A DNA stretch of 64,000 nucleotides from Tindallia sp. GTDB lineage: Bacteria; Bacillota; Clostridia; Peptostreptococcales; Tindalliaceae. The notes beneath the pieces were generated by a model that was not told the DNA's origin, ran no database searches, and worked only from the letters and a program-made list of their open reading frames with translations. Each line of letters opens with the position of its first letter. Positions within the stretch are counted from its first letter, which is position 1. The translations under genes were made by a program, and so were the position numbers. The stretch lies in NCBI GenBank assembly GCA_007134225.1, contig SLLE01000052.1, positions 1 to 64,000 on the forward strand, in the 5' to 3' direction. This document shows positions 1 to 64,000 of this stretch, piece by piece.

Positions 1-1523
1 AGCCCTTCTCTTAGCAGGTTGATTCCCACTAACACATCAAAAACACCAAGGCGCAGCTCCCGGATAATTTCCATTCTTTCCATGGTATCAATATCCGAGT
101 GCAGGTATCTTACTTTTATGCTGGCTTCCGTCAAATAACGGGTCAGGTCTTCTGCCATTTTTTTTGTTAAGGTGGTAATCAAAACACGTTGTTTTTTCTC
201 CGCACAGAGATGGATCTCTCCGATCAGATCGTCAATTTGCCCCTGTACCGAGCGAATATGGATCGCCGGATCGATCAGGCCGGTGGGTCTTAAAAGTTGT
301 TCTATCACTTTCTGACTGTGCTCCATTTCATAGGGGCCTGGTGTGGCGCTGACATACACGGCCTGATTCACCAATTTTTCAAACTCCTGAAAATTCAAAG
401 GTCGATTGTCAAAAGCCGAGGGAAGTCTGAATCCGTATTCCACTAATGATTCTTTCCGAGATCGGTCGCCGCCGTGCATGCCTCTGATTTGCGGAAGTGT
501 TACATGTGACTCGTCAATTAGCAGCAAAAAATCTTCCGGAAAATAATCAATCAAAGTGAAAGGGCGACTACCGGCAGGTCTTCCTGTCAGATGTCTGGAG
601 TAGTTTTCAATTCCCTGGCAGTAACCCATTTCCCTTAGCATTTCTATGTCATATTTGGTTCGCTGTTCAATTCGTTGCGCTTCCAGTAATTGATCCTTTC
701 CCTTGAAGTACTCAATTCGTTCTGCCAGTTCTTCTTCAATATTCTCAACAGCTTTTTCCACCTTGTCCCATCGAGTGGCATAGTGAGAAGCAGGAAAAAC
801 AGCTAAGTGCTGACGTGAGCCAATGACTTCGCCTGTCAGCGTATTGATTTCTGTGATCCGGTCTATTTCGTCACCAAAAAATTCAATCCGCTGTGCGTTT
901 TCTGAGGATGAGGCCGGAAAGATTTCCAGTATATCACCCCGTACCCGAAAGGTGCCCCGGGTAAAGTTGATGTCATTTCGGTTATATTGAATATCCGTGA
1001 GCTGTTTCATCACTTCGTCACGATTTCGTTCCATCCCTACTCGCAGTGATACCATTAGTTCTTTGTAATCATCCGGATCCCCTAAACCGTAAATGCAGGA
1101 CACACTGGCAACAATCAGCACATCTCTTCGTTCGAGGAGAGCCGCCGTCGCCGAATGGCGCAGTTTATCAATTTCATCGTTGATAGAAGCATCCTTTTCA
1201 ATGTATAAATCGCTGTGTGCCACATAGGCTTCCGGCTGATAGTAATCGTAGTAACTAACAAAGTATTCAACAGAGTTCTCCGGAAAAAATTCTCTAAATT
1301 CACTGCAGAGCTGAGCTGCCAGGGTTTTGTTATGGGCAATCACTAAAGTCGGTTTTTGCACTTCTTCCACCAGTTTTGCCATGGTATATGTTTTTCCCGA
1401 GCCGGTGACGCCCAACAGCGTTTGATGCTGTAAGCCTTCCCGAATACCGTTGCTTAGGTTTTTTATAGCCTGTGGCTGATCACCCATTGGCTGAAAGTCT
1501 GCCATTACCTTAAATGGTTTCAT
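1..1523 (-). CDS. uvrB: Excinuclease ABC subunit UvrB, C-terminus truncated by window edge
   Basis: Reverse-strand translation begins [20 protein letters not shown] with Walker A GVTGSGKT and [11 protein letters not shown]; the open frame runs off position 1. Confidence 0.95.
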
Positions 1524-1542
1524 TCAATCATCACCTTCATTT

Positions 1543-2751
1543 TTATTGCAGTAATTCGACGGCTCGCAGCAATTGGGGATCTTCATCAAAGTCCAGGTCA
1601 TGGCCTTCCATCCACATCTCGTCCGGTATTTCAACAATGTGATCCGGTTCTATGCCTCTTTCATGGATATTGCGTCCGGAGGGAGTAAAATATTCCGAAA
1701 CCGTGAACTTAAAACCCGTCCCGTCCGGCAGCTGCTGCATTTCCTGAACCAGACCTTTTCCAAAGGACTGTTCTCCCACCAGTGTTGCTTTTCCGTGATC
1801 CTGAAGTGCTCCTGCCAGTATTTCAGACGCACTGGCAGATCCTTCGTTGATTAAAACCACCAGTTCAACGTCATAGCGCCCTGCATCGGAGTATTCTTCC
1901 TTCCGGTTGCCATGCCGGTCTTCTGTGTAGACAATTAGTTCTTCTCCCAGCAGCATATCGGAAATTTTGATGGCGGAGGTTAATAATCCTCCGGGGTTGT
2001 TCCGAAGATCCAATACGATCTTGGAGATGCCCTGATTTGTCAGGTCATTCATATGTGTCTGAAAGTCGCCAGCGGTTTGTTCGTCAAAGTTTGTAACGCG
2101 TACATAGCCAATTTGATCTTCCATCACTTCCGAACGAACAGACTGAATGCGGATAACTTCGCGCGTGATAGATATATCAACAGGTTCTGACTGGTTGCGT
2201 TTCATCACTTCCAGTTTCACTTTCGTATCTGCATCTCCCCGCATAAGAGAGACAGCATCGTCCAACCGGTTGCCTGAGACACTCTCATCATCCACGCGAA
2301 GGATTCTGTCTCCGGTATTCAGCCCAGCCCTTTCTCCAGGGGTATCCTCGATGGGTGATACAACAGAAACATATCCATCCTCATCAGCAGTAACGATGAT
2401 GCCAATGCCTCCATAAATGCCCTGGGTACTCATCATTATGTCGGACATATCCTTGGCATCCAGATAGGTTGTGTATGGATCTTCCACTGCGTCAAACATG
2501 CCATGGATGGCGCCGTCAATAAGGGCTTCTTCTTGCAGTTCCAGATAATATTCCTCCAGCAAAAAGTGTTTTAACTGGATTAATTTTCCCATATTGTCGT
2601 TCTCTTCGTTCATGCGCTGGTACATATCCCGACTGATAATGGTCTTGTCACCGACGCTCAAAGCCACCAGATTACTGACACTAAAAGTAATGAAAGCGGT
2701 CATCAGAATCAGCAGGATTGCTCCCGCAAATGCTTTCTTTTTGCTTATCAT
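1543..2751 (-). CDS. S41 family C-terminal processing peptidase with PDZ domain, signal-anchored
   Basis: ORF with N-terminal TM, PDZ region and GSASASEILAGALQDHGKATLVGEQSFGKG catalytic region; start placed at MISKKK with GGAG SD. Confidence 0.9.
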   Translation of the reverse strand: MISKKKAFAGAILLILMTAFITFSVSNLVALSVGDKTIISRDMYQRMNEENDNMGKLIQLKHFLLEEYYLELQEEALIDGAIHGMFDAVEDPYTTYLDAKDMSDIMMSTQGIYGGIGIIVTADEDGYVSVVSPIEDTPGERAGLNTGDRILRVDDESVSGNRLDDAVSLMRGDADTKVKLEVMKRNQSEPVDISITREVIRIQSVRSEVMEDQIGYVRVTNFDEQTAGDFQTHMNDLTNQGISKIVLDLRNNPGGLLTSAIKISDMLLGEELIVYTEDRHGNRKEEYSDAGRYDVELVVLINEGSASASEILAGALQDHGKATLVGEQSFGKGLVQEMQQLPDGTGFKFTVSEYFTPSGRNIHERGIEPDHIVEIPDEMWMEGHDLDFDEDPQLLRAVELLQ

Positions 2752-2843
2752 AAAAAAACTCCTTTGGGTTTTAATTCCTTGCCTCTGATTATTGTACCTT
2801 ATATTTTCTTCACTGGCTACCATATAAGAGTTACTTGCACAAG

Positions 2844-2870
2844 AAAAAACCCCTGCAAGAGGGGTTTTAG
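2844..2870 (-). terminator. Rho-independent terminator
   Basis: AACCCCT-cttgc-AGGGGTT followed by T-run on minus strand, after the M23 peptidase gene. Confidence 0.8.
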
Positions 2871-2883
2871 GTTTGAGCTCGTT

Positions 2884-4002
2884 CTATCTAAGCCAGGGCA
2901 TCGGATCCACGTATTTCCCGTTTTTACGGACTTCGAAATGAAGGTGTGGGCCAGTGGACATTCCGGTGCTGCCGACTTTAGCGATGGTTTGTCCGGCATC
3001 CACTCGCTGTCCTTCCGATACCAACAGGGTATTGCAGTGGGCATATAGGGTAATGATTCCGCCGCCATGATCAACAAAAACCGTCCGGCCATAGCCGCCG
3101 CGGTTACCGGCAAAAGCAACGGTTCCTGATCCTGCAGCGATGATGTTGGTGCCGGTAGGTGCCGGGATATCAATTCCTGAGTGAAAGCGTCTCGTTCCAA
3201 GGATGGGATGAATTCGGTTCCCATAGGGAGATGAAATACGGCTATGCCCGGGAACCGGCCAGCGTATTTCTCCGCCTTCATAGACTCTGTCGGATTGCAG
3301 GTTCACCAGTACCTGTTCCAGGTTTTTTGCTTCCTTTTCCAGCTGATTCAGTTGGGCTTCCATGGCCTGTTTTTCGGCTTCAAGCTCCGCCTTCAACCTC
3401 TGCTGTTCACCACGGGTTACCACCAGAAACTCACGCTGGTTTTCAACGGTATGCTTAAGCTCTGCCAGGTAACGACGATTGACTTCCAGTTCTGCTTTTT
3501 TATCTTCAATAACAATTCGCTGTTCTTCCATAAACTGAAGCAGTTCAACATCACTCTCCACAATCAGCTTCACCATATCCATGTTACTGAGCAACTCGGA
3601 GAAATCCTTTGAATTAAACAGCACTTCTGCGTAGGCCACATTTCCATTTCGGTACATGGCATTCAGCCGTTTTGCCAGTAAGTCCTGCTTTTCTTCAATG
3701 GATAAAATAGCTTCTTCCAGCGCCTGTTGTGTGTCTGCTATTCGGTTTTCCGTATCGGTAATCTTATTGTTTAGCGAGTTAAGCTCCTGCTCTGCTTTCT
3801 GGATCTCACCGCTAAGATAGTTCAGCTGTTCCTGAACGCTTTTCTGCTCCCTGGAATTATCACGAATAGCCGCATCTATTCCCTGGCGCTGGTTTTGCAG
3901 TTCCTGAAGCTGTTGATTGACCTGTTCAATTTCACTACCAAATGTAACTGAGCTGAACCCAATGGCAATTAACACCAGTATGGTCACCAGTATTTTATGC
4001 AT
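2884..4002 (-). CDS. Murein hydrolase activator EnvC-like, coiled coil plus M23 peptidase domain
   Basis: Long coiled coil then HSGIDIPAPTGTNIIAAGSGTVAFAG...GPHLHFEVRKNG; next to ftsEX. Exact start uncertain. Confidence 0.9.
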   Translation of the reverse strand: MHKILVTILVLIAIGFSSVTFGSEIEQVNQQLQELQNQRQGIDAAIRDNSREQKSVQEQLNYLSGEIQKAEQELNSLNNKITDTENRIADTQQALEEAILSIEEKQDLLAKRLNAMYRNGNVAYAEVLFNSKDFSELLSNMDMVKLIVESDVELLQFMEEQRIVIEDKKAELEVNRRYLAELKHTVENQREFLVVTRGEQQRLKAELEAEKQAMEAQLNQLEKEAKNLEQVLVNLQSDRVYEGGEIRWPVPGHSRISSPYGNRIHPILGTRRFHSGIDIPAPTGTNIIAAGSGTVAFAGNRGGYGRTVFVDHGGGIITLYAHCNTLLVSEGQRVDAGQTIAKVGSTGMSTGPHLHFEVRKNGKYVDPMPWLR

Positions 4003-4041
4003 TCCTCGCAATAGACTTCCCCCTTCCAAGAATCACTGCGC

Positions 4042-4938
4042 TTATATTTCCAAGTGCTTTCTCAGGGAAATTATACTTCCCAAAGCTCCCACTCCGGCTC
4101 CCAGAACTGCGAACATAACCAGGGTCCGTTGCATCATTTCTTCCACAGAGAGTAAGTAGGCACTGAAAATAACAAAGAACCGGGTTGTGACCATATCAAA
4201 AATGGTCTGATAACCAAAATAGATAATCGTCAAAGCGATCATTGCACCTACGAGGCCCAAAATGGTTCCTTCCAGAAAAAATGGCCAGCGTATAAACCAG
4301 TTGGTAGCTCCAACGTCTTTCATAATACGAATTTCTCTTTTTCGAGCATTAATCGTAAGCTTAATGGTGTTCGAGATAATAAACGTTGCAATCAGGATTA
4401 GCACGGCAATGACAATTAGACCGATGGATCGAACCAGCCCGGCGATTCGAATCAGGTTGTCAATAATATCCCGATAATATCTGATTTCGTCCACACCGCT
4501 TAGCCCGGCGATTACATCCACCACGTCATCAGAGTACCGAATATGCTCAACATGAACGATGAAGGAGTTAGGCAGCGGATTATCTTCCAGTGTATCCAGC
4601 AAGTACCCCTGCTCACCCCATCTTTCTTTCATGTTGGTTAAGGCCATTTCTTTCGATTCATAATGGATATATGCTACTCCATTGATTTGTCTAATTTCTG
4701 TTCCCAGGTCGTCAATTTTCTGTGAGTCCATATCCTCTTCCAGGTAGACCTGCACGCTGTCGAATTGTGTCTGTGCCAGGCTTGCCAGATGGCCCATGTT
4801 CAAAACAAGTACCATCATCAAACCCAATATAGTGAGGGATGCCGCCACGGAGCTGATGGATGCAACGCTCATCCCTTTGTTCCGCCAAATGCCTTTAAAG
4901 CTCTGTTGCACTATGTACTGAAGGGATCTAAGCTTCAT
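4042..4938 (-). CDS. ftsX: Cell division protein FtsX
   Basis: Four-TM permease; MKLRSLQYIVQQSFKGIWRNKGMS start; overlaps the ftsE end. Confidence 0.93.
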   Translation of the reverse strand: MKLRSLQYIVQQSFKGIWRNKGMSVASISSVAASLTILGLMMVLVLNMGHLASLAQTQFDSVQVYLEEDMDSQKIDDLGTEIRQINGVAYIHYESKEMALTNMKERWGEQGYLLDTLEDNPLPNSFIVHVEHIRYSDDVVDVIAGLSGVDEIRYYRDIIDNLIRIAGLVRSIGLIVIAVLILIATFIISNTIKLTINARKREIRIMKDVGATNWFIRWPFFLEGTILGLVGAMIALTIIYFGYQTIFDMVTTRFFVIFSAYLLSVEEMMQRTLVMFAVLGAGVGALGSIISLRKHLEI

Positions 4939-5614
4939 AACCATAAATCCCCCTCTGCACATCCCGCACAATATTTCCTTTTTCGATGGCCACAACCCGC
5001 TGCTGCATCACATCTACGATATCTTTTGCATGGGTTGCCATTAAAATCGTGGTTCCACGTCTACTTATGTACCGTAGCACTTTCATGACTTCCCAAGCCG
5101 TATCCGGATCCAGATTCCCTGTGGGTTCATCGGCAATGAGGACAATGGGTCGGTTCACAATAGCTCTGGCGATGGAGACTCTTTGTTTTTCCCCACCAGA
5201 CAGCTGGTGCGGATATTGACTGGCACGATCGCTCAGACCCACCATCCCCAGCATCATCGGCACCTGCCTGCGAATTTCTTTTGGCGATGCACCTATTACC
5301 TGCATGGCAAAGGCCACATTTTCATACAGTGTTTTATCCTCTAAGAGCCTGAAATCTTGGAACACGACGCTGATCTTGCGTCGCAGGTATGGTATCTGTC
5401 TCTGAGAAAGTTTCGTAATATCCTCGCCGTCTACCAGTATTTTCCCAGCGGTTGCCTGCTCTTCTCTCAGGAGCAACTTAATAAAGGTTGATTTTCCAGC
5501 ACCGCTGGGACCAACCAAAAATAAGAACTCTCCCTTTTCAATTTTTAAATTAATATTTTTTAAGGCGTGAACGCCATTTTCATATACTTTGCTTGTATTT
5601 TTGAACTCGATCAA
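4928..5614 (-). CDS. ftsE: Cell division ATP-binding protein FtsE
   Basis: ABC ATPase with GPSGAGKST, LSGGEKQRVSIARA, DEPTGNLD; TTG start with GGAG SD. Confidence 0.95.
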   Translation of the reverse strand: MIEFKNTSKVYENGVHALKNINLKIEKGEFLFLVGPSGAGKSTFIKLLLREEQATAGKILVDGEDITKLSQRQIPYLRRKISVVFQDFRLLEDKTLYENVAFAMQVIGASPKEIRRQVPMMLGMVGLSDRASQYPHQLSGGEKQRVSIARAIVNRPIVLIADEPTGNLDPDTAWEVMKVLRYISRRGTTILMATHAKDIVDVMQQRVVAIEKGNIVRDVQRGIYGYEA

Positions 5615-5652
5615 CGAATAACAACTCCTGAAGTTATCTTATTTCAATGTTT

Positions 5653-5682
5653 ATTATAACCTTAACACGAGCATAATTGCAA
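5653..5682 (-). promoter_or_regulatory. Probable sigma-A promoter for ftsE
   Basis: Minus strand TTGCAA - 18 nt - TATAAT upstream of ftsE. Confidence 0.55.
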
Positions 5683-5751
5683 GAAGTCTGTTAAAATGAA
5701 TGAAAAGAGTTGTCAAATTGTAATAATATTCAAACAGAAAGGGCGAATTTC

Positions 5752-6318
5752 GTGAAAAAAGATATTCGAAAAACAATGACAGAAAAGAGAGAATCTCTAA
5801 GCAAGGAATCCGTGCAGCAAAAAAGTCACTCGATTCAGCAACGACTGATTGAAATGAGCGTTTGGAAAGATGCTATGCATATGATGATTTATCTTGACTT
5901 CAGAAATGAAGTGAAAACAGATTCCTTAATTCGAAGCTTTCTTCAGCAGGGAAGGCATGTTTATATTCCTGTTACCAATCCAAAGAATTATCGCTTAACT
6001 GTCTCCGAGTTGAAAGATCCGGAACAGGATCTTCAGGTGGCGAATTTCGGTTTGCTGGAGCCCAAAAAAGAAGCATTAAGGCCATCGGATCCTAAAAAAC
6101 TGGATTTGATCATCGTGCCCGGAGTTGCCTTTGATCGGGACGGATATCGCGTTGGGTTTGGAGCCGGTTATTATGACCGGTTTTTGCCACAGGTACGAGA
6201 TGATGCTGTTTTACTATCTCTGGTTTACGATTTTCAGCTGATGCCACAGGTGCCGCGGGAATCCCACGATATTGCCGTAGACTGGATTGTAACGGAGTCA
6301 GAACTGATTCAATGCTAA
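5752..6318 (+). CDS. 5-formyltetrahydrofolate cyclo-ligase
   Basis: MTHFS motifs DLIIVPGVAFDRDGYRVGFGAGYYDRFL; likely GTG start (5752). Confidence 0.9.
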   Translation: MKKDIRKTMTEKRESLSKESVQQKSHSIQQRLIEMSVWKDAMHMMIYLDFRNEVKTDSLIRSFLQQGRHVYIPVTNPKNYRLTVSELKDPEQDLQVANFGLLEPKKEALRPSDPKKLDLIIVPGVAFDRDGYRVGFGAGYYDRFLPQVRDDAVLLSLVYDFQLMPQVPRESHDIAVDWIVTESELIQC

Positions 6319-6351
6319 AAGACAGGCTCCCGTGATCAGGAGCCTGTCTTT
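6317..6351. terminator. Bidirectional terminator between convergent genes
   Basis: AAGACAGGCTCC-cgtgatca-GGAGCCTGTCTTT. Confidence 0.85.
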
Positions 6352-6353
6352 AA

Positions 6354-8759
6354 TTATTCTTTTGCATTTTTGTATTTGTTTTTCTCTTCTTCGTGGATGC
6401 TTTGGAGTTTATGGTTTACCATGGCGTTGATGGTTCCTTCCGGATAATTGCCTCCTTCATCCGCAACGCCTGCCGGGATTCCAGTGAGGATTTCGATGCC
6501 TTCCTCCGCATGCCCGATGGCGTAGATATTAAATTGTCCATCTTTTACCGCTTCCACCACTTCGTCTTTCAGCATCAGGTTTTTCATATTTTGCTTTGGT
6601 ATGATGACACCCTGATCACCAGTAAATCCCATGATTTTGCATACATCAAAAAATCCTTCGATTTTCTCATTCACACCGCCTATGGGTTGTATCTCTCCAT
6701 TTTGATTGACTGAACCGGTAATCGCAATAGACTGTTTGATGGGTACATTGGCTATGCTGGAAAGAATGCCATAAAGTTCTGTGCTGGAGGCACTGTCTCC
6801 GTCAATCATGGAGTAGCTCTGTTCAAAACTGATACTGACGGAAAGAGAAATCGGATGGTCCTGGGCATATTTTTTACCGAGGTAGCCGCTCAATACATAA
6901 ACGCCTTTTGAATGGATGGGACCGCTTTTGGCAACTTCTCTTTCAATGTTGATAATACCTGGTTTTCCCCGATAGGTTGTTACGGTGATCCGTGTCGGTT
7001 TCCCAAAAGAGTGTTGTCCGGAACCCATTACAACCAGCCCGTTAATTTGTCCTATCTTTTCTCCTGTCACATCCATTAAAAGTGTTCCATCTTCGAATAA
7101 CTCATTTAGTTTTTCTTCGTATTTATTGTTCCGGAATATTCTTTCTTCAATGGCTTTTTCCACATGTTCCAGGGTGACCAGTTCTGCTTCGTCCTCCGAT
7201 GCCCATTGATCGGCTTCGTAAAGCACTTCTACCACATGACTGAAACGAGATGTCAGTTTTTCCTGATGATCTGCCAACCGGGAACTGTATTGGATGACTC
7301 TGCATACTGCTGAACGGTCAAAATCCTTGAGACCTACTTCTTCACAATGGGTTGCAATAAAAGCAGCCATTTTTTCCATGTTTTGCTGATCTTTACTCAT
7401 TTCCGTATCAAATTCAGCCATAATTTTAAATAACTTTTTAAAATCTTCATCCAATGCATAAAGCAGGCTGTAGGTATAGGCATCACCAATTAATAACACT
7501 TTGATGTTCAGTGGTATCGGTTCCGGTTTCAGCATGGACGTAACCATCAAACCCATCTGCTGAGACAAATTCTCGATGTTAATTACACCGGTTTTAAGGG
7601 CTCGTTTCAGCGTATCCCAAGCATAGGGCTGTAAGAGGATTTCTCTGGTATGCAACACTAAAAAGCCGCCATTGGCCATATGCAAGGATCCAGCTTTTAT
7701 TTGAGTGAAGTCTGTTTTCAGGGCTCCCATTTCATTTTTATACTCGATGGCTCCCATTAGGTTATAAAAGGTGGGGTGGCTCTCGTTGATAATAGGAGCA
7801 TGCTCCGTTTCACTATGATCGACAAACAGATTGACCCGATACCTTGTCTGAAAGTCGTCGCTGACTTTTTTCATGAAAAAAGCTGCTCCTTTATCTTGAG
7901 AAACATCTTCCTTCTTTCGAAAACGTTGGATATTTTCAACAATATCCCGCTCCATCTCATTGATATACTCTCTGATTTCCTTTCGGTGGTTATAACGATT
8001 CAGCAGCTTTTTGATATAGTAATTGATCACATCATAGCCCGTCTGTTCGTCCAGTTTCTTCATTTTTCGCCTTAATTTTTCCTCCAAGTCTTTGATTTCA
8101 TTAAACATTTCAAACGTTTTCAGGCTCAGTTCGTTAGATTTTTCCCGAATTTCATCCATTTTTTCCGCCGACAGGCTTTCGTATTCCTCCTGGTTCATGG
8201 GTCTGTCATCGACAATGGGAATCGTCGCCAATCCATGTTCTGTTTCTTTAAACATGAATCCATATTCGGCAGCCACTTCGTTGAGTTTTTTCAGCATTTC
8301 CTGGTTTTTTTGCTGGTATTCTTTCACCAATTCTGTTTTTTTCGTTTCATAATCAGTGCTTCGAAAAGCCGTTATAATTTCTCTGCGTATTTGTTCAATC
8401 ATGGATTCGATGTCTTTTTTAAATTGACGTCCCACTCCTGCTTCCATTCCCAGTGCTTTAGGTTTATCCGGATGCTTAAAGTTGTATACATACACCCAGT
8501 CTTGTGGTGCTGGCATGCTCTCTGCGTAGGAGCGGGCAATGGATTCCGAATAACTGCTTCTTCCGGTACCGCTCAAACCTGAAATATAAATGTTATAGCC
8601 GCGTTTGTTCATTTTCAGGCCAAATTCCAGTGACTTTGCAGCCCGATCCTGGCCGATGATTCCTTTTAAAGGTTTCAGCTCTTTAGTTGTGTTGAAGCTG
8701 AAGCTGTCTGTTGAACAGAAGCTGTTCAATTGCTGCCAGTCTAATTTGTATTTCTCCAT
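6354..8759 (-). CDS. Lon-like ATP-dependent protease
   Basis: AAA region (GLSGTGRSS) plus Lon proteolytic domain with DGDSASSTELYGILSSIANVPIKQSIAITGSVNQNGEIQPIGGVNEKIEGFF; start at MEKYKLDW. Confidence 0.88.
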   Translation of the reverse strand: MEKYKLDWQQLNSFCSTDSFSFNTTKELKPLKGIIGQDRAAKSLEFGLKMNKRGYNIYISGLSGTGRSSYSESIARSYAESMPAPQDWVYVYNFKHPDKPKALGMEAGVGRQFKKDIESMIEQIRREIITAFRSTDYETKKTELVKEYQQKNQEMLKKLNEVAAEYGFMFKETEHGLATIPIVDDRPMNQEEYESLSAEKMDEIREKSNELSLKTFEMFNEIKDLEEKLRRKMKKLDEQTGYDVINYYIKKLLNRYNHRKEIREYINEMERDIVENIQRFRKKEDVSQDKGAAFFMKKVSDDFQTRYRVNLFVDHSETEHAPIINESHPTFYNLMGAIEYKNEMGALKTDFTQIKAGSLHMANGGFLVLHTREILLQPYAWDTLKRALKTGVINIENLSQQMGLMVTSMLKPEPIPLNIKVLLIGDAYTYSLLYALDEDFKKLFKIMAEFDTEMSKDQQNMEKMAAFIATHCEEVGLKDFDRSAVCRVIQYSSRLADHQEKLTSRFSHVVEVLYEADQWASEDEAELVTLEHVEKAIEERIFRNNKYEEKLNELFEDGTLLMDVTGEKIGQINGLVVMGSGQHSFGKPTRITVTTYRGKPGIINIEREVAKSGPIHSKGVYVLSGYLGKKYAQDHPISLSVSISFEQSYSMIDGDSASSTELYGILSSIANVPIKQSIAITGSVNQNGEIQPIGGVNEKIEGFFDVCKIMGFTGDQGVIIPKQNMKNLMLKDEVVEAVKDGQFNIYAIGHAEEGIEILTGIPAGVADEGGNYPEGTINAMVNHKLQSIHEEEKNKYKNAKE

Positions 8760-8860
8760 GATCCAAATCCCCCTTTGGGTGATGCCATTATCATTAACTG
8801 ACTCTCTATCTGTGTTTATACCATTTTTTCTTCGAATCATTCATTGAAAAAGGATAAGAA

Positions 8861-8892
8861 AAAAGCACCTGTTATATTCAACAGATGCTTTC
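8861..8892. terminator. Probable terminator hairpin
   Basis: AAAGCAcCTGTT-atattc-AACAGaTGCTTT with adjacent A-tract, i.e. T-tract on minus strand. Confidence 0.6.
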
Positions 8893-8900
8893 ATCATTCT

Positions 8901-11900
8901 TTAAAACGTGACAGTTTGACGCTCTGGATCCCAGACATACTCAACATTCATGGCTCTTGCAAAGCGAGAGATCGGAATGAAGGTTCTGTCATTCCTGATT
9001 TCGGCTTCCGTTCCCATCTCCAAAGAGTCTTCGTTTACCAATAGCTTAGAACTCCCAATTTCCATTCGCATCGTAATGCCTTCCGGTGTTTCTATGACTG
9101 CCATGGATCGCTCCCCATCCCAACGGACATTTTCCCTTGGCACTCCAAGGGCTCTGGAAACATGAGAAACCGGCACCATCAATCGATCATCTTTTAAGTA
9201 AGGGGCTGCATCCAGTTCTACTTTCTCTTCTCCAGCAACATAATAATTTTGCCCTACCCTAAAGACTACGGATCCTTCCCTTGCCTGTGGAGATTCTTCC
9301 TCTTCCACCTGTGTGGGTGGGGTATCGCGATAAGGGTCGTCGGTAGCTTTATAATAGATTGCTCCTGCGGATTGATAGAGGTTCATCTTTCTATCGGCAT
9401 TTCTTCCCATGCCAATATATCGGACACCATCTCTCATTTCTGTTCCGGTAGTTCCGTTGCCATAGAAGACAAATGCATTTTTACCAGCTGCCACCAGTTT
9501 GCTTAGTTCACTGTTGAAGAGCTCTGCCTCCAACTCATCAGTAAAGCCTTGAGGTCCCCAAACAGGGTGGTTGATCAGCAACACCACGTTGTTTGCTGTA
9601 TTGCTGCTTAATTGATTTTTTAACCATGGCCATTGTTGATAATTGGTTTGACGGATCCCATTATTCTGGCTGTTTAATCGTAAAAACAGAGTATCTCCCT
9701 CTCGAAGGGCCGTATGACTCTGGTTTTTTTCCATAAGGGTGTTTCCTGATTTACTCAGGCTCATGTCTGAATGAATTGAAAACGCTGACTCAATAGGTTC
9801 CGGTGTTCTGTTTCTCCTATCCTGCAACTGACCTCCTGCCTCTTCAGCCGTAAGGTTTGGCAGTTGTAGTGGCGCGATGGCTTCCATGCCGTCAAACAGC
9901 AAGGTGCCGGATGTTTTAAAGAACGGCTCCGGTTCAACGACATATAATCGTTGCAGGGTAAGTGGTGCCTTCAGGTTACGCGACAGATTTCCGCTAAGGA
10001 ATTTCCAGCCAGTCCAATCGATGCCCTGTTTCAAGTCAACGATGTGATTATTTCCGTTTCCATCCTTTACCTGCGCCCGGATCCAGTGAGGTGCTGTTTC
10101 ATATGCATGCACCCAAACACCAATTTCGCTGGTGCCGGCAGGTAGGGAGTAATCATTTTCAAAGGTGACGTAGGCTGCTGTTGTTTCAATGGATCCTGTT
10201 AGATCAAAGTCAAGGCGGACAGAGTGATTGTTCACCTTTCCCTCATCAGAAACGCGTACATTACCAGTTACCACTTCCGGATAGCCCAGGAATTTCGGGA
10301 TAAAATGCCGAAATGCAGGTAAAGCTGTCCGCTGCGAACCCACTGCCATGGGAATCGCGGCAGAATGCCCGTTATAGCTGGCACGCAGAACCGTAACGCC
10401 TTCCTGTGGACCACTTCGATATACACCATCAGACAAGCTTCCCAGGTTATTACTATCCTGCCAGTTAACCTGATTAAATGTCAGAGGAGCCCGGTATCCT
10501 TCCGGATCAATTCCTTCCACCGTCAGCCTGATTTCATCATTTATTCCAATATGATAGGTTGGTGCTTCAACTTGAATGGCAGCGACTTCTTCGAGAATTT
10601 CGAATTCCATTGTGTCGCTTTTTCCCTGGTAGCTGGCTTCCAGCTTGATCCTTCCGGATGCTTCCGGAATCAGCCTTCCATTTTCAACTCTTCCGCTGCC
10701 TTCCACTACATTGAAGCCTACCTGGCTCAAGTTTACCTCTAACGCACGATAAGCTTCATCGTAACCTTTCACCTTAAGATTGACGCCATGATTTTTAAAT
10801 GCCATTTCTCGGTCCGCTTCTAAAACAATCCCACCAATTTCTTCGTATCCGTTTCGGCTGGAAGAAACTGCAAGGGCGTTTATGATCCTGCGCTGTCCGC
10901 CATCTGATGGAACATTGGCCAATTCGGCAGCTTGATCTCCCGGGTTTCGTGTCATCATAGTGGTAGAACCTCCACCATCCATCAGCAGTGCATGATGGCT
11001 TCCGGCTTCTATCATCAGTCTGGCCAACACTTCACCGTTGACACCCTGATAAGAAGCGTGTCGTCCGTCCACTGTGACCAGAATCAGCTTTTTTCCACTG
11101 CTGTCAATACCAACAGCGGTACGGGGATGATTTCCCGTCACCGGTTCGGTAAAGGATGCAATTTGTCCGTTTCGAACCAGAGGGGTTCCCCCGCCGACAG
11201 CCAGCTTGATATTGTCCATGCTGGGTACGGTGTGAGGATGGAATATCAATTTTTCTCCCTGCCTGATTACTTCATGCAAACGCCGGCCGTCCTGACCGGA
11301 AGCCAGCAGCACATAACCATTCTCCGGAATGTTTACCGGCGGAAGTCCACGGCGCACTTCCCGCACTTCATCATCCACTACCACCACTTCAACCAAATCA
11401 GGATATTCATTTGTGGCACCGGGGGTTTTTTCTCCCCAGTTGCGATCAAGGATCGTTGTCTGGTGATAGTTCCAGGTAATCTTGTTAAAGGATTTTATGC
11501 TAAAAATCTCTCCGTTTTGAGACGATACATACATGTGATTTTGCCAGGCATCAATGATTGCCTGTTGATCTTTTGTAATGGCTAAGGCTGAAAAAGGCTT
11601 CACCGTCACGGGGCTGCTGACCATTTTTCCATCACGCACCATGACGCCAAGAGGCGAATCCGGGTTCGTCACATAGAAAAAGTCTGTGTTGATGGCTGCA
11701 ATGGGGTTATTCTTTTGCGTTAGCATCTGCCCCAGTGTTTCTTTGTGAGAAACGCCTTGCGAACTTTGTAGAAGATCTATTTCCGTTCTTTCATCTTCCA
11801 GGTCAACGACAACCACATTCATATGCAGCCAACCGCTTTGTCCAAAGCGAAGGACTCGTTCGTGGGTCACGCCGCTGCCAATAGTTGTTCTCTGACGATC

Positions 11901-12002
11901 TTCATAAAGATAATTGCCCGCAAACACAGATTGAGCCATGGTGCTGATGATCATGGTTCCAGATAAAACAATGGTTAACGATATTTTTTTCCAGGAATTC
12001 AT
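8901..12002 (-). CDS. Secreted multidomain phosphodiester glycosidase (NAGPA-like) with C-terminal stalk (copper amine oxidase N-like) domain
   Basis: Signal peptide; NAGPA-like DFFYVTNPDSPLGVMVRDGKMVSSP and LLMDGGGSTTMMTRNPG; C-terminal DDRLMVPVSHVSRALG...NDRTFIPISRFARAMNVEYVWDPERQTVTF. Confidence 0.8.
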   Translation of the reverse strand: MNSWKKISLTIVLSGTMIISTMAQSVFAGNYLYEDRQRTTIGSGVTHERVLRFGQSGWLHMNVVVVDLEDERTEIDLLQSSQGVSHKETLGQMLTQKNNPIAAINTDFFYVTNPDSPLGVMVRDGKMVSSPVTVKPFSALAITKDQQAIIDAWQNHMYVSSQNGEIFSIKSFNKITWNYHQTTILDRNWGEKTPGATNEYPDLVEVVVVDDEVREVRRGLPPVNIPENGYVLLASGQDGRRLHEVIRQGEKLIFHPHTVPSMDNIKLAVGGGTPLVRNGQIASFTEPVTGNHPRTAVGIDSSGKKLILVTVDGRHASYQGVNGEVLARLMIEAGSHHALLMDGGGSTTMMTRNPGDQAAELANVPSDGGQRRIINALAVSSSRNGYEEIGGIVLEADREMAFKNHGVNLKVKGYDEAYRALEVNLSQVGFNVVEGSGRVENGRLIPEASGRIKLEASYQGKSDTMEFEILEEVAAIQVEAPTYHIGINDEIRLTVEGIDPEGYRAPLTFNQVNWQDSNNLGSLSDGVYRSGPQEGVTVLRASYNGHSAAIPMAVGSQRTALPAFRHFIPKFLGYPEVVTGNVRVSDEGKVNNHSVRLDFDLTGSIETTAAYVTFENDYSLPAGTSEIGVWVHAYETAPHWIRAQVKDGNGNNHIVDLKQGIDWTGWKFLSGNLSRNLKAPLTLQRLYVVEPEPFFKTSGTLLFDGMEAIAPLQLPNLTAEEAGGQLQDRRNRTPEPIESAFSIHSDMSLSKSGNTLMEKNQSHTALREGDTLFLRLNSQNNGIRQTNYQQWPWLKNQLSSNTANNVVLLINHPVWGPQGFTDELEAELFNSELSKLVAAGKNAFVFYGNGTTGTEMRDGVRYIGMGRNADRKMNLYQSAGAIYYKATDDPYRDTPPTQVEEEESPQAREGSVVFRVGQNYYVAGEEKVELDAAPYLKDDRLMVPVSHVSRALGVPRENVRWDGERSMAVIETPEGITMRMEIGSSKLLVNEDSLEMGTEAEIRNDRTFIPISRFARAMNVEYVWDPERQTVTF

Positions 12003-12131
12003 AGGATCCCTCCGTATTTGTATTAACTGCAAAAGACTTTAATCTACTCTATTATAGTAAAGAAAGATGTTGGACGGGTTACAGTTCTTTTACAAATTGA
12101 AACTATTTCGGAAAATAGGTCTTTCGACTTC

Positions 12132-12995
12132 TTATACCGAATTCACTTCCTTAAATCCTTCTCCCAGTACTTCGTGGATGGTGGATACCATAATAAATGC
12201 GTAGGGGTCCTCATCATACACGAGTTTTTTCAGTTTGACAACCTGCGCCCTGCTGACCACGCATAGCAACATGTCTTTTGTTTCTCCCGTATACATTCCT
12301 TTCGCATCAATAGCCGTAACGCCTCTGCCTAATTCATCAATGATTCTTTTGCCGATCCTGTCCGGTTTGCTGGAGATGATATAAAAAGCCTTGGAATAGC
12401 TAAGATCTTCCACAATAAAATCGGCCAATTTTACCACAATATAGAGAGCAATCACAGAGTAGAGGGCTGTTTCCACTTTTCTTTCCACAATACCGGCAAA
12501 GGCAACAATGAAAAGGTCCAGAATCATCATCAGTTTTGCAATGCTAAGGGAGGGAAGGTAGTGGTTAATCATGGCCCCCGCCAAATCCGTGCCACCTGTG
12601 GTCCCACCCATTTTAAACACAAGGCCAATGCCAACCCCCAAGGTTACGCCACCATAGATTGCTGCCAACAATATGTCAGTGGTGATGGTGTAATGGGCAC
12701 CAAAAAAGATAATGAATAATCGAAGAAACAATGAAAGCATCAATGTTGCATAAGCGGTTTTGGCACCAAAGGCTTTTCCGAGAATCATAATCCCGGCAAT
12801 AAAGAGGGGTATATTAATAACGAGGTTGGTTATGTCCATGGGTATTCCCATCAATTTTTGAATAACCACCGCCAAACCTGTCACGCCCCCCGGCGCAATG
12901 GTATTGGGTTCCAAAAAAAAATGCAAGGCGAATGCCATCATCGCACTGCCCAGCGTTATTACTGCGTATTCCAGAATAATAGAGCTTTTTTTCAT
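12132..12995 (-). CDS. YitT family membrane protein (DUF2179 C-terminal domain)
   Basis: Multi-TM with PGGVTGLAVVIQKL and C-terminal DUF2179-like region. Confidence 0.88.
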   Translation of the reverse strand: MKKSSIILEYAVITLGSAMMAFALHFFLEPNTIAPGGVTGLAVVIQKLMGIPMDITNLVINIPLFIAGIMILGKAFGAKTAYATLMLSLFLRLFIIFFGAHYTITTDILLAAIYGGVTLGVGIGLVFKMGGTTGGTDLAGAMINHYLPSLSIAKLMMILDLFIVAFAGIVERKVETALYSVIALYIVVKLADFIVEDLSYSKAFYIISSKPDRIGKRIIDELGRGVTAIDAKGMYTGETKDMLLCVVSRAQVVKLKKLVYDEDPYAFIMVSTIHEVLGEGFKEVNSV

Positions 12996-13019
12996 CCAGA
13001 TCCCTGCCTTTCTATCCAA

Positions 13020-13736
13020 TCATTTCCATATAATTTTCCATAAAAACTGAGGTAATACGGTCATTCTTTTTATTCGCCACGGTTCCTTCATCAACCGATA
13101 GAACCACTCAAGTCCTACTTTTTGAAAAGCCAGAGGCGCTCTTTTGGCAACGCCGGCATAAACATCCAGGCTGCCGCCAATTCCCATGGCTATTTTACAT
13201 TTCAATTCTCCCCGCTGTTGCTGGATCCAAATTTCCTGTCTTGGAAAGCCAAGACCTGCAAACAATACATCTGCATGAGACTGGTTGATCATTTGAATCA
13301 TATGTGCAGAATCGTCGTTATCAAAGTACCCGTGATGTATCCCGGCAATCTGTATGCCTGAGTACTTTTCTTTTATGTTTGTTGCTGCCTGTTCCGCCAC
13401 TCCGGGCTTGCTGCCTAATAGAAAGACCCGCTTTTCAGTTTGATGACAATAGTATAAAATTTGGTCCATGGTGTCGATGCCAGTAACGCGTTCCTTTAGC
13501 CCCATCTTTTTGATTTTGGAAGCGATAATCAGGCCAATCCCATCGGGCAGAACCAAGTCCGAAGATTTCAACGCATCCATCAGCCCATCATGCTTCTGGG
13601 CCGCCATCACCATTTCCGGATTTGGTGTCATAATGCTGCGGCATTGAGTTTCTTCCAAATAATCCGCTATAATCTCAGGAATCTGATGCCGGGTGATCGG
13701 CGTTATAGGCACTCCCATTATTTCAACAGGTTTCAT
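13020..13736 (-). CDS. WecG/TagA/CpsF family glycosyltransferase
   Basis: MTPNPEMVMAAQ, LPDGIGLI, GLGFPRQEIWI, MGIGGSLDVYAG motifs. Confidence 0.92.
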   Translation of the reverse strand: MKPVEIMGVPITPITRHQIPEIIADYLEETQCRSIMTPNPEMVMAAQKHDGLMDALKSSDLVLPDGIGLIIASKIKKMGLKERVTGIDTMDQILYYCHQTEKRVFLLGSKPGVAEQAATNIKEKYSGIQIAGIHHGYFDNDDSAHMIQMINQSHADVLFAGLGFPRQEIWIQQQRGELKCKIAMGIGGSLDVYAGVAKRAPLAFQKVGLEWFYRLMKEPWRIKRMTVLPQFLWKIIWK

Positions 13737-14809
13737 GAAATCCCTTCTCCTCTATACATAAATTCCTTTATCATCGTTGCATTGCGGTGTGCTTTTTGAT
13801 TTAATTCCGTTTTTGCCTCTTGTAGTCTGTTTTGATATTCCTTTTTGTCTCGGATCAATTGGTTCACACTCTCTTTGATCTGCGCTTCCGTCATCGTTTC
13901 AACCTCACCGGCGCAGGGCTGGTGAACCAATTTTAAAAAGCTGGTGATTTTGGATTCGTAGGACAAACCTACCATTGGCACTTCTGCAATGGCCGCAAAA
14001 ATGAGGGAATGCAGCCGCATGCCAATCAGAAAATCCAGTTTGCCAATTTCAGCAATCATCTCTTTAGGTTCCTTTTTTCCCTGTAGTACTTCCGCCGGCA
14101 TCTTCATGATCGAAACCACTTCATTCGATATGATTAAGTCGGAGGGATGCTGCATTGGTATAAAAACTACCCGATAGCCACGTTGAACCAATTCATCGGC
14201 ACAAGCCGCCACCGCGGCCGTATAGTTTTCCTTTCCTTTCCAATTTCTAAGGGAAATACCGACGGTAGGCTTTTCAGCCGTCACAGCACTTTTTTCCGAA
14301 AGGACAGAAAGGGTAAAGGCAGCATCTGCCGTAACAACGATGTTTCTGTGGACCCCAAGAGATTCCATCACTTTCTTGGATTCTTCGTCCCGCACTGTTA
14401 TGAGATCCACTCGATTAATAATGAGTCTGGCCAAAGCCTTATTAAAGGGGCGACTTACCGGCCCAAATCCATTCCCATAGAAGGCAACTTTCTTGCCGGC
14501 CAGTTTTGCCAGCGTGATGATTCCCAGATAGTACAGCATCGAACGACTGCTGGTTACATCCTGAAGAATGGAACCGCCACCGCTCATCACCAAGTCCGAT
14601 TTGCAAATGGATTGGAACACCTGAAAAAAGCGATTTCTGCTGACTGCATGAATCTGATATCGTTTTTCAGTTTCGGCGGCTGCATAACTAAGAGCAGAAA
14701 GATGGACTCCTGGAAGGATTCGTCGAAACTGTTCAACGATGGCTTCCAGAATGGCCTCATCTCCAATATTGTTAAATCCATAATAGCCAAACATAAAAAT
14801 CCGTTTCAT
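13733..14809 (-). CDS. csaB: Polysaccharide pyruvyl transferase CsaB
   Basis: GYYGFNNIGDEAIL, SGGGSILQDVTSSRS, GMRLHSLIFAAIAEVPMVGLSYESKI motifs; next to TagA family gene. Confidence 0.9.
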   Translation of the reverse strand: MKRIFMFGYYGFNNIGDEAILEAIVEQFRRILPGVHLSALSYAAAETEKRYQIHAVSRNRFFQVFQSICKSDLVMSGGGSILQDVTSSRSMLYYLGIITLAKLAGKKVAFYGNGFGPVSRPFNKALARLIINRVDLITVRDEESKKVMESLGVHRNIVVTADAAFTLSVLSEKSAVTAEKPTVGISLRNWKGKENYTAAVAACADELVQRGYRVVFIPMQHPSDLIISNEVVSIMKMPAEVLQGKKEPKEMIAEIGKLDFLIGMRLHSLIFAAIAEVPMVGLSYESKITSFLKLVHQPCAGEVETMTEAQIKESVNQLIRDKKEYQNRLQEAKTELNQKAHRNATMIKEFMYRGEGIS

Positions 14810-14823
14810 ATTTTTTCCCTTTC

Positions 14824-17016
14824 TCATGACTTTTGCCCTGTCAGGTCCAGCTCACTCCATAAAGGTTGAATCCAGCGACAAAAAGCGTAGACTAAGAAGC
14901 TAAGTGCCGCTAGGTAGATCAGAAAAAAAGGTATGGATGCCAGCAGCGAATAGAGGGTTCTGATGACGGAAACGTATACTGGTGTCCTTAAATGGCTAAA
15001 AGTGTTGACAATGGAAGTCTGACCAATTACCGTCGCCATTCCCGTCAAAAATAACAGGGATTTAATTCGAAGGGAGGCAATATACCCACCAATCATCAAA
15101 GCCGGAAATGCAACGGTAAATTCTTTCGTTCGTGGCCTTACCAAAAGCTTTTCTTCCAGGATGTTGCGGATAATCATTTCTATTTCCATTGGCTGCAAAT
15201 TACCTTCATGACCTGTTCTGGCCAGATATACGTATCCGGCAATCATGACAAAGCCAAGCACTGCAACGTAAATGATTTTAATATTTTCCATCATTAAGTG
15301 GCGTACTTCACGAAGCCTGATGCCCGGATTGGCAATGTCCTGGTCCCGACGTTTGTAACCAAAATAAAACATAAACTGCAGGCCGAAAATAGCGACGGGG
15401 ATTAATTGACCCATCTTAACGCCTCGAAAGATGTCCGTCTCCAGGAGATATCGGACATCGGACAATGCCGCTGCCACTATTATAGCACCGATGGAAGAAA
15501 TCAATGTCACTTTCACCAATATGTTTAAACCGGCAAAAAAAGATTGGGAAAATTTAAGGGGTTGCGATTTCAAAAAGTATTTTCTCGTTGCTTCGCAAAA
15601 AACTTGCATGCCAAGAGATGGAAAAATTACTGCCGCTGTCAATGCCAGCATTTTTTCTCCCCAGGCTGGACGCAGGAGCCATATGCCGGATAATGTCATC
15701 GCGCTTATCACTAGTAGGCCAATCCAAATAAACTCTGGAAGCGGAAAAAGTTTTTTCATCAACAATATCCCGCCAGCCACCGTTCCGATGAACATCAGCA
15801 TCATCCAAATAGAATCAGGCTGATGTTCAGGAAATGTTGAAGCATCGCCAAAAACCATACCATGTCGGGATATTCTATCTTCAAATCGCTGAAAAATCCT
15901 TTCATATTCGTCTGCATCAGTAATGTAGATATTTGGATTTTCCATGAAAGGTTTAAAGTAAATTAGTCGAATATTTCGTTCTGTAACAGCCCTGTAAAGA
16001 GTATTCTCAATTTCCTCTGCTCCTTCATAGTTATAAAATTGATATCGTTGTTGAATAAACGGCCAGACATTAAACACTCGAACTGCATTTGATTTCATCC
16101 TGTCTGCCATTTCATCAAAACCATCTAGTTCCAAATGCTCGCGCTGAAAAGAAGTTTCGATCATTGCCAACCTGATATTATTTTGGAGCAAATAGTCTTC
16201 AAGCTTATAAATTGATTTATCTACATAGCCGGGCATCTGCTTTCCAGAATAAAAAATTGCTGTCGGATTAATTTCATAAAAATCCAGATCCTTAATTAAA
16301 GCATTAATATATTTTTCGCCAGTCCAGTCTTTATAACCGTGAGGTCTTGGCATCACTTCAAGCCCAGCTTCTTTAATTGTATTAATTTTTTCCGGATTAA
16401 AGCCCAGGCTCAGCCTATTCAATTGAGAAGAGTGCACTCGTTGTTCCCACATATAGCTTCGACCATCAGTGTCTTCTAGTTGCTGTGGCTCATTAAAAAC
16501 GGCATCATTCACTGACCCATGAATAACGATAACATACTCTTCATTATCCCGGAGAATCGAAAAGCGATCTTCATCATATCGACTCGTTAGACCGTCTGAG
16601 ATTTGCTTGTACAATGTCCTTTCTTCTGTCATTACGACGACATCATAGTCGTTTATCCCAGTTTCTGCATGATAGCGGATTAATGCTTTGGGTACAAACT
16701 GTTGCCAATTCCATTCACGAAGAATATCACGTCCAATGTCCACGCTTAATGGTTTCAGCTCCTGGCGAAACAATCCAAGGCTTTCTTCTTCCAACACTAC
16801 ATGGGTAACACCCAGTGCTTTAAATTTTTGCAGCCACCATTCCAGGCTTTGATCCGACTGTTCCGCCAGTTCTTTCGTTTCATAATAGTCTATGAAAAAC
16901 TCAACCTGTTTATGATTTGATTCAATATTGATCCGTTGTATGACAAGGATGGCGCTGGATAAAACAGATAGTGCAATTAGCAGGAGGAGTATTCTGTCAA
17001 ATGTCCATTTTTTCAT
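14824..17016 (-). CDS. DUF5693 family membrane protein
   Basis: 730 aa, N-terminal TM, large extracytoplasmic domain, C-terminal multi-TM; position beside csaB fits the family. Confidence 0.7.
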   Translation of the reverse strand: MKKWTFDRILLLLIALSVLSSAILVIQRINIESNHKQVEFFIDYYETKELAEQSDQSLEWWLQKFKALGVTHVVLEEESLGLFRQELKPLSVDIGRDILREWNWQQFVPKALIRYHAETGINDYDVVVMTEERTLYKQISDGLTSRYDEDRFSILRDNEEYVIVIHGSVNDAVFNEPQQLEDTDGRSYMWEQRVHSSQLNRLSLGFNPEKINTIKEAGLEVMPRPHGYKDWTGEKYINALIKDLDFYEINPTAIFYSGKQMPGYVDKSIYKLEDYLLQNNIRLAMIETSFQREHLELDGFDEMADRMKSNAVRVFNVWPFIQQRYQFYNYEGAEEIENTLYRAVTERNIRLIYFKPFMENPNIYITDADEYERIFQRFEDRISRHGMVFGDASTFPEHQPDSIWMMLMFIGTVAGGILLMKKLFPLPEFIWIGLLVISAMTLSGIWLLRPAWGEKMLALTAAVIFPSLGMQVFCEATRKYFLKSQPLKFSQSFFAGLNILVKVTLISSIGAIIVAAALSDVRYLLETDIFRGVKMGQLIPVAIFGLQFMFYFGYKRRDQDIANPGIRLREVRHLMMENIKIIYVAVLGFVMIAGYVYLARTGHEGNLQPMEIEMIIRNILEEKLLVRPRTKEFTVAFPALMIGGYIASLRIKSLLFLTGMATVIGQTSIVNTFSHLRTPVYVSVIRTLYSLLASIPFFLIYLAALSFLVYAFCRWIQPLWSELDLTGQKS

Positions 17017-17043
17017 TGATATTAAGTCCTTTCCTTAGCAATA

Positions 17044-17100
17044 GGCTCGAAAGCAGGCAGGAAATGTATGAGTGACTACACTCCTGCCTGCTTTTGAGCC
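17044..17100. terminator. Long interrupted inverted repeat, possible terminator between mazF and DUF5693 gene
   Basis: GGCTCgAAAGCAGGCAGGA ... TCCTGCCTGCTTTtGAGCC; no clear T-run. Confidence 0.5.
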
Positions 17101-17136
17101 TTGCTTCAACCTATGTAGATGCATCGAAAATATGTA

Positions 17137-17484
17137 TTAAAAATCCATCAACCCTACACTAATCATGAGCGCCTGATTCACGTCCGTCATGGCGTCTTCA
17201 TCCATTCGACCCAGTCGCTGCTGCAGTCTTTTTTTGTCAATGGTTCTGATCTGTTCCAACAAAATAACCGAGTCTTTCGCAAGTCCATAGTCTGGCGCTT
17301 TTACTTCAATGTGTGTCGGTAGCTTTGCTTTGTTAATTTGTGTGGTGATCGCTGCCACAATAACCGTGGGACTGTACCGGTTGCCTATATTATTCTGAAC
17401 GATTAATACCGGCCGAATCCCACCTTGCTCGGATCCGACCGCCGGGCTTAAATCAGCGTAATAAATTTCTCCTCTTTTTACCAT
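17137..17484 (-). CDS. MazF/PemK-type mRNA interferase toxin (EndoA-like)
   Basis: [46 protein letters not shown]. Confidence 0.95.
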
Positions 17485-17768
17485 GGCACCTCTTTCCATT
17501 CTGGCATCTCATCTTCGTAGTTTTGCAGCAGTGAATATTCAATGCATAGTCCGATTTCTGCCAAAGCCAAGTTGATATTACCCATCTCTTCGTACCCATT
17601 CTTCATTTTTTCATACATCAATAATTTATTCTTTTCACAAATAAACAGCTGCATTGCTTCTTTTATGATTTGATTTCTGTTTTTATTTTCCTTTTGCCCA
17701 TAGTAATCCAAGTCGCGTATCAGGTTTTCAGGCAAATGAATTTTCAAAAACTGTTCCGGTTTCTTCAT
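17478..17768 (-). CDS. Ribbon-helix-helix antitoxin (MazE/EndoAI-like)
   Basis: Small RHH-like protein ([37 protein letters not shown]) overlapping the mazF start. Confidence 0.85.
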
Positions 17769-17843
17769 AGCGCACCTCCGGACGGAAAAGTAATTTGTTA
17801 CAGCATATTATAACCGAAGGGGTCATAGAATGTCAACGAAGCT

Positions 17844-19013
17844 TTAGAGAAGGTCGTCCCGATATTGAATCACTTCGCCGTTTTCGATGTAAGTACGTGG
17901 AACACGCCTACTCACCATACAGGTGATTTCGTAATTAATGGTACCCAGTTTACGTGCCGCATCATCAACCGTATCTCCATCCGCTTCATTCGTGGCGTAC
18001 AGTGTAACCTCTTCTCCACGCTGAACATCCAGCCCAGTTACATCCACCATACATTGATCCATGCAAATCCTTCCAACCACCGGACACTTTTTGCTCTGGA
18101 TCATTACTTCCGCTTTACCACCCAACATTCTGGTGTAACCGTCTGCATAACCGACCGGCAAAGTGGCAATTTTCATTTTTTTTGGTGCTCTAAAGGTTAA
18201 TCCATAGCTAACCCCAGTGCCTTCTTCTATTTCTTTCACATGAGCAACCCTTGTTTTTAGGGCCATCACCCTTTTGAGCTTAAACTGATGATGATCCACT
18301 TCTTCGGAAGGATATAACCCGTACATCATAATTCCAGCTCTCACCATGTCCAAATGGGTTTCCGGCATATCAATAATAGCTGCACTATTCGCCACGTGCT
18401 TCATAGGGATTTGAATACCTCTACTCTCCAAATCAAGGCAGAATCCCTTGTATTTGTTCATTTGAATTCGGGCTTCATGTTTGTTTTCATCGTCTGCAGC
18501 AGCAAAGTGAGTGTAAATTCCTTCCACTTCCAGATTAGACAGTTTCGTAATTTTTTCGATCTCATCCAGGGACTGAGTAGAGGGCAGAAAGCCAAGCCTT
18601 GACATCCCTGTATCTAATTTAATGTGAATGACGGCTTTTTTGTTGGCGGCTTCCGCCTCCTTTGATATGATCCAAGCTTGTTCCATGGTGTAAATCGTTA
18701 ACGCAAGGTCTTTCTGGATTGCATGCTGTACCAACTCATCCGGCGTATATCCCAGAATCAGAATTGGTTTATCACATCCGTTATGACGAAGTTCCATTGC
18801 TTCCGTTAAGGCAGCAACTGCAAACCTGTCAACACCATATTGTTCCAAATATTCGGCAAACTGAATGGCGCCGTGTCCATATCCGTTTGCTTTAATCACG
18901 CCACAAATTTTCGTTTTATCCGGAATGTTTTTCCTGATTTCTTTGATGTTGTGTGCCAGATGGTCAAGATAAATTTCTGCCCAAACCGGTCTTTTAAGAT
19001 GCTCTGATCGCAT
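17844..19013 (-). CDS. alr: Alanine racemase
   Basis: PLP motif VIKANGYGHGA; DTGMSRLGF; GVSYGLTFRA; GRICMDQCMVDVT. Confidence 0.97.
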   Translation of the reverse strand: MRSEHLKRPVWAEIYLDHLAHNIKEIRKNIPDKTKICGVIKANGYGHGAIQFAEYLEQYGVDRFAVAALTEAMELRHNGCDKPILILGYTPDELVQHAIQKDLALTIYTMEQAWIISKEAEAANKKAVIHIKLDTGMSRLGFLPSTQSLDEIEKITKLSNLEVEGIYTHFAAADDENKHEARIQMNKYKGFCLDLESRGIQIPMKHVANSAAIIDMPETHLDMVRAGIMMYGLYPSEEVDHHQFKLKRVMALKTRVAHVKEIEEGTGVSYGLTFRAPKKMKIATLPVGYADGYTRMLGGKAEVMIQSKKCPVVGRICMDQCMVDVTGLDVQRGEEVTLYATNEADGDTVDDAARKLGTINYEITCMVSRRVPRTYIENGEVIQYRDDLL

Positions 19014-19026
19014 TTAATTCTCCCTC

Positions 19027-19407
19027 CTAACTCACGTCGACTTCACCTATAGCGAAAGCCATTGCAAGATCACGGGTATGAGTAATGCTGATATGAATAC
19101 GCTTTATTGATTTTTGGGTTGCCATTTCTTTAGCCTTACCCTCTAATTCCACATATGGAGCTCCTGCCATGTTTTTCAGAATCAGTATTTCCCGCCAGCT
19201 AACCTTGCCAATTCCTGTACCCAGTACTTTTGCCACTGCTTCTTTGGCCGAAAAAATACCTGCAATGGTTTCTGTCCGATTTCCTCTCTCTTCGCATTGC
19301 TGTCTTTCGGTTGCTGTCATGATTCTTTCTGTGAATCTGTTGTTTCTTGCTATGGCTTGTTTTATCCTGGCAATTTCAACCAAGTCAACCCCTGTCGATA
19401 AAATCAT
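19027..19407 (-). CDS. acpS: Holo-[acyl-carrier-protein] synthase
   Basis: GVDLVEIARIKQAI, AGIFSAKEAVAKVLGTGIG; start placed at MILSTGVDL. Confidence 0.93.
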   Translation of the reverse strand: MILSTGVDLVEIARIKQAIARNNRFTERIMTATERQQCEERGNRTETIAGIFSAKEAVAKVLGTGIGKVSWREILILKNMAGAPYVELEGKAKEMATQKSIKRIHISITHTRDLAMAFAIGEVDVS

Positions 19408-19566
19408 TAGGATGCTCCTGTTCTTATTCACGTTTTTATCCCGATTCAACTGATGCGACATTTCCAAAATCCGCTGCGTCATAGTAGATTCTTTTTTTAG
19501 TCTGACTGATCTCAACCTTGAATTGTTTTTTTAAAAAAACATGCCGACTCTCGACCATTTCTTTAG

Positions 19567-21405
19567 TTAAACAAACAACCTGGAAATCACCAGCATCGCC
19601 ATTATGATTGCTAATAAAATGGCATAGATTAATGCATCCCCAAAAATCATGGGCCTTTCATAGCGTTGCACACAATAATCAGGAAACTTTTCACATACTG
19701 TATTGACCGGTGAATAGATGTATCTCTCCGCACTGGCCCAGCCTGGCAGCTTCAGATGGAACAGATGGAATTTCATGCCGATTAAGAACATGGCAATCCC
19801 CAGTCCATAGACAATGACCATGCCGCTTAGGTCTTTCCAATTCCAAAAGTCCATGTCCACTAAGTAGTTGGAAATAAATTCAGGATCGTAGGAGAAGGCC
19901 AGTGCCGCCGGTATTAATGCCGTATCCATCAGCCAGTTGGGCGCAACTCCAAAGAAGATGATCAGCACCGCCAGGACGCCCATAGGTGCATTCATGCTCT
20001 TAGGATCACTTATCTGTAGGGGTTCATTGTCTTTATTCTTCCTGACAAAAATAAAATAGAAAAACTTGATAAAGGAACAAACTGTTCCTGCGCTGACGAC
20101 GGTAAAGATCCATTCTGCATATTCAAATGAAGAGTGTCCATACATAAAGGCTTCTTCAATGGCATGATGCAAAACCGTTTTACTGGCGTACCCGTTAAAC
20201 AGAGGCATACCGGTAATACCGAGGGCTGCAACAAGGCATAAGGCTGCTGTGATCGGCATCTTTTTCCACAGGCTGCCCATCCGATACATGTTTGTTTCGC
20301 CAGTTTGATAATACACGGCTCCCGCCACCATAAACAGCAGCACTTTAAAGAGGGAGTGGTTCAGCGAATGATACATGCTGCCGACAAAGCCCATGGGTCC
20401 AATATAGCCCAAGTATGCAGCCACGCCGGCACCCATGATAATATATCCCATTTGAGAAACACTGTGATAAGCCAGCATTTTTTTCGTACTGCCCTGCTGC
20501 AGAGCCATAAACACACCGACCACCATGGTTAAAATACCCAGCCAGATGACCACAAATCCGATATTCTCGGATACTTCCCAAAGCATGGGATAAAACTGTA
20601 GTCCCTGGGCTGCATCCACAGAAAAGGTTACTGATATGACTTTTAAGATTCCGTATGCGCCCACTTTGATCAGTACGCCTGAAGAGAGAGCAATCACCGC
20701 AATAGGAGCACCATCATATACCCTTGGCATCCAAAAATGGAAGGGAGCCATACCAGCTTTGATCCCAAATCCTCCAATAAGAAAGAAGGCTATAAAATAT
20801 TTAATATAACCAAGCTCGCTGAAACGCACCGCCAGATTCGTCCATTCAAACGTACCGGTATATGCCGACAGCATCAATATTCCACTGAGGATCATCAGAC
20901 CCCCTATAATGCTCATGTAAAGATAAACAAAACCTGCCTCCAGCTGCTCTTCACCACGATGGTACACCATCAGTGCATAAGAGGCAAAGGTCATGATCTC
21001 AAAAAACAGGAAAAAACTCAATAAATCGCCTGCCAAAAGCGTACCGATGGTTGCGATATAGGTAACGGTATAAAAAATATAATTAATGTCTTCACGGCTA
21101 AAGAAAGCAATAAGAAGCCATAGTAAGCCAGCAAGGATTAATAATGGAAAGTTTAACAGATCCACTTTGAAAAAGATTCCTGTTTCAAACACCCCGGTAA
21201 TGTTATAAATAATTGGTTCTCTTAATACTTCCGGAAAGGTGAACAAGAACAAAAAGGTTGTGGCTAAGATATAGCCCTTAACGAGAGTTCTTCGAACGTG
21301 TCTTTCTTTAGTTCCCACCAAAGGAATGACAATCACTTCCATTGCAACGAACGTGAGGAATAAAAGCGGTAGACCGATTTGGACAATAATTCGTGCCAGG
21401 TTCAC
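19567..21405 (-). CDS. Proton-conducting transporter membrane subunit (NuoL/M/N, MrpD-like), divergent paralogue
   Basis: Multi-TM; GIKAGMAPFHFWMPRVYDGAPIAVIALSSG and MKKMLAYHSVSQMGYIIMG. Confidence 0.88.
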   Translation of the reverse strand: MNLARIIVQIGLPLLFLTFVAMEVIVIPLVGTKERHVRRTLVKGYILATTFLFLFTFPEVLREPIIYNITGVFETGIFFKVDLLNFPLLILAGLLWLLIAFFSREDINYIFYTVTYIATIGTLLAGDLLSFFLFFEIMTFASYALMVYHRGEEQLEAGFVYLYMSIIGGLMILSGILMLSAYTGTFEWTNLAVRFSELGYIKYFIAFFLIGGFGIKAGMAPFHFWMPRVYDGAPIAVIALSSGVLIKVGAYGILKVISVTFSVDAAQGLQFYPMLWEVSENIGFVVIWLGILTMVVGVFMALQQGSTKKMLAYHSVSQMGYIIMGAGVAAYLGYIGPMGFVGSMYHSLNHSLFKVLLFMVAGAVYYQTGETNMYRMGSLWKKMPITAALCLVAALGITGMPLFNGYASKTVLHHAIEEAFMYGHSSFEYAEWIFTVVSAGTVCSFIKFFYFIFVRKNKDNEPLQISDPKSMNAPMGVLAVLIIFFGVAPNWLMDTALIPAALAFSYDPEFISNYLVDMDFWNWKDLSGMVIVYGLGIAMFLIGMKFHLFHLKLPGWASAERYIYSPVNTVCEKFPDYCVQRYERPMIFGDALIYAILLAIIMAMLVISRLFV

Positions 21406-21435
21406 AAAAGTAGGCTCCTTTCAGAATAAACAGGT

Positions 21436-23541
21436 TTACCGAACAAAAAACGTCAGGAAAAACAGTGTCACTAACAGGATCGTTGCATAAATGTATACAT
21501 CCACATTGGTGGTTTTCACATCATATCCATCGGTTATCTTTCTCGATGCACTCATTACCAGTTTTGCCACCGGTTTGTACATCACAAATTCAAAATCCAT
21601 CCACTTAGGCATATGCAAATGGAACAGATCGAATTTTTTCCCTGCAAAGAAAATTCCAAAGCCAAGCAAATAAACCGGGATCATACCTGTCACGTCTTTA
21701 TAATTGAAAAAATTCATGTCCACCAGATAATTGCCAATAAAATAAGAATCATAAGTAAAAACATTGGCAGCGGGAATGATAAAGTGATCCATCACATAAT
21801 TCGGCGCCAGCCCAATCCCTATAATCAAAAGAGCAAGTCCGCCCATGGCCATTTGCATCATCCCATTACCGCTTTTTGATAGATCCTGATGTTCTTCCGG
21901 ACATTTCCCGAGAAATACGTAGGAAAACATTTTGATAAAAGAACAGACAGTCCCGGCGCTAACGATGGTGAAAATAACCTCTGCATATTTAAAGGAATAA
22001 TGACCATACTGGTAGGCTTCATCGATAGCATGATGAAGGACAGATTTGCTGGCAAATCCATTAAAACCTGGCATGCCAGTTATGCCGAGAGCTGCGATCA
22101 AACACACCAGAGCGGAAAAGGGCATTTGTCTCCAGAGTCCTCCCAGTTTATACATGTTTCGTTCATGGGTCTTCAGGTATACGACACCGGCTACCATAAA
22201 GAGAAGGGCTTTAAACAGGGCATGGTTCACCGTATGATAGATGCTTCCGGCAAAGCCCATGGCGCCAATATAACCAAGGTAGGATGCAACGCCCACACCC
22301 ATGATAATATATCCCATTTGGCTGACGCTGTGGTACGCCAGCATTTTTTTCATATCTCCCTGCTGCAGGGCCATAAAAACGCCTACCGCCATGGTGGCAA
22401 TGCCAATCCATATAATAATGGCACCCATGTTTTGAGACAGCGACCATAAAGGATCGTCCCTACCTGTTATCATGTCTGCGGCTGGCATAAAAAAGCTGGT
22501 TGCAATTCTCAGAAGCCCGTAAGCACCTATTTTGATCAACAATCCGGATAACAGTGCCGATGCTGGTGTGGGTGCCACCGGGTGAGCTTTGGGAAGCCAG
22601 ATATGAAGCGGCAGCATTCCTGCCTTAATACCAAAACCAATCACAAAGAGGAAGGAAATAAGGTATTGAAGCCAACCGGTATCGCTCAGTTCCAGTGCCA
22701 AAAAAGCAAAATCCAAGTGATTCGTGTTGAAAAGCAATAAAAGCATCCCTACCAGTACCGATAATCCACCACCTACGCCCATATAGATATAATTGTTTCC
22801 TGCCAGAATGGATTCGGCGGACTGATTATGTGCCACCAACAAGTAGGAACTAAAGGTCATTAACTCAAAGAAAAGGAACATGGTCAGAATATCGCCGGCC
22901 ATCACCGTTCCCAGTACACCACTGAACGTAATAGCTTTAAAGAGATAAAACCGTTCCCGATGTTTCTCTGTCATCATGTATTCGTGGGCATATATACTGA
23001 CCATAAGCCATAAAATGCCGGCTGTACTCAGCATGATATAGCTAAGCATATCCACGTTGAAATGAAGCCCATAGCCAAAAACGCCTGGAATTTCATTTTG
23101 GATGCCTCCATCCATCACTTGAGGATACATGAGAAGAATCACCAGAAAGGTAGCAAAGGATGTGAAGACGACCGTAAAATCTCGAAGTTTTTCCGATCGG
23201 TATCCCACAAAAGCTTCCATTGGTCCACCAAGAAATGGTAGGATGATTGCCAGTAATGGCAGGTATGGAAAGTAAACGGCTGCGTCTAAAAATGGAAAGG
23301 CCCCTGAACAGGTACCTACAAAACGACAATACAAGTCACCTTCACGATATCTGCTGGTGGCAATGACAAACAGAATCACCAAAACCAGCGAAATAGCAAA
23401 CATAATAATACAGCTGACACAAAAATAATCCCGAGAAATATTTTGATACCATTTGTTCAGTGGTTGTCCACTCGACGGCCTTTTAGTATTTTCTTCACTA
23501 CGATTTGATATACCCATATAGCACACGCCTCCATATGTCAT
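21436..23541 (-). CDS. Proton-conducting transporter membrane subunit (NuoL/M/N, MrpD-like)
   Basis: Multi-TM; GIKAGMLPLHIWLPKAHPVAPTPASALLSGLLIKIGAYG; MKKMLAYHSVSQMGYIIMG. Confidence 0.88.
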   Translation of the reverse strand: MTYGGVCYMGISNRSEENTKRPSSGQPLNKWYQNISRDYFCVSCIIMFAISLVLVILFVIATSRYREGDLYCRFVGTCSGAFPFLDAAVYFPYLPLLAIILPFLGGPMEAFVGYRSEKLRDFTVVFTSFATFLVILLMYPQVMDGGIQNEIPGVFGYGLHFNVDMLSYIMLSTAGILWLMVSIYAHEYMMTEKHRERFYLFKAITFSGVLGTVMAGDILTMFLFFELMTFSSYLLVAHNQSAESILAGNNYIYMGVGGGLSVLVGMLLLLFNTNHLDFAFLALELSDTGWLQYLISFLFVIGFGIKAGMLPLHIWLPKAHPVAPTPASALLSGLLIKIGAYGLLRIATSFFMPAADMITGRDDPLWSLSQNMGAIIIWIGIATMAVGVFMALQQGDMKKMLAYHSVSQMGYIIMGVGVASYLGYIGAMGFAGSIYHTVNHALFKALLFMVAGVVYLKTHERNMYKLGGLWRQMPFSALVCLIAALGITGMPGFNGFASKSVLHHAIDEAYQYGHYSFKYAEVIFTIVSAGTVCSFIKMFSYVFLGKCPEEHQDLSKSGNGMMQMAMGGLALLIIGIGLAPNYVMDHFIIPAANVFTYDSYFIGNYLVDMNFFNYKDVTGMIPVYLLGFGIFFAGKKFDLFHLHMPKWMDFEFVMYKPVAKLVMSASRKITDGYDVKTTNVDVYIYATILLVTLFFLTFFVR

Positions 23542-23577
23542 AAGTCATCATTCTTCCCAATTAGAGTGCCAGTGTTC

Positions 23578-25074
23578 TTAAAAAAACGTGGGGATGGCTC
23601 TCTCAATAAAGGTCATAATGAGTTGGGGAAAAAAGCCTATAAGAATGCAAAGGCCTGCAATAATTGACATGGGAACGGTCATGCTCTTTGGTACGTCATC
23701 TACAATCATGACGTTCTCCCGATCCGTACTTTCTTTTAGAAATGCACTTATGATTATTGGCAAGTAATATACTGCATTGAGAAAGCTGCTAAGCAGAATG
23801 ACCAGTAGTATTAATGGCCTACCGGCATCCAGCACCGCAAGGCTTAGATACCATTTACTCATAAACCCGTTGATTCCCGGAATGCCAATCATTCCCAAGG
23901 CACCAATGGTAAAGACAGTCATGCTCACTGGCATTTGATAGCCGATACCTTCAAAATATCGGACATCCCTTTTACCAGTCTGATAGATAATGGAGCCGGC
24001 GCTTAAAAACAGTGCTGATTTCATTAATGCATGGGTAACCACATGAAACAGTGCGACGGATAATCCCAACTCTGTTGCCAGGCCAATGCCCAGCACAATG
24101 TAGCCAATCTGCGCAACGCTGGAGTAAGCCAGAATTCTTTTCATGTCCTTCTGCCCAATAGCAAAGACAGATCCCATAATCATTCCCACCATGGCGAAAT
24201 ATGTAAGAAACAGTGGTATGTCCAACTGCGTGACAATATCAAAACCAATCACCCGATAGATCAGTTTGATCATTGCAAACAGATAGATTTTGACCACCAG
24301 TCCGGAAAGCAATGCACTGGAGGGCGTCGGTGCGGTAGAGTGTGCATCGGGAAGCCATGTATGTAATGGAAACACCGCCGCTTTAATGCCAAATCCGGTC
24401 AAAATAAAGCCCAGCGCTACCAATATATTGCGGGGATAAACATGCCAAACTTCCTGAATAATCTCATAGTTAATCGTCATATTTAAATTACCGGTTACCA
24501 TGTATAAAAAAGCAATCCCCATCAAGATCGATACAGATCCGATGGTACCCAGCATCAAATACTTCATGCTGGCCAGCAAATTTTCTTTTTTACGCTTAAT
24601 AGAAACAATACCACAGGATGTCAGTGATAAAATTTCCATAAACACATACAGATTGAACAGATCGTTGGTCAAAATCATACCGATCATGGAAAACATGAGC
24701 AGGAAAACTAAGGTGTAATATCCGGGAACGAGATGCGGATATATCTCATGTTCAATGTCTCGATAGGAATAAAAGACAATCAGTGTCGATAAAATCATAA
24801 CCAGTGCTACCATCACAGCCGAAAACTCATCGACAACAAATTCGACACCAATCATGGGATCCCGAAGTCCAAAATGATAGACGTAAGCGCCAGTCTGAAG
24901 CACTCTAACCACCGTGGCTATCGAAAGCAGGGAGGCTACCACTAATGAGTAGGTCGTATAAATCTTAATCTCAAGATTTGATAACTTGGTCGCCAGTGGA
25001 AAAAACAAGGCCATTGCCAATAGCAATAGTAAAACATACACTGGCAGATGCATACTAATCATTGGCTTCTTCAC
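23578..25074 (-). CDS. Na+/H+ antiporter subunit D (MrpD/MnhD-like)
   Basis: GIKAAVFPLHTWLPDAHSTAPTPSSALLSGLVVKIYLF; downstream of MnhC-like gene. Confidence 0.92.
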   Translation of the reverse strand: MKKPMISMHLPVYVLLLLLAMALFFPLATKLSNLEIKIYTTYSLVVASLLSIATVVRVLQTGAYVYHFGLRDPMIGVEFVVDEFSAVMVALVMILSTLIVFYSYRDIEHEIYPHLVPGYYTLVFLLMFSMIGMILTNDLFNLYVFMEILSLTSCGIVSIKRKKENLLASMKYLMLGTIGSVSILMGIAFLYMVTGNLNMTINYEIIQEVWHVYPRNILVALGFILTGFGIKAAVFPLHTWLPDAHSTAPTPSSALLSGLVVKIYLFAMIKLIYRVIGFDIVTQLDIPLFLTYFAMVGMIMGSVFAIGQKDMKRILAYSSVAQIGYIVLGIGLATELGLSVALFHVVTHALMKSALFLSAGSIIYQTGKRDVRYFEGIGYQMPVSMTVFTIGALGMIGIPGINGFMSKWYLSLAVLDAGRPLILLVILLSSFLNAVYYLPIIISAFLKESTDRENVMIVDDVPKSMTVPMSIIAGLCILIGFFPQLIMTFIERAIPTFF

Positions 25075-25435
25075 TCCTTATCTGCATTATTTCGTCGAGC
25101 TCAATGGTGCCGTATGCATTGTATATTTTTATGATCATGCTAAGACCATAAACAGTAATACTAACGGCTACAACAATTCCCGTCAGAATCAGTGCAGAAG
25201 GCAGCGGATTAACGTATTGAATTGTTTCATTTCCTGCTGTTTGAAGGATAGGAGCGCTGCCGCTTTGAATAAATCCGATGGAAACGAAAAATAAAAAAAC
25301 GGATGTTTCCATGATGTTTATCCCAATAAGTTTCTTGATAAGATTGGGATGGGTTAACACCGTATAGAGACCAATGACAAAAAGACAGGATGAACCTATG
25401 TAATTAATGTTTTGGAGAAATAACTGAATTTGCAC
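25055..25435 (-). CDS. Na+/H+ antiporter subunit C (MnhC/NuoK-like)
   Basis: Three-TM NuoK-like GLYTVLTHPNLIKKLIGINIMETSVFLFFVSIG. Confidence 0.9.
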   Translation of the reverse strand: MQIQLFLQNINYIGSSCLFVIGLYTVLTHPNLIKKLIGINIMETSVFLFFVSIGFIQSGSAPILQTAGNETIQYVNPLPSALILTGIVVAVSITVYGLSMIIKIYNAYGTIELDEIMQIRSEEAND

Positions 25436-25436
25436 T

Positions 25437-25868
25437 TTAATGCTCCTCTTCTTCGTCGATCATGGTGTGAAATAATGTGATCATGGTACTCCCAACTTTA
25501 ATTCCGATGGCCAGCGTTATCATTGGTATAAAGCCGCCACTAAACACAACGCCAACTTCCCCCATGTAAAACCCTGCCGCTTTGTTGGTCAGAAATACGT
25601 ACCCGGTAAAAATTCCAACCATACCTATCAGCATGTAAAAGATGATGGCGCCACTTTCCAGCCATTTGGAAATCGAGTGGGGCATTTTCTGATGACCTTT
25701 CTCAGCTCCAAAAGCAAGTGTATAAAGAACAATACTGGCACCAAGAATGGCTCCGCCCGGAAACCCTCCACCTGGAGAAATGTGACCATGAAAAATGACA
25801 AAAAGGCCATACAGCTGAATAAAGGGTATAATCATGCGGCTGACGTTTCGAACAATCAAATCATCCAT
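25437..25868 (-). CDS. Na+/H+ antiporter MnhB-domain subunit
   Basis: ISPGGGFPGGAILGASIVLYTLAFG motif of MnhB/MbhF. Confidence 0.9.
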   Translation of the reverse strand: MDDLIVRNVSRMIIPFIQLYGLFVIFHGHISPGGGFPGGAILGASIVLYTLAFGAEKGHQKMPHSISKWLESGAIIFYMLIGMVGIFTGYVFLTNKAAGFYMGEVGVVFSGGFIPMITLAIGIKVGSTMITLFHTMIDEEEEH

Positions 25869-26166
25869 GGTGAGAATCCTCCTCTCCCAGCTTAGGGTCT
25901 TTTCCGACCAGAATAGTCAGAACTGCTGCAATGGAAGTAAACAACACCGTCGCTTCACCAAGTGTATCCAAGGCACGGTAATCCATAATGATATCCGCCA
26001 CCACATTGGGAGCATGAGTATCTTCCAAGGCTTCGTCCAAATAATATACCGCTACTTCATTATAAGAGGGGTTTTCAACATTTCCCATGGGCGGCATTTG
26101 CATGTAGCTGGAAATCATAATGATCAGAAGACCACCAAGGGCTGTAAACATAATAAATTTTTTCAT
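25861..26166 (-). CDS. MbhE-like subunit (MrpA C-terminal-like)
   Basis: NVVADIIMDYRALDTLGEATVLFTSIAAVLTIL; start MKKFIMFT. Confidence 0.82.
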   Translation of the reverse strand: MKKFIMFTALGGLLIIMISSYMQMPPMGNVENPSYNEVAVYYLDEALEDTHAPNVVADIIMDYRALDTLGEATVLFTSIAAVLTILVGKDPKLGEEDSHHG

Positions 26167-26402
26167 TTTTCCATCCTCCTGGTCCTGCTGATTACTGCAA
26201 TAAACATGATGGTCGTAACACCTGCACCAATAGCCGCTTCTGTCATTGCGACATCCGGCGACCTTAATAAAAGCCAAAGCACTGCCATAATCAAGCTGTA
26301 TGCCGCAAAAATGATCACCGCACTTAACAAATCTCTCGTTTTTTCCACTGCGATGGCACAGGTAATCAAAAATACGATAAGGATCACATTCAAGACTTGC
26401 AT
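26163..26402 (-). CDS. DUF4040/MbhD-like subunit
   Basis: AVEKTRDLLSAVIIFAAYSLIMAVLWLLLRSPDVAMTEAAIGAGVTT. Confidence 0.85.
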   Translation of the reverse strand: MQVLNVILIVFLITCAIAVEKTRDLLSAVIIFAAYSLIMAVLWLLLRSPDVAMTEAAIGAGVTTIMFIAVISRTRRMEK

Positions 26403-26409
26403 CTCCTGA

Positions 26410-26727
26410 TCACCCCTTCTTTATTATTTTATGCGACTTCGAAATATCCGGGTTCGTATTATAGGCCGCCTTTGATATGATATGAGCCGCTGTTGGGTTG
26501 GTGATCCAGATAAAAACCAAAATAACAAACAGTTTTACTGTGATAATCTGAATTCCGGCATGGATCATCAAAGCAACCAAAATCAGGCCTGCTCCCAGTG
26601 TGTCGCATTTTGTGGTTGCGTGCATTCTGGAGAATGCTTCAGGCAGTCGCACTAATCCGACGGTGCCAACCATGAAAAAGAAACTTCCTCCAAACAAAAA
26701 AAGTATGATCAGTCCATTTTGAAGCAT
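26410..26727 (-). CDS. mnhG: Na+/H+ antiporter subunit G (MnhG)
   Basis: GTVGLVRLPEAFSRMHATTKCDTLGAGLILVAL. Confidence 0.92.
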   Translation of the reverse strand: MLQNGLIILFLFGGSFFFMVGTVGLVRLPEAFSRMHATTKCDTLGAGLILVALMIHAGIQIITVKLFVILVFIWITNPTAAHIISKAAYNTNPDISKSHKIIKKG

Positions 26728-26739
26728 ATGGCATTCTCC

Positions 26740-27006
26740 TTACCCGAGTTTTCCTCTTTCTATGTACTTGGAAACACAAATTGTTGCAATAAAACCCATC
26801 ATGGCGTAAATCAGTGCCACATCCACAAAGGATTCCTGCCCTATAATGATAGACAGCAAAACAATTAGCATGGCTACTTTTGTGGTAATGACATTGATCG
26901 CCACAACCCGATCCACGGCAGTTGGTCCAACATAAGCTCTGAAGAGACAGAAAAACGTCATCACGGCCAGAAAAATGGACGTTGCAATAAAAGCATTTGT
27001 TAACAT
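26740..27006 (-). CDS. mnhF: Na+/H+ antiporter subunit F (MnhF)
   Basis: FRAYVGPTAVDRVVAINVITTKVAMLIVLLSI. Confidence 0.9.
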   Translation of the reverse strand: MLTNAFIATSIFLAVMTFFCLFRAYVGPTAVDRVVAINVITTKVAMLIVLLSIIIGQESFVDVALIYAMMGFIATICVSKYIERGKLG

Positions 27007-27509
27007 TCCGAGTCCTCCTGTTTCTTGATCCATTCCTCAATAAAGCTTTCTTCCATGGCTTCCGCAGCTTCTGTGGTCAACGCATGGATAATAAAGCCAT
27101 CTTCCAAAATATCCACCGTAAGGGTGCCTGGCGTAAGTGTAACGGAATTGCCAAATATGACTTTGTTTATATCATTTTGCAACATCATTGGTACTTTAAT
27201 AAAATGTGGCTGTATGGGCATTTTAGGGTTCAGCACAATTCTAGCCACGTCGATATTCGCCTTGAATATTTCCACCACCAAAACACCAACAAAATGAAGC
27301 ATGTTCAATAAATGTTTCATTTGATAAAGAGGCATTTCTGTATCGGAAAATAGAATATCTTTAGAGTAGATGACTACCAGCGTACTTAATATGGCTCCCA
27401 AAAGGATTGCTTGTACTCCAAATTTAGGAGAAAGCACCATCCAAAACAAAAACAGCAACGCAATTGGAACTATGTATTTTTTTGTTTTCGCACCTGTATC
27501 TTTTGTCAT
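27000..27509 (-). CDS. mnhE: Na+/H+ antiporter subunit E (MnhE)
   Basis: MnhE features: LNPKMPIQPHFIKVPMMLQNDINKVIFGNSVTLTPGTLTVDI. Confidence 0.92.
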   Translation of the reverse strand: MTKDTGAKTKKYIVPIALLFLFWMVLSPKFGVQAILLGAILSTLVVIYSKDILFSDTEMPLYQMKHLLNMLHFVGVLVVEIFKANIDVARIVLNPKMPIQPHFIKVPMMLQNDINKVIFGNSVTLTPGTLTVDILEDGFIIHALTTEAAEAMEESFIEEWIKKQEDSEC

Positions 27510-27621
27510 AGAAGCACCTCACCATAAATAAATCGTCTTTATTACACGGTTCAGTATACCATAATTATTCTCTCTTTAAAAATTTATTTTAAAAGACAAT
27601 TATCCTTTTTTTCTCATATAT

Positions 27622-27660
27622 GAAGAAGAGTCGGCATTTCATCTCTGCCGACTCTTCTTC
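27622..27660. terminator. Perfect 15-bp inverted repeat between CBS protein gene and antiporter operon
   Basis: GAAGAAGAGTCGGCA-tttcatctc-TGCCGACTCTTCTTC. Confidence 0.65.
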
Positions 27661-27731
27661 ATTTGACTTGCAATATTTTTTTTAATGTCGAGGTGGCCGC
27701 TGCCTTAGTTCTTGTTATTATGCAACGTTCA

Positions 27732-28223
27732 TTAACGCTCAGATGCATAGGCACGTATAATATCTCTTCTTGTTACAATTCCCACCAGTTTACCGTTTTC
27801 CGTAACAGGTACCCGGTTAATATTTTTTCTTGTCATGACAGTGGCAATGTCTTCCACGGTGTCTTCCACATCAACCGTGACGACCTCTTTCGTCATGATT
27901 TCTTTCACCCGGTATCCCACCATTTTCCGTATCTGTTCTTCCATTTTATTTGTGTTGTCAAAGAAGATGTAGCTGTCCAGAATAGTAAAGTATCGAGGAA
28001 TTTCAAGTTTTTTACTTCGATAAATCAAATCACCTTCCGTCACAATCCCCACGACATGCTGCTCATCATCCACCACAGGCAAACCACTGACGTTGTAGTC
28101 CATTAACATCTGGATTACCTGATCCACTGTCTGTTCTTCCGTTACGGTCATTACTTCCTTTACCATTATGTCTCTGGCTTTCAGTTCATCTGGAATTATT
28201 TTTGTTTTCTGTTCATCACTCAT
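27732..28223 (-). CDS. CBS domain-containing protein (two CBS repeats)
   Basis: ARDIMVKEVMTVTEEQTVDQVIQMLMDYNVSGLPVVDDEQHVVGIVTEGDL and second repeat. Confidence 0.93.
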   Translation of the reverse strand: MSDEQKTKIIPDELKARDIMVKEVMTVTEEQTVDQVIQMLMDYNVSGLPVVDDEQHVVGIVTEGDLIYRSKKLEIPRYFTILDSYIFFDNTNKMEEQIRKMVGYRVKEIMTKEVVTVDVEDTVEDIATVMTRKNINRVPVTENGKLVGIVTRRDIIRAYASER

Positions 28224-28259
28224 CCAAATTCCTCCTGTCATCATCTGTAATGATCTTTT

Positions 28260-28778
28260 TTATTCAAAGTCTTCGTATAGCCTGCTGGCTTGGATTCCTT
28301 TGTTGCCCTGATATTTGCCGCTTACATATGGGTCGTATTCTCCTTCAATGGTGTGGTAATAAATCTGGCAGATTTCAACCTCAGGATAAATTATTATCGG
28401 ATGGATGCAAAATATTTCCAGTGTCCAGTAACCACAAAACCCCACATCTCCAAATCCAGCCGTCACATGAATAAACAGTCCCAGCCTTCCGATGGAAGAA
28501 CGACCTTCCAGCATGGGTACCAATCCAAAAGTCTTGGTGTATTCCTGGATGCGCCCCAGGTATAAACGATGTGGTTCCAAAAGGAATCCTTCTTCTGGGA
28601 TTAGAATGCTTTTCGTTGGATTAGGTTTTTTCATGTCCAAAATATCCACATCATAGGTCAGAAGCTCATTATGTAGTTTTAAGTTATAGCTGTTTGGGTT
28701 TAACTGTTTTTCATTAAATGGTTCAATAAAGACATCTGTCCCAAGCCTATTCCTGATTTCGCGTCCCGACAGTATCAT
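28260..28778 (-). CDS. dcd: dCTP deaminase
   Basis: MLEGRSSIGRLGLFIHVTAGFGDVGFCGYWTLEI motif. Confidence 0.95.
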   Translation of the reverse strand: MILSGREIRNRLGTDVFIEPFNEKQLNPNSYNLKLHNELLTYDVDILDMKKPNPTKSILIPEEGFLLEPHRLYLGRIQEYTKTFGLVPMLEGRSSIGRLGLFIHVTAGFGDVGFCGYWTLEIFCIHPIIIYPEVEICQIYYHTIEGEYDPYVSGKYQGNKGIQASRLYEDFE

Positions 28779-28792
28779 TTCTTTCCCACCTT

Positions 28793-28815
28793 AAAAAGGA
28801 GTCTATGCAGACTCC
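28793..28815 (-). terminator. Terminator
   Basis: GGAGTC-tgcata-GACTCC-TTTTT on minus strand. Confidence 0.75.
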
Positions 28816-28826
28816 CGGATTTATGT

Positions 28827-29096
28827 TTACTCGTTTTCTGCGGACTGTTGGCTGCTGCAAAAATCCATGTAGCTGCGAAGAGCATTATAAAATGCTTCTG
28901 TTTTTTCCGGAGATCCGATCAATTCGGAAAGACTCTCCTTGAATTTCTGATCTTCCAGATCGCTTATTTGCATTCTATCAAGACTGATATCCATCGTTGT
29001 TTCCACCCAGCTCGCTCTGGATATCACTTCGCGAATTTCAAGCTCTGTTTCCAATCCAAGATCTTTCAGGTATACTTGAAAGCCTTCATGATTCAT
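28827..29096 (-). CDS. Hypothetical protein, 90 aa
   Basis: ORF with GGGGAGG SD upstream and terminator downstream; family not recognised. Confidence 0.7.
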   Translation of the reverse strand: MNHEGFQVYLKDLGLETELEIREVISRASWVETTMDISLDRMQISDLEDQKFKESLSELIGSPEKTEAFYNALRSYMDFCSSQQSAENE

Positions 29097-29237
29097 AAGC
29101 CAAACCTCCCCACTCCATTTTTCCCAGACACCTTTCGCAGTAAATAAATACCCAACAATTCAGAATATAACCATTAACAGGACGGTACGGGAAATCGGGT
29201 TTCATATGCTGCTCTTGTGTCAGAAAGGACGTCATGA

Positions 29238-32200
29238 TCATAATAATAATGCTTTGTTTAAGAAAAAAGAATAAATCCATTTTTCTTTTATTTTGTATCC
29301 CGTCAACTCTTCCAGCGCATCTTCATAAAGACTCATCTGCCCCCGATATTTTTCTTTCCAATCTTCCGGATCTACTCCTGTTATGCGATCGGTTTTATAG
29401 TCGACTAACACCAAAGAATCATCCTCCTGAAAATAACAGTCGATGATTCCCTGCATCAGTACGTTTCCCACCTCTACCTGTTTTTCAACAACAAAGGGCC
29501 ATTCTCTTCGACACATGGCAGATCTCCGAATTCGCTTACCAAGAGGACTTTCCAGAAACAAGGCAATTTGGTTTGGGTCAATACTATTCATCTCCTCCTC
29601 GGTTATCATTTCTCTTTCCAGCATCCGTTGCAACTGCTGTGCAACGTTAATACCTTTTTCATATTTTTCAAAATCAAGCTGCTGAATGACATAATGCAAC
29701 CGTGTTCCTTTTTCTGCCCCGCTTAGCTTTTTTTCGTCATTGAGAAAATCAGGCCGTTTAATCAGTCCAGGAATCCGAAGCCGGTTTTCCTGCGTCGCTT
29801 TTAAATGATTCTCAGCTGCCAGTTCACTAACAGAATATTTTGCCTGTGTTTTAGTTTCGTTCTGAAAGGGATACTCCCATTCCAACCTTCTTTTCACGTA
29901 TGAAGCGTCCTTACCGGGCAATTGATCCTGATTCCATAACAATATATTTTTAAATTTGATGGATTCTTGTATTTCTTTGATTTCTCTATTGAACAGCTCA
30001 TTCTTGTTCCAGATTTTTAAGCTCCACTGCTGATTCCAAAAACCGCCTTCTTCTCCAACCAGACCATGGGCAGTTGCCATGGAAGGTCCTAACCAGTCAA
30101 GGTAGCTTTTTCCTTTGAAAAGCTGATGAGGGTGTAACGCATTTTCCCATTGGCTCCATTTTAATTTCGGGTCTTCCGCACTGCCAACAATGATCAGTTT
30201 TTCTTTTGCACGCGTCATAGCCACATAAAGAATTCGCATTTCCTCCGATAAACTCTCCTGTCTTATCTTTTCTTTAATGATATTTCGAGCTATGGTGCTC
30301 CTGTAGACTCTTTTATCAGGCTCCGCACAGACAGGACCTATTCCGAGATCCTTGTGGATCAACATTTTTTCATGAGTATCCCGCAGGTTAAATTTTCTTC
30401 CAGCTCCTGCAAGAATCACCACAGGAAATTCCAGGCCTTTGCTTTTATGGATGCTCATAATTCTTACCACGTTGTTGTTGGGACCTATGAGCTTTGCAAC
30501 GCCCAGATCACTCTCCCTCCGACTTTTGAGCTTTTCAACATATTGCAAAAATCCGTAAAGGCTTCCTTCCTGAAGGGTTTCATATTCTTCCGCTCTTTTG
30601 CCAAGAATTCTGAGGTTTGCCTGGCGCTGTTCTCCCCCTGGCATGGATGCCAAAAACCCAAAATATCCGGATTCATCCATGATTTGCCATATAAAATCAG
30701 ACAAACCAATGTCTAAACTCCGACGCCAGCGTTCGATTTTTGATTTGAATACCGCCACCTTTTTACTTAGGGAAGAATCAACGAGTTTTTCACTGTTAAA
30801 GAAGCATTCGTAAAAAGGGGCTTCTTTTCCATTCAGGCGAAAGGATGTTAACTCTCCTGTTTCAAATCCGCCAATCGGCGATCGTAATACACTGAGAAGT
30901 GGAATATCATGCTTTATATTGTCTATGATTTTCAACAAATTCATGAAAATTTGCACTTCGATGGTTTGAAAAAAACCTGCCCCAGCATCAGAAAAAACAG
31001 GAATCCCCTCTTCTGCCAGCATATCCTCGTAAATTTGCAGATATGGCCGGGTAGACCGCATCAGGATCACCAGATCCCGGTACTGTACCGATCGTTTTTG
31101 CTGGAGGTTTTCATCATATACAACACCATTTAGTGCTTCCCGAACTCTCTGTGCCACCACTTTTGCTTCCAGCTCATGATCTGTCCATTCACTTAATGCA
31201 TCCGCAATTTCCTCATTCTCCGGCTTTCTTTTATCCAACAGGTGCAATTGAATGGGCGCAGGGTCATCTGACTCCGGGTAAAGACCACCACTGAGGAGCA
31301 TGGCGTCTTCCGTGTATTCCATTTCACCCAAAGAAGTACTCATAATGTTGCCAAAAAGTTCATTGACTCCCTCAAGGATTTCTTTTCGACTTCTGAAGTT
31401 TCGGTTTAAATCGATTCTCCGATCAACCGCTCCCGATTCTTTCAGATAACCACGCTGTTTTTCCAGAAACAAAGCTGGCTCCGCCAGCCGAAAACGATAA
31501 ATACTTTGTTTCACGTCGCCAACCATAAAAACGTTATTCTCTCGTTTAATACAATCTGTAATGGCTTCCTGAACGCGATTGCTGTCCTGATATTCATCAA
31601 TAAAGATATGATTAAACTGATTTCGGTAATAATCCGCCGCTTCATCTTGACGCAGGATGTCCAGGGCCATATGTTCCAGATCGTTGAAGTCGACCACATT
31701 TTTTTTTCGCTTGATTTCCAAAAACTGCTGATGAAAATCCTCCACCACTTCCCGAAACTTTTCCATAGGTTTTTTCATTTTTCTTAGATCCTCGCTCCAT
31801 TGATCCGGACCGCCGGCAAACCATTCTTTCTTTAATGTTTTTAATTCATCTTTAACGGAGTTGCGTATACTCTGCACGCGTTCCTTTATCTCAAGATTTA
31901 CATTTTTTGCCATCGGCAGCCGTTTAAACTCCAGCCTCCAGATTTCCTCAAAAAGTGCCTTGTCGTACTGGTGGCACATTTCTGCCAGTTTCTCCAAGCC
32001 TTCTATTTCCCTATCAATCAGTTCCATATAAATGTCCGGCCCATCTGGCATTTGACAATGATCATAGGCTGTTTCCATCTGACGGATCATTCCGTTTAAG
32101 CGTAGCTGCAGCATTTGAAATAATGTTTTCATCCATCTTGTTTTCATCAGCGTCGAAGGTGTCACATCAAACTGTCTAACTTGTTCATTTAGCCATTCCC

Positions 32201-32759
32201 CTGGCTCTGGCTGACTTTGAATAAATATATGGGTTTTAGGCAGATTGTATTCCAGCCAGCGATCATTTTTCATATCGCAGAAGCTTTCAATTAACAGATG
32301 AAAGGAGGGATCGGCTTCTTCGTAGAATTTTTCCAGGGTTTTATCCAATGCTTCCTGCTTCAGCATTGCAATTTCTGTTTCATTTCCTACCCGGAAGGAT
32401 GGGTCCAGATCAATCAGATGAAAGTGACTCCTTAATACTTTCAAGCAAAAAGAATGCATGGTCATGATATATGAGCGATTCAGCAATGATAGCTGTCGCC
32501 TCAGTTCAAGCCGCTTGGTCAAATGCTCTTGGGATGCTTTAAGCATTTCTCTCCCAATTCGCTCTTTCATCTCAGAAGCTGCCGCATTGGTAAAGGTAAC
32601 CACCAACATTCGATCGATATCAACTTTATCCTGAATGACAAGGTTTAGAATTCGTTGTACCAATACGGCAGTTTTTCCCGACCCGGCAGCAGCAGAAACC
32701 AGAAGATTGCTGTTTCTGCTATCGATGGCCTGTTGCTGTTCAGCAGTCCATTTTGGCAT
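29238..32759 (-). CDS. addA: Helicase-exonuclease AddAB, subunit AddA
   Basis: UvrD-like SAAAGSGKTAVLVQRI; IFIDEYQDSNRVQE; C-terminal nuclease LVDYKTDRI. Confidence 0.96.
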   Translation of the reverse strand: MPKWTAEQQQAIDSRNSNLLVSAAAGSGKTAVLVQRILNLVIQDKVDIDRMLVVTFTNAAASEMKERIGREMLKASQEHLTKRLELRRQLSLLNRSYIMTMHSFCLKVLRSHFHLIDLDPSFRVGNETEIAMLKQEALDKTLEKFYEEADPSFHLLIESFCDMKNDRWLEYNLPKTHIFIQSQPEPGEWLNEQVRQFDVTPSTLMKTRWMKTLFQMLQLRLNGMIRQMETAYDHCQMPDGPDIYMELIDREIEGLEKLAEMCHQYDKALFEEIWRLEFKRLPMAKNVNLEIKERVQSIRNSVKDELKTLKKEWFAGGPDQWSEDLRKMKKPMEKFREVVEDFHQQFLEIKRKKNVVDFNDLEHMALDILRQDEAADYYRNQFNHIFIDEYQDSNRVQEAITDCIKRENNVFMVGDVKQSIYRFRLAEPALFLEKQRGYLKESGAVDRRIDLNRNFRSRKEILEGVNELFGNIMSTSLGEMEYTEDAMLLSGGLYPESDDPAPIQLHLLDKRKPENEEIADALSEWTDHELEAKVVAQRVREALNGVVYDENLQQKRSVQYRDLVILMRSTRPYLQIYEDMLAEEGIPVFSDAGAGFFQTIEVQIFMNLLKIIDNIKHDIPLLSVLRSPIGGFETGELTSFRLNGKEAPFYECFFNSEKLVDSSLSKKVAVFKSKIERWRRSLDIGLSDFIWQIMDESGYFGFLASMPGGEQRQANLRILGKRAEEYETLQEGSLYGFLQYVEKLKSRRESDLGVAKLIGPNNNVVRIMSIHKSKGLEFPVVILAGAGRKFNLRDTHEKMLIHKDLGIGPVCAEPDKRVYRSTIARNIIKEKIRQESLSEEMRILYVAMTRAKEKLIIVGSAEDPKLKWSQWENALHPHQLFKGKSYLDWLGPSMATAHGLVGEEGGFWNQQWSLKIWNKNELFNREIKEIQESIKFKNILLWNQDQLPGKDASYVKRRLEWEYPFQNETKTQAKYSVSELAAENHLKATQENRLRIPGLIKRPDFLNDEKKLSGAEKGTRLHYVIQQLDFEKYEKGINVAQQLQRMLEREMITEEEMNSIDPNQIALFLESPLGKRIRRSAMCRREWPFVVEKQVEVGNVLMQGIIDCYFQEDDSLVLVDYKTDRITGVDPEDWKEKYRGQMSLYEDALEELTGYKIKEKWIYSFFLNKALLL

Positions 32760-35700
32760 TTAAGGGTTCACCTTCTTTCGGTACGGCAGTGTTATTTTTT
32801 GGAGGGCATCTTCTTTTGATATGGATGGCAGGTAATTTACTCTGTTGCCTGGGATGGCGGGGTCAAATTGACATACCGATGCAAAGTCACAATACTGACA
32901 GGCGCGAGTTCCAGCAAATTCAATGGGATGGATGGCAATATCACCGGACAAAATGCCTTGCGCCATCCGAATTACCTGTTGCTCCACATGCTGGAGCAGA
33001 CAGTCAAACTCTTCGATGGTCGCTACCATTGAAAAAGCAGTGAAATCACCATCCTTTTTCAGTCCAACAGGGAGTACGTCCGATGTATTGGAAATATCCG
33101 GATCCATGGCCCCCACAATGCCTGGATCCCGAAGGGTCAGACCTTTAAGTTTTGTCTCTTGGATCCATTCGCCTCGAATCTTCGATTCCTCAGTTGTATT
33201 GGTTTCAATCGTCGGATCATCCAATTGGTAATAAAAGATCCCAGCCGGATAGTGGTTAGCCTTAATTTGATTTTGCTGCGCCGCCAAAACCGCCTGCAAA
33301 TAAATCGGAAGCTGCAATTGAAGTCCATAATACATCTCCTGAAGGCTAAGGTCTTTTGTTCCAGTCTTATAATCAATGACCCGGTAATAATAGTTTCCGT
33401 CCTGCTGATAGGTGTCCAAACGGTCAATGCGTCCTTCCAGGGATGCAATAGCCTGTCCTTTTTTTTCGTATTGAAGTGCCGGCCAAAGGCCGTTTCTGCC
33501 AAAGGTTGCCTCATGATGGGTAGGTGCAAAATCACCTTTCTGAATCTGTTGTACCATGGTTTTCACCGCTGTTTTCCCCACCTGTTTCATTCGTTTTCCT
33601 GCATAGGCATAACGATTGCTGCTGGTGAAAACACCATATTTAAAGTTTTGGAGCAACGGATCCAACAGTTCATCCATCATCTTGTCGCATTCTTCCGGTT
33701 TAAGATGGTGCCAGTTTTGGTTTTTCTTTTTCACTTGATCTGCAAATTCATCCAGGGCCTGGTGCAGAAAATTTCCAAGTTCGACGGGTTGAATATCGTA
33801 TTGTTTTCGGTCTGCCGGCTTAAGCCCATACTGAACAAAATGAGAAAAAGGGCACTTTCGATATTTTTCCAATCGTGCCACACTGGCATGCAAGGGCTTT
33901 CCAAAAATTGCTTCACTGTCAATCGGATCCAGGGATTTACACTGGTTGTGATAATCAATCCCCTCCAGCATTCTTTCCACCTGCCCTTTCCAGCTTTTGT
34001 GATGATAGAACCAGCGGTAAACATCCATCCATATCTCGTCAATTTGGACATCATCCATTTGTTTTCGAATTTCTGACGCTAACTTCATAAAGGTGTTTTC
34101 CGGCCTGGAAATTTGCTTTTTCGTCTGTTCCGGTGTCATCAAGAGATCATCCTGAATGGTAAGGGATGGAAAAAGAGCTTGTAACCGATCCAACACAATG
34201 GAAGGCCGCTTAGCAGCCCCTTCTTCGTTCGACAGTGAGTAGCTGATGTAAAGCTTGTCTGAGGGTTTTATCAGCGATAAGTAAATGTAAAACATTTCCT
34301 GTAGCTCGCGTTCTTCCGGGGTAATGCCTATTTCACATCCAGATTGAGCCAATGCTGCTTTTTCCACCGGAAGCAGCAGGGAGTCTTCACTCGTGCCGGC
34401 AGGAATCACCCCGTCATTGGCACCAATCAAAAACAAGCATTTAATATCAGCCAGCCGCGACCGCTCGATGGTTCCCACAAAAACCTGATCTAAGGTGGAT
34501 GGAATTGTACCTACCTCCATGCTGTCAATTCCCGATTCCAGGATTTCCACATATTCCTTGCTCGTCATCTTTGAATCTCCGATCATTTCCACCATTTGAT
34601 CCATTAATCCAATCAATTCATTCCACAATTGCCCGTATACCTGTTTTTGCTCAAAAGCTTCCCGATTGGAAGCTCCTCTTATTTCGCGTTCAATTTTTTG
34701 AGGTATTTCCAGTTTTTCAAGCCACTGAAATACAGCTTTTGTCATCTCCTTCACCGTTTCTGATGTTTCCAGATCGCGAAAGAGTTTTTCCAGTGGTTCC
34801 ATGACGATCTTTCGCCATTCTTCAATCCTTTGGTCCGTCAAATCCAGTATCGTGTCACCGATTCTGCGTTTCCATTTATTTCCCTTAATGCCATATCTCA
34901 GGCAAAAATTTTCCAGTTCTTCGACCTCGTCCTGTTCCAAGCCTGTGTATCCGGTTTTCAGGTATGCCATCATCCCATGCAAAGGATAGTGATTGTCTAC
35001 CACTTCCAATCCCCGCAAAAGCAAAACCATTAATGGGTGATTCCTTATATTTCTTGTTTCATCCATATAAGCTGGTATTTGATGAAGGTTCATCACGCGC
35101 CGAAGGTTTTTTCTTCTTTGTTCAAGATCAGGGCACAGGACGGCTATGTCGCGATAACGGTACCCTTGTTCCTGCACCAAATCCTGAATAAAAAGTGACG
35201 TCCACATTAATTCCGCCTCGTCGTTTCCTGCTGCAAAGAGTTGAATGGATTCAAGTTTTTCTTGATACGATTTCACTGGCAGCGAATAAAAAGAGGATTT
35301 CAGATGTTTTAATTCAGCGGATTTGTGAGAGCCTTCGCCATCTGCTTCCACCATCTTTCTTTTCACTTCTGCCGCTTTATGAGAAAAGTGGTTTTTTAAC
35401 TGACTGGTTTGTTTATGGATGGTTTTTTGTTGCCCTTCTTCTTCACCCGGACCACCGTAAACCGTAATATTTAACTCTTCCGTATGATCTCCCAGTACTT
35501 CCAGAGATCGGAGCATGTTGGGTGTGTAACTGTAAAACCCATCCACCCAAAAATCCGTCTCCCTAATCCATTTGGAATGACTCAGCTGATTTCGAAATGC
35601 CTCCATTCGGTCTTCCTTGTGCAGAAATTTATCCTTTAATGCTTCTTCCATTTTTTCATAGATGATAGCGATGTCCCACAATTTTCCAGCAACCGGCTCA

Positions 35701-36146
35701 TTGCTTGCGTGTATTTTCGCTTGCTGCCTCAGCATTTCAGGCGATATTTGATATTGTTTGCATTCATCAATTTCTTTCACCAATGCATCGATAAAGCCTT
35801 TGCGCTGGATCATATGGTGATAGGTCCTGAGGTAGCTTTTTTGTTCTTTTAAGATTTTTCGAAGGAACATATGAATGCCTTGTTCATTGATAAAAACCCG
35901 GTTTTTACCGCCTGTTTCCAGAAAAATCCGATATGCCAGACGGGAGAAACTCAACACCTCAACCTGCATCATTCCTTTTTCACCAGTATGCTTCAAATAC
36001 TGCTTTTCCGTCTCCAACGTATATTGTTCCGGCACTAAAATGACTTGCCTTCTAGCATCAGGTTTTTTGATGCGACGCTGTATTTCTTTCATCATTCTTC
36101 GGTTTTTTTCTTCCAATTCCGTTCCGTACCATAATCGCAGCCGCAT
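32760..36146 (-). CDS. addB: Helicase-exonuclease AddAB, subunit AddB
   Basis: MRLRLWYGTELEEKNRRMMKEIQ; C-terminal nuclease RVIDYKTG and CQYCDFASVC; adjacent to addA. Confidence 0.95.
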   Translation of the reverse strand: MRLRLWYGTELEEKNRRMMKEIQRRIKKPDARRQVILVPEQYTLETEKQYLKHTGEKGMMQVEVLSFSRLAYRIFLETGGKNRVFINEQGIHMFLRKILKEQKSYLRTYHHMIQRKGFIDALVKEIDECKQYQISPEMLRQQAKIHASNEPVAGKLWDIAIIYEKMEEALKDKFLHKEDRMEAFRNQLSHSKWIRETDFWVDGFYSYTPNMLRSLEVLGDHTEELNITVYGGPGEEEGQQKTIHKQTSQLKNHFSHKAAEVKRKMVEADGEGSHKSAELKHLKSSFYSLPVKSYQEKLESIQLFAAGNDEAELMWTSLFIQDLVQEQGYRYRDIAVLCPDLEQRRKNLRRVMNLHQIPAYMDETRNIRNHPLMVLLLRGLEVVDNHYPLHGMMAYLKTGYTGLEQDEVEELENFCLRYGIKGNKWKRRIGDTILDLTDQRIEEWRKIVMEPLEKLFRDLETSETVKEMTKAVFQWLEKLEIPQKIEREIRGASNREAFEQKQVYGQLWNELIGLMDQMVEMIGDSKMTSKEYVEILESGIDSMEVGTIPSTLDQVFVGTIERSRLADIKCLFLIGANDGVIPAGTSEDSLLLPVEKAALAQSGCEIGITPEERELQEMFYIYLSLIKPSDKLYISYSLSNEEGAAKRPSIVLDRLQALFPSLTIQDDLLMTPEQTKKQISRPENTFMKLASEIRKQMDDVQIDEIWMDVYRWFYHHKSWKGQVERMLEGIDYHNQCKSLDPIDSEAIFGKPLHASVARLEKYRKCPFSHFVQYGLKPADRKQYDIQPVELGNFLHQALDEFADQVKKKNQNWHHLKPEECDKMMDELLDPLLQNFKYGVFTSSNRYAYAGKRMKQVGKTAVKTMVQQIQKGDFAPTHHEATFGRNGLWPALQYEKKGQAIASLEGRIDRLDTYQQDGNYYYRVIDYKTGTKDLSLQEMYYGLQLQLPIYLQAVLAAQQNQIKANHYPAGIFYYQLDDPTIETNTTEESKIRGEWIQETKLKGLTLRDPGIVGAMDPDISNTSDVLPVGLKKDGDFTAFSMVATIEEFDCLLQHVEQQVIRMAQGILSGDIAIHPIEFAGTRACQYCDFASVCQFDPAIPGNRVNYLPSISKEDALQKITLPYRKKVNP

Positions 36147-36170
36147 TAACTCACCTCTTTTAAAAAAAAG

Positions 36171-36196
36171 TAAAACCTCTTTATGTGAGAGGTTTA
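36171..36196 (-). terminator. Terminator between DUF1850 gene and addB
   Basis: Minus strand AAACCTCT-cacataa-AGAGGTTTT-ac-TTTTTTTT. Confidence 0.7.
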
Positions 36197-36199
36197 TGA

Positions 36200-36736
36200 T
36201 CATCGTTCTTTGAGCCGGAATAGCCATACCGGGTCACGCTTGACTTCGATTTTTACAGGGGTTCTTTCTTCTGAAAATCGATGAAAGGGTATGGAGTCAC
36301 CGTCTACGACCAGTTTCATTTCAATCCCCAGTTCCTTTGGATCTGTTCTGTAAATGAGGGACGCCGAAACGGTATTGATGTTGTAAAGCCGAAACGCATC
36401 TTCGAGCATTTCATAATCGCTGTCTATATTCGTTGGAAGTCCTGCACCATAGGATTGATAGACCATTTCCGTCAGTAAAAGTCTCTTGTCCGGCATGATT
36501 CGATAGGTTTCCGTGACCGGAGTTTTGGTCACAGAATGAAGATAGTTTATCTCAAACTCATCACTCAAATGGATGGAATGGCGATAAAGCACTTCACCGG
36601 ATTCATTGTTTGAAGCCTGTATGTAATATGCCGGCCATTGAATCGAAAGCAACAGGATCAGAAGGATTGCCAAGATCCATTTTAACCTTTGGTTTTTTAA
36701 AATTAATTGCAAGAATTCATTTCTATTGATCGTCAT
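36200..36736 (-). CDS. DUF1850 domain-containing protein
   Basis: Membrane-anchored; HSIHLSDEFEINYLHSVTKTPVTETYRI typical of DUF1850; follows TAXI protein. Confidence 0.8.
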   Translation of the reverse strand: MTINRNEFLQLILKNQRLKWILAILLILLLSIQWPAYYIQASNNESGEVLYRHSIHLSDEFEINYLHSVTKTPVTETYRIMPDKRLLLTEMVYQSYGAGLPTNIDSDYEMLEDAFRLYNINTVSASLIYRTDPKELGIEMKLVVDGDSIPFHRFSEERTPVKIEVKRDPVWLFRLKER

Positions 36737-36771
36737 TCACCCAAATGTCAACTCCTTGTATCCTTATTCCG

Positions 36772-37794
36772 TTATCGGTTTAGATGTTCTTCATAAAAAC
36801 TGGCAGCTCCCGGGTGGAGGTCCAGCGGCATACCAACCAGGGCTGCTTCAAGCTTGATGTCATTGCCCCGGTCGTGGATGTCAGCAATATACTCCCGATG
36901 TTCAAACAAGGCCTGCGTCATGTTGTAAACCAGCCTTTCCTGTAGTTCAGAAGAAACAACCAGCATGGCCATTACCGCTGCCGTTCTTACATCCTCCGAT
37001 TGCCCCTCATACGTTCCGGCGGGAATATCCACCTCAACGTAAAATGGATATTGATCCGTTAAGGCGCTCATTCTATCACTTTGGATTGGAACAATTTCTA
37101 TGTCCATGGTAGCAGCCATTTCCTCAATAGCAGATGTCGGAAGTCCTGCCGTCACAAAAGCCGCATCAATTTCATTATTTCTCATCTGCAACACAGCCTG
37201 AGCAAAAGAAATTTGATGTATTTCGCCCAGATCTTCCTGGCCCAGCCCATGAGCTTCCAGGATATGGTTTGCGTTCGCTTCTGTTCCAGAACGTTCGGCA
37301 CCAATGGCTACTCTTTTCCCAGCCAAATCTTCCACGGTATCGATTTCAGCGTCTGTTAAGGCGACAATTTGGATAATCTCCGGGTACAGAACAGCCATTC
37401 CGCGGATGTTGTCAACAGGTTCCCTTTCCTCTGCATACATTTCCGTTCCAGTAAAGGCGTAATAGGTGATGTCATTTTGCGTGAAAGCCATTTCCACTTC
37501 ACCGTTTCGAATTAAATCAATGTTCGCCAGCGCTGCCCCTGTCGATTCGGCACTGGCCCGCAAGCCAGGAACATGGGAATTGTAAATACTGGCCAAGGCA
37601 CCTCCCAACGGGAAATAGACGCCACCGGTGCCTCCGGTTGCAATACTTATTTCAGCGTCCTCATAGTCCTGCGTCATTTCATGCACTTCCAGCTCCGGTG
37701 CTTCTTCCGGTTGTTCCTTCGTTTCAGCGCAGCCAGTTGTAACCACAAGGATGGTAAGAATCATCAAAATCCCCAAAAATATTTTTTTATGCAT
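36772..37794 (-). CDS. TAXI family TRAP transporter solute-binding lipoprotein
   Basis: Lipobox VVTTGCAE; SIATGGTGGVYFPLGGALASIYN; GERSG-like VAIGAERSGTEANA. Confidence 0.93.
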   Translation of the reverse strand: MHKKIFLGILMILTILVVTTGCAETKEQPEEAPELEVHEMTQDYEDAEISIATGGTGGVYFPLGGALASIYNSHVPGLRASAESTGAALANIDLIRNGEVEMAFTQNDITYYAFTGTEMYAEEREPVDNIRGMAVLYPEIIQIVALTDAEIDTVEDLAGKRVAIGAERSGTEANANHILEAHGLGQEDLGEIHQISFAQAVLQMRNNEIDAAFVTAGLPTSAIEEMAATMDIEIVPIQSDRMSALTDQYPFYVEVDIPAGTYEGQSEDVRTAAVMAMLVVSSELQERLVYNMTQALFEHREYIADIHDRGNDIKLEAALVGMPLDLHPGAASFYEEHLNR

Positions 37795-37801
37795 CACGTT
37801 A

Positions 37802-37822
37802 CTCCGGTCGTCAATACCGGAG
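37802..37822 (-). promoter_or_regulatory. SD-sequestering hairpin upstream of TAXI gene
   Basis: Minus strand CTCCGG-tattgacga-CCGGAG; the GGAG is the SD 7 nt before ATG at 37794. Confidence 0.5.
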
Positions 37823-37889
37823 ATTCCCCCCCTCTCAAGTCCCTCTGTCTTTATCCATAATTATATCATAGCCGAAGCCTTTCAGCGCA

Positions 37890-38543
37890 TCAAATATTAC
37901 GTTTAAGCTGGAATACAGACAACTTCAATGCAACGTCTTCGGCAATATCCGAAATAGAAGCAATTCTTCCCACGAAGTACCTGAGGTGCATCTTATGGCT
38001 TAATCGTTCAATACTTTCCGATCCAAAAACCTGGCGGGCAATTGCCACTTCCAGTTTATCCGCTTCTCCCTCATAAAAGTACACTTTATTAACATGTTCT
38101 TCCACCATGCCGGTATTTTGAAAGAAACTCCGAACCCCTTTCATCAATTCATCAGCCGCTTGGCAGGAAGCTTCTGTCAGGTCTTTAAAAGATTCGACCG
38201 CGAAATCAGGGATCTGAGGCTTTTCAATGGATAAATTCAGGTGAACGGCTTTTGCTCTGTCTACCAGTTCATCCAGCGCGTCTGTCAGTTCCAGTATATC
38301 TCCACTGGCATCCGGAATGAGGTTGTAGGCGTAAAGCTTGTACTTAATGTTTTTTAGCTTTTCATCTGCTTCTTTTTCAGCAGCTGTCATTTCTTTCACC
38401 CTTATTTCGAAGGCTTCTTCCTTCCCTTTAAGATATTCCAAAACTCCTTCCTTAAAAATCAAGCCGCCTCTTGAAATGGCTTTTAAATAGGCATCAATTT
38501 CATCTTCCAGCTCCTTGCTGTGATTCCTGAAGAGACTTTTCAT
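37890..38543 (-). CDS. DUF47/PhoU-like family protein
   Basis: PhoU-like helical protein; start overlaps the yhaM stop codon. Confidence 0.78.
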   Translation of the reverse strand: MKSLFRNHSKELEDEIDAYLKAISRGGLIFKEGVLEYLKGKEEAFEIRVKEMTAAEKEADEKLKNIKYKLYAYNLIPDASGDILELTDALDELVDRAKAVHLNLSIEKPQIPDFAVESFKDLTEASCQAADELMKGVRSFFQNTGMVEEHVNKVYFYEGEADKLEVAIARQVFGSESIERLSHKMHLRYFVGRIASISDIAEDVALKLSVFQLKRNI

Positions 38544-39514
38544 GAAATTCCTCCTTTGTAATACTCCGTACCCATATTCCAAAGCCTTTCCGTAAAGTTC
38601 TCTGTTGCTTCTTTATTCTCGTCCATGAAAGAGAGAATGCTTTCAATGTCTCCGGACAGTTTGTCAACCTGATGAAGTATTTGCGCTTCCACGGTTTTAG
38701 GAAGCACAGGAGATCCCCATTCCATCATACCATGGTGTCCCAGAATTCCATTGAGAATGATCAGGGCATCATCCCGGTCAAAATCTTCAATAGAATTAAT
38801 GATATTCATCGCAGAGTGAGCTCCAATAAAAATATGCCCCAGCATTTTCCCTTCATCGCTCAGCTGATTGGATGGCAACGGTTCATACTCAATGGTTTTT
38901 GCCCAGTCATGCAAAAACGCGATAGCAATCAGACGATCGACCTGCCTCTGTGTCAGTTTTTTTGTCGTGGCCACCATCACGCAGTATTTTAACACTTCAA
39001 GGGTATGCTGCAAAATACCATGACGGAAATTATGATGGACGGATTTCGCCGCCGGGTAGGTGCAGTATTTTTCATAATAAGGCTCTTCAAAAACCATTTT
39101 ATCAACCAGTGTTTTTATGGGAAGCGTTTCGATCCTGTCCCGAAACTCCGCCAGCCACTGCTTCATCTGATCATAATTCCACCTGCTGGATGGAAGCAAT
39201 GCTCTCATATCAACTGTATTTCCGTCAACTTCCCTTATTTTTTTTATGGTTAATTGCAACCTGCCCTGATATTCACCGACCAACGCAACTAATTCCACCA
39301 CCGGTGGTTCATCGCGTTTTTTCATTAATGGATCTTCTTCGTCTGCATCCCAGAGCTTAACTTCCCGTTTCATAGATGCATCCTGGACCACCAGATCCGC
39401 GTACTTTTTTCCATTTTTGGTTTTTTTTATTTTCACATCCACCAATAATGCTGTCAAAACGACTTCCTGATTTATTTCATTTCGGGTAATGGATTTTAAT
39501 TCAGGCATAATCAT
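38540..39514 (-). CDS. yhaM: 3'-5' exoribonuclease YhaM family (OB fold plus HD domain)
   Basis: OB-fold N-terminus; HHNFRHGILQHTLEVLKYC and AFLHDWAKTIEY HD motifs. Confidence 0.88.
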   Translation of the reverse strand: MIMPELKSITRNEINQEVVLTALLVDVKIKKTKNGKKYADLVVQDASMKREVKLWDADEEDPLMKKRDEPPVVELVALVGEYQGRLQLTIKKIREVDGNTVDMRALLPSSRWNYDQMKQWLAEFRDRIETLPIKTLVDKMVFEEPYYEKYCTYPAAKSVHHNFRHGILQHTLEVLKYCVMVATTKKLTQRQVDRLIAIAFLHDWAKTIEYEPLPSNQLSDEGKMLGHIFIGAHSAMNIINSIEDFDRDDALIILNGILGHHGMMEWGSPVLPKTVEAQILHQVDKLSGDIESILSFMDENKEATENFTERLWNMGTEYYKGGIS

Positions 39515-39633
39515 CCAGCTCCTTTTTCAACAATCGGCTATTTCAAATGACTTCTGTTTAGTGTAAAATGATATCGGGTACACTTATACTTGATTGTACA
39601 CTATCTATTCTACAAATTGAAAGGGGTAATCCT

Positions 39634-40191
39634 ATGAATCCAATGACTTCCAGTAACCTAAAATCTGCTTTTGGCGGAGAAAGCATGGCTCACATGCGTT
39701 ATTTGATGTGGGCAGAATCAGCAAAAAAAGAAAAATATCCTAACGTGGCCAATCTTTATAAAGCTGTCGCTTATGCCGAGCAAGTGCACGCAGGAAACCA
39801 TTTCAGAGAATTAAAGAAGGAAGTGGGAGATGATTCCGTAACGGCAGGCGCCGGATTTGGAATGACCAATACTTCAGAAAACTTGCAAGGGGCCATTAAC
39901 GGCGAAAACTATGAAGTGGACCAAATGTATCCATCATTTATTTCCGTGGCAAATCTTCAGGAAGAAAAAGGAAGCCTCCGTTCCTTCCAGTTTGCCCTGG
40001 AAGCAGAAAAAACCCATGCCGAGCTATTTAGCCTGGCAAAGGAAGCTGTAGATGGCGGAAGTGATTACGGCGAAGATAAGATCCATGTCTGTGATATTTG
40101 CGGATACACGTTGAGCGGTGACAATGTAGAGGACGATTGTCCGATCTGCAAAGCCACACCGGATATGTTTACTGCTTTTCAAACAAAGTAG
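39634..40191 (+). CDS. Rubrerythrin
   Basis: Diiron domain plus C-terminal rubredoxin-like CDICGYTLSGDNVEDDCPICKA; ATG with AAAGGGG SD. Confidence 0.95.
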   Translation: MNPMTSSNLKSAFGGESMAHMRYLMWAESAKKEKYPNVANLYKAVAYAEQVHAGNHFRELKKEVGDDSVTAGAGFGMTNTSENLQGAINGENYEVDQMYPSFISVANLQEEKGSLRSFQFALEAEKTHAELFSLAKEAVDGGSDYGEDKIHVCDICGYTLSGDNVEDDCPICKATPDMFTAFQTK

Positions 40192-40228
40192 TGGCAGCGT
40201 CGTTTTTATAGCGTTAACATCGGTATTA

Positions 40229-40261
40229 AGCCCCGGATCCCTTGTGAGATCCGGGGCTTTA
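40229..40261. terminator. Bidirectional terminator
   Basis: AGCCCCGGATC-ccttgtga-GATCCGGGGCTTT. Confidence 0.85.
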
Positions 40262-41155
40262 TCAATTCACATCCGCAATGGATTCTCCCATTTTTACCAG
40301 GGTTTCCAATCCTCTTTCGGTATTTTCGATGAGGTCAGAATGCCAACGAATAGTTCCCGGTCTGAATAATAAAAGTACTGTGGAGCCTCCAAACTGAAAA
40401 TATCCTTTCTCCGTCCCTTTGCTAACTGGTGCGCCAGGATAATAGGTTTGGACAATGCTTCCCACCATCGTAGCTCCGACTTCCACCATACCAATCTTTC
40501 CAAGTTTAAAGGAATGGATCATGGTCACCATTCGCTTGTTTTGACTATAGACATGCTCCACCTTCTTTAAGGCACATGGATTAACCGAATAATAATTTCC
40601 TTTGATTAAAGATGCCTTTACCGGTATTCCATCCACCGGAAAGTGAAATCGATGATAGTCGGAAGGAGCAAGGCGAATGACCGCAGCAGATCCACCCACG
40701 AAGGGATCCGCCAGCTCATCGCTGCCCAAAATAGCCGATATAGAGCTTGTCTTTCCCTTCACCTGAATCAGCTGTCCATTTTCAATGATCGGATACACAA
40801 GTATTCGTCCATCTGCCGGCGATACGACAGTTGTTGGATTCTTGTCAATCATACGGCTGCCCGGTTTCAGCTGTCGGGTAAAAAAATCGTTAAACGAGGA
40901 ATATTCTTCCGGTTTTTCCAGCAGGGCTTCATCCATATTGATCCTCAACTGGTCAATGAAAGGCTTTATTTTCAGCTTTGTAAAAGTAGCCTTCTGAACA
41001 GCTCCATATAGCCATGACAGCCCCTTATATTTGCCAAGGAGCTCCATAAAGAAACCCCCACTTTTTTTCCCATAAGCCCAGTCCAGCATTTTTTCACTGG
41101 CGATGATTTCCTTTTCTTTTTCGCCTGTCTGTCGATTGATATATTCGATGGTCAC
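40262..41155 (-). CDS. psd: Phosphatidylserine decarboxylase
   Basis: VSPADGRILVYP, DYHRFHFPVDG, pyruvoyl cleavage region FGGSTVLLLF. Confidence 0.94.
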   Translation of the reverse strand: MTIEYINRQTGEKEKEIIASEKMLDWAYGKKSGGFFMELLGKYKGLSWLYGAVQKATFTKLKIKPFIDQLRINMDEALLEKPEEYSSFNDFFTRQLKPGSRMIDKNPTTVVSPADGRILVYPIIENGQLIQVKGKTSSISAILGSDELADPFVGGSAAVIRLAPSDYHRFHFPVDGIPVKASLIKGNYYSVNPCALKKVEHVYSQNKRMVTMIHSFKLGKIGMVEVGATMVGSIVQTYYPGAPVSKGTEKGYFQFGGSTVLLLFRPGTIRWHSDLIENTERGLETLVKMGESIADVN

Positions 41156-41172
41156 GATCTCGCTCCTTTACG

Positions 41173-42666
41173 TCATTTTTCCCAGCCAAAGGTTCGTCGA
41201 ACCGCTTTATTCCATCCTTGGTAAGCATCTCGTCTCCATTCTTCTCCTTTAGCGGGTTTAAATACATAATCGGCTTTCCATTGCTTTTCGATGCTCGAAA
41301 GATGATCCCAAAAGCCAGTTGTCAAACCAGCCAGATACGCAGCTCCCAAGGCAGTTGTTTCCTGAATGGCTGCTCTTTCTACCCTTCTATTTAAAAGGTC
41401 TGCCTGAAATTGCATTAAAAAATTATTAGCAACAGCGCCTCCATCTGTTCTCAGGGAGTGGAGTGCAATCCCACCTTCTTCTTCCATCAGATCCAGCACA
41501 GCCCGTGTTTGATAGGCAATAGATTCCAATGCTGCCCGAACGATATGTGCCGCTTTTGTATCCCTGGTAATCCCAAGGATGGCTCCCCTTGCATACATAT
41601 CCCAGTAAGGAGCACCAAGGCCGGTGAAGGCCGGAACGACATAAACGCCGTTGGTATCTCTCACTGATAATGCCATTGCTTCCGTTTCCGAGGCATGCCG
41701 AATCAGGTTCATTTCATCTCTTAACCACTGGATGACCGCACCGGCAATGAAGATGCTTCCCTCCAACGCATAATGGGTTTCCCTTCCATTAGACCAGGCA
41801 ATCGTTGTCAGAAGACCTTTTTGAGAAAATACAGGCTTATTGCCAGTATTCATCAGCATAAAACATCCGGTACCATAGGTGTTTTTTGCCATGCCAGGAT
41901 GATAACACGCCTGGCCAAAAAGAGCTGCCTGCTGATCACCGGCCACGCCAGCTATTGGAATGGAATTTCCCTGAAAGAAATCCGGATCTGCTTTTGCAAA
42001 TTCACTGCAGGATGGCTGAACTTCTGGCAGTATTTCCGGCGGTATGTCCAGCTTTTTCAGTAGCTGATCGTCCCATTCCTGTCTGTTAATATCAAACAGC
42101 ATGGTTCGGGAAGCATTAGTCACATCTGTCACATGCTTTTCTCCTTTTGTCAAATTCCATATTAACCAACTGTCCACGGTTCCAAAGCAAATCTCCCCCT
42201 GCTTCGCCCTTCTTTTTAGTTCCGGATCGCTTTGCAGGAGCCAGGCAATCTTGGTTGCAGAAAAGTAAGCATCGATGATGAGTCCTGTCGTTTTTCGAAC
42301 ATAAGGCTCCCATCCTTCTTCCTTTAAGTGATCACAAAGATTTGATGTGCGCCTGCATTGCCACCCAATAGCATTCGCCGCAGCTTTTCCGGTTTTTCGA
42401 TCCCAAAGTAACGTCGTCTCCCGTTGGTTGGTAATTCCAATTGTTTCGATTGCTTGTGGTGAAATGCCCGTCCGCTGCATCACTTCGCCGACAACGCCCA
42501 TCTGAGTCGCCCAAATCTCTCCAGGCTCCTGTTCCACCCAGCCAGCTTTCGGATAGAGCAGCTTAACCTCTTTTTGCGCACTTCCCACCGGCTGCCCTGT
42601 CCTATCAAAAATAATAGCACGCGAACTGGTTGTTCCCTGGTCCAGCGCAAGTATGTAGTCCTTCAT
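41173..42666 (-). CDS. glpK: Glycerol kinase
   Basis: LALDQGTTSSRAIIFD, WQCRRT, GVAGDQQAALFGQ motifs. Confidence 0.96.
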   Translation of the reverse strand: MKDYILALDQGTTSSRAIIFDRTGQPVGSAQKEVKLLYPKAGWVEQEPGEIWATQMGVVGEVMQRTGISPQAIETIGITNQRETTLLWDRKTGKAAANAIGWQCRRTSNLCDHLKEEGWEPYVRKTTGLIIDAYFSATKIAWLLQSDPELKRRAKQGEICFGTVDSWLIWNLTKGEKHVTDVTNASRTMLFDINRQEWDDQLLKKLDIPPEILPEVQPSCSEFAKADPDFFQGNSIPIAGVAGDQQAALFGQACYHPGMAKNTYGTGCFMLMNTGNKPVFSQKGLLTTIAWSNGRETHYALEGSIFIAGAVIQWLRDEMNLIRHASETEAMALSVRDTNGVYVVPAFTGLGAPYWDMYARGAILGITRDTKAAHIVRAALESIAYQTRAVLDLMEEEGGIALHSLRTDGGAVANNFLMQFQADLLNRRVERAAIQETTALGAAYLAGLTTGFWDHLSSIEKQWKADYVFKPAKGEEWRRDAYQGWNKAVRRTFGWEK

Positions 42667-42711
42667 ACCCTTTCCTCCCCTTCAACAATTTTTCGTTTTC
42701 TTTCTTTCGTC

Positions 42712-42744
42712 GAAAAATAGCCCTTCCTTTCGGAAGAGCTATTA
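42712..42744 (-). terminator. Terminator of ferritin-like gene
   Basis: Minus strand AATAGCtCTTCC-gaaa-GGAAGgGCTATTTTT. Confidence 0.8.
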
Positions 42745-42783
42745 TCATCTCATAATTATGCCTCTACTTCAATTAGTATCGTA

Positions 42784-43278
42784 TTAGTATCGTAAATATT
42801 TCACCAGATCCACTTCTGCTCTGCTTAATACTGCCTGCAGATGCCTTCTTTCCTCGTTCAGTATCTTCTTCATTTCCTTCGGCGCAAGATCCGGGAAAAG
42901 CCTGGTTAATTCATAAACAAACATGATCCCATCACGTTCTACCTTTTCAGCTATTTCCAAAGCTTCGTCCTTTGTATACTTACCTTTTATTTTTTCCATG
43001 GATTTATCAGCGTCTGCAAACATATCGTTTTCGATCAGTGAATCAAGGTATTCTTTTTCTTCTTCCGAAACTTCTGCAGTGTCTTCATCCGGTAGTTTTT
43101 TCAACAAATCAGCGTAAATTCTCTCATGCTTCAGTTCGTCTTCCGATAGTATTTCAAACAATTTTTTCCCTTTCCCATCCTTCATTTGGTTTGCAAGATT
43201 CGTATAGAGCTCCGCTACTCTCGCTTCATTTCGAACCAGTACCTGTAACAGTTTGCTTGCATTAAATTCGATTGCCAT
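42784..43278 (-). CDS. Ferritin-like/rubrerythrin family protein without rubredoxin domain
   Basis: Four-helix diiron pattern with ExxH-like repeats (DELKHERIYADLL, NEERRHLQAVL); no CxxC. Confidence 0.85.
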   Translation of the reverse strand: MAIEFNASKLLQVLVRNEARVAELYTNLANQMKDGKGKKLFEILSEDELKHERIYADLLKKLPDEDTAEVSEEEKEYLDSLIENDMFADADKSMEKIKGKYTKDEALEIAEKVERDGIMFVYELTRLFPDLAPKEMKKILNEERRHLQAVLSRAEVDLVKYLRY

Positions 43279-43355
43279 GAAAAACATCACCCTTTCATCA
43301 TCATTATTTTTCTACTACCCGTCCATCTTTATAATAAACAATCAGATCATGTGAT

Positions 43356-43970
43356 TTATTCGCTTAAATGACTAACGTCTGCTTTTCTAAGAATAATAAC
43401 ACTATTTTTGTCTATAACGATCTCCGTAACACTGGTCTGTTTCACGTCAGCAACTTTCCACAGATCACGGATGGGTCTGTTTTCAAAAGTAAGAAGCAGC
43501 AATCGAAGGGTGATTGCATGGCTTACCACCAGTACATGTTTCCCTTGATTCCTATCGGCTATTTCGTACAAGGCGGCGCGGCTTCTTTTTTGAACCGCCG
43601 CCATGCTTTCGTGACCTTCTACTGGCGTAAACTTATCTGGTTGATGGAAAAAGGCATAATGCAGATTTGGATCTTGTTGTTTTATTTCCTTATAGGTCTT
43701 GCCTTCCCATTTTCCCAGATTGATTTCGCCAAAGCTTTCATGCTTCTCTACCTGAATCCCGTGAGGCTCTGCAATGATTGACGCCGTTTGATGGGCACGT
43801 TCACGGGGACTGGAATAAGCTGCTTCAAGTGGCACCTGTCTCATTCTTTCCTTCAAAAGCTCGATTTCTTTCAATCCCTGTGTGGTTAGTGGGGAATCAC
43901 CACTCCCCTGAAATCGCTTTTCGATATTCCACTGTGTTTGTCCATGTCTGACAAGGTATATTCTGGTCAT
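43356..43970 (-). CDS. Histidine phosphatase family protein
   Basis: IYLVRHGQTQWNIEKRFQGSGDSPLT. Confidence 0.93.
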   Translation of the reverse strand: MTRIYLVRHGQTQWNIEKRFQGSGDSPLTTQGLKEIELLKERMRQVPLEAAYSSPRERAHQTASIIAEPHGIQVEKHESFGEINLGKWEGKTYKEIKQQDPNLHYAFFHQPDKFTPVEGHESMAAVQKRSRAALYEIADRNQGKHVLVVSHAITLRLLLLTFENRPIRDLWKVADVKQTSVTEIVIDKNSVIILRKADVSHLSE

Positions 43971-44902
43971 TGTGGCGCTCCTTTTCTTTCCTTGTTTTTC
44001 AGCACTCTTCTCGCTTTTCTTGCTTTCTGGGTCCGTACATAGGTAAACAACAGTAACCCTGCCCAGATAAAGGAAAAGCTGATCATATGATAGACGCCGA
44101 ATGGTTCTTTGAACAGAAAGACACCCAGTAAAAGGCTAATGGTGGGCGATAAATACTGAATGAATCCAAGCACTGAAAATGGGATCGATTTTGCCGCAAT
44201 GGCAAACCATAACAGCGGTGTCGCCGTCACCACGCCCGCTCCCATCAGAAGACCCCAAGAGGTAACACTTATATCCCCTAATACCAGTTCCCCAGATTGC
44301 TGCATATAACTGAGATAGATCAGTGCAAAGGGCATAATCATTAGTGTTTCAATGGCTAAAGCTACGAAGGAACCTACCTGAACCACCCTTTTGCACAGTC
44401 CATAAATAGAAAAAGTCGTGGCCAGGATAAGTGATACCCATGGGATACGCCCATATTCCAGCGTGATCACCATGACGCCTATAAACGCCAGAAAAAGGGC
44501 AATTTTTTCTGGCTTATCCATCTTTTCCTTAAAAATCAGCGTACCCATCAATACCACCATTAACGGATTGATATAATACCCCATACTAGCCTGTATGACG
44601 AATCCGGAATTGACTGCCCAGATATAGGTAAACCAGTTCAAGGAAATGATCAGCGATGAAAAAGTGACCAAAAAAATACTTTTTCTGTCTGAAAAAAGTG
44701 CTAACGCCGTTTTTAATTCATTTTTATACCATAAGAGTCCTCCCACAAAAAAACAGGACCAAATAATTCGATTGGCCAGAATCACTCCGGCAGGAAACTC
44801 CTGCAATAATTTCCAGTATACTGGCAGAAACCCCCATAGTACGTAGGCTCCAATGCCATAATGCACTCCCTGTAATGGCTTTTTCTCTGTTTTTATCATC
44901 AT
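43967..44902 (-). CDS. rarD: RarD-type EamA family transporter
   Basis: GVHYGIGAYVLWGFLPVYWKLL, ten-TM DMT; CAGGAGG SD before start. Confidence 0.88.
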   Translation of the reverse strand: MMIKTEKKPLQGVHYGIGAYVLWGFLPVYWKLLQEFPAGVILANRIIWSCFFVGGLLWYKNELKTALALFSDRKSIFLVTFSSLIISLNWFTYIWAVNSGFVIQASMGYYINPLMVVLMGTLIFKEKMDKPEKIALFLAFIGVMVITLEYGRIPWVSLILATTFSIYGLCKRVVQVGSFVALAIETLMIMPFALIYLSYMQQSGELVLGDISVTSWGLLMGAGVVTATPLLWFAIAAKSIPFSVLGFIQYLSPTISLLLGVFLFKEPFGVYHMISFSFIWAGLLLFTYVRTQKARKARRVLKNKERKGAPQ

Positions 44903-45060
44903 GGGGACCTCCTGTAACAACATTGTCTCCATTATACTCCTCCATGCCTATGAACACAATTAAACCATGAATAAATCGTTTTCTTTTTCTCCAAAAATTC
45001 CCGCTAATTTTACACATATTTTTGAATTAATAAAATTATTTGTTTTTTTCAGTTAATTGC

Positions 45061-45089
45061 TTGACGCCCGTAAGACTCGCTGTTATAAT
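45061..45089 (+). promoter_or_regulatory. Near-consensus sigma-A promoter of the T-box transcript
   Basis: TTGACG - 17 nt - TATAAT. Confidence 0.85.
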
Positions 45090-45095
45090 GTTACA

Positions 45096-45353
45096 TAATT
45101 ATTTAATAAAGTTGCGTTGAAGGAGACAAACAATAACGATTTAGTGGCAGAGAGCCGGTGGTAGCTGCGAACCGGAACTGGTCTTATTTGTTACTCACTC
45201 CTGAGCTGTTTCTGTGAAAGTTAGTAATGGAAACCGGTGGAACCGTTATCGCCAGGATTAAGTCCGTATGAGTGGTCTGCAGAGCAGGCAAAAAAGGTGG
45301 TACCGCGGGAACAGCTAAACCCGTCCTTTGCATTATTAAAGGACGGGTTTTTT
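45096..45353 (+). ncRNA. T-box riboswitch, probable tRNA-Leu specific (specifier CUC at 45194-45196)
   Basis: Stem I AGAGAG bulge and GGUGGUAGCUGCGAACC distal loop; CUC-A-CUCCUGAGC specifier context; T-box AAGGUGGUACCGCGG (45294-45309); terminator AACCCGUCCUUU-gcauuauu-AAAGGACGGGUUUUUU. Confidence 0.95.
45317..45353 (+). terminator. T-box regulatory (attenuation) terminator
   Basis: AACCCGTCCTTT-gcattatt-AAAGGACGGGTTTTTT. Confidence 0.92.
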
Positions 45354-45460
45354 GTATAGCCGATACCAGTCATACGAGAAAGGAGGAGCGAAGAAACGAG
45401 GATCTGAAATAAGTGAAATTGTCTGTTTATTTCAAAATTTCAAAATTTTAGGAGGAATTT

Positions 45461-45646
45461 ATGATGACACGTTTAACAAACAACCAACAAAACCAACAAC
45501 AATCTTTGTCGAATAAGGCAGCAGATATGATTCAAAATAGCAAAAAAGCCGTCAACCATCCAAAAAGACATTACCAATCCATTGAAGATTCCGGTTTTCC
45601 TACCATGAACTATTTCGGAACCGGTTCCATCAAGAGTGACTGGTAG
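45461..45646 (+). CDS. T-box-controlled small protein, 61 aa, Asn/Gln-rich N-terminus, unknown function
   Basis: MMTRLTNNQQNQQQSLSNKAADMIQNSKKAVNHPKRHYQSIEDSGFPTMNYFGTGSIKSDW; perfect AGGAGG SD 5 nt upstream; flanked by T-box and terminator. Confidence 0.85.
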   Translation: MMTRLTNNQQNQQQSLSNKAADMIQNSKKAVNHPKRHYQSIEDSGFPTMNYFGTGSIKSDW

Positions 45647-45663
45647 CCATATGGATATCATTT

Positions 45664-45705
45664 AAAAAAGCAGGGCACCCAAATCAAATGGCCCTGCTTT
45701 CTTTC
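45664..45705. terminator. Terminator after the 61-aa ORF (also faces convergent gene)
   Basis: AAAGCAGGGC-acccaaatcaaatg-GCCCTGCTTTCTTT. Confidence 0.85.
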
Positions 45706-45720
45706 TGCCTTACTACAACT

Positions 45721-46479
45721 CTACCAGTCCGTCGCCATGGATTTAAATAGCGCAGCAAACTCTCGAGTTGCGTAGTACCAATACAAATTTGTTGGTGAGG
45801 AGGCTGTAATGCCGTACGGGTCAATTCCGATTCTCCTCCCAATCAACTGGGCTCTTAAAAGATGATAATCACTGGTAATAATGACGATTTCTTCAATTTT
45901 CCCTGCTTCCTGAGATCGAAGGAGCGTGATGCCATTCCGAAGGTTTTCAAGCGTATTGGTCGACTGTTCCTCCATCAAAACACGACTCGCTTCAATACCC
46001 TGACCTTCGAGGTACCACTTCATCACCTGGGCTTCTGAGGCCAGTTGCCCTTCCGAACGGCCTCCCGCCACCACTACTTTTCCTTTTGGATTGTTGTTTA
46101 GATACTCCACAGCGTAATCAAGTCTGCGAGCAAGCGTATAGGAGGGTTCACGCCTGATAATTCCTGCCCCCAGCACGATGGCATAGTCAGCATTTCCATC
46201 CTGAGCTGTCATTGCCGCTGTCATGATCATCACTTGGACGATGACGAAAACTCCGGCCAGTGACAATAGCATCCATAATTTAAGTATCGTTAATCGATAA
46301 AACCAGCGATAGTTTCGTAAGCGATTCAGTCGCCAGAGCACCAGTTTTTTTGCGTGATGCAGGCTCAGAACTGCTACCCCCAAAATAATGATGACTAGAC
46401 TTTCAAAACGAACACCCTGAAGCAAAAATGCGTGAAGGATTCCCGCTACCAGCGTTCCAGTTCCAATTTTCCAGGTCAC
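45721..46479 (-). CDS. YdcF/SanA family membrane protein (DUF218)
   Basis: DYAIVLGAGIIRREPSYTLARRLDYAVEYLNNNPKGKVVVAGGRSEGQ; GTG start (46479) overlapping upstream TGA, GGAGGG SD. Confidence 0.88.
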   Translation of the reverse strand: MTWKIGTGTLVAGILHAFLLQGVRFESLVIIILGVAVLSLHHAKKLVLWRLNRLRNYRWFYRLTILKLWMLLSLAGVFVIVQVMIMTAAMTAQDGNADYAIVLGAGIIRREPSYTLARRLDYAVEYLNNNPKGKVVVAGGRSEGQLASEAQVMKWYLEGQGIEASRVLMEEQSTNTLENLRNGITLLRSQEAGKIEEIVIITSDYHLLRAQLIGRRIGIDPYGITASSPTNLYWYYATREFAALFKSMATDW

Positions 46480-47660
46480 TGCTTTCCCTCCAGTAAACTC
46501 TCTCCACCCCACTGAATCAACCATGCACCAACGGGTGCTGTCAGAACAATAGCCAACACAGCAAAGGCAAGTATTTCTTCTCCCATAGGGGCTCCCGCAG
46601 CCAGTGGCAGCGCTCCAACCGCCGCCTGCACAGTTGCTTTCGGGGTGTATGCAACCACGCAAAAAAGACGTTCACGCGCTGAAAAAAATTTGCCTGATAA
46701 CGAGAAAAACACTCCGATGCTCCGAGCCGCCAAGCCAAGACCTATCAAAATCATACCAGTTAATCCCGCCTCCAGAGCCAAAGGAATATTCACAACCGCA
46801 CCCACCATGGTAAATAGAATGATTTCTGCCAAAACCCAAACTTTATTCATTTTTGACGAAAGCGCTGACGCCACATCCGGCTTTCTTTCAAGTAAAATAA
46901 AACCCACAAACATAATGCCGATCAAACTGGCCACCGGAAGCAACGATTGAAGGGCATCTTCAATCCCTGTCATCAGAATTCCTGCACCCACCAGCATTAA
47001 GGTCTTTTTCGTATTTCTGATATCAAGCCTGTTAAAGAACATGATCAGAATCATCGCCACGGCCAAGCCCAAAATAAGTCCCGTGATAATGGCAATGGGT
47101 ATGGAAAGAAACTGTTGCCAGAACGCCACCTGACTGCCTCCGTAAATGCCAATAAAGGCAGTTAGAAAGGTGATGGCCACCACATCGTCCAGAGAAGCGC
47201 CAGCCAGGATCATGGTTGGGATCCCCTTTTTTTCTCCTTTTCCTGTTTCAATAAAACGAAGCATGGAAGGGACAATGACCGCCGGTGAAACGGCAGCTAT
47301 TATAAATCCCAGCATTCCTGCCTCCAGAAAGGAATAATGGAAGAAATAATACGCAGCCGCCATGATTGCCATTCCTTCCATGACGCAGGGAATGAAACTA
47401 AGTTTTAGTGCATTGACGCCCACTTGATTCAGCGTTTCTCTTTTGATTCCCAGTCCGGCTCTCAGCAATATGACAATCAGTGCCACTTTCCTAAGGTCTG
47501 CGGATATTTCTATTACCTGCTCGTCGATAAAATTAAATCCGTAAGGACCTCCCAAAACACCCAACAGTAAAAGGCCCAGCAACCCAGGCAAACCAATTTT
47601 TCGAAAAACACTATGAAAGAGCATGCCTAATAAGACGATCCAAGCCAAGCTTAAGGCCAT
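46476..47660 (-). CDS. CPA-type cation:proton antiporter
   Basis: Multi-TM; GLPGLLGLLLLGVLGGPYGFNFID...AVSPAVIVPSMLRF; GGAGG SD before MALSLAW. Confidence 0.87.
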   Translation of the reverse strand: MALSLAWIVLLGMLFHSVFRKIGLPGLLGLLLLGVLGGPYGFNFIDEQVIEISADLRKVALIVILLRAGLGIKRETLNQVGVNALKLSFIPCVMEGMAIMAAAYYFFHYSFLEAGMLGFIIAAVSPAVIVPSMLRFIETGKGEKKGIPTMILAGASLDDVVAITFLTAFIGIYGGSQVAFWQQFLSIPIAIITGLILGLAVAMILIMFFNRLDIRNTKKTLMLVGAGILMTGIEDALQSLLPVASLIGIMFVGFILLERKPDVASALSSKMNKVWVLAEIILFTMVGAVVNIPLALEAGLTGMILIGLGLAARSIGVFFSLSGKFFSARERLFCVVAYTPKATVQAAVGALPLAAGAPMGEEILAFAVLAIVLTAPVGAWLIQWGGESLLEGKQ

Positions 47661-47786
47661 TTCCAAGACCTCCGTTTTAAGTAAGCCAAGAATCCTGTTT
47701 CTCCATACTCCGAAGGGCAGAGGCAGATTTTTTGCACATACCCTCAAGGGACACAGTACTATTTTCCGTACCGAAACACTATCTCT

Positions 47787-49925
47787 CTATCGTTGACTTA
47801 ACTGTTGTATGCGGAGACTAAGCCATGTGTTTCGGTTTTCAACTTTATTATTTTTCACGGCCATGGCAATTGCCTTTTTTGAACCAATCAACACCAGTAT
47901 TTTTTTTGCTCTGGTAACACAGGTATAAAGCAGATTTCTCTGCAGCATCATAAAATGCTGCGTTGTCAAAGGCGCAATAACAACCGGATATTCACTCCCC
48001 TGGCTTTTATGCACTGTCATGGCGTAGGCAAGAACAATCTCATCCAGTTCCGAATCCTGATATTCTTTGACGATCCCGTCAAAATTTATGAAAATCTTTC
48101 GATTCACGTCATCCACTCCGGTAACACGTCCAATATCTCCGTTGTAGACATTTTTATCATAGTTGTTGCGAATTTGCATCACTTTATCCAACAGTCGAAA
48201 CTGGGTGCCTCCATAAATGATTTTCTTCTCCTGTGGGTTCAGTTCCTCTTGTAGCAGTTGGTTTAGTTGAAAAGCACCAGTGCTCCCCCTTTGCATCGGA
48301 CACAGTATTTGGATGTCCTGTATGGGATCTATTCCATAGTATTCGGGCAGTCTTTTACGGCATAACGATACAATTTTTGCCGGTATTTCATCGGGATCAT
48401 CCGATTCCATATAGAAAAAATCCCTGTTTTTCCTGCCTTTCAGATAAGGAAACTCACCCTGGTTAATGCGATGTGCGTTGGTGATAATCAAGCTTCCTCT
48501 TGCCTGCCGAAAAATTTGTTCCAACTTAACCACCGGAATACAATCGGAGGCGATCAAATCCTTCAAAACGTTTCCTGGTCCAACAGATGGCAGCTGGTCT
48601 ATGTCCCCTACAAAAATCAAAATCGTTTCCTTTTTTAAGGCCTTCACCATATTATAGGTTAACACTATATCTAACATGGATGCTTCATCGACAATTAATA
48701 CGTCGCAGTTCATTGGATGATCCTGGTTTTTTTTAAACCCTTCTCCTGGCTTGTATTCCAACATACGATGAATGGTTTTTGCTTCCCGTCTGGTGGTTTC
48801 TGCCAGTCTTTTAGCTGCTCTTCCAGTCGGTGCACAAAGCATCACTTTTGCCTTCAGCATTTCGAATGCCTTAATAATCGCCAACGTCGTTGTGGTTTTA
48901 CCGGTTCCGGGCCCGCCCGTTAAAACCATCATCTTGGATTGAACGGCTTTCTGAATGGCCTGTTTCTGAATGTCATGGTATTGAATAGGATTTTTTTGTC
49001 CTTTCAACAGCTCTTCCACATTGATCGATGAATAAGGAGACGCCGTTTCCATTAGGTCCGTGATCTTTCTGGCAACTCCAACTTCGCTATGAAAAAAGAA
49101 CGGCAAATAAATGGAGTCTTCCACATCTTTGATTATTTTCCCTGTTTCCAGCATTTCTCCGATGCTCATTACGATAAGGTCTTCTTCCGTTTCCAGTATG
49201 GACACTGCCGCTTCAATTAACTGTTGTTTCCGTGCATAGCAGTGACCTTCACCGGAAAGTTCACTCAGTACATATTGCAGACCGGACTGAATCCGCTGAG
49301 GTGAATTTTTTTCAAATCCCATGTTTTGGGCAATCTGATCCGCCGTCTTAAATCCAATACCCCAAATATCTTCCGCCAGTCGGTAAGGATTTTCTTTGAC
49401 CTTTGGAATGCTCTCGTTGTGGTAGGTCTTGTAGATTTTGACCGCATAAGCCGTTGATACACCATGGGATTGAAGAAAAAGCATGACATTTTTAATGTCT
49501 TTTTGAGCTTCCCAGGCATTTTTGATGGTAAAAGCTCTTTTGCCACCGATTCCTTCCACTTCTTCCAGCCGTTCTGGCTCTTTGTCCAGTACGCTTATAG
49601 TATCTTCCCCGAAGTGCGCAACAATCCGTTTTGCGTTCACAGGTCCTACACCATGGATCAAACCGCTGCCCAGGTATTTTTCGATGCCCCGCCTAGTAGC
49701 CGGAACCTTCTCCTGAAATTCACTGACGGAGAACTGTTTTCCGTACTGAGGATCCACTTTCCATTTTCCCTTCACTTCCAAAACGGCTCCCACGTTGACT
49801 TTTCCCATGACACCAACCAGCGTTATCAAGTCCTGAAAGCCTTTTGCTTTTGCCTTGACGACGGTATAGCCGTTCTCTTCGTTTAAGTAGGTGATCCTTT
49901 CGACCAAGCCTTGTAATGTCTCCAT
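47787..49925 (-). CDS. recD2: ATP-dependent RecD2-like helicase
   Basis: LTGGPGTGKTTTTLAII, LIVDEASMLD, VHKSQGSEYPVVI motifs; N-terminal OB/HhH region. Confidence 0.94.
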   Translation of the reverse strand: METLQGLVERITYLNEENGYTVVKAKAKGFQDLITLVGVMGKVNVGAVLEVKGKWKVDPQYGKQFSVSEFQEKVPATRRGIEKYLGSGLIHGVGPVNAKRIVAHFGEDTISVLDKEPERLEEVEGIGGKRAFTIKNAWEAQKDIKNVMLFLQSHGVSTAYAVKIYKTYHNESIPKVKENPYRLAEDIWGIGFKTADQIAQNMGFEKNSPQRIQSGLQYVLSELSGEGHCYARKQQLIEAAVSILETEEDLIVMSIGEMLETGKIIKDVEDSIYLPFFFHSEVGVARKITDLMETASPYSSINVEELLKGQKNPIQYHDIQKQAIQKAVQSKMMVLTGGPGTGKTTTTLAIIKAFEMLKAKVMLCAPTGRAAKRLAETTRREAKTIHRMLEYKPGEGFKKNQDHPMNCDVLIVDEASMLDIVLTYNMVKALKKETILIFVGDIDQLPSVGPGNVLKDLIASDCIPVVKLEQIFRQARGSLIITNAHRINQGEFPYLKGRKNRDFFYMESDDPDEIPAKIVSLCRKRLPEYYGIDPIQDIQILCPMQRGSTGAFQLNQLLQEELNPQEKKIIYGGTQFRLLDKVMQIRNNYDKNVYNGDIGRVTGVDDVNRKIFINFDGIVKEYQDSELDEIVLAYAMTVHKSQGSEYPVVIAPLTTQHFMMLQRNLLYTCVTRAKKILVLIGSKKAIAMAVKNNKVENRNTWLSLRIQQLSQR

Positions 49926-49980
49926 GCCAATTTCCCTTCTGCCCCATCTTGTTTATGCATCCATTTTTAACCTGTCACGT

Positions 49981-51525
49981 TTAAAATTTTTTTCTGAGAG
50001 GATAGGTTAAATAAACGTCTTTTCGCCTATCTTTTAGCTGGGTGACTGTTCCGGCTTTTCTGTTGCGTCTCAGAATTTCCAAATCCACATCACCAACAAC
50101 AATGGTTTCAATATTCGGAGTGCACTCGCCAACGATCCCGTCTCTTGCAAAGGAGAAATCTGAAGGTGCGAAAATACCGGACTGTGCATACTGCATATCG
50201 GCTTTCTCAACATGTGTCAGATTTCCCACTGTCCCGGAAATCACTGTGTAAACCTGGTTTTCAATCGCTCTTGCCTGTGAACAGTAACGAACCCGCAGGT
50301 ATCCCTGCCGGTCATCCGTGCAAAAAGGAACAAAGATAATATTCGCTCCTTTTTCCATGACAATCCTGGACAATTCCGGAAATTGGATGTCATAGCATAT
50401 AAGGATAGCCACTCTTCCACGATCCGTGTTAAACACATGGGCTTGATTTCCTGGCTGAATACCCCACCATTTCTTTTCTTCCGGAGTAATGTGGATTTTA
50501 TACTGTTTGTCAATTTTTCCATTTCGATGGAATAAATAAGAGACATTATAGACAGCTCCATCTTCCTCCACAAAGTGGGAACCGCCTACAATATTAACAT
50601 TGTTTCTCATCGCCAACTCGGAAAAAAGCATGATATACCGTTCTGTATACTCCGTCAGCCTTCGTACCTGTTTACTGGGAACACGCTCATTTAGAAACGA
50701 TAATAACTGAACTGTAAAGGATTCGGGAAATACCACAAAATCGCTTTCATAAATGGCACTGGTTTCCACGTAATACTCACACTGGCGCGCAAATTCTTCA
50801 AAAGAATCGATTCGCTTGAGGGCGTACTGCACCGCACAGATCCGCACCGGAAAAGCCCGGATAAAATGCCTTTTGCTTTTGGGAAGGTAATCCACATTAC
50901 TCCATTCCAGTAAAACAGCAAAGTGCAGGGAGGCCTCATCGTCGTCCAAATATTCGGCAACAATTCTTTTCACGACAAAACCGTTCATAATCTGAAAAGT
51001 CAGCACCGGATCGTAAATTTCCCGGTTGACAACCTGTTGCACATACTCTCTTGGCTTCAATTCATCTGCATACTTGTGGTAAAAAGGGATTCGTCCGCCG
51101 ATAATCATGCTTTTCAGATTCAGTTCCTCCACCAGTTCTTTTCGGGCCTCATACAATCTTGTTCCGATCTTCAGCCTGCGATAATCCGGGTGGACCATCA
51201 TGGCAATTCCATATAAATACAAGCCATCCGGGTCATGATTAGCTATATAGCCATAATCACAAATTTCGTCAAAATTATGCGTATCTTCATACTGCTCGAA
51301 GTCAACAATCAGACTCGAAGAAGCGCCTATTATTTCTCCATCGTATTCCACGCAATGCTGACCTTCCGGGAAAACAGCGATCTGGCTTTCCAGATGACCT
51401 CTTTCCCAGGGGTCCATTTTTGGAAAACAGGTATGTGAAAGCGTTACAATAGCCTCTATATCTTCTTCTCGTACGTTTCGAACGATAAGGTTTTTTTCTA
51501 TCTGTTTCAGATCAATACGCTCCAA
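49981..51525 (-). CDS. Bifunctional GNAT N-acetyltransferase/carbon-nitrogen hydrolase family protein
   Basis: N-terminal GNAT (MVHPDYRRLKIGTRLYEARKEL); C-terminal nitrilase (FPESFT, YKIHITPEEK, LICYDIQFPE). Confidence 0.92.
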   Translation of the reverse strand: MERIDLKQIEKNLIVRNVREEDIEAIVTLSHTCFPKMDPWERGHLESQIAVFPEGQHCVEYDGEIIGASSSLIVDFEQYEDTHNFDEICDYGYIANHDPDGLYLYGIAMMVHPDYRRLKIGTRLYEARKELVEELNLKSMIIGGRIPFYHKYADELKPREYVQQVVNREIYDPVLTFQIMNGFVVKRIVAEYLDDDEASLHFAVLLEWSNVDYLPKSKRHFIRAFPVRICAVQYALKRIDSFEEFARQCEYYVETSAIYESDFVVFPESFTVQLLSFLNERVPSKQVRRLTEYTERYIMLFSELAMRNNVNIVGGSHFVEEDGAVYNVSYLFHRNGKIDKQYKIHITPEEKKWWGIQPGNQAHVFNTDRGRVAILICYDIQFPELSRIVMEKGANIIFVPFCTDDRQGYLRVRYCSQARAIENQVYTVISGTVGNLTHVEKADMQYAQSGIFAPSDFSFARDGIVGECTPNIETIVVGDVDLEILRRNRKAGTVTQLKDRRKDVYLTYPLRKKF

Positions 51526-51568
51526 ATGTATCTCTCCTTTGCTTTAAAAGTGGATCGCACTATAAATT

Positions 51569-52216
51569 CTAAAGCGGCAGTATTTCCTGTAATGAGGCAA
51601 ATACAACCAGTCTGTGCGTTGCCCTGGCAATAGGTGTGCATGTAATGAGTGTCAGTACGGAATCTCTGTTGGTTCCCATGGTGATCCATATTTCAGATGG
51701 TGCAACAAACGTGATGGATTCAACTTCATAGCGGTAACGATTGTTTTCGTCCTCAAAGAAGACCTCATCTCCCAGTTCCATTTCATCCAGCCGATTAAAA
51801 TGGCTTCCATACTGGTACATGCGATGGCCGGTGATGACAAAGTTTCCTTCTTCGCCAGGCATGTCACTACTGATCATGCGTGCCAGAGTCCTGTTTAAAT
51901 TCGCAGCGCTGGCATGTTCAATTACTGTCATGCCAAGATCAATTTTGGGGATCATCAGACGCCCCAGTCCCTCTCCTGATGCAAAAGATGATTCTTTACT
52001 CAAGCCTTCCAGCAATGATTCATGAGGGACTATTTCAACTTCTTCCACTTTGTCCGGCTCTGTATCAGGTTCCTCTTGTATGTCCGCTTCTTCTTCCAGT
52101 TCTAGAGGAACCGGAGCATCCACGAATCGATTAATCACTTGGATCATGACTACTGCCATCAGAACAAGCATTGTCGCAACTATGACTAAGTTTCGCCTAT
52201 TTAATCTACCCTTCAT
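51569..52216 (-). CDS. Class D-like sortase
   Basis: Catalytic His in NFVITGHRMYQYGSHFNRLDEM and Cys/Arg in VLTLITCTPIARATHRLVV; N-terminal TM. Confidence 0.9.
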   Translation of the reverse strand: MKGRLNRRNLVIVATMLVLMAVVMIQVINRFVDAPVPLELEEEADIQEEPDTEPDKVEEVEIVPHESLLEGLSKESSFASGEGLGRLMIPKIDLGMTVIEHASAANLNRTLARMISSDMPGEEGNFVITGHRMYQYGSHFNRLDEMELGDEVFFEDENNRYRYEVESITFVAPSEIWITMGTNRDSVLTLITCTPIARATHRLVVFASLQEILPL

Positions 52217-52247
52217 CCTTATCTCCGCCTTCTATCTAGATAGTTCA

Positions 52248-52916
52248 TCAATTAAACCTTATCTGTTCAATAATTTCGATATCATCCGGCAACTGAAACA
52301 GCTCTTGCGAAAATGGTCCTTCCTTCATTTCATTGTATACTCTACGATGGATTCTTCCATCTGCCATTTTCATTTCTTCTTTCAGCGGGAGTCCAAATTC
52401 CTTTGAAATCCATACGCGATAAATTTCCTCCTGGCCTCCATGAGTGGACTTGTTTTCCAATAAGAATACCGGCTGGTCCTTATACATTTCTTCCTTCACC
52501 GAAGAAACCCTGTCAATAAAGTTCTGATCAAAGCGACTACCCGCCACGGCATAGCGACTTTCATCCAGATCCTGGGGCAGCAGTTCCACATCGGTATAGG
52601 TAAAGGCAATTGCTTCTTTCGCTTCCGGATCGATCTGATAAAAAGTCCCTTCTGTTTGCCTGGTGAGCAAAATCATTTTTTCACCGCTCAGGGAATTTAC
52701 CATTTCAATCCGAATGCCATAGCCCTGATTCCATACTTCCATCACTCCCATATGGTTATTGGAAAACTTATAGGGAGTTTGATAATAGTATCCTTCCAAG
52801 TCCTGAGACTTGTTTAGTACCTGTTGCCAGCTCTCGGCAGAGATGGTTTCCGCTCCGCTGTAGATTCCAATAATTCCCGCCAGCAATGCAAAAACGATGA
52901 GTAGTCTTTTATCCAT
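52248..52916 (-). CDS. Exported protein, possibly LolA/outer-membrane-lipoprotein-sorting-like fold
   Basis: Signal peptide; beta-rich sequence; EEIYRVWISKEFGLPLKEEMKMADG resembles LolA-like repeats; adjacent to sortase. Confidence 0.6.
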   Translation of the reverse strand: MDKRLLIVFALLAGIIGIYSGAETISAESWQQVLNKSQDLEGYYYQTPYKFSNNHMGVMEVWNQGYGIRIEMVNSLSGEKMILLTRQTEGTFYQIDPEAKEAIAFTYTDVELLPQDLDESRYAVAGSRFDQNFIDRVSSVKEEMYKDQPVFLLENKSTHGGQEEIYRVWISKEFGLPLKEEMKMADGRIHRRVYNEMKEGPFSQELFQLPDDIEIIEQIRFN

Positions 52917-52984
52917 TTAAGATCCCTTCTTTCAAAATCTTTTGGTCCAATTTTTGACCATCTTTTCTTCATTCTTTCATGTCA

Positions 52985-53809
52985 TCAATACAGCTGAATA
53001 ACAGCCGCCAGATTACCTCTTTTATCGCCCATTTTTCGATGCGAAAAGAGACGATCCGATTCACAGCAAGTGCAGATCCCTGACTTCCAGATGTTTTTGG
53101 CTGGAACTCCTTCGATTTGAAGAAAGTGCTCATGCACAGACTCCAGAGATAGGCTCCACTGCTGATCGTTCACTTGTTTCAGCTTTGTCGCGTATTCAGG
53201 AAGCATTTTCACCTGATCGTAAACATCTTCCCGAATGAGAAAGCAACAATCTCCTATGGCTGGACCGAAACCTGCTTGTATATGAGTTGCTTCACTTCCG
53301 TAAACTTCATGCATTCGTCGTATCATTTTCGATGCCATCCCTGCTAATGCCCCGCGCCAACCGGCATGAGCCATACCAATAGCTCCTTTTACCGGATCGA
53401 CAAAAAATAAAGGCGTACAGTCTGCATGAAATGTCACCAATGGAATACCCGGAACATTGGTGATCAGTCCATCGATGCCCTCAAACTTTTTGGGCACGAT
53501 GATTCCTCCACCGCGATCTTGTTCTGACACCACCCTGATTTCCGTTTGATGGTTTTGATCTGAAAGAACAAGATCTCTACACTTAATTCCCAAGGCTTCA
53601 CTAAATAATCCGAAATTCTTCCAGACAAGACTCTCATCATCGCCGGAGGCAAACCCCAGATTCATGCTCCTATAACAACCTTCACTGACGCCTCCATTTC
53701 TCGTGCTGAAACCATGAATAATACGAAATCGTTTTTTCCATTCAGCAAAAGCGCCATATTCCACTTTACCGTTTTGATACCAACAAAACTCAGCTTTTTT
53801 TCTATCCAT
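52985..53809 (-). CDS. pgeF: Polyphenol oxidase/laccase-domain family protein (peptidoglycan editing factor PgeF-like)
   Basis: HGFSTRNGGVSEGCYRSMNLG; VTFHADCTPLFFVDP; GMAHAGWRGALAGM. Confidence 0.92.
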   Translation of the reverse strand: MDRKKAEFCWYQNGKVEYGAFAEWKKRFRIIHGFSTRNGGVSEGCYRSMNLGFASGDDESLVWKNFGLFSEALGIKCRDLVLSDQNHQTEIRVVSEQDRGGGIIVPKKFEGIDGLITNVPGIPLVTFHADCTPLFFVDPVKGAIGMAHAGWRGALAGMASKMIRRMHEVYGSEATHIQAGFGPAIGDCCFLIREDVYDQVKMLPEYATKLKQVNDQQWSLSLESVHEHFLQIEGVPAKNIWKSGICTCCESDRLFSHRKMGDKRGNLAAVIQLY

Positions 53810-53891
53810 TATTCTTCCCATCCCAACGCTCGTATTAAAGTCATATAACTCGTGTAGTTATTCTATCATATTTTCTGATACAAAAAAAGGA

Positions 53892-53920
53892 AAACATCCG
53901 GGTTTATATTCCCGGACGTT
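53892..53920. terminator. Terminator downstream of TPP operon
   Basis: AACaTCCGGG-tttatatt-CCCGGAcGTT; A-run gives T-run on minus strand. Confidence 0.75.
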
Positions 53921-53937
53921 AGAATGAAAGCCAACGA

Positions 53938-54210
53938 TTACTGTCCACACCCACAATCATTCGATAAAATCATGGTCATGGTAAACTGTTTCTTTTCATC
54001 TGACATTTCCTTTTCAAGTTCTTGAAGTAATTGGAACAACCGGGCCGGGTTTCCCCGTATCCAGGTGGACATGGCACCCGTTTGATAAACCAATCCGCTT
54101 TCATCAATCAACTGTAATACCCGCTTTACATCCTCATCAACGTTCATCGTTTTAATCGGAACATATTGTATTTGACAGCTGATTACTCTGCTTTCTTCCA
54201 AAGAGCGCAT
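53938..54210 (-). CDS. MTH1187/YkoF-like thiamine-binding family protein
   Basis: ISCQIQYVPIKTMNVDEDVKRVLQLIDESGLVYQTGAMSTWIRGN; TPP riboswitch operon; AAGGAGG SD. Confidence 0.75.
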   Translation of the reverse strand: MRSLEESRVISCQIQYVPIKTMNVDEDVKRVLQLIDESGLVYQTGAMSTWIRGNPARLFQLLQELEKEMSDEKKQFTMTMILSNDCGCGQ

Positions 54211-54860
54211 ATAAACCCTCCTTTTTCCGTTTCCGCCAGTTCTTTTTCCTTCTGAAGGTTAAAATCTTCTTCCGCAGCGGTTGGCGGAACAAAAAGGCAT
54301 TCTTTTCCCATGACAAAAGTTTCTGGAGAAAGTACTTTCAGCTCTTCCATGGTTTTAAAGCTGGCATGTCTGAATACAGTATTCTCTTGAAAATCTTCAC
54401 TTTCATATAGGTTTCCCCAGGAGCTGTCCTTATTGATTGTTCCAATCAACAAATTGCCTCCTGGCTTCAACACGCGGAACAACTCGTCAAATACTGGTTG
54501 AGGGTCGTTAAAGAATTCAAAAACCGCCATGGATAAGACAGCATCAAATCTTTTATCCGGAAATGGAAGTTTGTGTAAATCCGCTTGCAGAAAATCAATT
54601 TGACAGGATTTCTGATGAAGCTTGTCTTTGGCTTTTTTCAGCATTTTAGCGGAAATATCAACCGCTGTCACTTCAGCCCCTTTCGCTGCCAGCTTCTGGC
54701 TGAAATTACCGGTGCCACAACCTGCATCCAGCACCTTCATACCAGGTACAACCGGAAGCATTTGGAGCGCCAGGCCCGATTCCACCTGGTCAACAAAAGC
54801 GCCCGAAACACTTTGATACCACTCATCATACTTTTCAGCTTCTCCATCAAAAACAGCCAC
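54183..54860 (-). CDS. Class I SAM-dependent methyltransferase
   Basis: MKVLDAGCGTGNFSQKLAAKGAEVTAVDIS; likely GTG start (54860) with GGAG SD. Confidence 0.9.
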   Translation of the reverse strand: MAVFDGEAEKYDEWYQSVSGAFVDQVESGLALQMLPVVPGMKVLDAGCGTGNFSQKLAAKGAEVTAVDISAKMLKKAKDKLHQKSCQIDFLQADLHKLPFPDKRFDAVLSMAVFEFFNDPQPVFDELFRVLKPGGNLLIGTINKDSSWGNLYESEDFQENTVFRHASFKTMEELKVLSPETFVMGKECLFVPPTAAEEDFNLQKEKELAETEKGGFICALWKKAE

Positions 54861-54864
54861 ATGA

Positions 54865-55884
54865 TCACTCTCCTGTTGGCAAAAATTCATTCGTAAAGGC
54901 ATTTTCTATGTCCAATTGCCGGTTCAGCAGTCCCTGTTCGTACATCCAGTTGCCGTAGTTTGTCCAGACTTCCGTCGCCATTTCTCCCCATCTGGGTGCA
55001 TCTGCCTGATATTCTTCCGCCAGAAAGCGTTGACTGGCAACCACCATTTCCTCGTCCATTTCCGGCACATGCACCAATAAATGCTGTGCCGCTTCCTCCG
55101 GATTTTCAATGGCAAACTCATAGCCTCTGGAAACAGCATTCAAGAAACGACTGGCCAATTCGGGATTTTCTTCCAATAAATGCTCATTGGCAATAATAAC
55201 CGGGGTGTAAAAATTAAGGGCCGGTTCATAGTCCTGCAACAGAATAAAATTGATGTCGTAGTCCCTCAGTTCCGCTGCAATACCATCCCATCCGTAGTAA
55301 ATCCAACTGAAGTCAACATGATTTTCAACACCGTCAAAGAAATCTGAGGTGCCTATGTTTACAAAACCAACCTGGTCAAAGTCTCCTCCATCCTTATCCA
55401 TCAACGCTTTTATCATCGATTCTTCCACCGGAGAGCCCCAGCCGCCATAATCGTTGCCTTCGAAATCTCTGGGTCGCTCAATGCCTTTTTCAGCCGGCGA
55501 AGCAAAGCCGGAGGTGTTGTTTTGAATAATGGCAGCAATGGCCTTAACAGGCAGCGGATCCTCCGCCGTTCTGGCATAGGTTACCTCTTCCTGATAGCTG
55601 ATTCCAAATTCACCCTGGCCGGCACCGATCAAATCCGCACTACCACCATGACTGGGTTGAATAATGTCTGCTTCGATGCCCTCTTCAGCAAAGTAACCCA
55701 TCTCCACAGCTGTATATAATCCCGTGTGATTGGTATTGGGAACCCAGTCCAATACTACCGTTACTTTTTCCATATCAACCTCTTCCTGTTCGACGTCTGC
55801 TTCTCCTCCATTGTTTCCACAGGCAGCAAGCACGAATGCCAATACCACCAACCCAATCATCAACTGCTTTCTTCTTTTTTTCAT
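54865..55884 (-). CDS. ABC transporter substrate-binding lipoprotein, NMT1/THI5-like (thiamine precursor)
   Basis: Lipobox LAACGN; VTVVLDWVPNTNHTGLYTAVEMGYFAEEGIEADI; downstream of TPP riboswitch. Confidence 0.9.
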   Translation of the reverse strand: MKKRRKQLMIGLVVLAFVLAACGNNGGEADVEQEEVDMEKVTVVLDWVPNTNHTGLYTAVEMGYFAEEGIEADIIQPSHGGSADLIGAGQGEFGISYQEEVTYARTAEDPLPVKAIAAIIQNNTSGFASPAEKGIERPRDFEGNDYGGWGSPVEESMIKALMDKDGGDFDQVGFVNIGTSDFFDGVENHVDFSWIYYGWDGIAAELRDYDINFILLQDYEPALNFYTPVIIANEHLLEENPELASRFLNAVSRGYEFAIENPEEAAQHLLVHVPEMDEEMVVASQRFLAEEYQADAPRWGEMATEVWTNYGNWMYEQGLLNRQLDIENAFTNEFLPTGE

Positions 55885-55931
55885 CTGACCTCTCCTCCTA
55901 ACATTATTTTGAGGCCTGACCTTTCAGCGGG

Positions 55932-55970
55932 AAAAAAATGGTCTGCCACCCTTCGGATGACAGACCATTG
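55932..55970 (-). terminator. TPP riboswitch expression-platform terminator
   Basis: Minus strand AATGGTCTGtCATCC-gaag-GGgTGgCAGACCATTTTTTT. Confidence 0.85.
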
Positions 55971-55984
55971 TTTAAAACGACGAT

Positions 55985-56063
55985 GATCCCTCCGCTGGCA
56001 TTATCCAGATCAGGTATCGGGTCGGAATTTCTTCCCTCTCAGCCGGATTGATCCAGCTCCCCG
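55985..56063 (-). ncRNA. TPP riboswitch (THI element)
   Basis: Minus strand CGGGGAGC...CCGGCTGAGAGGGAAGAAATTCCGACCCGATACCTGATCTGGATAATGCCAGCGGAGGGATC matches core consensus. Confidence 0.96.
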
Positions 56064-56125
56064 TTTTATTGTTACAACATTATTATAAACCTCCGCATTG
56101 TGTCTGTCAAGCAACCTGCCGGTTG

Positions 56126-56398
56126 CTACCCACCAGCTGATAAAAAATGAAGGCGATAACCTTGCACTGCTAATTCGCAATCTTCACGATTTCCCTGAAA
56201 GACAATCGTGGTGCATGGGGTTTTAACAGACCCAAGGCAGCGATCCGGTTTCGAAATCACTTTGATGCTGCAATGATTTATTTGATATGTTTCTCCCGAG
56301 TTTCGAGGATCTTTTTTATTAAAATACGATTTAACCATCCAAACATCAATGCTGCTGTCGATTGTATATGTATAAAAATCATCTTTTACACTCATCAT
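56126..56398 (-). CDS. Hypothetical protein, 90 aa
   Basis: ORF MMSVKDDFYTYTIDSSIDVWMVKSYFNKKDPRNSGETYQINHCSIKVISK; no recognised family. Confidence 0.55.
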   Translation of the reverse strand: MMSVKDDFYTYTIDSSIDVWMVKSYFNKKDPRNSGETYQINHCSIKVISKPDRCLGSVKTPCTTIVFQGNREDCELAVQGYRLHFLSAGG

Positions 56399-56447
56399 GA
56401 TTCTCCTCTTGATTATTTTATTAAAATCAGATATGATTTAACTATAT

Positions 56448-56475
56448 TGTGAATGAATTAGGGTATGATTATAAT
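56448..56475 (+). promoter_or_regulatory. Probable sigma-A promoter
   Basis: TTGTGA - 16 nt - TATAAT upstream of 56562 ORF. Confidence 0.6.
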
Positions 56476-56561
56476 AGAAGCCAACAGGCTTTGGCAAAAG
56501 TTTGTGCCAAAGCTTTTATCATATGCCGGGCCATGGAATTTCGGTACAGGAGGTGTTACAA

Positions 56562-56888
56562 ATGGATACATTTATATATTCTCTGATTCGAATAACGCTT
56601 ATGGTTTTAATCTTCAGAGGCATCATGCGACTGATGGGCGGAGGTGGTTTTTTCACTCGTTCTTTCAAAAAGCCAAAACCACAGTCCACTACTCCATCCC
56701 AGTCTGAGGATACTGAAGTGAACGAAAAGAAACCTGAACCACCCAAAATGGTAAACGACGAAGTCACTAAAGAACCAATCGCGGAAACTAAGGCTTACAT
56801 TTTGGTTGACAACGACGGCAAAAGACGTTATTTTGCCGAATGGGATTCGCGTCAGCTTTATATTCAGTCGAAATTGAAATTAGAGTAA
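56562..56888 (+). CDS. Small membrane-anchored protein, unknown function
   Basis: AGGAGG SD; N-terminal TM (MDTFIYSLIRITLMVLIFRGIMRLMGGGG), Pro/Lys/Glu linker, C-terminal DNDGKRRYFAEWDSRQLYIQSKLKLE. Confidence 0.8.
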   Translation: MDTFIYSLIRITLMVLIFRGIMRLMGGGGFFTRSFKKPKPQSTTPSQSEDTEVNEKKPEPPKMVNDEVTKEPIAETKAYILVDNDGKRRYFAEWDSRQLYIQSKLKLE

Positions 56889-56909
56889 GGATCCTCAACA
56901 GATTGATAC

Positions 56910-56947
56910 AAAAGACCTTTTGCCTAAAAAGCAAAAGGTTTTTTTAT
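56910..56947. terminator. Terminator between convergent genes
   Basis: AAGACCTTTTGC-ctaaaaa-GCAAAAGGTTTTTTT. Confidence 0.8.
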
Positions 56948-57729
56948 TCTGGAAATGCCAGTACATTCATCCAATGTCTCCGATCCTTGTAGTCTAACTT
57001 TACCGACACATCAAGAAATTCCTCCATGACTTCTTCCGTCATCAGGTCATCCCGTCTTCCTGCTGCAAAAATCTTTCCATCCTTCATCAGCAAGGCATTG
57101 TCAAATACCGGCAGAATCTCTTCTGTTCTGTGCGTTACATAAATCAGTGCCGGAGCATCACTTTGATGGCTTAATTTATCAATGTATCTCAGCAACTGTT
57201 CCCTGGCAAACAGGTCCAGACCGGTACACGGTTCATCCAAAATCAGGAGTTTAGGCTTTGCCATCAATGCTCTGGCAATCAACACTTTTTGTTTTTCTCC
57301 CTGCGATAAGGTCTGATAGGGTCGATTTGAAAACTCGCTGCATCCTAATTGTTCCAGAAGAGCAGATGCACGATTTACATCCTCCCTTGCTGGCTCACCA
57401 AATAAACCAATGGCGGCGTCTTTTCCACTGACGACAATCTCCAGAGCTGATTCATTCAGGTAAAATCGTTCCTGAATAGCGGTACTGACCCATCCAATCA
57501 TTTTGCGAAGCTCTCTTAAATCATAATGACCAAAAGCTTTTCCCAAGACTTCCACCTTTCCGGAAGATGGAAAAAGGTATCCGTTAATCATGTTCAGCAA
57601 GGTGGTTTTTCCGGATCCATTTAACCCCAGAATCGCCCATTGTTCCCCTTCCTGAACCTTCCAGTCAATATTTTTCAGCAAAAACTTACTGCCTCTCCAT
57701 AAAGATGCATCCTCAATTTTAATGATCAT
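56944..57729 (-). CDS. ABC transporter ATP-binding protein (YlmA/ModF-like)
   Basis: LGLNGSGKTTLL, LSQGEKQKVLIARALMAKPKLLILDEPCTGLD; no permease adjacent. Confidence 0.9.
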   Translation of the reverse strand: MIIKIEDASLWRGSKFLLKNIDWKVQEGEQWAILGLNGSGKTTLLNMINGYLFPSSGKVEVLGKAFGHYDLRELRKMIGWVSTAIQERFYLNESALEIVVSGKDAAIGLFGEPAREDVNRASALLEQLGCSEFSNRPYQTLSQGEKQKVLIARALMAKPKLLILDEPCTGLDLFAREQLLRYIDKLSHQSDAPALIYVTHRTEEILPVFDNALLMKDGKIFAAGRRDDLMTEEVMEEFLDVSVKLDYKDRRHWMNVLAFPE

Positions 57730-57764
57730 TCTTCGTTTCCTCCATTAGTTCAAATTATTTCATG

Positions 57765-58562
57765 TCACATCTGCTGCTGCATATGCAAGTCCATTTGAGG
57801 ATATGGTATATTGATACCTTCCTGATCGAAGGTTTCTTTTACTTTTTCCATCATTTGAAAATAGATGGTCCAGTAGTCCTGAGCCTGACACCACACGCGG
57901 AAATAAAAAACAATGGCACTGTCTCCATGCTCCCCAAGAACAATCATGGGTGCCGGTTCTTTCATTACCAACGGGTGTTCTTCTGCAATTCTTCGCAACA
58001 CCTCTTTTACTTTTTGAACATCATCTCCGTATCCGACGCCAAATTTAAAATCCACTCTTCTGGTATCATAAGACGAGTAATTAACGGCACTGCTGTTGGA
58101 CAAGTTCGCGTTTGGTATAATGATTTTTCGATTATCCGGCGTATTTAAAGTCGTATAAAATACTTGAATTTCTTTAACCGTTCCCCCAAATCCGGCGGCT
58201 TCGATGTAGTCACCAACCTTAAATGGCCGCAAAGTCAGTATAAGCACGCCACCCGCAAAATTCGAAAGACTTCCCTGCAAAGCCAAGCCGATGGCAAAAC
58301 CCATGGCACCCAGGACTGCTATAAACGAAGTCATTTCCGCACCAAGCATAGACACAATGCTAATAACCAGTAAAACTTGAAGAATGATTCGCGTCATGGG
58401 AATCAGAAAGGATTTAAGCGATTGATCCATTTCCGATTTGTCCATTTTTGCAGCGATAATCGCAGCAATTTTTTTAATAACACTCAACCCTACCACCAGA
58501 AAAACGATGGACAAAATCACTTGTCTTGCATAAGCATAAATCATTTCCATTACAAAATCCAC
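57765..58562 (-). CDS. MscS-family mechanosensitive ion channel
   Basis: GAMGFAIGLALQGSLSNFAGGVLILTLRPFKVGDYIEAAGFGGTVKEI. Confidence 0.95.
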   Translation of the reverse strand: MDFVMEMIYAYARQVILSIVFLVVGLSVIKKIAAIIAAKMDKSEMDQSLKSFLIPMTRIILQVLLVISIVSMLGAEMTSFIAVLGAMGFAIGLALQGSLSNFAGGVLILTLRPFKVGDYIEAAGFGGTVKEIQVFYTTLNTPDNRKIIIPNANLSNSSAVNYSSYDTRRVDFKFGVGYGDDVQKVKEVLRRIAEEHPLVMKEPAPMIVLGEHGDSAIVFYFRVWCQAQDYWTIYFQMMEKVKETFDQEGINIPYPQMDLHMQQQM

Positions 58563-58644
58563 TTCATCACTCCCTTTTGCCTATTATTGATGTGTATTGC
58601 GATACCACTTCACTAATACCCGAAGCCATTCCTTCATAAACGTT

Positions 58645-60768
58645 TCAGGAGCGAATCACTCGCATCGCATTTAAAATGGCCAGCAGCGCAACGCCTACAT
58701 CTGCAAACACCGCTTCCCAGATCGTAGCCATCCCCATGGCGCCCAGCAGCATCACAATGGCTTTAATTCCAAGTGCTGCAATAATATTCTGCCAAACGAT
58801 GAGATGTGTCTTGCGAGCGATTTGAAGTGCTGCAATGATGCTGGAAGGCGTGTCTGTCATAATCACGATGTCGGAAGCTTCAATGGCAGCATCCGATCCC
58901 AATCCTCCCATGGAAACACCTATGTCCGCTCTGGCCAGCACCGGTGCGTCGTTAACACCGTCACCCACTACCATTACTTTTCCCTTTCCGGCTGATTCGC
59001 GCATGATTTTTTCCGTTATTTCTATTTTTCCATCCGGCAACAAATCAGCATACACTTCCTCAATTCCCAAAGAATTGGCTATTTGATCTGCGATGGCTTT
59101 CTGATCCCCAGTCAACATGATCAGTCGTTTTATTCCCGCTTCTTTCAGGCCACGAATCGCTTCAGCTGCATCTGACTTTACCTGATCCCTTATCACAACG
59201 TAACCAGCGTATTGCTGATCAACTGCAATATGAATCACTGTACCCGGCTTTGAATAATCCACTGTTGTGATGTTTTGCTGCTGTAAAAAAGCCATTTTCC
59301 CGAGAACTATTTTTTGCCCTGATATGGTTGAGATGATTCCCCCACCGGGGATTTCCTGATGGTCTTCGATTGTCGTTTGATCTATCTTCTTTCCATAGGC
59401 TTTACGTATGGATTCCGCTATGGGATGATTGGAATAGAATTCAGCAGCTGCCATTTTTTCCAAAATCTCTGTTTCTTCGAAGCCATTGACTGCATATATT
59501 TCGTCTACCTGAAATGCACCTTCCGTCAAAGTACCTGTTTTATCAAAAATAACAGTTTTTACTTCGTTTAATGCTTCCAGATAGTTTCCACCCTTTACCA
59601 GGATTCCTTTCCTGGAAGCACCACCGATTCCACCGAAAAATCCCAGTGGGATAGAAATAACCAAAGCACACGGGCAAGATATTACCAGGAAAATTAAAGC
59701 CCGATAAATCCAATCACTAAACAGCGCTCCTTGGATCACCAAGGGTGGAACCAATGCAATGATCACTGCGATTCCAACCACTACAGGTGTATAGTAACGG
59801 GCAAATCGGGTGATAAATTTTTCAGTTTTCGCTTTTTTAGCACTGGCATTTTCCACCAGTTCCAAAATTTTTGATACTGTCGAATCTCCATACTTCTTAT
59901 CCACTTGAACGGTCAATAATCCAGTTTGGTTTATGGAACCACTCAGTACTTCGCTATCAGGCATTACATCTCTTGGCATTGATTCTCCGGTTAAGGCTGA
60001 GGTGTCCACCATACTATTTCCCGATAAAACATGTCCGTCTAATGGGATCTTTTCGCCTGGCTTAACCATAATCTGCTGTCCCGGTTCCACTGTCGAAGGT
60101 TTCACCCGTTCTACTCCCTTTTCGGTTACAAGGCTGGCGTATTCAGGTTTGATATTCATCAGGGATGCAATGGATGTTCGGGATCGGTTAATGGCCTTCC
60201 CCTGAAAATACTCACCTACCTGATAAAAAAGCATTACCGCTACACCTTCCGGATACTCCCCAATGGCAAACGCTCCTAAAGATGCAATGCTCATTAAGAA
60301 GTTTTCATCGAAGATCTTTCCTTTCAAAAGATTGTTCATCGCTTTTTTTAAAACAGAAGCCCCCGCAGCCAGGTATGCGATGAAATATAATCCTGATGCC
60401 ATGAAAGTTGGCATTTCCAATATCCAGGGAAGAACGAGCAAAACACTGCTAAAGAGTATAACCCTAATCGATCGCTTTTCGTCCAGTTCATGGTCATAGT
60501 CATGGTCGTTTTTTTCTGATTTACTCAAAAAATCCGCCGACTCATCTAGTTCAACGATCCGGACATCGTCTTCGATATCGGTGATTATTTTATAAATACT
60601 GTCTTTTACCATACGGCTATCCATTGGCGGTTTGACTTCAATCTTCAACCGCTGCATGACAAAATCCAAATGAACGACTGAAATAAAATCAAGGCTTTCT
60701 ATTTGTTTTTCCATTTTTGCAGCGCAATCGGCACAACCCAGATTATTTAATTGATATTCTTTCCGCAT
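58645..60768 (-). CDS. cadA: Heavy metal (Cd/Zn/Pb) translocating P-type ATPase
   Basis: HMA-like NLGCADCAAKMEKQI; CPCALVIS; DKTGTLTEG; GDGVNDAPVLARADIGVSMG. Confidence 0.93.
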   Translation of the reverse strand: MRKEYQLNNLGCADCAAKMEKQIESLDFISVVHLDFVMQRLKIEVKPPMDSRMVKDSIYKIITDIEDDVRIVELDESADFLSKSEKNDHDYDHELDEKRSIRVILFSSVLLVLPWILEMPTFMASGLYFIAYLAAGASVLKKAMNNLLKGKIFDENFLMSIASLGAFAIGEYPEGVAVMLFYQVGEYFQGKAINRSRTSIASLMNIKPEYASLVTEKGVERVKPSTVEPGQQIMVKPGEKIPLDGHVLSGNSMVDTSALTGESMPRDVMPDSEVLSGSINQTGLLTVQVDKKYGDSTVSKILELVENASAKKAKTEKFITRFARYYTPVVVGIAVIIALVPPLVIQGALFSDWIYRALIFLVISCPCALVISIPLGFFGGIGGASRKGILVKGGNYLEALNEVKTVIFDKTGTLTEGAFQVDEIYAVNGFEETEILEKMAAAEFYSNHPIAESIRKAYGKKIDQTTIEDHQEIPGGGIISTISGQKIVLGKMAFLQQQNITTVDYSKPGTVIHIAVDQQYAGYVVIRDQVKSDAAEAIRGLKEAGIKRLIMLTGDQKAIADQIANSLGIEEVYADLLPDGKIEITEKIMRESAGKGKVMVVGDGVNDAPVLARADIGVSMGGLGSDAAIEASDIVIMTDTPSSIIAALQIARKTHLIVWQNIIAALGIKAIVMLLGAMGMATIWEAVFADVGVALLAILNAMRVIRS

Positions 60769-60792
60769 ATTTCCTCTCATAAGGTTCAGCTC

Positions 60793-61152
60793 CTATCTCG
60801 TCTCTTTTATGTGCTCCAAACCCTGTAAAAAAACATGCTGAATATGGTCATCATCCAAAGTATAATATATCACTTTTCCATCCCGGCGATTTTTGACGAT
60901 TCGAGCCTGACGCAATACCTTTAGTTGATGAGAAACTGCCGACTGACTCATGTTCATGATATAGGAAAGATCACAGACGCACATTTCCTGAATCCCCAAG
61001 GCAAACAAAATTTTTACTCTGGTGGGATCTGCGAATACTTTATAAAAATTGGCTAATTCTCCTGCTTCGTCGTCAGAAATCATTCCGTCTTGAACCTGTT
61101 TAACCAAGTCATGGTGGATAATAGTTACCGCACATCGATCTGTTTCGCTCAT
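60793..61152 (-). CDS. ArsR/SmtB family metal-responsive repressor (CadC-like)
   Basis: EMCVCDLSYIMNMSQSAVSHQLKVLRQARIVKNRRDGKVIYYTL; upstream of P-type ATPase. Confidence 0.92.
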   Translation of the reverse strand: MSETDRCAVTIIHHDLVKQVQDGMISDDEAGELANFYKVFADPTRVKILFALGIQEMCVCDLSYIMNMSQSAVSHQLKVLRQARIVKNRRDGKVIYYTLDDDHIQHVFLQGLEHIKETR

Positions 61153-61166
61153 TGATATCTTCCTTT

Positions 61167-61188
61167 CATGTGAATAATTGTTCATATG
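61167..61188. promoter_or_regulatory. Putative ArsR/SmtB operator
   Basis: CATGTGAATA-AT-TGTTCATATG 10-2-10 imperfect palindrome just upstream of the regulator start. Confidence 0.65.
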
Positions 61189-61208
61189 TTCAATTATAGT
61201 ATAAAAGA

Positions 61209-61240
61209 AAAACCTGGTTCCGTCAAGATCCAGGTTTTTT
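61209..61240. terminator. Terminator of cyclophilin gene
   Basis: AAAAACCTGG-ttccgtcaagat-CCAGGTTTTTT. Confidence 0.75.
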
Positions 61241-61253
61241 CTTGTTAATATGT

Positions 61254-61679
61254 TTATTCCACGGTCATTTTCAGAATTTTATCATCAGCTCTGATTTGAT
61301 CAACTACTTCAAGGCCTTCTGTCACTTTTCCAAAGACGGTATGCTTTCCATCCAAGTGTGGTTGGGGGCTGTGGCAGATAAAAAATTGGCTGCCTCCAGT
61401 ATCCCGGCCTGCATGAGCCATGGACAAACTGCCTCGTTCATGTTTATTCGGGTTTTTCTCAAGTTCACACTTAATGGTATACCCAGGTCCACCGGTTCCA
61501 TTTCCTTTTGGGCATCCACCCTGTATAACAAAATCGTCGATCACCCGATGAAACGTAAGGCCATCGTAAAAGCCTTCCTGAATTAATTTAACAAAGTTTT
61601 CCACCGTTCCCGGCGCGTCCTCCTCATACAGTTCCACTTGAATCCTTCCTTTTTCTGTTTCGATCACAGCTTTTTTCAA
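61254..61679 (-). CDS. Cyclophilin-type peptidyl-prolyl cis-trans isomerase
   Basis: [57 protein letters not shown]. Confidence 0.95.
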
Positions 61680-61725
61680 TCGTTACACGCTCCAATCTTT
61701 TTTTTATAGTAATCTAATTTGAATC

Positions 61726-62670
61726 CTATCTTTCTTTTGGATCTATTGATGGCGCATTCCCTTTCACCTGATTCCTGCCGGCTTCCTTCGCTTCATACAA
61801 GGCGTCATCAGCTCGTCGAACCAGTTTTTCCTCACCTTGTTCTTCAGACGGCATGATGGTCGCAACGCCTACGCTAATCGTCACATAATCACTGATCGGT
61901 GATTCCTGGTGCTCTACTTGGAGTGCTTCCACCGATTCACGGTAGGTCTCAGCAATTTTCAGAGCTCCCTCCGCTGTTGTGGCTGGCAAGATACCAACGA
62001 ATTCTTCACCGCCGAAACGCGCCGCCAGGTCCGCCGGCCTTTTAAGCGTATTTTGAAGGCATTCGGCAACTCTTTTCAAACACTCATCACCTTCCAGGTG
62101 ACCATAATGGTCATTGTATCGCTTAAAATAATCAATGTCGGCCATTAATACGGAAATAGGTTTTTTATCCCGAAAAGCTCTTTTCCACTCTGATTTTAGG
62201 ACTTCATCAAACCTCCTTCGGTTCGGAATACCTGTCAGACCGTCAATTAAGCTGGCATCTTTCAACAAGTCCCGATAATGCTTTAGTTCAAGATGGTTTC
62301 GCACTCGAGCCTTTACAATGGAAATATTATAAGGTTTTGTGATATAGTCAATGGCACCCAGCTCCAGCCCCTTCGCCTCGTCTTCCTGCTGCGACATGGC
62401 GGTTACAAAAATAATTGGAATGTCTTTTGTATCATCAGACGCTTTAAGAATCTGGCAGATTTTATAGCCGTCAATTTCCGGCATCATGACGTCCAACAGA
62501 ATTAAATCTGGCGGATCCTCAGAAGTGGCAATATTCAAAGCTGTCTTGCCATTGGTAGCCACTTTCACATTCCACTCATCCTTCAAGAGCTGACCAAGCA
62601 TTTGGACATTTACCGGACTGTCATCTACAATCAGAACTGTCTGTTTTTTTTTAATTGTTTCCATTGTCAA
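61726..62670 (-). CDS. Response regulator with GGDEF diguanylate cyclase domain
   Basis: REC: VLIVDDSPVNVQML, LILLDVMMPEIDGYKIC; GGDEF: RFGGEEFVGILP. Confidence 0.95.
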   Translation of the reverse strand: MTMETIKKKQTVLIVDDSPVNVQMLGQLLKDEWNVKVATNGKTALNIATSEDPPDLILLDVMMPEIDGYKICQILKASDDTKDIPIIFVTAMSQQEDEAKGLELGAIDYITKPYNISIVKARVRNHLELKHYRDLLKDASLIDGLTGIPNRRRFDEVLKSEWKRAFRDKKPISVLMADIDYFKRYNDHYGHLEGDECLKRVAECLQNTLKRPADLAARFGGEEFVGILPATTAEGALKIAETYRESVEALQVEHQESPISDYVTISVGVATIMPSEEQGEEKLVRRADDALYEAKEAGRNQVKGNAPSIDPKER

Positions 62671-62714
62671 GATCCTCTCTGTTTATTGAATTGATCGACT
62701 TCTCTTCAAACAAT

Positions 62715-64000
62715 TCAATTCGATCCTTTATGGATTTCTCCGCTGCTGACATCGTAGTCCATCTCCGCGAACTCACCTGCCGGGTTCGTCAGCATAAAAT
62801 GGATCTTTGAAATCGTCACCGAACTTTTTAATTCAACATCAATTTGATAATCATTGTGATGTTGGCGAATTCGTATCATCATCTTTATGTTTTTCTCCAA
62901 TTTATAGTTCGTGGTTTCGCCATCATCGTCATAATAACCGTAGGTCGCTTCCCCATCCACAAAAGCCAGTACCGTCAAACGATCAAAATTCATTAAATCC
63001 ACGTTTTGGGCCGGATCTGCCAGCACGATCATTTTGTTTTTTCTGATAAAGAGTGCCGTTTCATCCAGCTCCAGGTGCATATAGTGATGCCCTGGCTTAA
63101 TGACCTGGAATTCATCCTGATGATTCATAACTGTCTTCCACAAGAGCATTTCTTCCGGCACCCATACGTAACGACCCCGAGCATTTTCCTGATAGATCGG
63201 CGCCATCATAACGGATTCGCCAACCAGCAGCTGGTCTTCCACTTCCATGGAATGTTCATCTATATATTCAAAGGAAAGCGGTTTAAAATACAGGTCATGA
63301 TGCAAGGCTGCTTTCATATATTCTGAGTAAATATAAGGAATCAGCGCATATCTTAATTCCAGCATTTTCCTTATGGCTTCTGTTGTCCAGTGATCAAAGG
63401 AGTATGGTTCCTGATTTCTGGTTCCGATTGCAGAGTGATTGCGAAAAAGAGGCGTCAACAAACTGGCCTGAGTCCAGCGAACAAGCAGATCTGGGCTCGC
63501 ATCGCCACCAAATCCGCCAATATCAGCTCCAATATAGAGGAAACCACCCATATTTAAAGCCGGCAGCATTTTAATCATCAATAATATATGTTCCCACCAG
63601 GAGTAGTTGTCTCCCGTCCATAATCCGGCGTATCGCCCCATTCCAGTAAAGGAGGACCTGGAGAATAGGAGATATCGTTTGTTAGGATCAATTTTTTCAA
63701 TGCCTTCCGCAGCTGCTCTTGTCATATTGAAACCATATAGGTTATGAATCTGGTGATGTTGAATTTTCTTTGTTTCACTTATCTGATGCATTTTTTTATA
63801 AGCATCCGGATTAGCCGACAATGCCTCAAAAAGATCTTTTAAAACAAAAAAATCCTCAAGATCAATGTTTTTCCCTTCACATTCTTTTGCTTTCTGTATA
63901 AATGTTCCGAGGCTCTCTTCCGTGTAGAAAACAGATGGTTCATTCATGTCATTCCAGAAACCCTCAATACCGTAGTCCGTCAAAACCTGGTATTGTTTAC
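62715..64000 (-). CDS. Glycoside hydrolase family 31 alpha-glucosidase-like, N-terminus beyond window
   Basis: Catalytic region GIEGFWNDMNEPSVF; RAAAEGI, RYAGLWTGDNYSWWEHI; GADIGGFGGDASPDLLVRWTQ; open frame continues past the right edge. Confidence 0.92.
   Translation of the reverse strand, partial: KQYQVLTDYGIEGFWNDMNEPSVFYTEESLGTFIQKAKECEGKNIDLEDFFVLKDLFEALSANPDAYKKMHQISETKKIQHHQIHNLYGFNMTRAAAEGIEKIDPNKRYLLFSRSSFTGMGRYAGLWTGDNYSWWEHILLMIKMLPALNMGGFLYIGADIGGFGGDASPDLLVRWTQASLLTPLFRNHSAIGTRNQEPYSFDHWTTEAIRKMLELRYALIPYIYSEYMKAALHHDLYFKPLSFEYIDEHSMEVEDQLLVGESVMMAPIYQENARGRYVWVPEEMLLWKTVMNHQDEFQVIKPGHHYMHLELDETALFIRKNKMIVLADPAQNVDLMNFDRLTVLAFVDGEATYGYYDDDGETTNYKLEKNIKMMIRIRQHHNDYQIDVELKSSVTISKIHFMLTNPAGEFAEMDYDVSSGEIHKGSN

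Follow-up and report, generated by a model that had tools for sequence, protein, structure and literature searches.

A small protein gene alone under a predicted leucine T-box in Tindallia, with likely relatives behind isoleucine T-boxes in other Peptostreptococcales

Organisation of the locus

The window analysed here is the whole stretch of 64,000 nucleotides from Tindallia sp. (assembly GCA_007134225.1, contig SLLE01000052.1, positions 1 to 64,000 of the forward strand). Tindallia and its relatives are bacteria of the soda-lake type, and the genus is placed in the Tindalliaceae of the order Peptostreptococcales. Between positions 45061 and 45706 it carries a compact transcription unit, in which a promoter is followed by a T-box leader, an attenuation terminator, a Shine-Dalgarno (SD) sequence ~100 nt beyond that terminator, a small ORF and a second terminator (Table 1). 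These elements had been described in a first-pass annotation made from the sequence alone and all were recovered where it had placed them, together with the convergent ORF, which ends at 45721. In the window no co-directional gene lies 3' of the small ORF, and the earlier observation was upheld that the ORF is not followed by any synthetase, biosynthetic or transporter gene. The position and the hexamers of the promoter are preserved in the relatives, as judged from an alignment of the leaders. Since the whole layout recurs in five other genomes, the arrangement in the window is not a matter of chance. The 61-aa ORF is present as annotated; the start codon probably lies at the second ATG (45464), with which the start in the relatives aligns, and the protein would therefore be of 60 aa.

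The spacer block listed in Table 1 shows few changes across the six Tindalliaceae leaders, while the rest of the spacer is variable. A second GGAGG-like stretch is located upstream of this block and is accompanied by no common start codon. A leader peptide in the spacer was considered and rejected, the six spacers having on reading no start codon in common. Elsewhere in the window, a TPP riboswitch (RF00059, 60.1 bits) was detected at 55970-56073 on the reverse strand.

Table 1. Features of the transcription unit in the window
Feature	Position	Strand	Basis or remark
Promoter, sigma-70-type, TTGACG-17-TATAAT, extended -10	45061-45089	+	11/12 consensus matches
T-box leader (RF00230)	45108-45331	+	115.7 bits, E 6.7e-25, full length
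Predicted specifier codon CUC (Leu)	45194-45196	+	stem register calibrated on T-boxes of the same genome
T-box sequence AGGTGGTACCGCG	45295-45307	+	UGGU at 45298-45301 fits ACCA of tRNA-Leu(GAG)
Attenuation terminator and U tract	45317-45356	+	5' arm common to antiterminator
Short conserved spacer block ATTGTCTGTTTATTT / TTGTCTGTTTATT	45418-45432	+	alignment of six Tindalliaceae leaders
Shine-Dalgarno AGGAGG	45450-45455	+	present in 6/6 Tindalliaceae
61-aa ORF, Asn/Gln-rich variable N-terminus	45461-45646	+	ORF list, alignment with relatives
Conserved C-terminal motif TMNYFGTGSIKSDW	45602-45643	+	alignments
Terminator ending the monocistronic unit	45667-45700	+	-16.2 kcal/mol, z -3.3

Class and specificity of the T-box leader

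The covariance comparison suggested earlier places the leader above the RF00230 gathering score of 93 bits over model positions 1-219, and the RNA is an ordinary T-box. RF00230 matches precede the small ORF in all six Tindalliaceae genomes that carry it (orthologous leaders 106.9-129.8 bits), the range being 93.3-129.8 bits when the small-ORF leaders of relatives in other families are included. The mechanism of T-box antitermination is established. In the window, the attenuation terminator hairpin (45317-45350; -20.6 kcal/mol, z -6.3) and an antiterminator-like fold (-10.3 kcal/mol) use the common arm CCCGUCCUUU and are mutually exclusive. The predicted antiterminator fold is not stabler than shuffled sequences (z -0.1), as expected if the tRNA is needed for it. 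Anatomy and established T-box biology together make the cis-regulatory step, predicted antitermination, well supported.

Specifier codons were read in a register consisting of the 5' arm at leader offset 14, the codon, one base and the 3' arm, which was calibrated on the genome's own T-boxes upstream of known genes. The genome has 16 T-box matches, and in this register 9/9 resolved T-boxes of a known gene specified the amino acid expected (valS, trpE, pheS, serA, trpB, asnS, glyS and both leaders of ilvN-C, Ile and Leu). The ileS, thrS, cysS and ilvB leaders were left unresolved by the script in that register; by eye the specifiers are AUC for ileS, ACC for thrS and CUC for ilvB, with cysS ambiguous. 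All six Tindalliaceae small-ORF leaders were found to have the specifier CUC. A tRNA-Leu(GAG) is encoded in the genome (L070:146-231, reverse strand) with discriminator A (A73) followed by CCA, and the UGGU of the T-box is complementary to its ACCA end. Both the CUC specifier and the pairing of UGGU with discriminator A73, which had been proposed from the window sequence, are borne out by these results, and a Leu (CUC)-specific T-box is supported at the level of sequence.

Conservation and constraint of the small protein

The small ORF is present in all four genomes of Tindallia and in two of the three genomes of the sister genus, the third, in which the ORF was not found, being 75% complete. 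It lies directly behind a T-box in each of these six genomes, so that the recurrence after Leu T-boxes for which the first-pass annotation had called extends over two genera; as read from the loci, rarD and a ydcF-like gene flank the ORF in the Tindalliaceae. Compared with the window protein, the other Tindalliaceae sequences drop to 32-57% identity, while the last 24 residues are almost invariant within Tindallia and TMN[YF]FG[TA]GSxK occurs in all six genomes. An unconserved ORF with dN/dS near 1 had been named as the adverse outcome; the C-terminal block instead gave pN of 0.07-0.12 against pS of 0.50-0.77 (Tindallia pairs involving the window genome or G003), and the closest pair, G001 and G002, gave 0.07 against 0.39 over the whole ORF. 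Because pN is far below pS, the constraint, as far as codon analysis can tell, acts on the protein, with the N-terminus free to vary. Judged from these comparisons, the C-terminus is under strong purifying selection and the ORF is a real gene. The conserved part in the alignments is the last ~15-24 residues and not the Asn/Gln-rich N-terminus.

Searches in Pfam, NCBIfam, PHROGs and PDB returned no family for the protein or its alignment, all matches being at chance level. In PDB the window protein had no sequence match and the family profile only a chance-level match to Pumilio; the viral contigs searched gave no match. By sequence comparison, the protein is new to every one of these libraries. 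The available text of two T-box surveys lists hypothetical proteins and contains no such small-protein family (PMC2494555, PMC11477304), and the wider literature yielded nothing relevant on such a family. An AlphaFold model with six sequences had low confidence throughout (pLDDT 55, pTM 0.12) and no fold, which is consistent with disorder and would equally result from a shallow alignment of six sequences. The low model confidence and the variable polar N-terminus suggest that the protein may be largely disordered and carry a linear motif at its C-terminus.

Likely related small ORFs in other families of the order

A profile built from the six Tindalliaceae proteins gave weak matches in the order, among them G099 and G092, and 397 of its genomes were also scanned with a codon-degenerate motif. 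In three genomes outside the Tindalliaceae (G099, G092 and G159), which represent two other families of the order, a small ORF immediately following a T-box was found to end in the C-terminal motif [MLV]-N-[FY]-F-G-[TA]-G. The ORF of G099 has 65 aa (...TPVMNFFGTGAVKEDSLW; T-box 128.1 bits) and that of G092 49 aa (...TTLNFFGAGRMDDLF; T-box 105.5 bits), both ~230-250 nt 3' of the T-box core, and the motif search added G159, of the same genus as G092, with a T-box barely above gathering (93.3 bits). The specifier of all three leaders is AUC (Ile). Between G092 and G159 pN is 0.09 against a pS of 0.42. The motif search also gave two further genomes, G019 and G124, which have a small ORF with the motif and no detected T-box, that of G124 being near a contig end. 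The gene neighbourhoods in G099 and in the G092/G159 pair differ from the rarD/ydcF-like context of the Tindalliaceae. Similarity between families is limited to ~10 residues, with overall identities of 18-25%, and the length and the N-terminus vary freely among the members.

Apart from the five genomes named above, the weak matches examined in the order, which comprised all but ~30 of the weakest profile hits, were long proteins, or had neither a T-box nor a small ORF that would fit. Most genomes of the order had no credible match, including G008, of the same genus as G099. In 325 genomes of the class, the motif search gave no T-box-linked case besides Tindallia itself, and the matches left over from the class-wide HMM and motif searches were segments of long proteins, spurious reading frames or ORFs lacking a T-box. 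A rough estimate of chance, assuming that a 3-Mb genome has ~20 T-boxes and counting 700 nt of upstream sequence, amounts to ~0.2% per motif hit; ~0.1 T-box-linked hits are expected among the ~55 outside the Tindalliaceae, and three were observed, two in the same genus. Homology between the families is graded as likely, not proven, because it is based on ~10 residues and the common architecture. Since two further families have such small ORFs after Ile T-boxes, the link would be with branched-chain amino acids (BCAA) and not leucine alone; the leucine link proposed earlier thus stands for the Tindalliaceae (CUC) and is extended to BCAA by the AUC leaders elsewhere.

A second tiny ORF of 17 codons with a GTG start (VSDLPGDISR...) and an SD lies 3' of the small gene and before the terminator in G092 and G159 (L112:1078-1128 and L117:1638-1688), near-identical in the two genomes.

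Branched-chain amino acid genes, other T-boxes and CodY

None of the 16 T-box matches in the genome belongs to leuS. The other Leu T-boxes precede ilvB and ilvN-C (gene names assigned by reading translations). Tandem T-boxes precede ilvN-ilvC (C48:108307-108746; L020, L006), Ile (AUC) then Leu (CUC), and leuA is present further along the same strand. Two more T-boxes hint that aromatic metabolism and transport are controlled by Phe: one lies before a phenylacetate-CoA ligase-like gene (L007; UUC by eye and in one of several script registers), the other before a sodium:solute symporter-like gene (L017; UUC by eye).

The ilv-leu operon is an example of dual control by CodY and a T-box, and CodY is encoded in the genome. 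The best CodY box at the window promoter (11/15, shuffle p 0.48) is not above shuffles. Boxes of 12-13/15 occur in G159, G099 and G019 (p 0.01-0.04); the genome's own ilvN-C has 13/15 (p 0.007), and the non-BCAA control pheS also reaches 12/15. The promoter in G019 (L145), where the small ORF has no T-box, bears a 13/15 CodY-like box, AATTTTCAGAATTTT (shuffle p 0.01), and the BCAA response could be kept there via another sensor. A role of CodY as partner or co-regulator is no more than a lead.

Proposed function and alternative explanations

The leader RNA starting at the promoter would normally end at the attenuation terminator. Uncharged tRNA-Leu(GAG) would pair with the CUC specifier and, through its ACCA end, with the UGGU of the T-box, upon which the antiterminator would form and the downstream ORF would be transcribed. 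The product, a probably disordered protein of ~60 aa, may then bind a partner protein in trans through its C-terminal linear motif and so adjust BCAA supply or consumption, the candidate partners being CodY, a BCAA-degrading enzyme or a BCAA transporter. Action in trans is most likely, going by gene order, because the genes alongside are not the same in the different families and no co-transcribed gene follows in the window. From the architecture and by analogy we infer an intracellular effector that acts in trans by protein binding, and the analogy with anti-TRAP would make it a regulator or an inhibitor. Taken as a whole, the scheme of a monocistronic starvation-response unit giving rise to a trans-acting small effector is, in our judgement, probable; the starvation-responsive effector proposed in the first-pass annotation is strengthened, still as a proposal, by the finding of such ORFs downstream of Ile T-boxes in two more families.

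Instead, an enzyme or transporter employed under BCAA scarcity might contain the protein as a structural or accessory part, for instance as a small subunit or a stabiliser. Supply genes are the normal T-box targets in the available text of a survey (PMC2494555), and the conserved C-terminal motif might just as well be a tail for subunit docking. However, no obvious partner gene adjoins the ORF in the Tindalliaceae, where the neighbours are rarD and the ydcF-like gene, in G099 or in the G092/G159 pair, and a protein whose length and N-terminus vary so freely makes an accessory part unlikely. A transcript that works as RNA, with the leader or the 3' part regulatory and the ORF secondary, would suit a leader that stands alone and a short spacer block kept in six genomes; per site, synonymous changes greatly exceed non-synonymous ones in the C-terminal codons and across the G092/G159 pair, and the spacer is variable outside the short block, which leaves this explanation with little probability. 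A short protein in which the C-terminus is conserved and the remainder varies also resembles the precursor of a secreted or processed signalling peptide, and the 17-codon ORF downstream in G092 and G159 could be read likewise. Such a peptide is very improbable here: no hydrophobic signal segment was seen on reading the aligned members, no export or receptor gene adjoins in the window, and the motif is common to several families, whereas peptide signals usually diverge. A T-box relic outliving its lost gene, with the ORF there by chance, would explain why no recognisable function lies 3' of the T-box and is scarcely credible, being contradicted by an ORF, SD and T-box conserved in two genera under strong purifying selection.

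The trans-acting small effector may have a wider setting, namely a Peptostreptococcales family of BCAA-starvation-induced small proteins, governed by Leu T-boxes in one family, by Ile T-boxes in others and by none in at least two candidates, in which the N[FY]FG[TA]G motif would act on a shared regulator or enzyme as a second case of anti-TRAP logic; to this extended reading we give an even chance. If true, a second family of small proteins, unrelated to anti-TRAP and placed under BCAA T-boxes, would mean that T-boxes feed protein effectors beyond supply genes. What has been found has the appearance of a new family of small proteins induced by starvation, and its short conserved motif is usable directly as bait. 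Such genes escape notice: the protein libraries searched do not contain the family, and beyond the Tindalliaceae it took a weak motif and the RNA leader together to find its members.

Comparison with known systems

Leucine-specific T-boxes are known, for example, from the ilv-leu and leuS leaders of B. subtilis. The window leader is like these (RF00230) in its full architecture, CUC specifier, UGGU and terminator/antiterminator pair, and differs in controlling one uncharacterised small protein and not a gene for a synthetase, for biosynthesis or for transport.

Anti-TRAP is a small regulatory protein known to sit under a T-box. This regulator (RtpA/YczA) is described under a tRNA-Trp T-box in Bacillus (PMC11255114, PMC2494555), and CD1564 of C. 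difficile, an ACT-domain protein whose gene is preceded by a T-box, is assigned to the regulation of amino acid metabolism (PMC11477304). CD1564 is comparable as a T-box gene assigned to such regulation; its ACT domain is a known fold, whereas the window protein matches no Pfam domain. With anti-TRAP the likeness is closer in plan, a small protein gene directly under a T-box and switched on by uncharged tRNA. The T-box there is Trp-specific, whereas the specifiers here are Leu and Ile. The window protein has no Cys and thus none of the zinc CxxC sites of the Cys-rich, DnaJ-type zinc site; it has no sequence match in PDB, solved anti-TRAP included, and is probably disordered with a C-terminal linear motif, as the model suggests. 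The first-pass annotation was therefore right to set it apart from anti-TRAP homologues on its lack of Cys, and no known family was matched. The window protein is most likely analogous in logic to anti-TRAP and unrelated to it.
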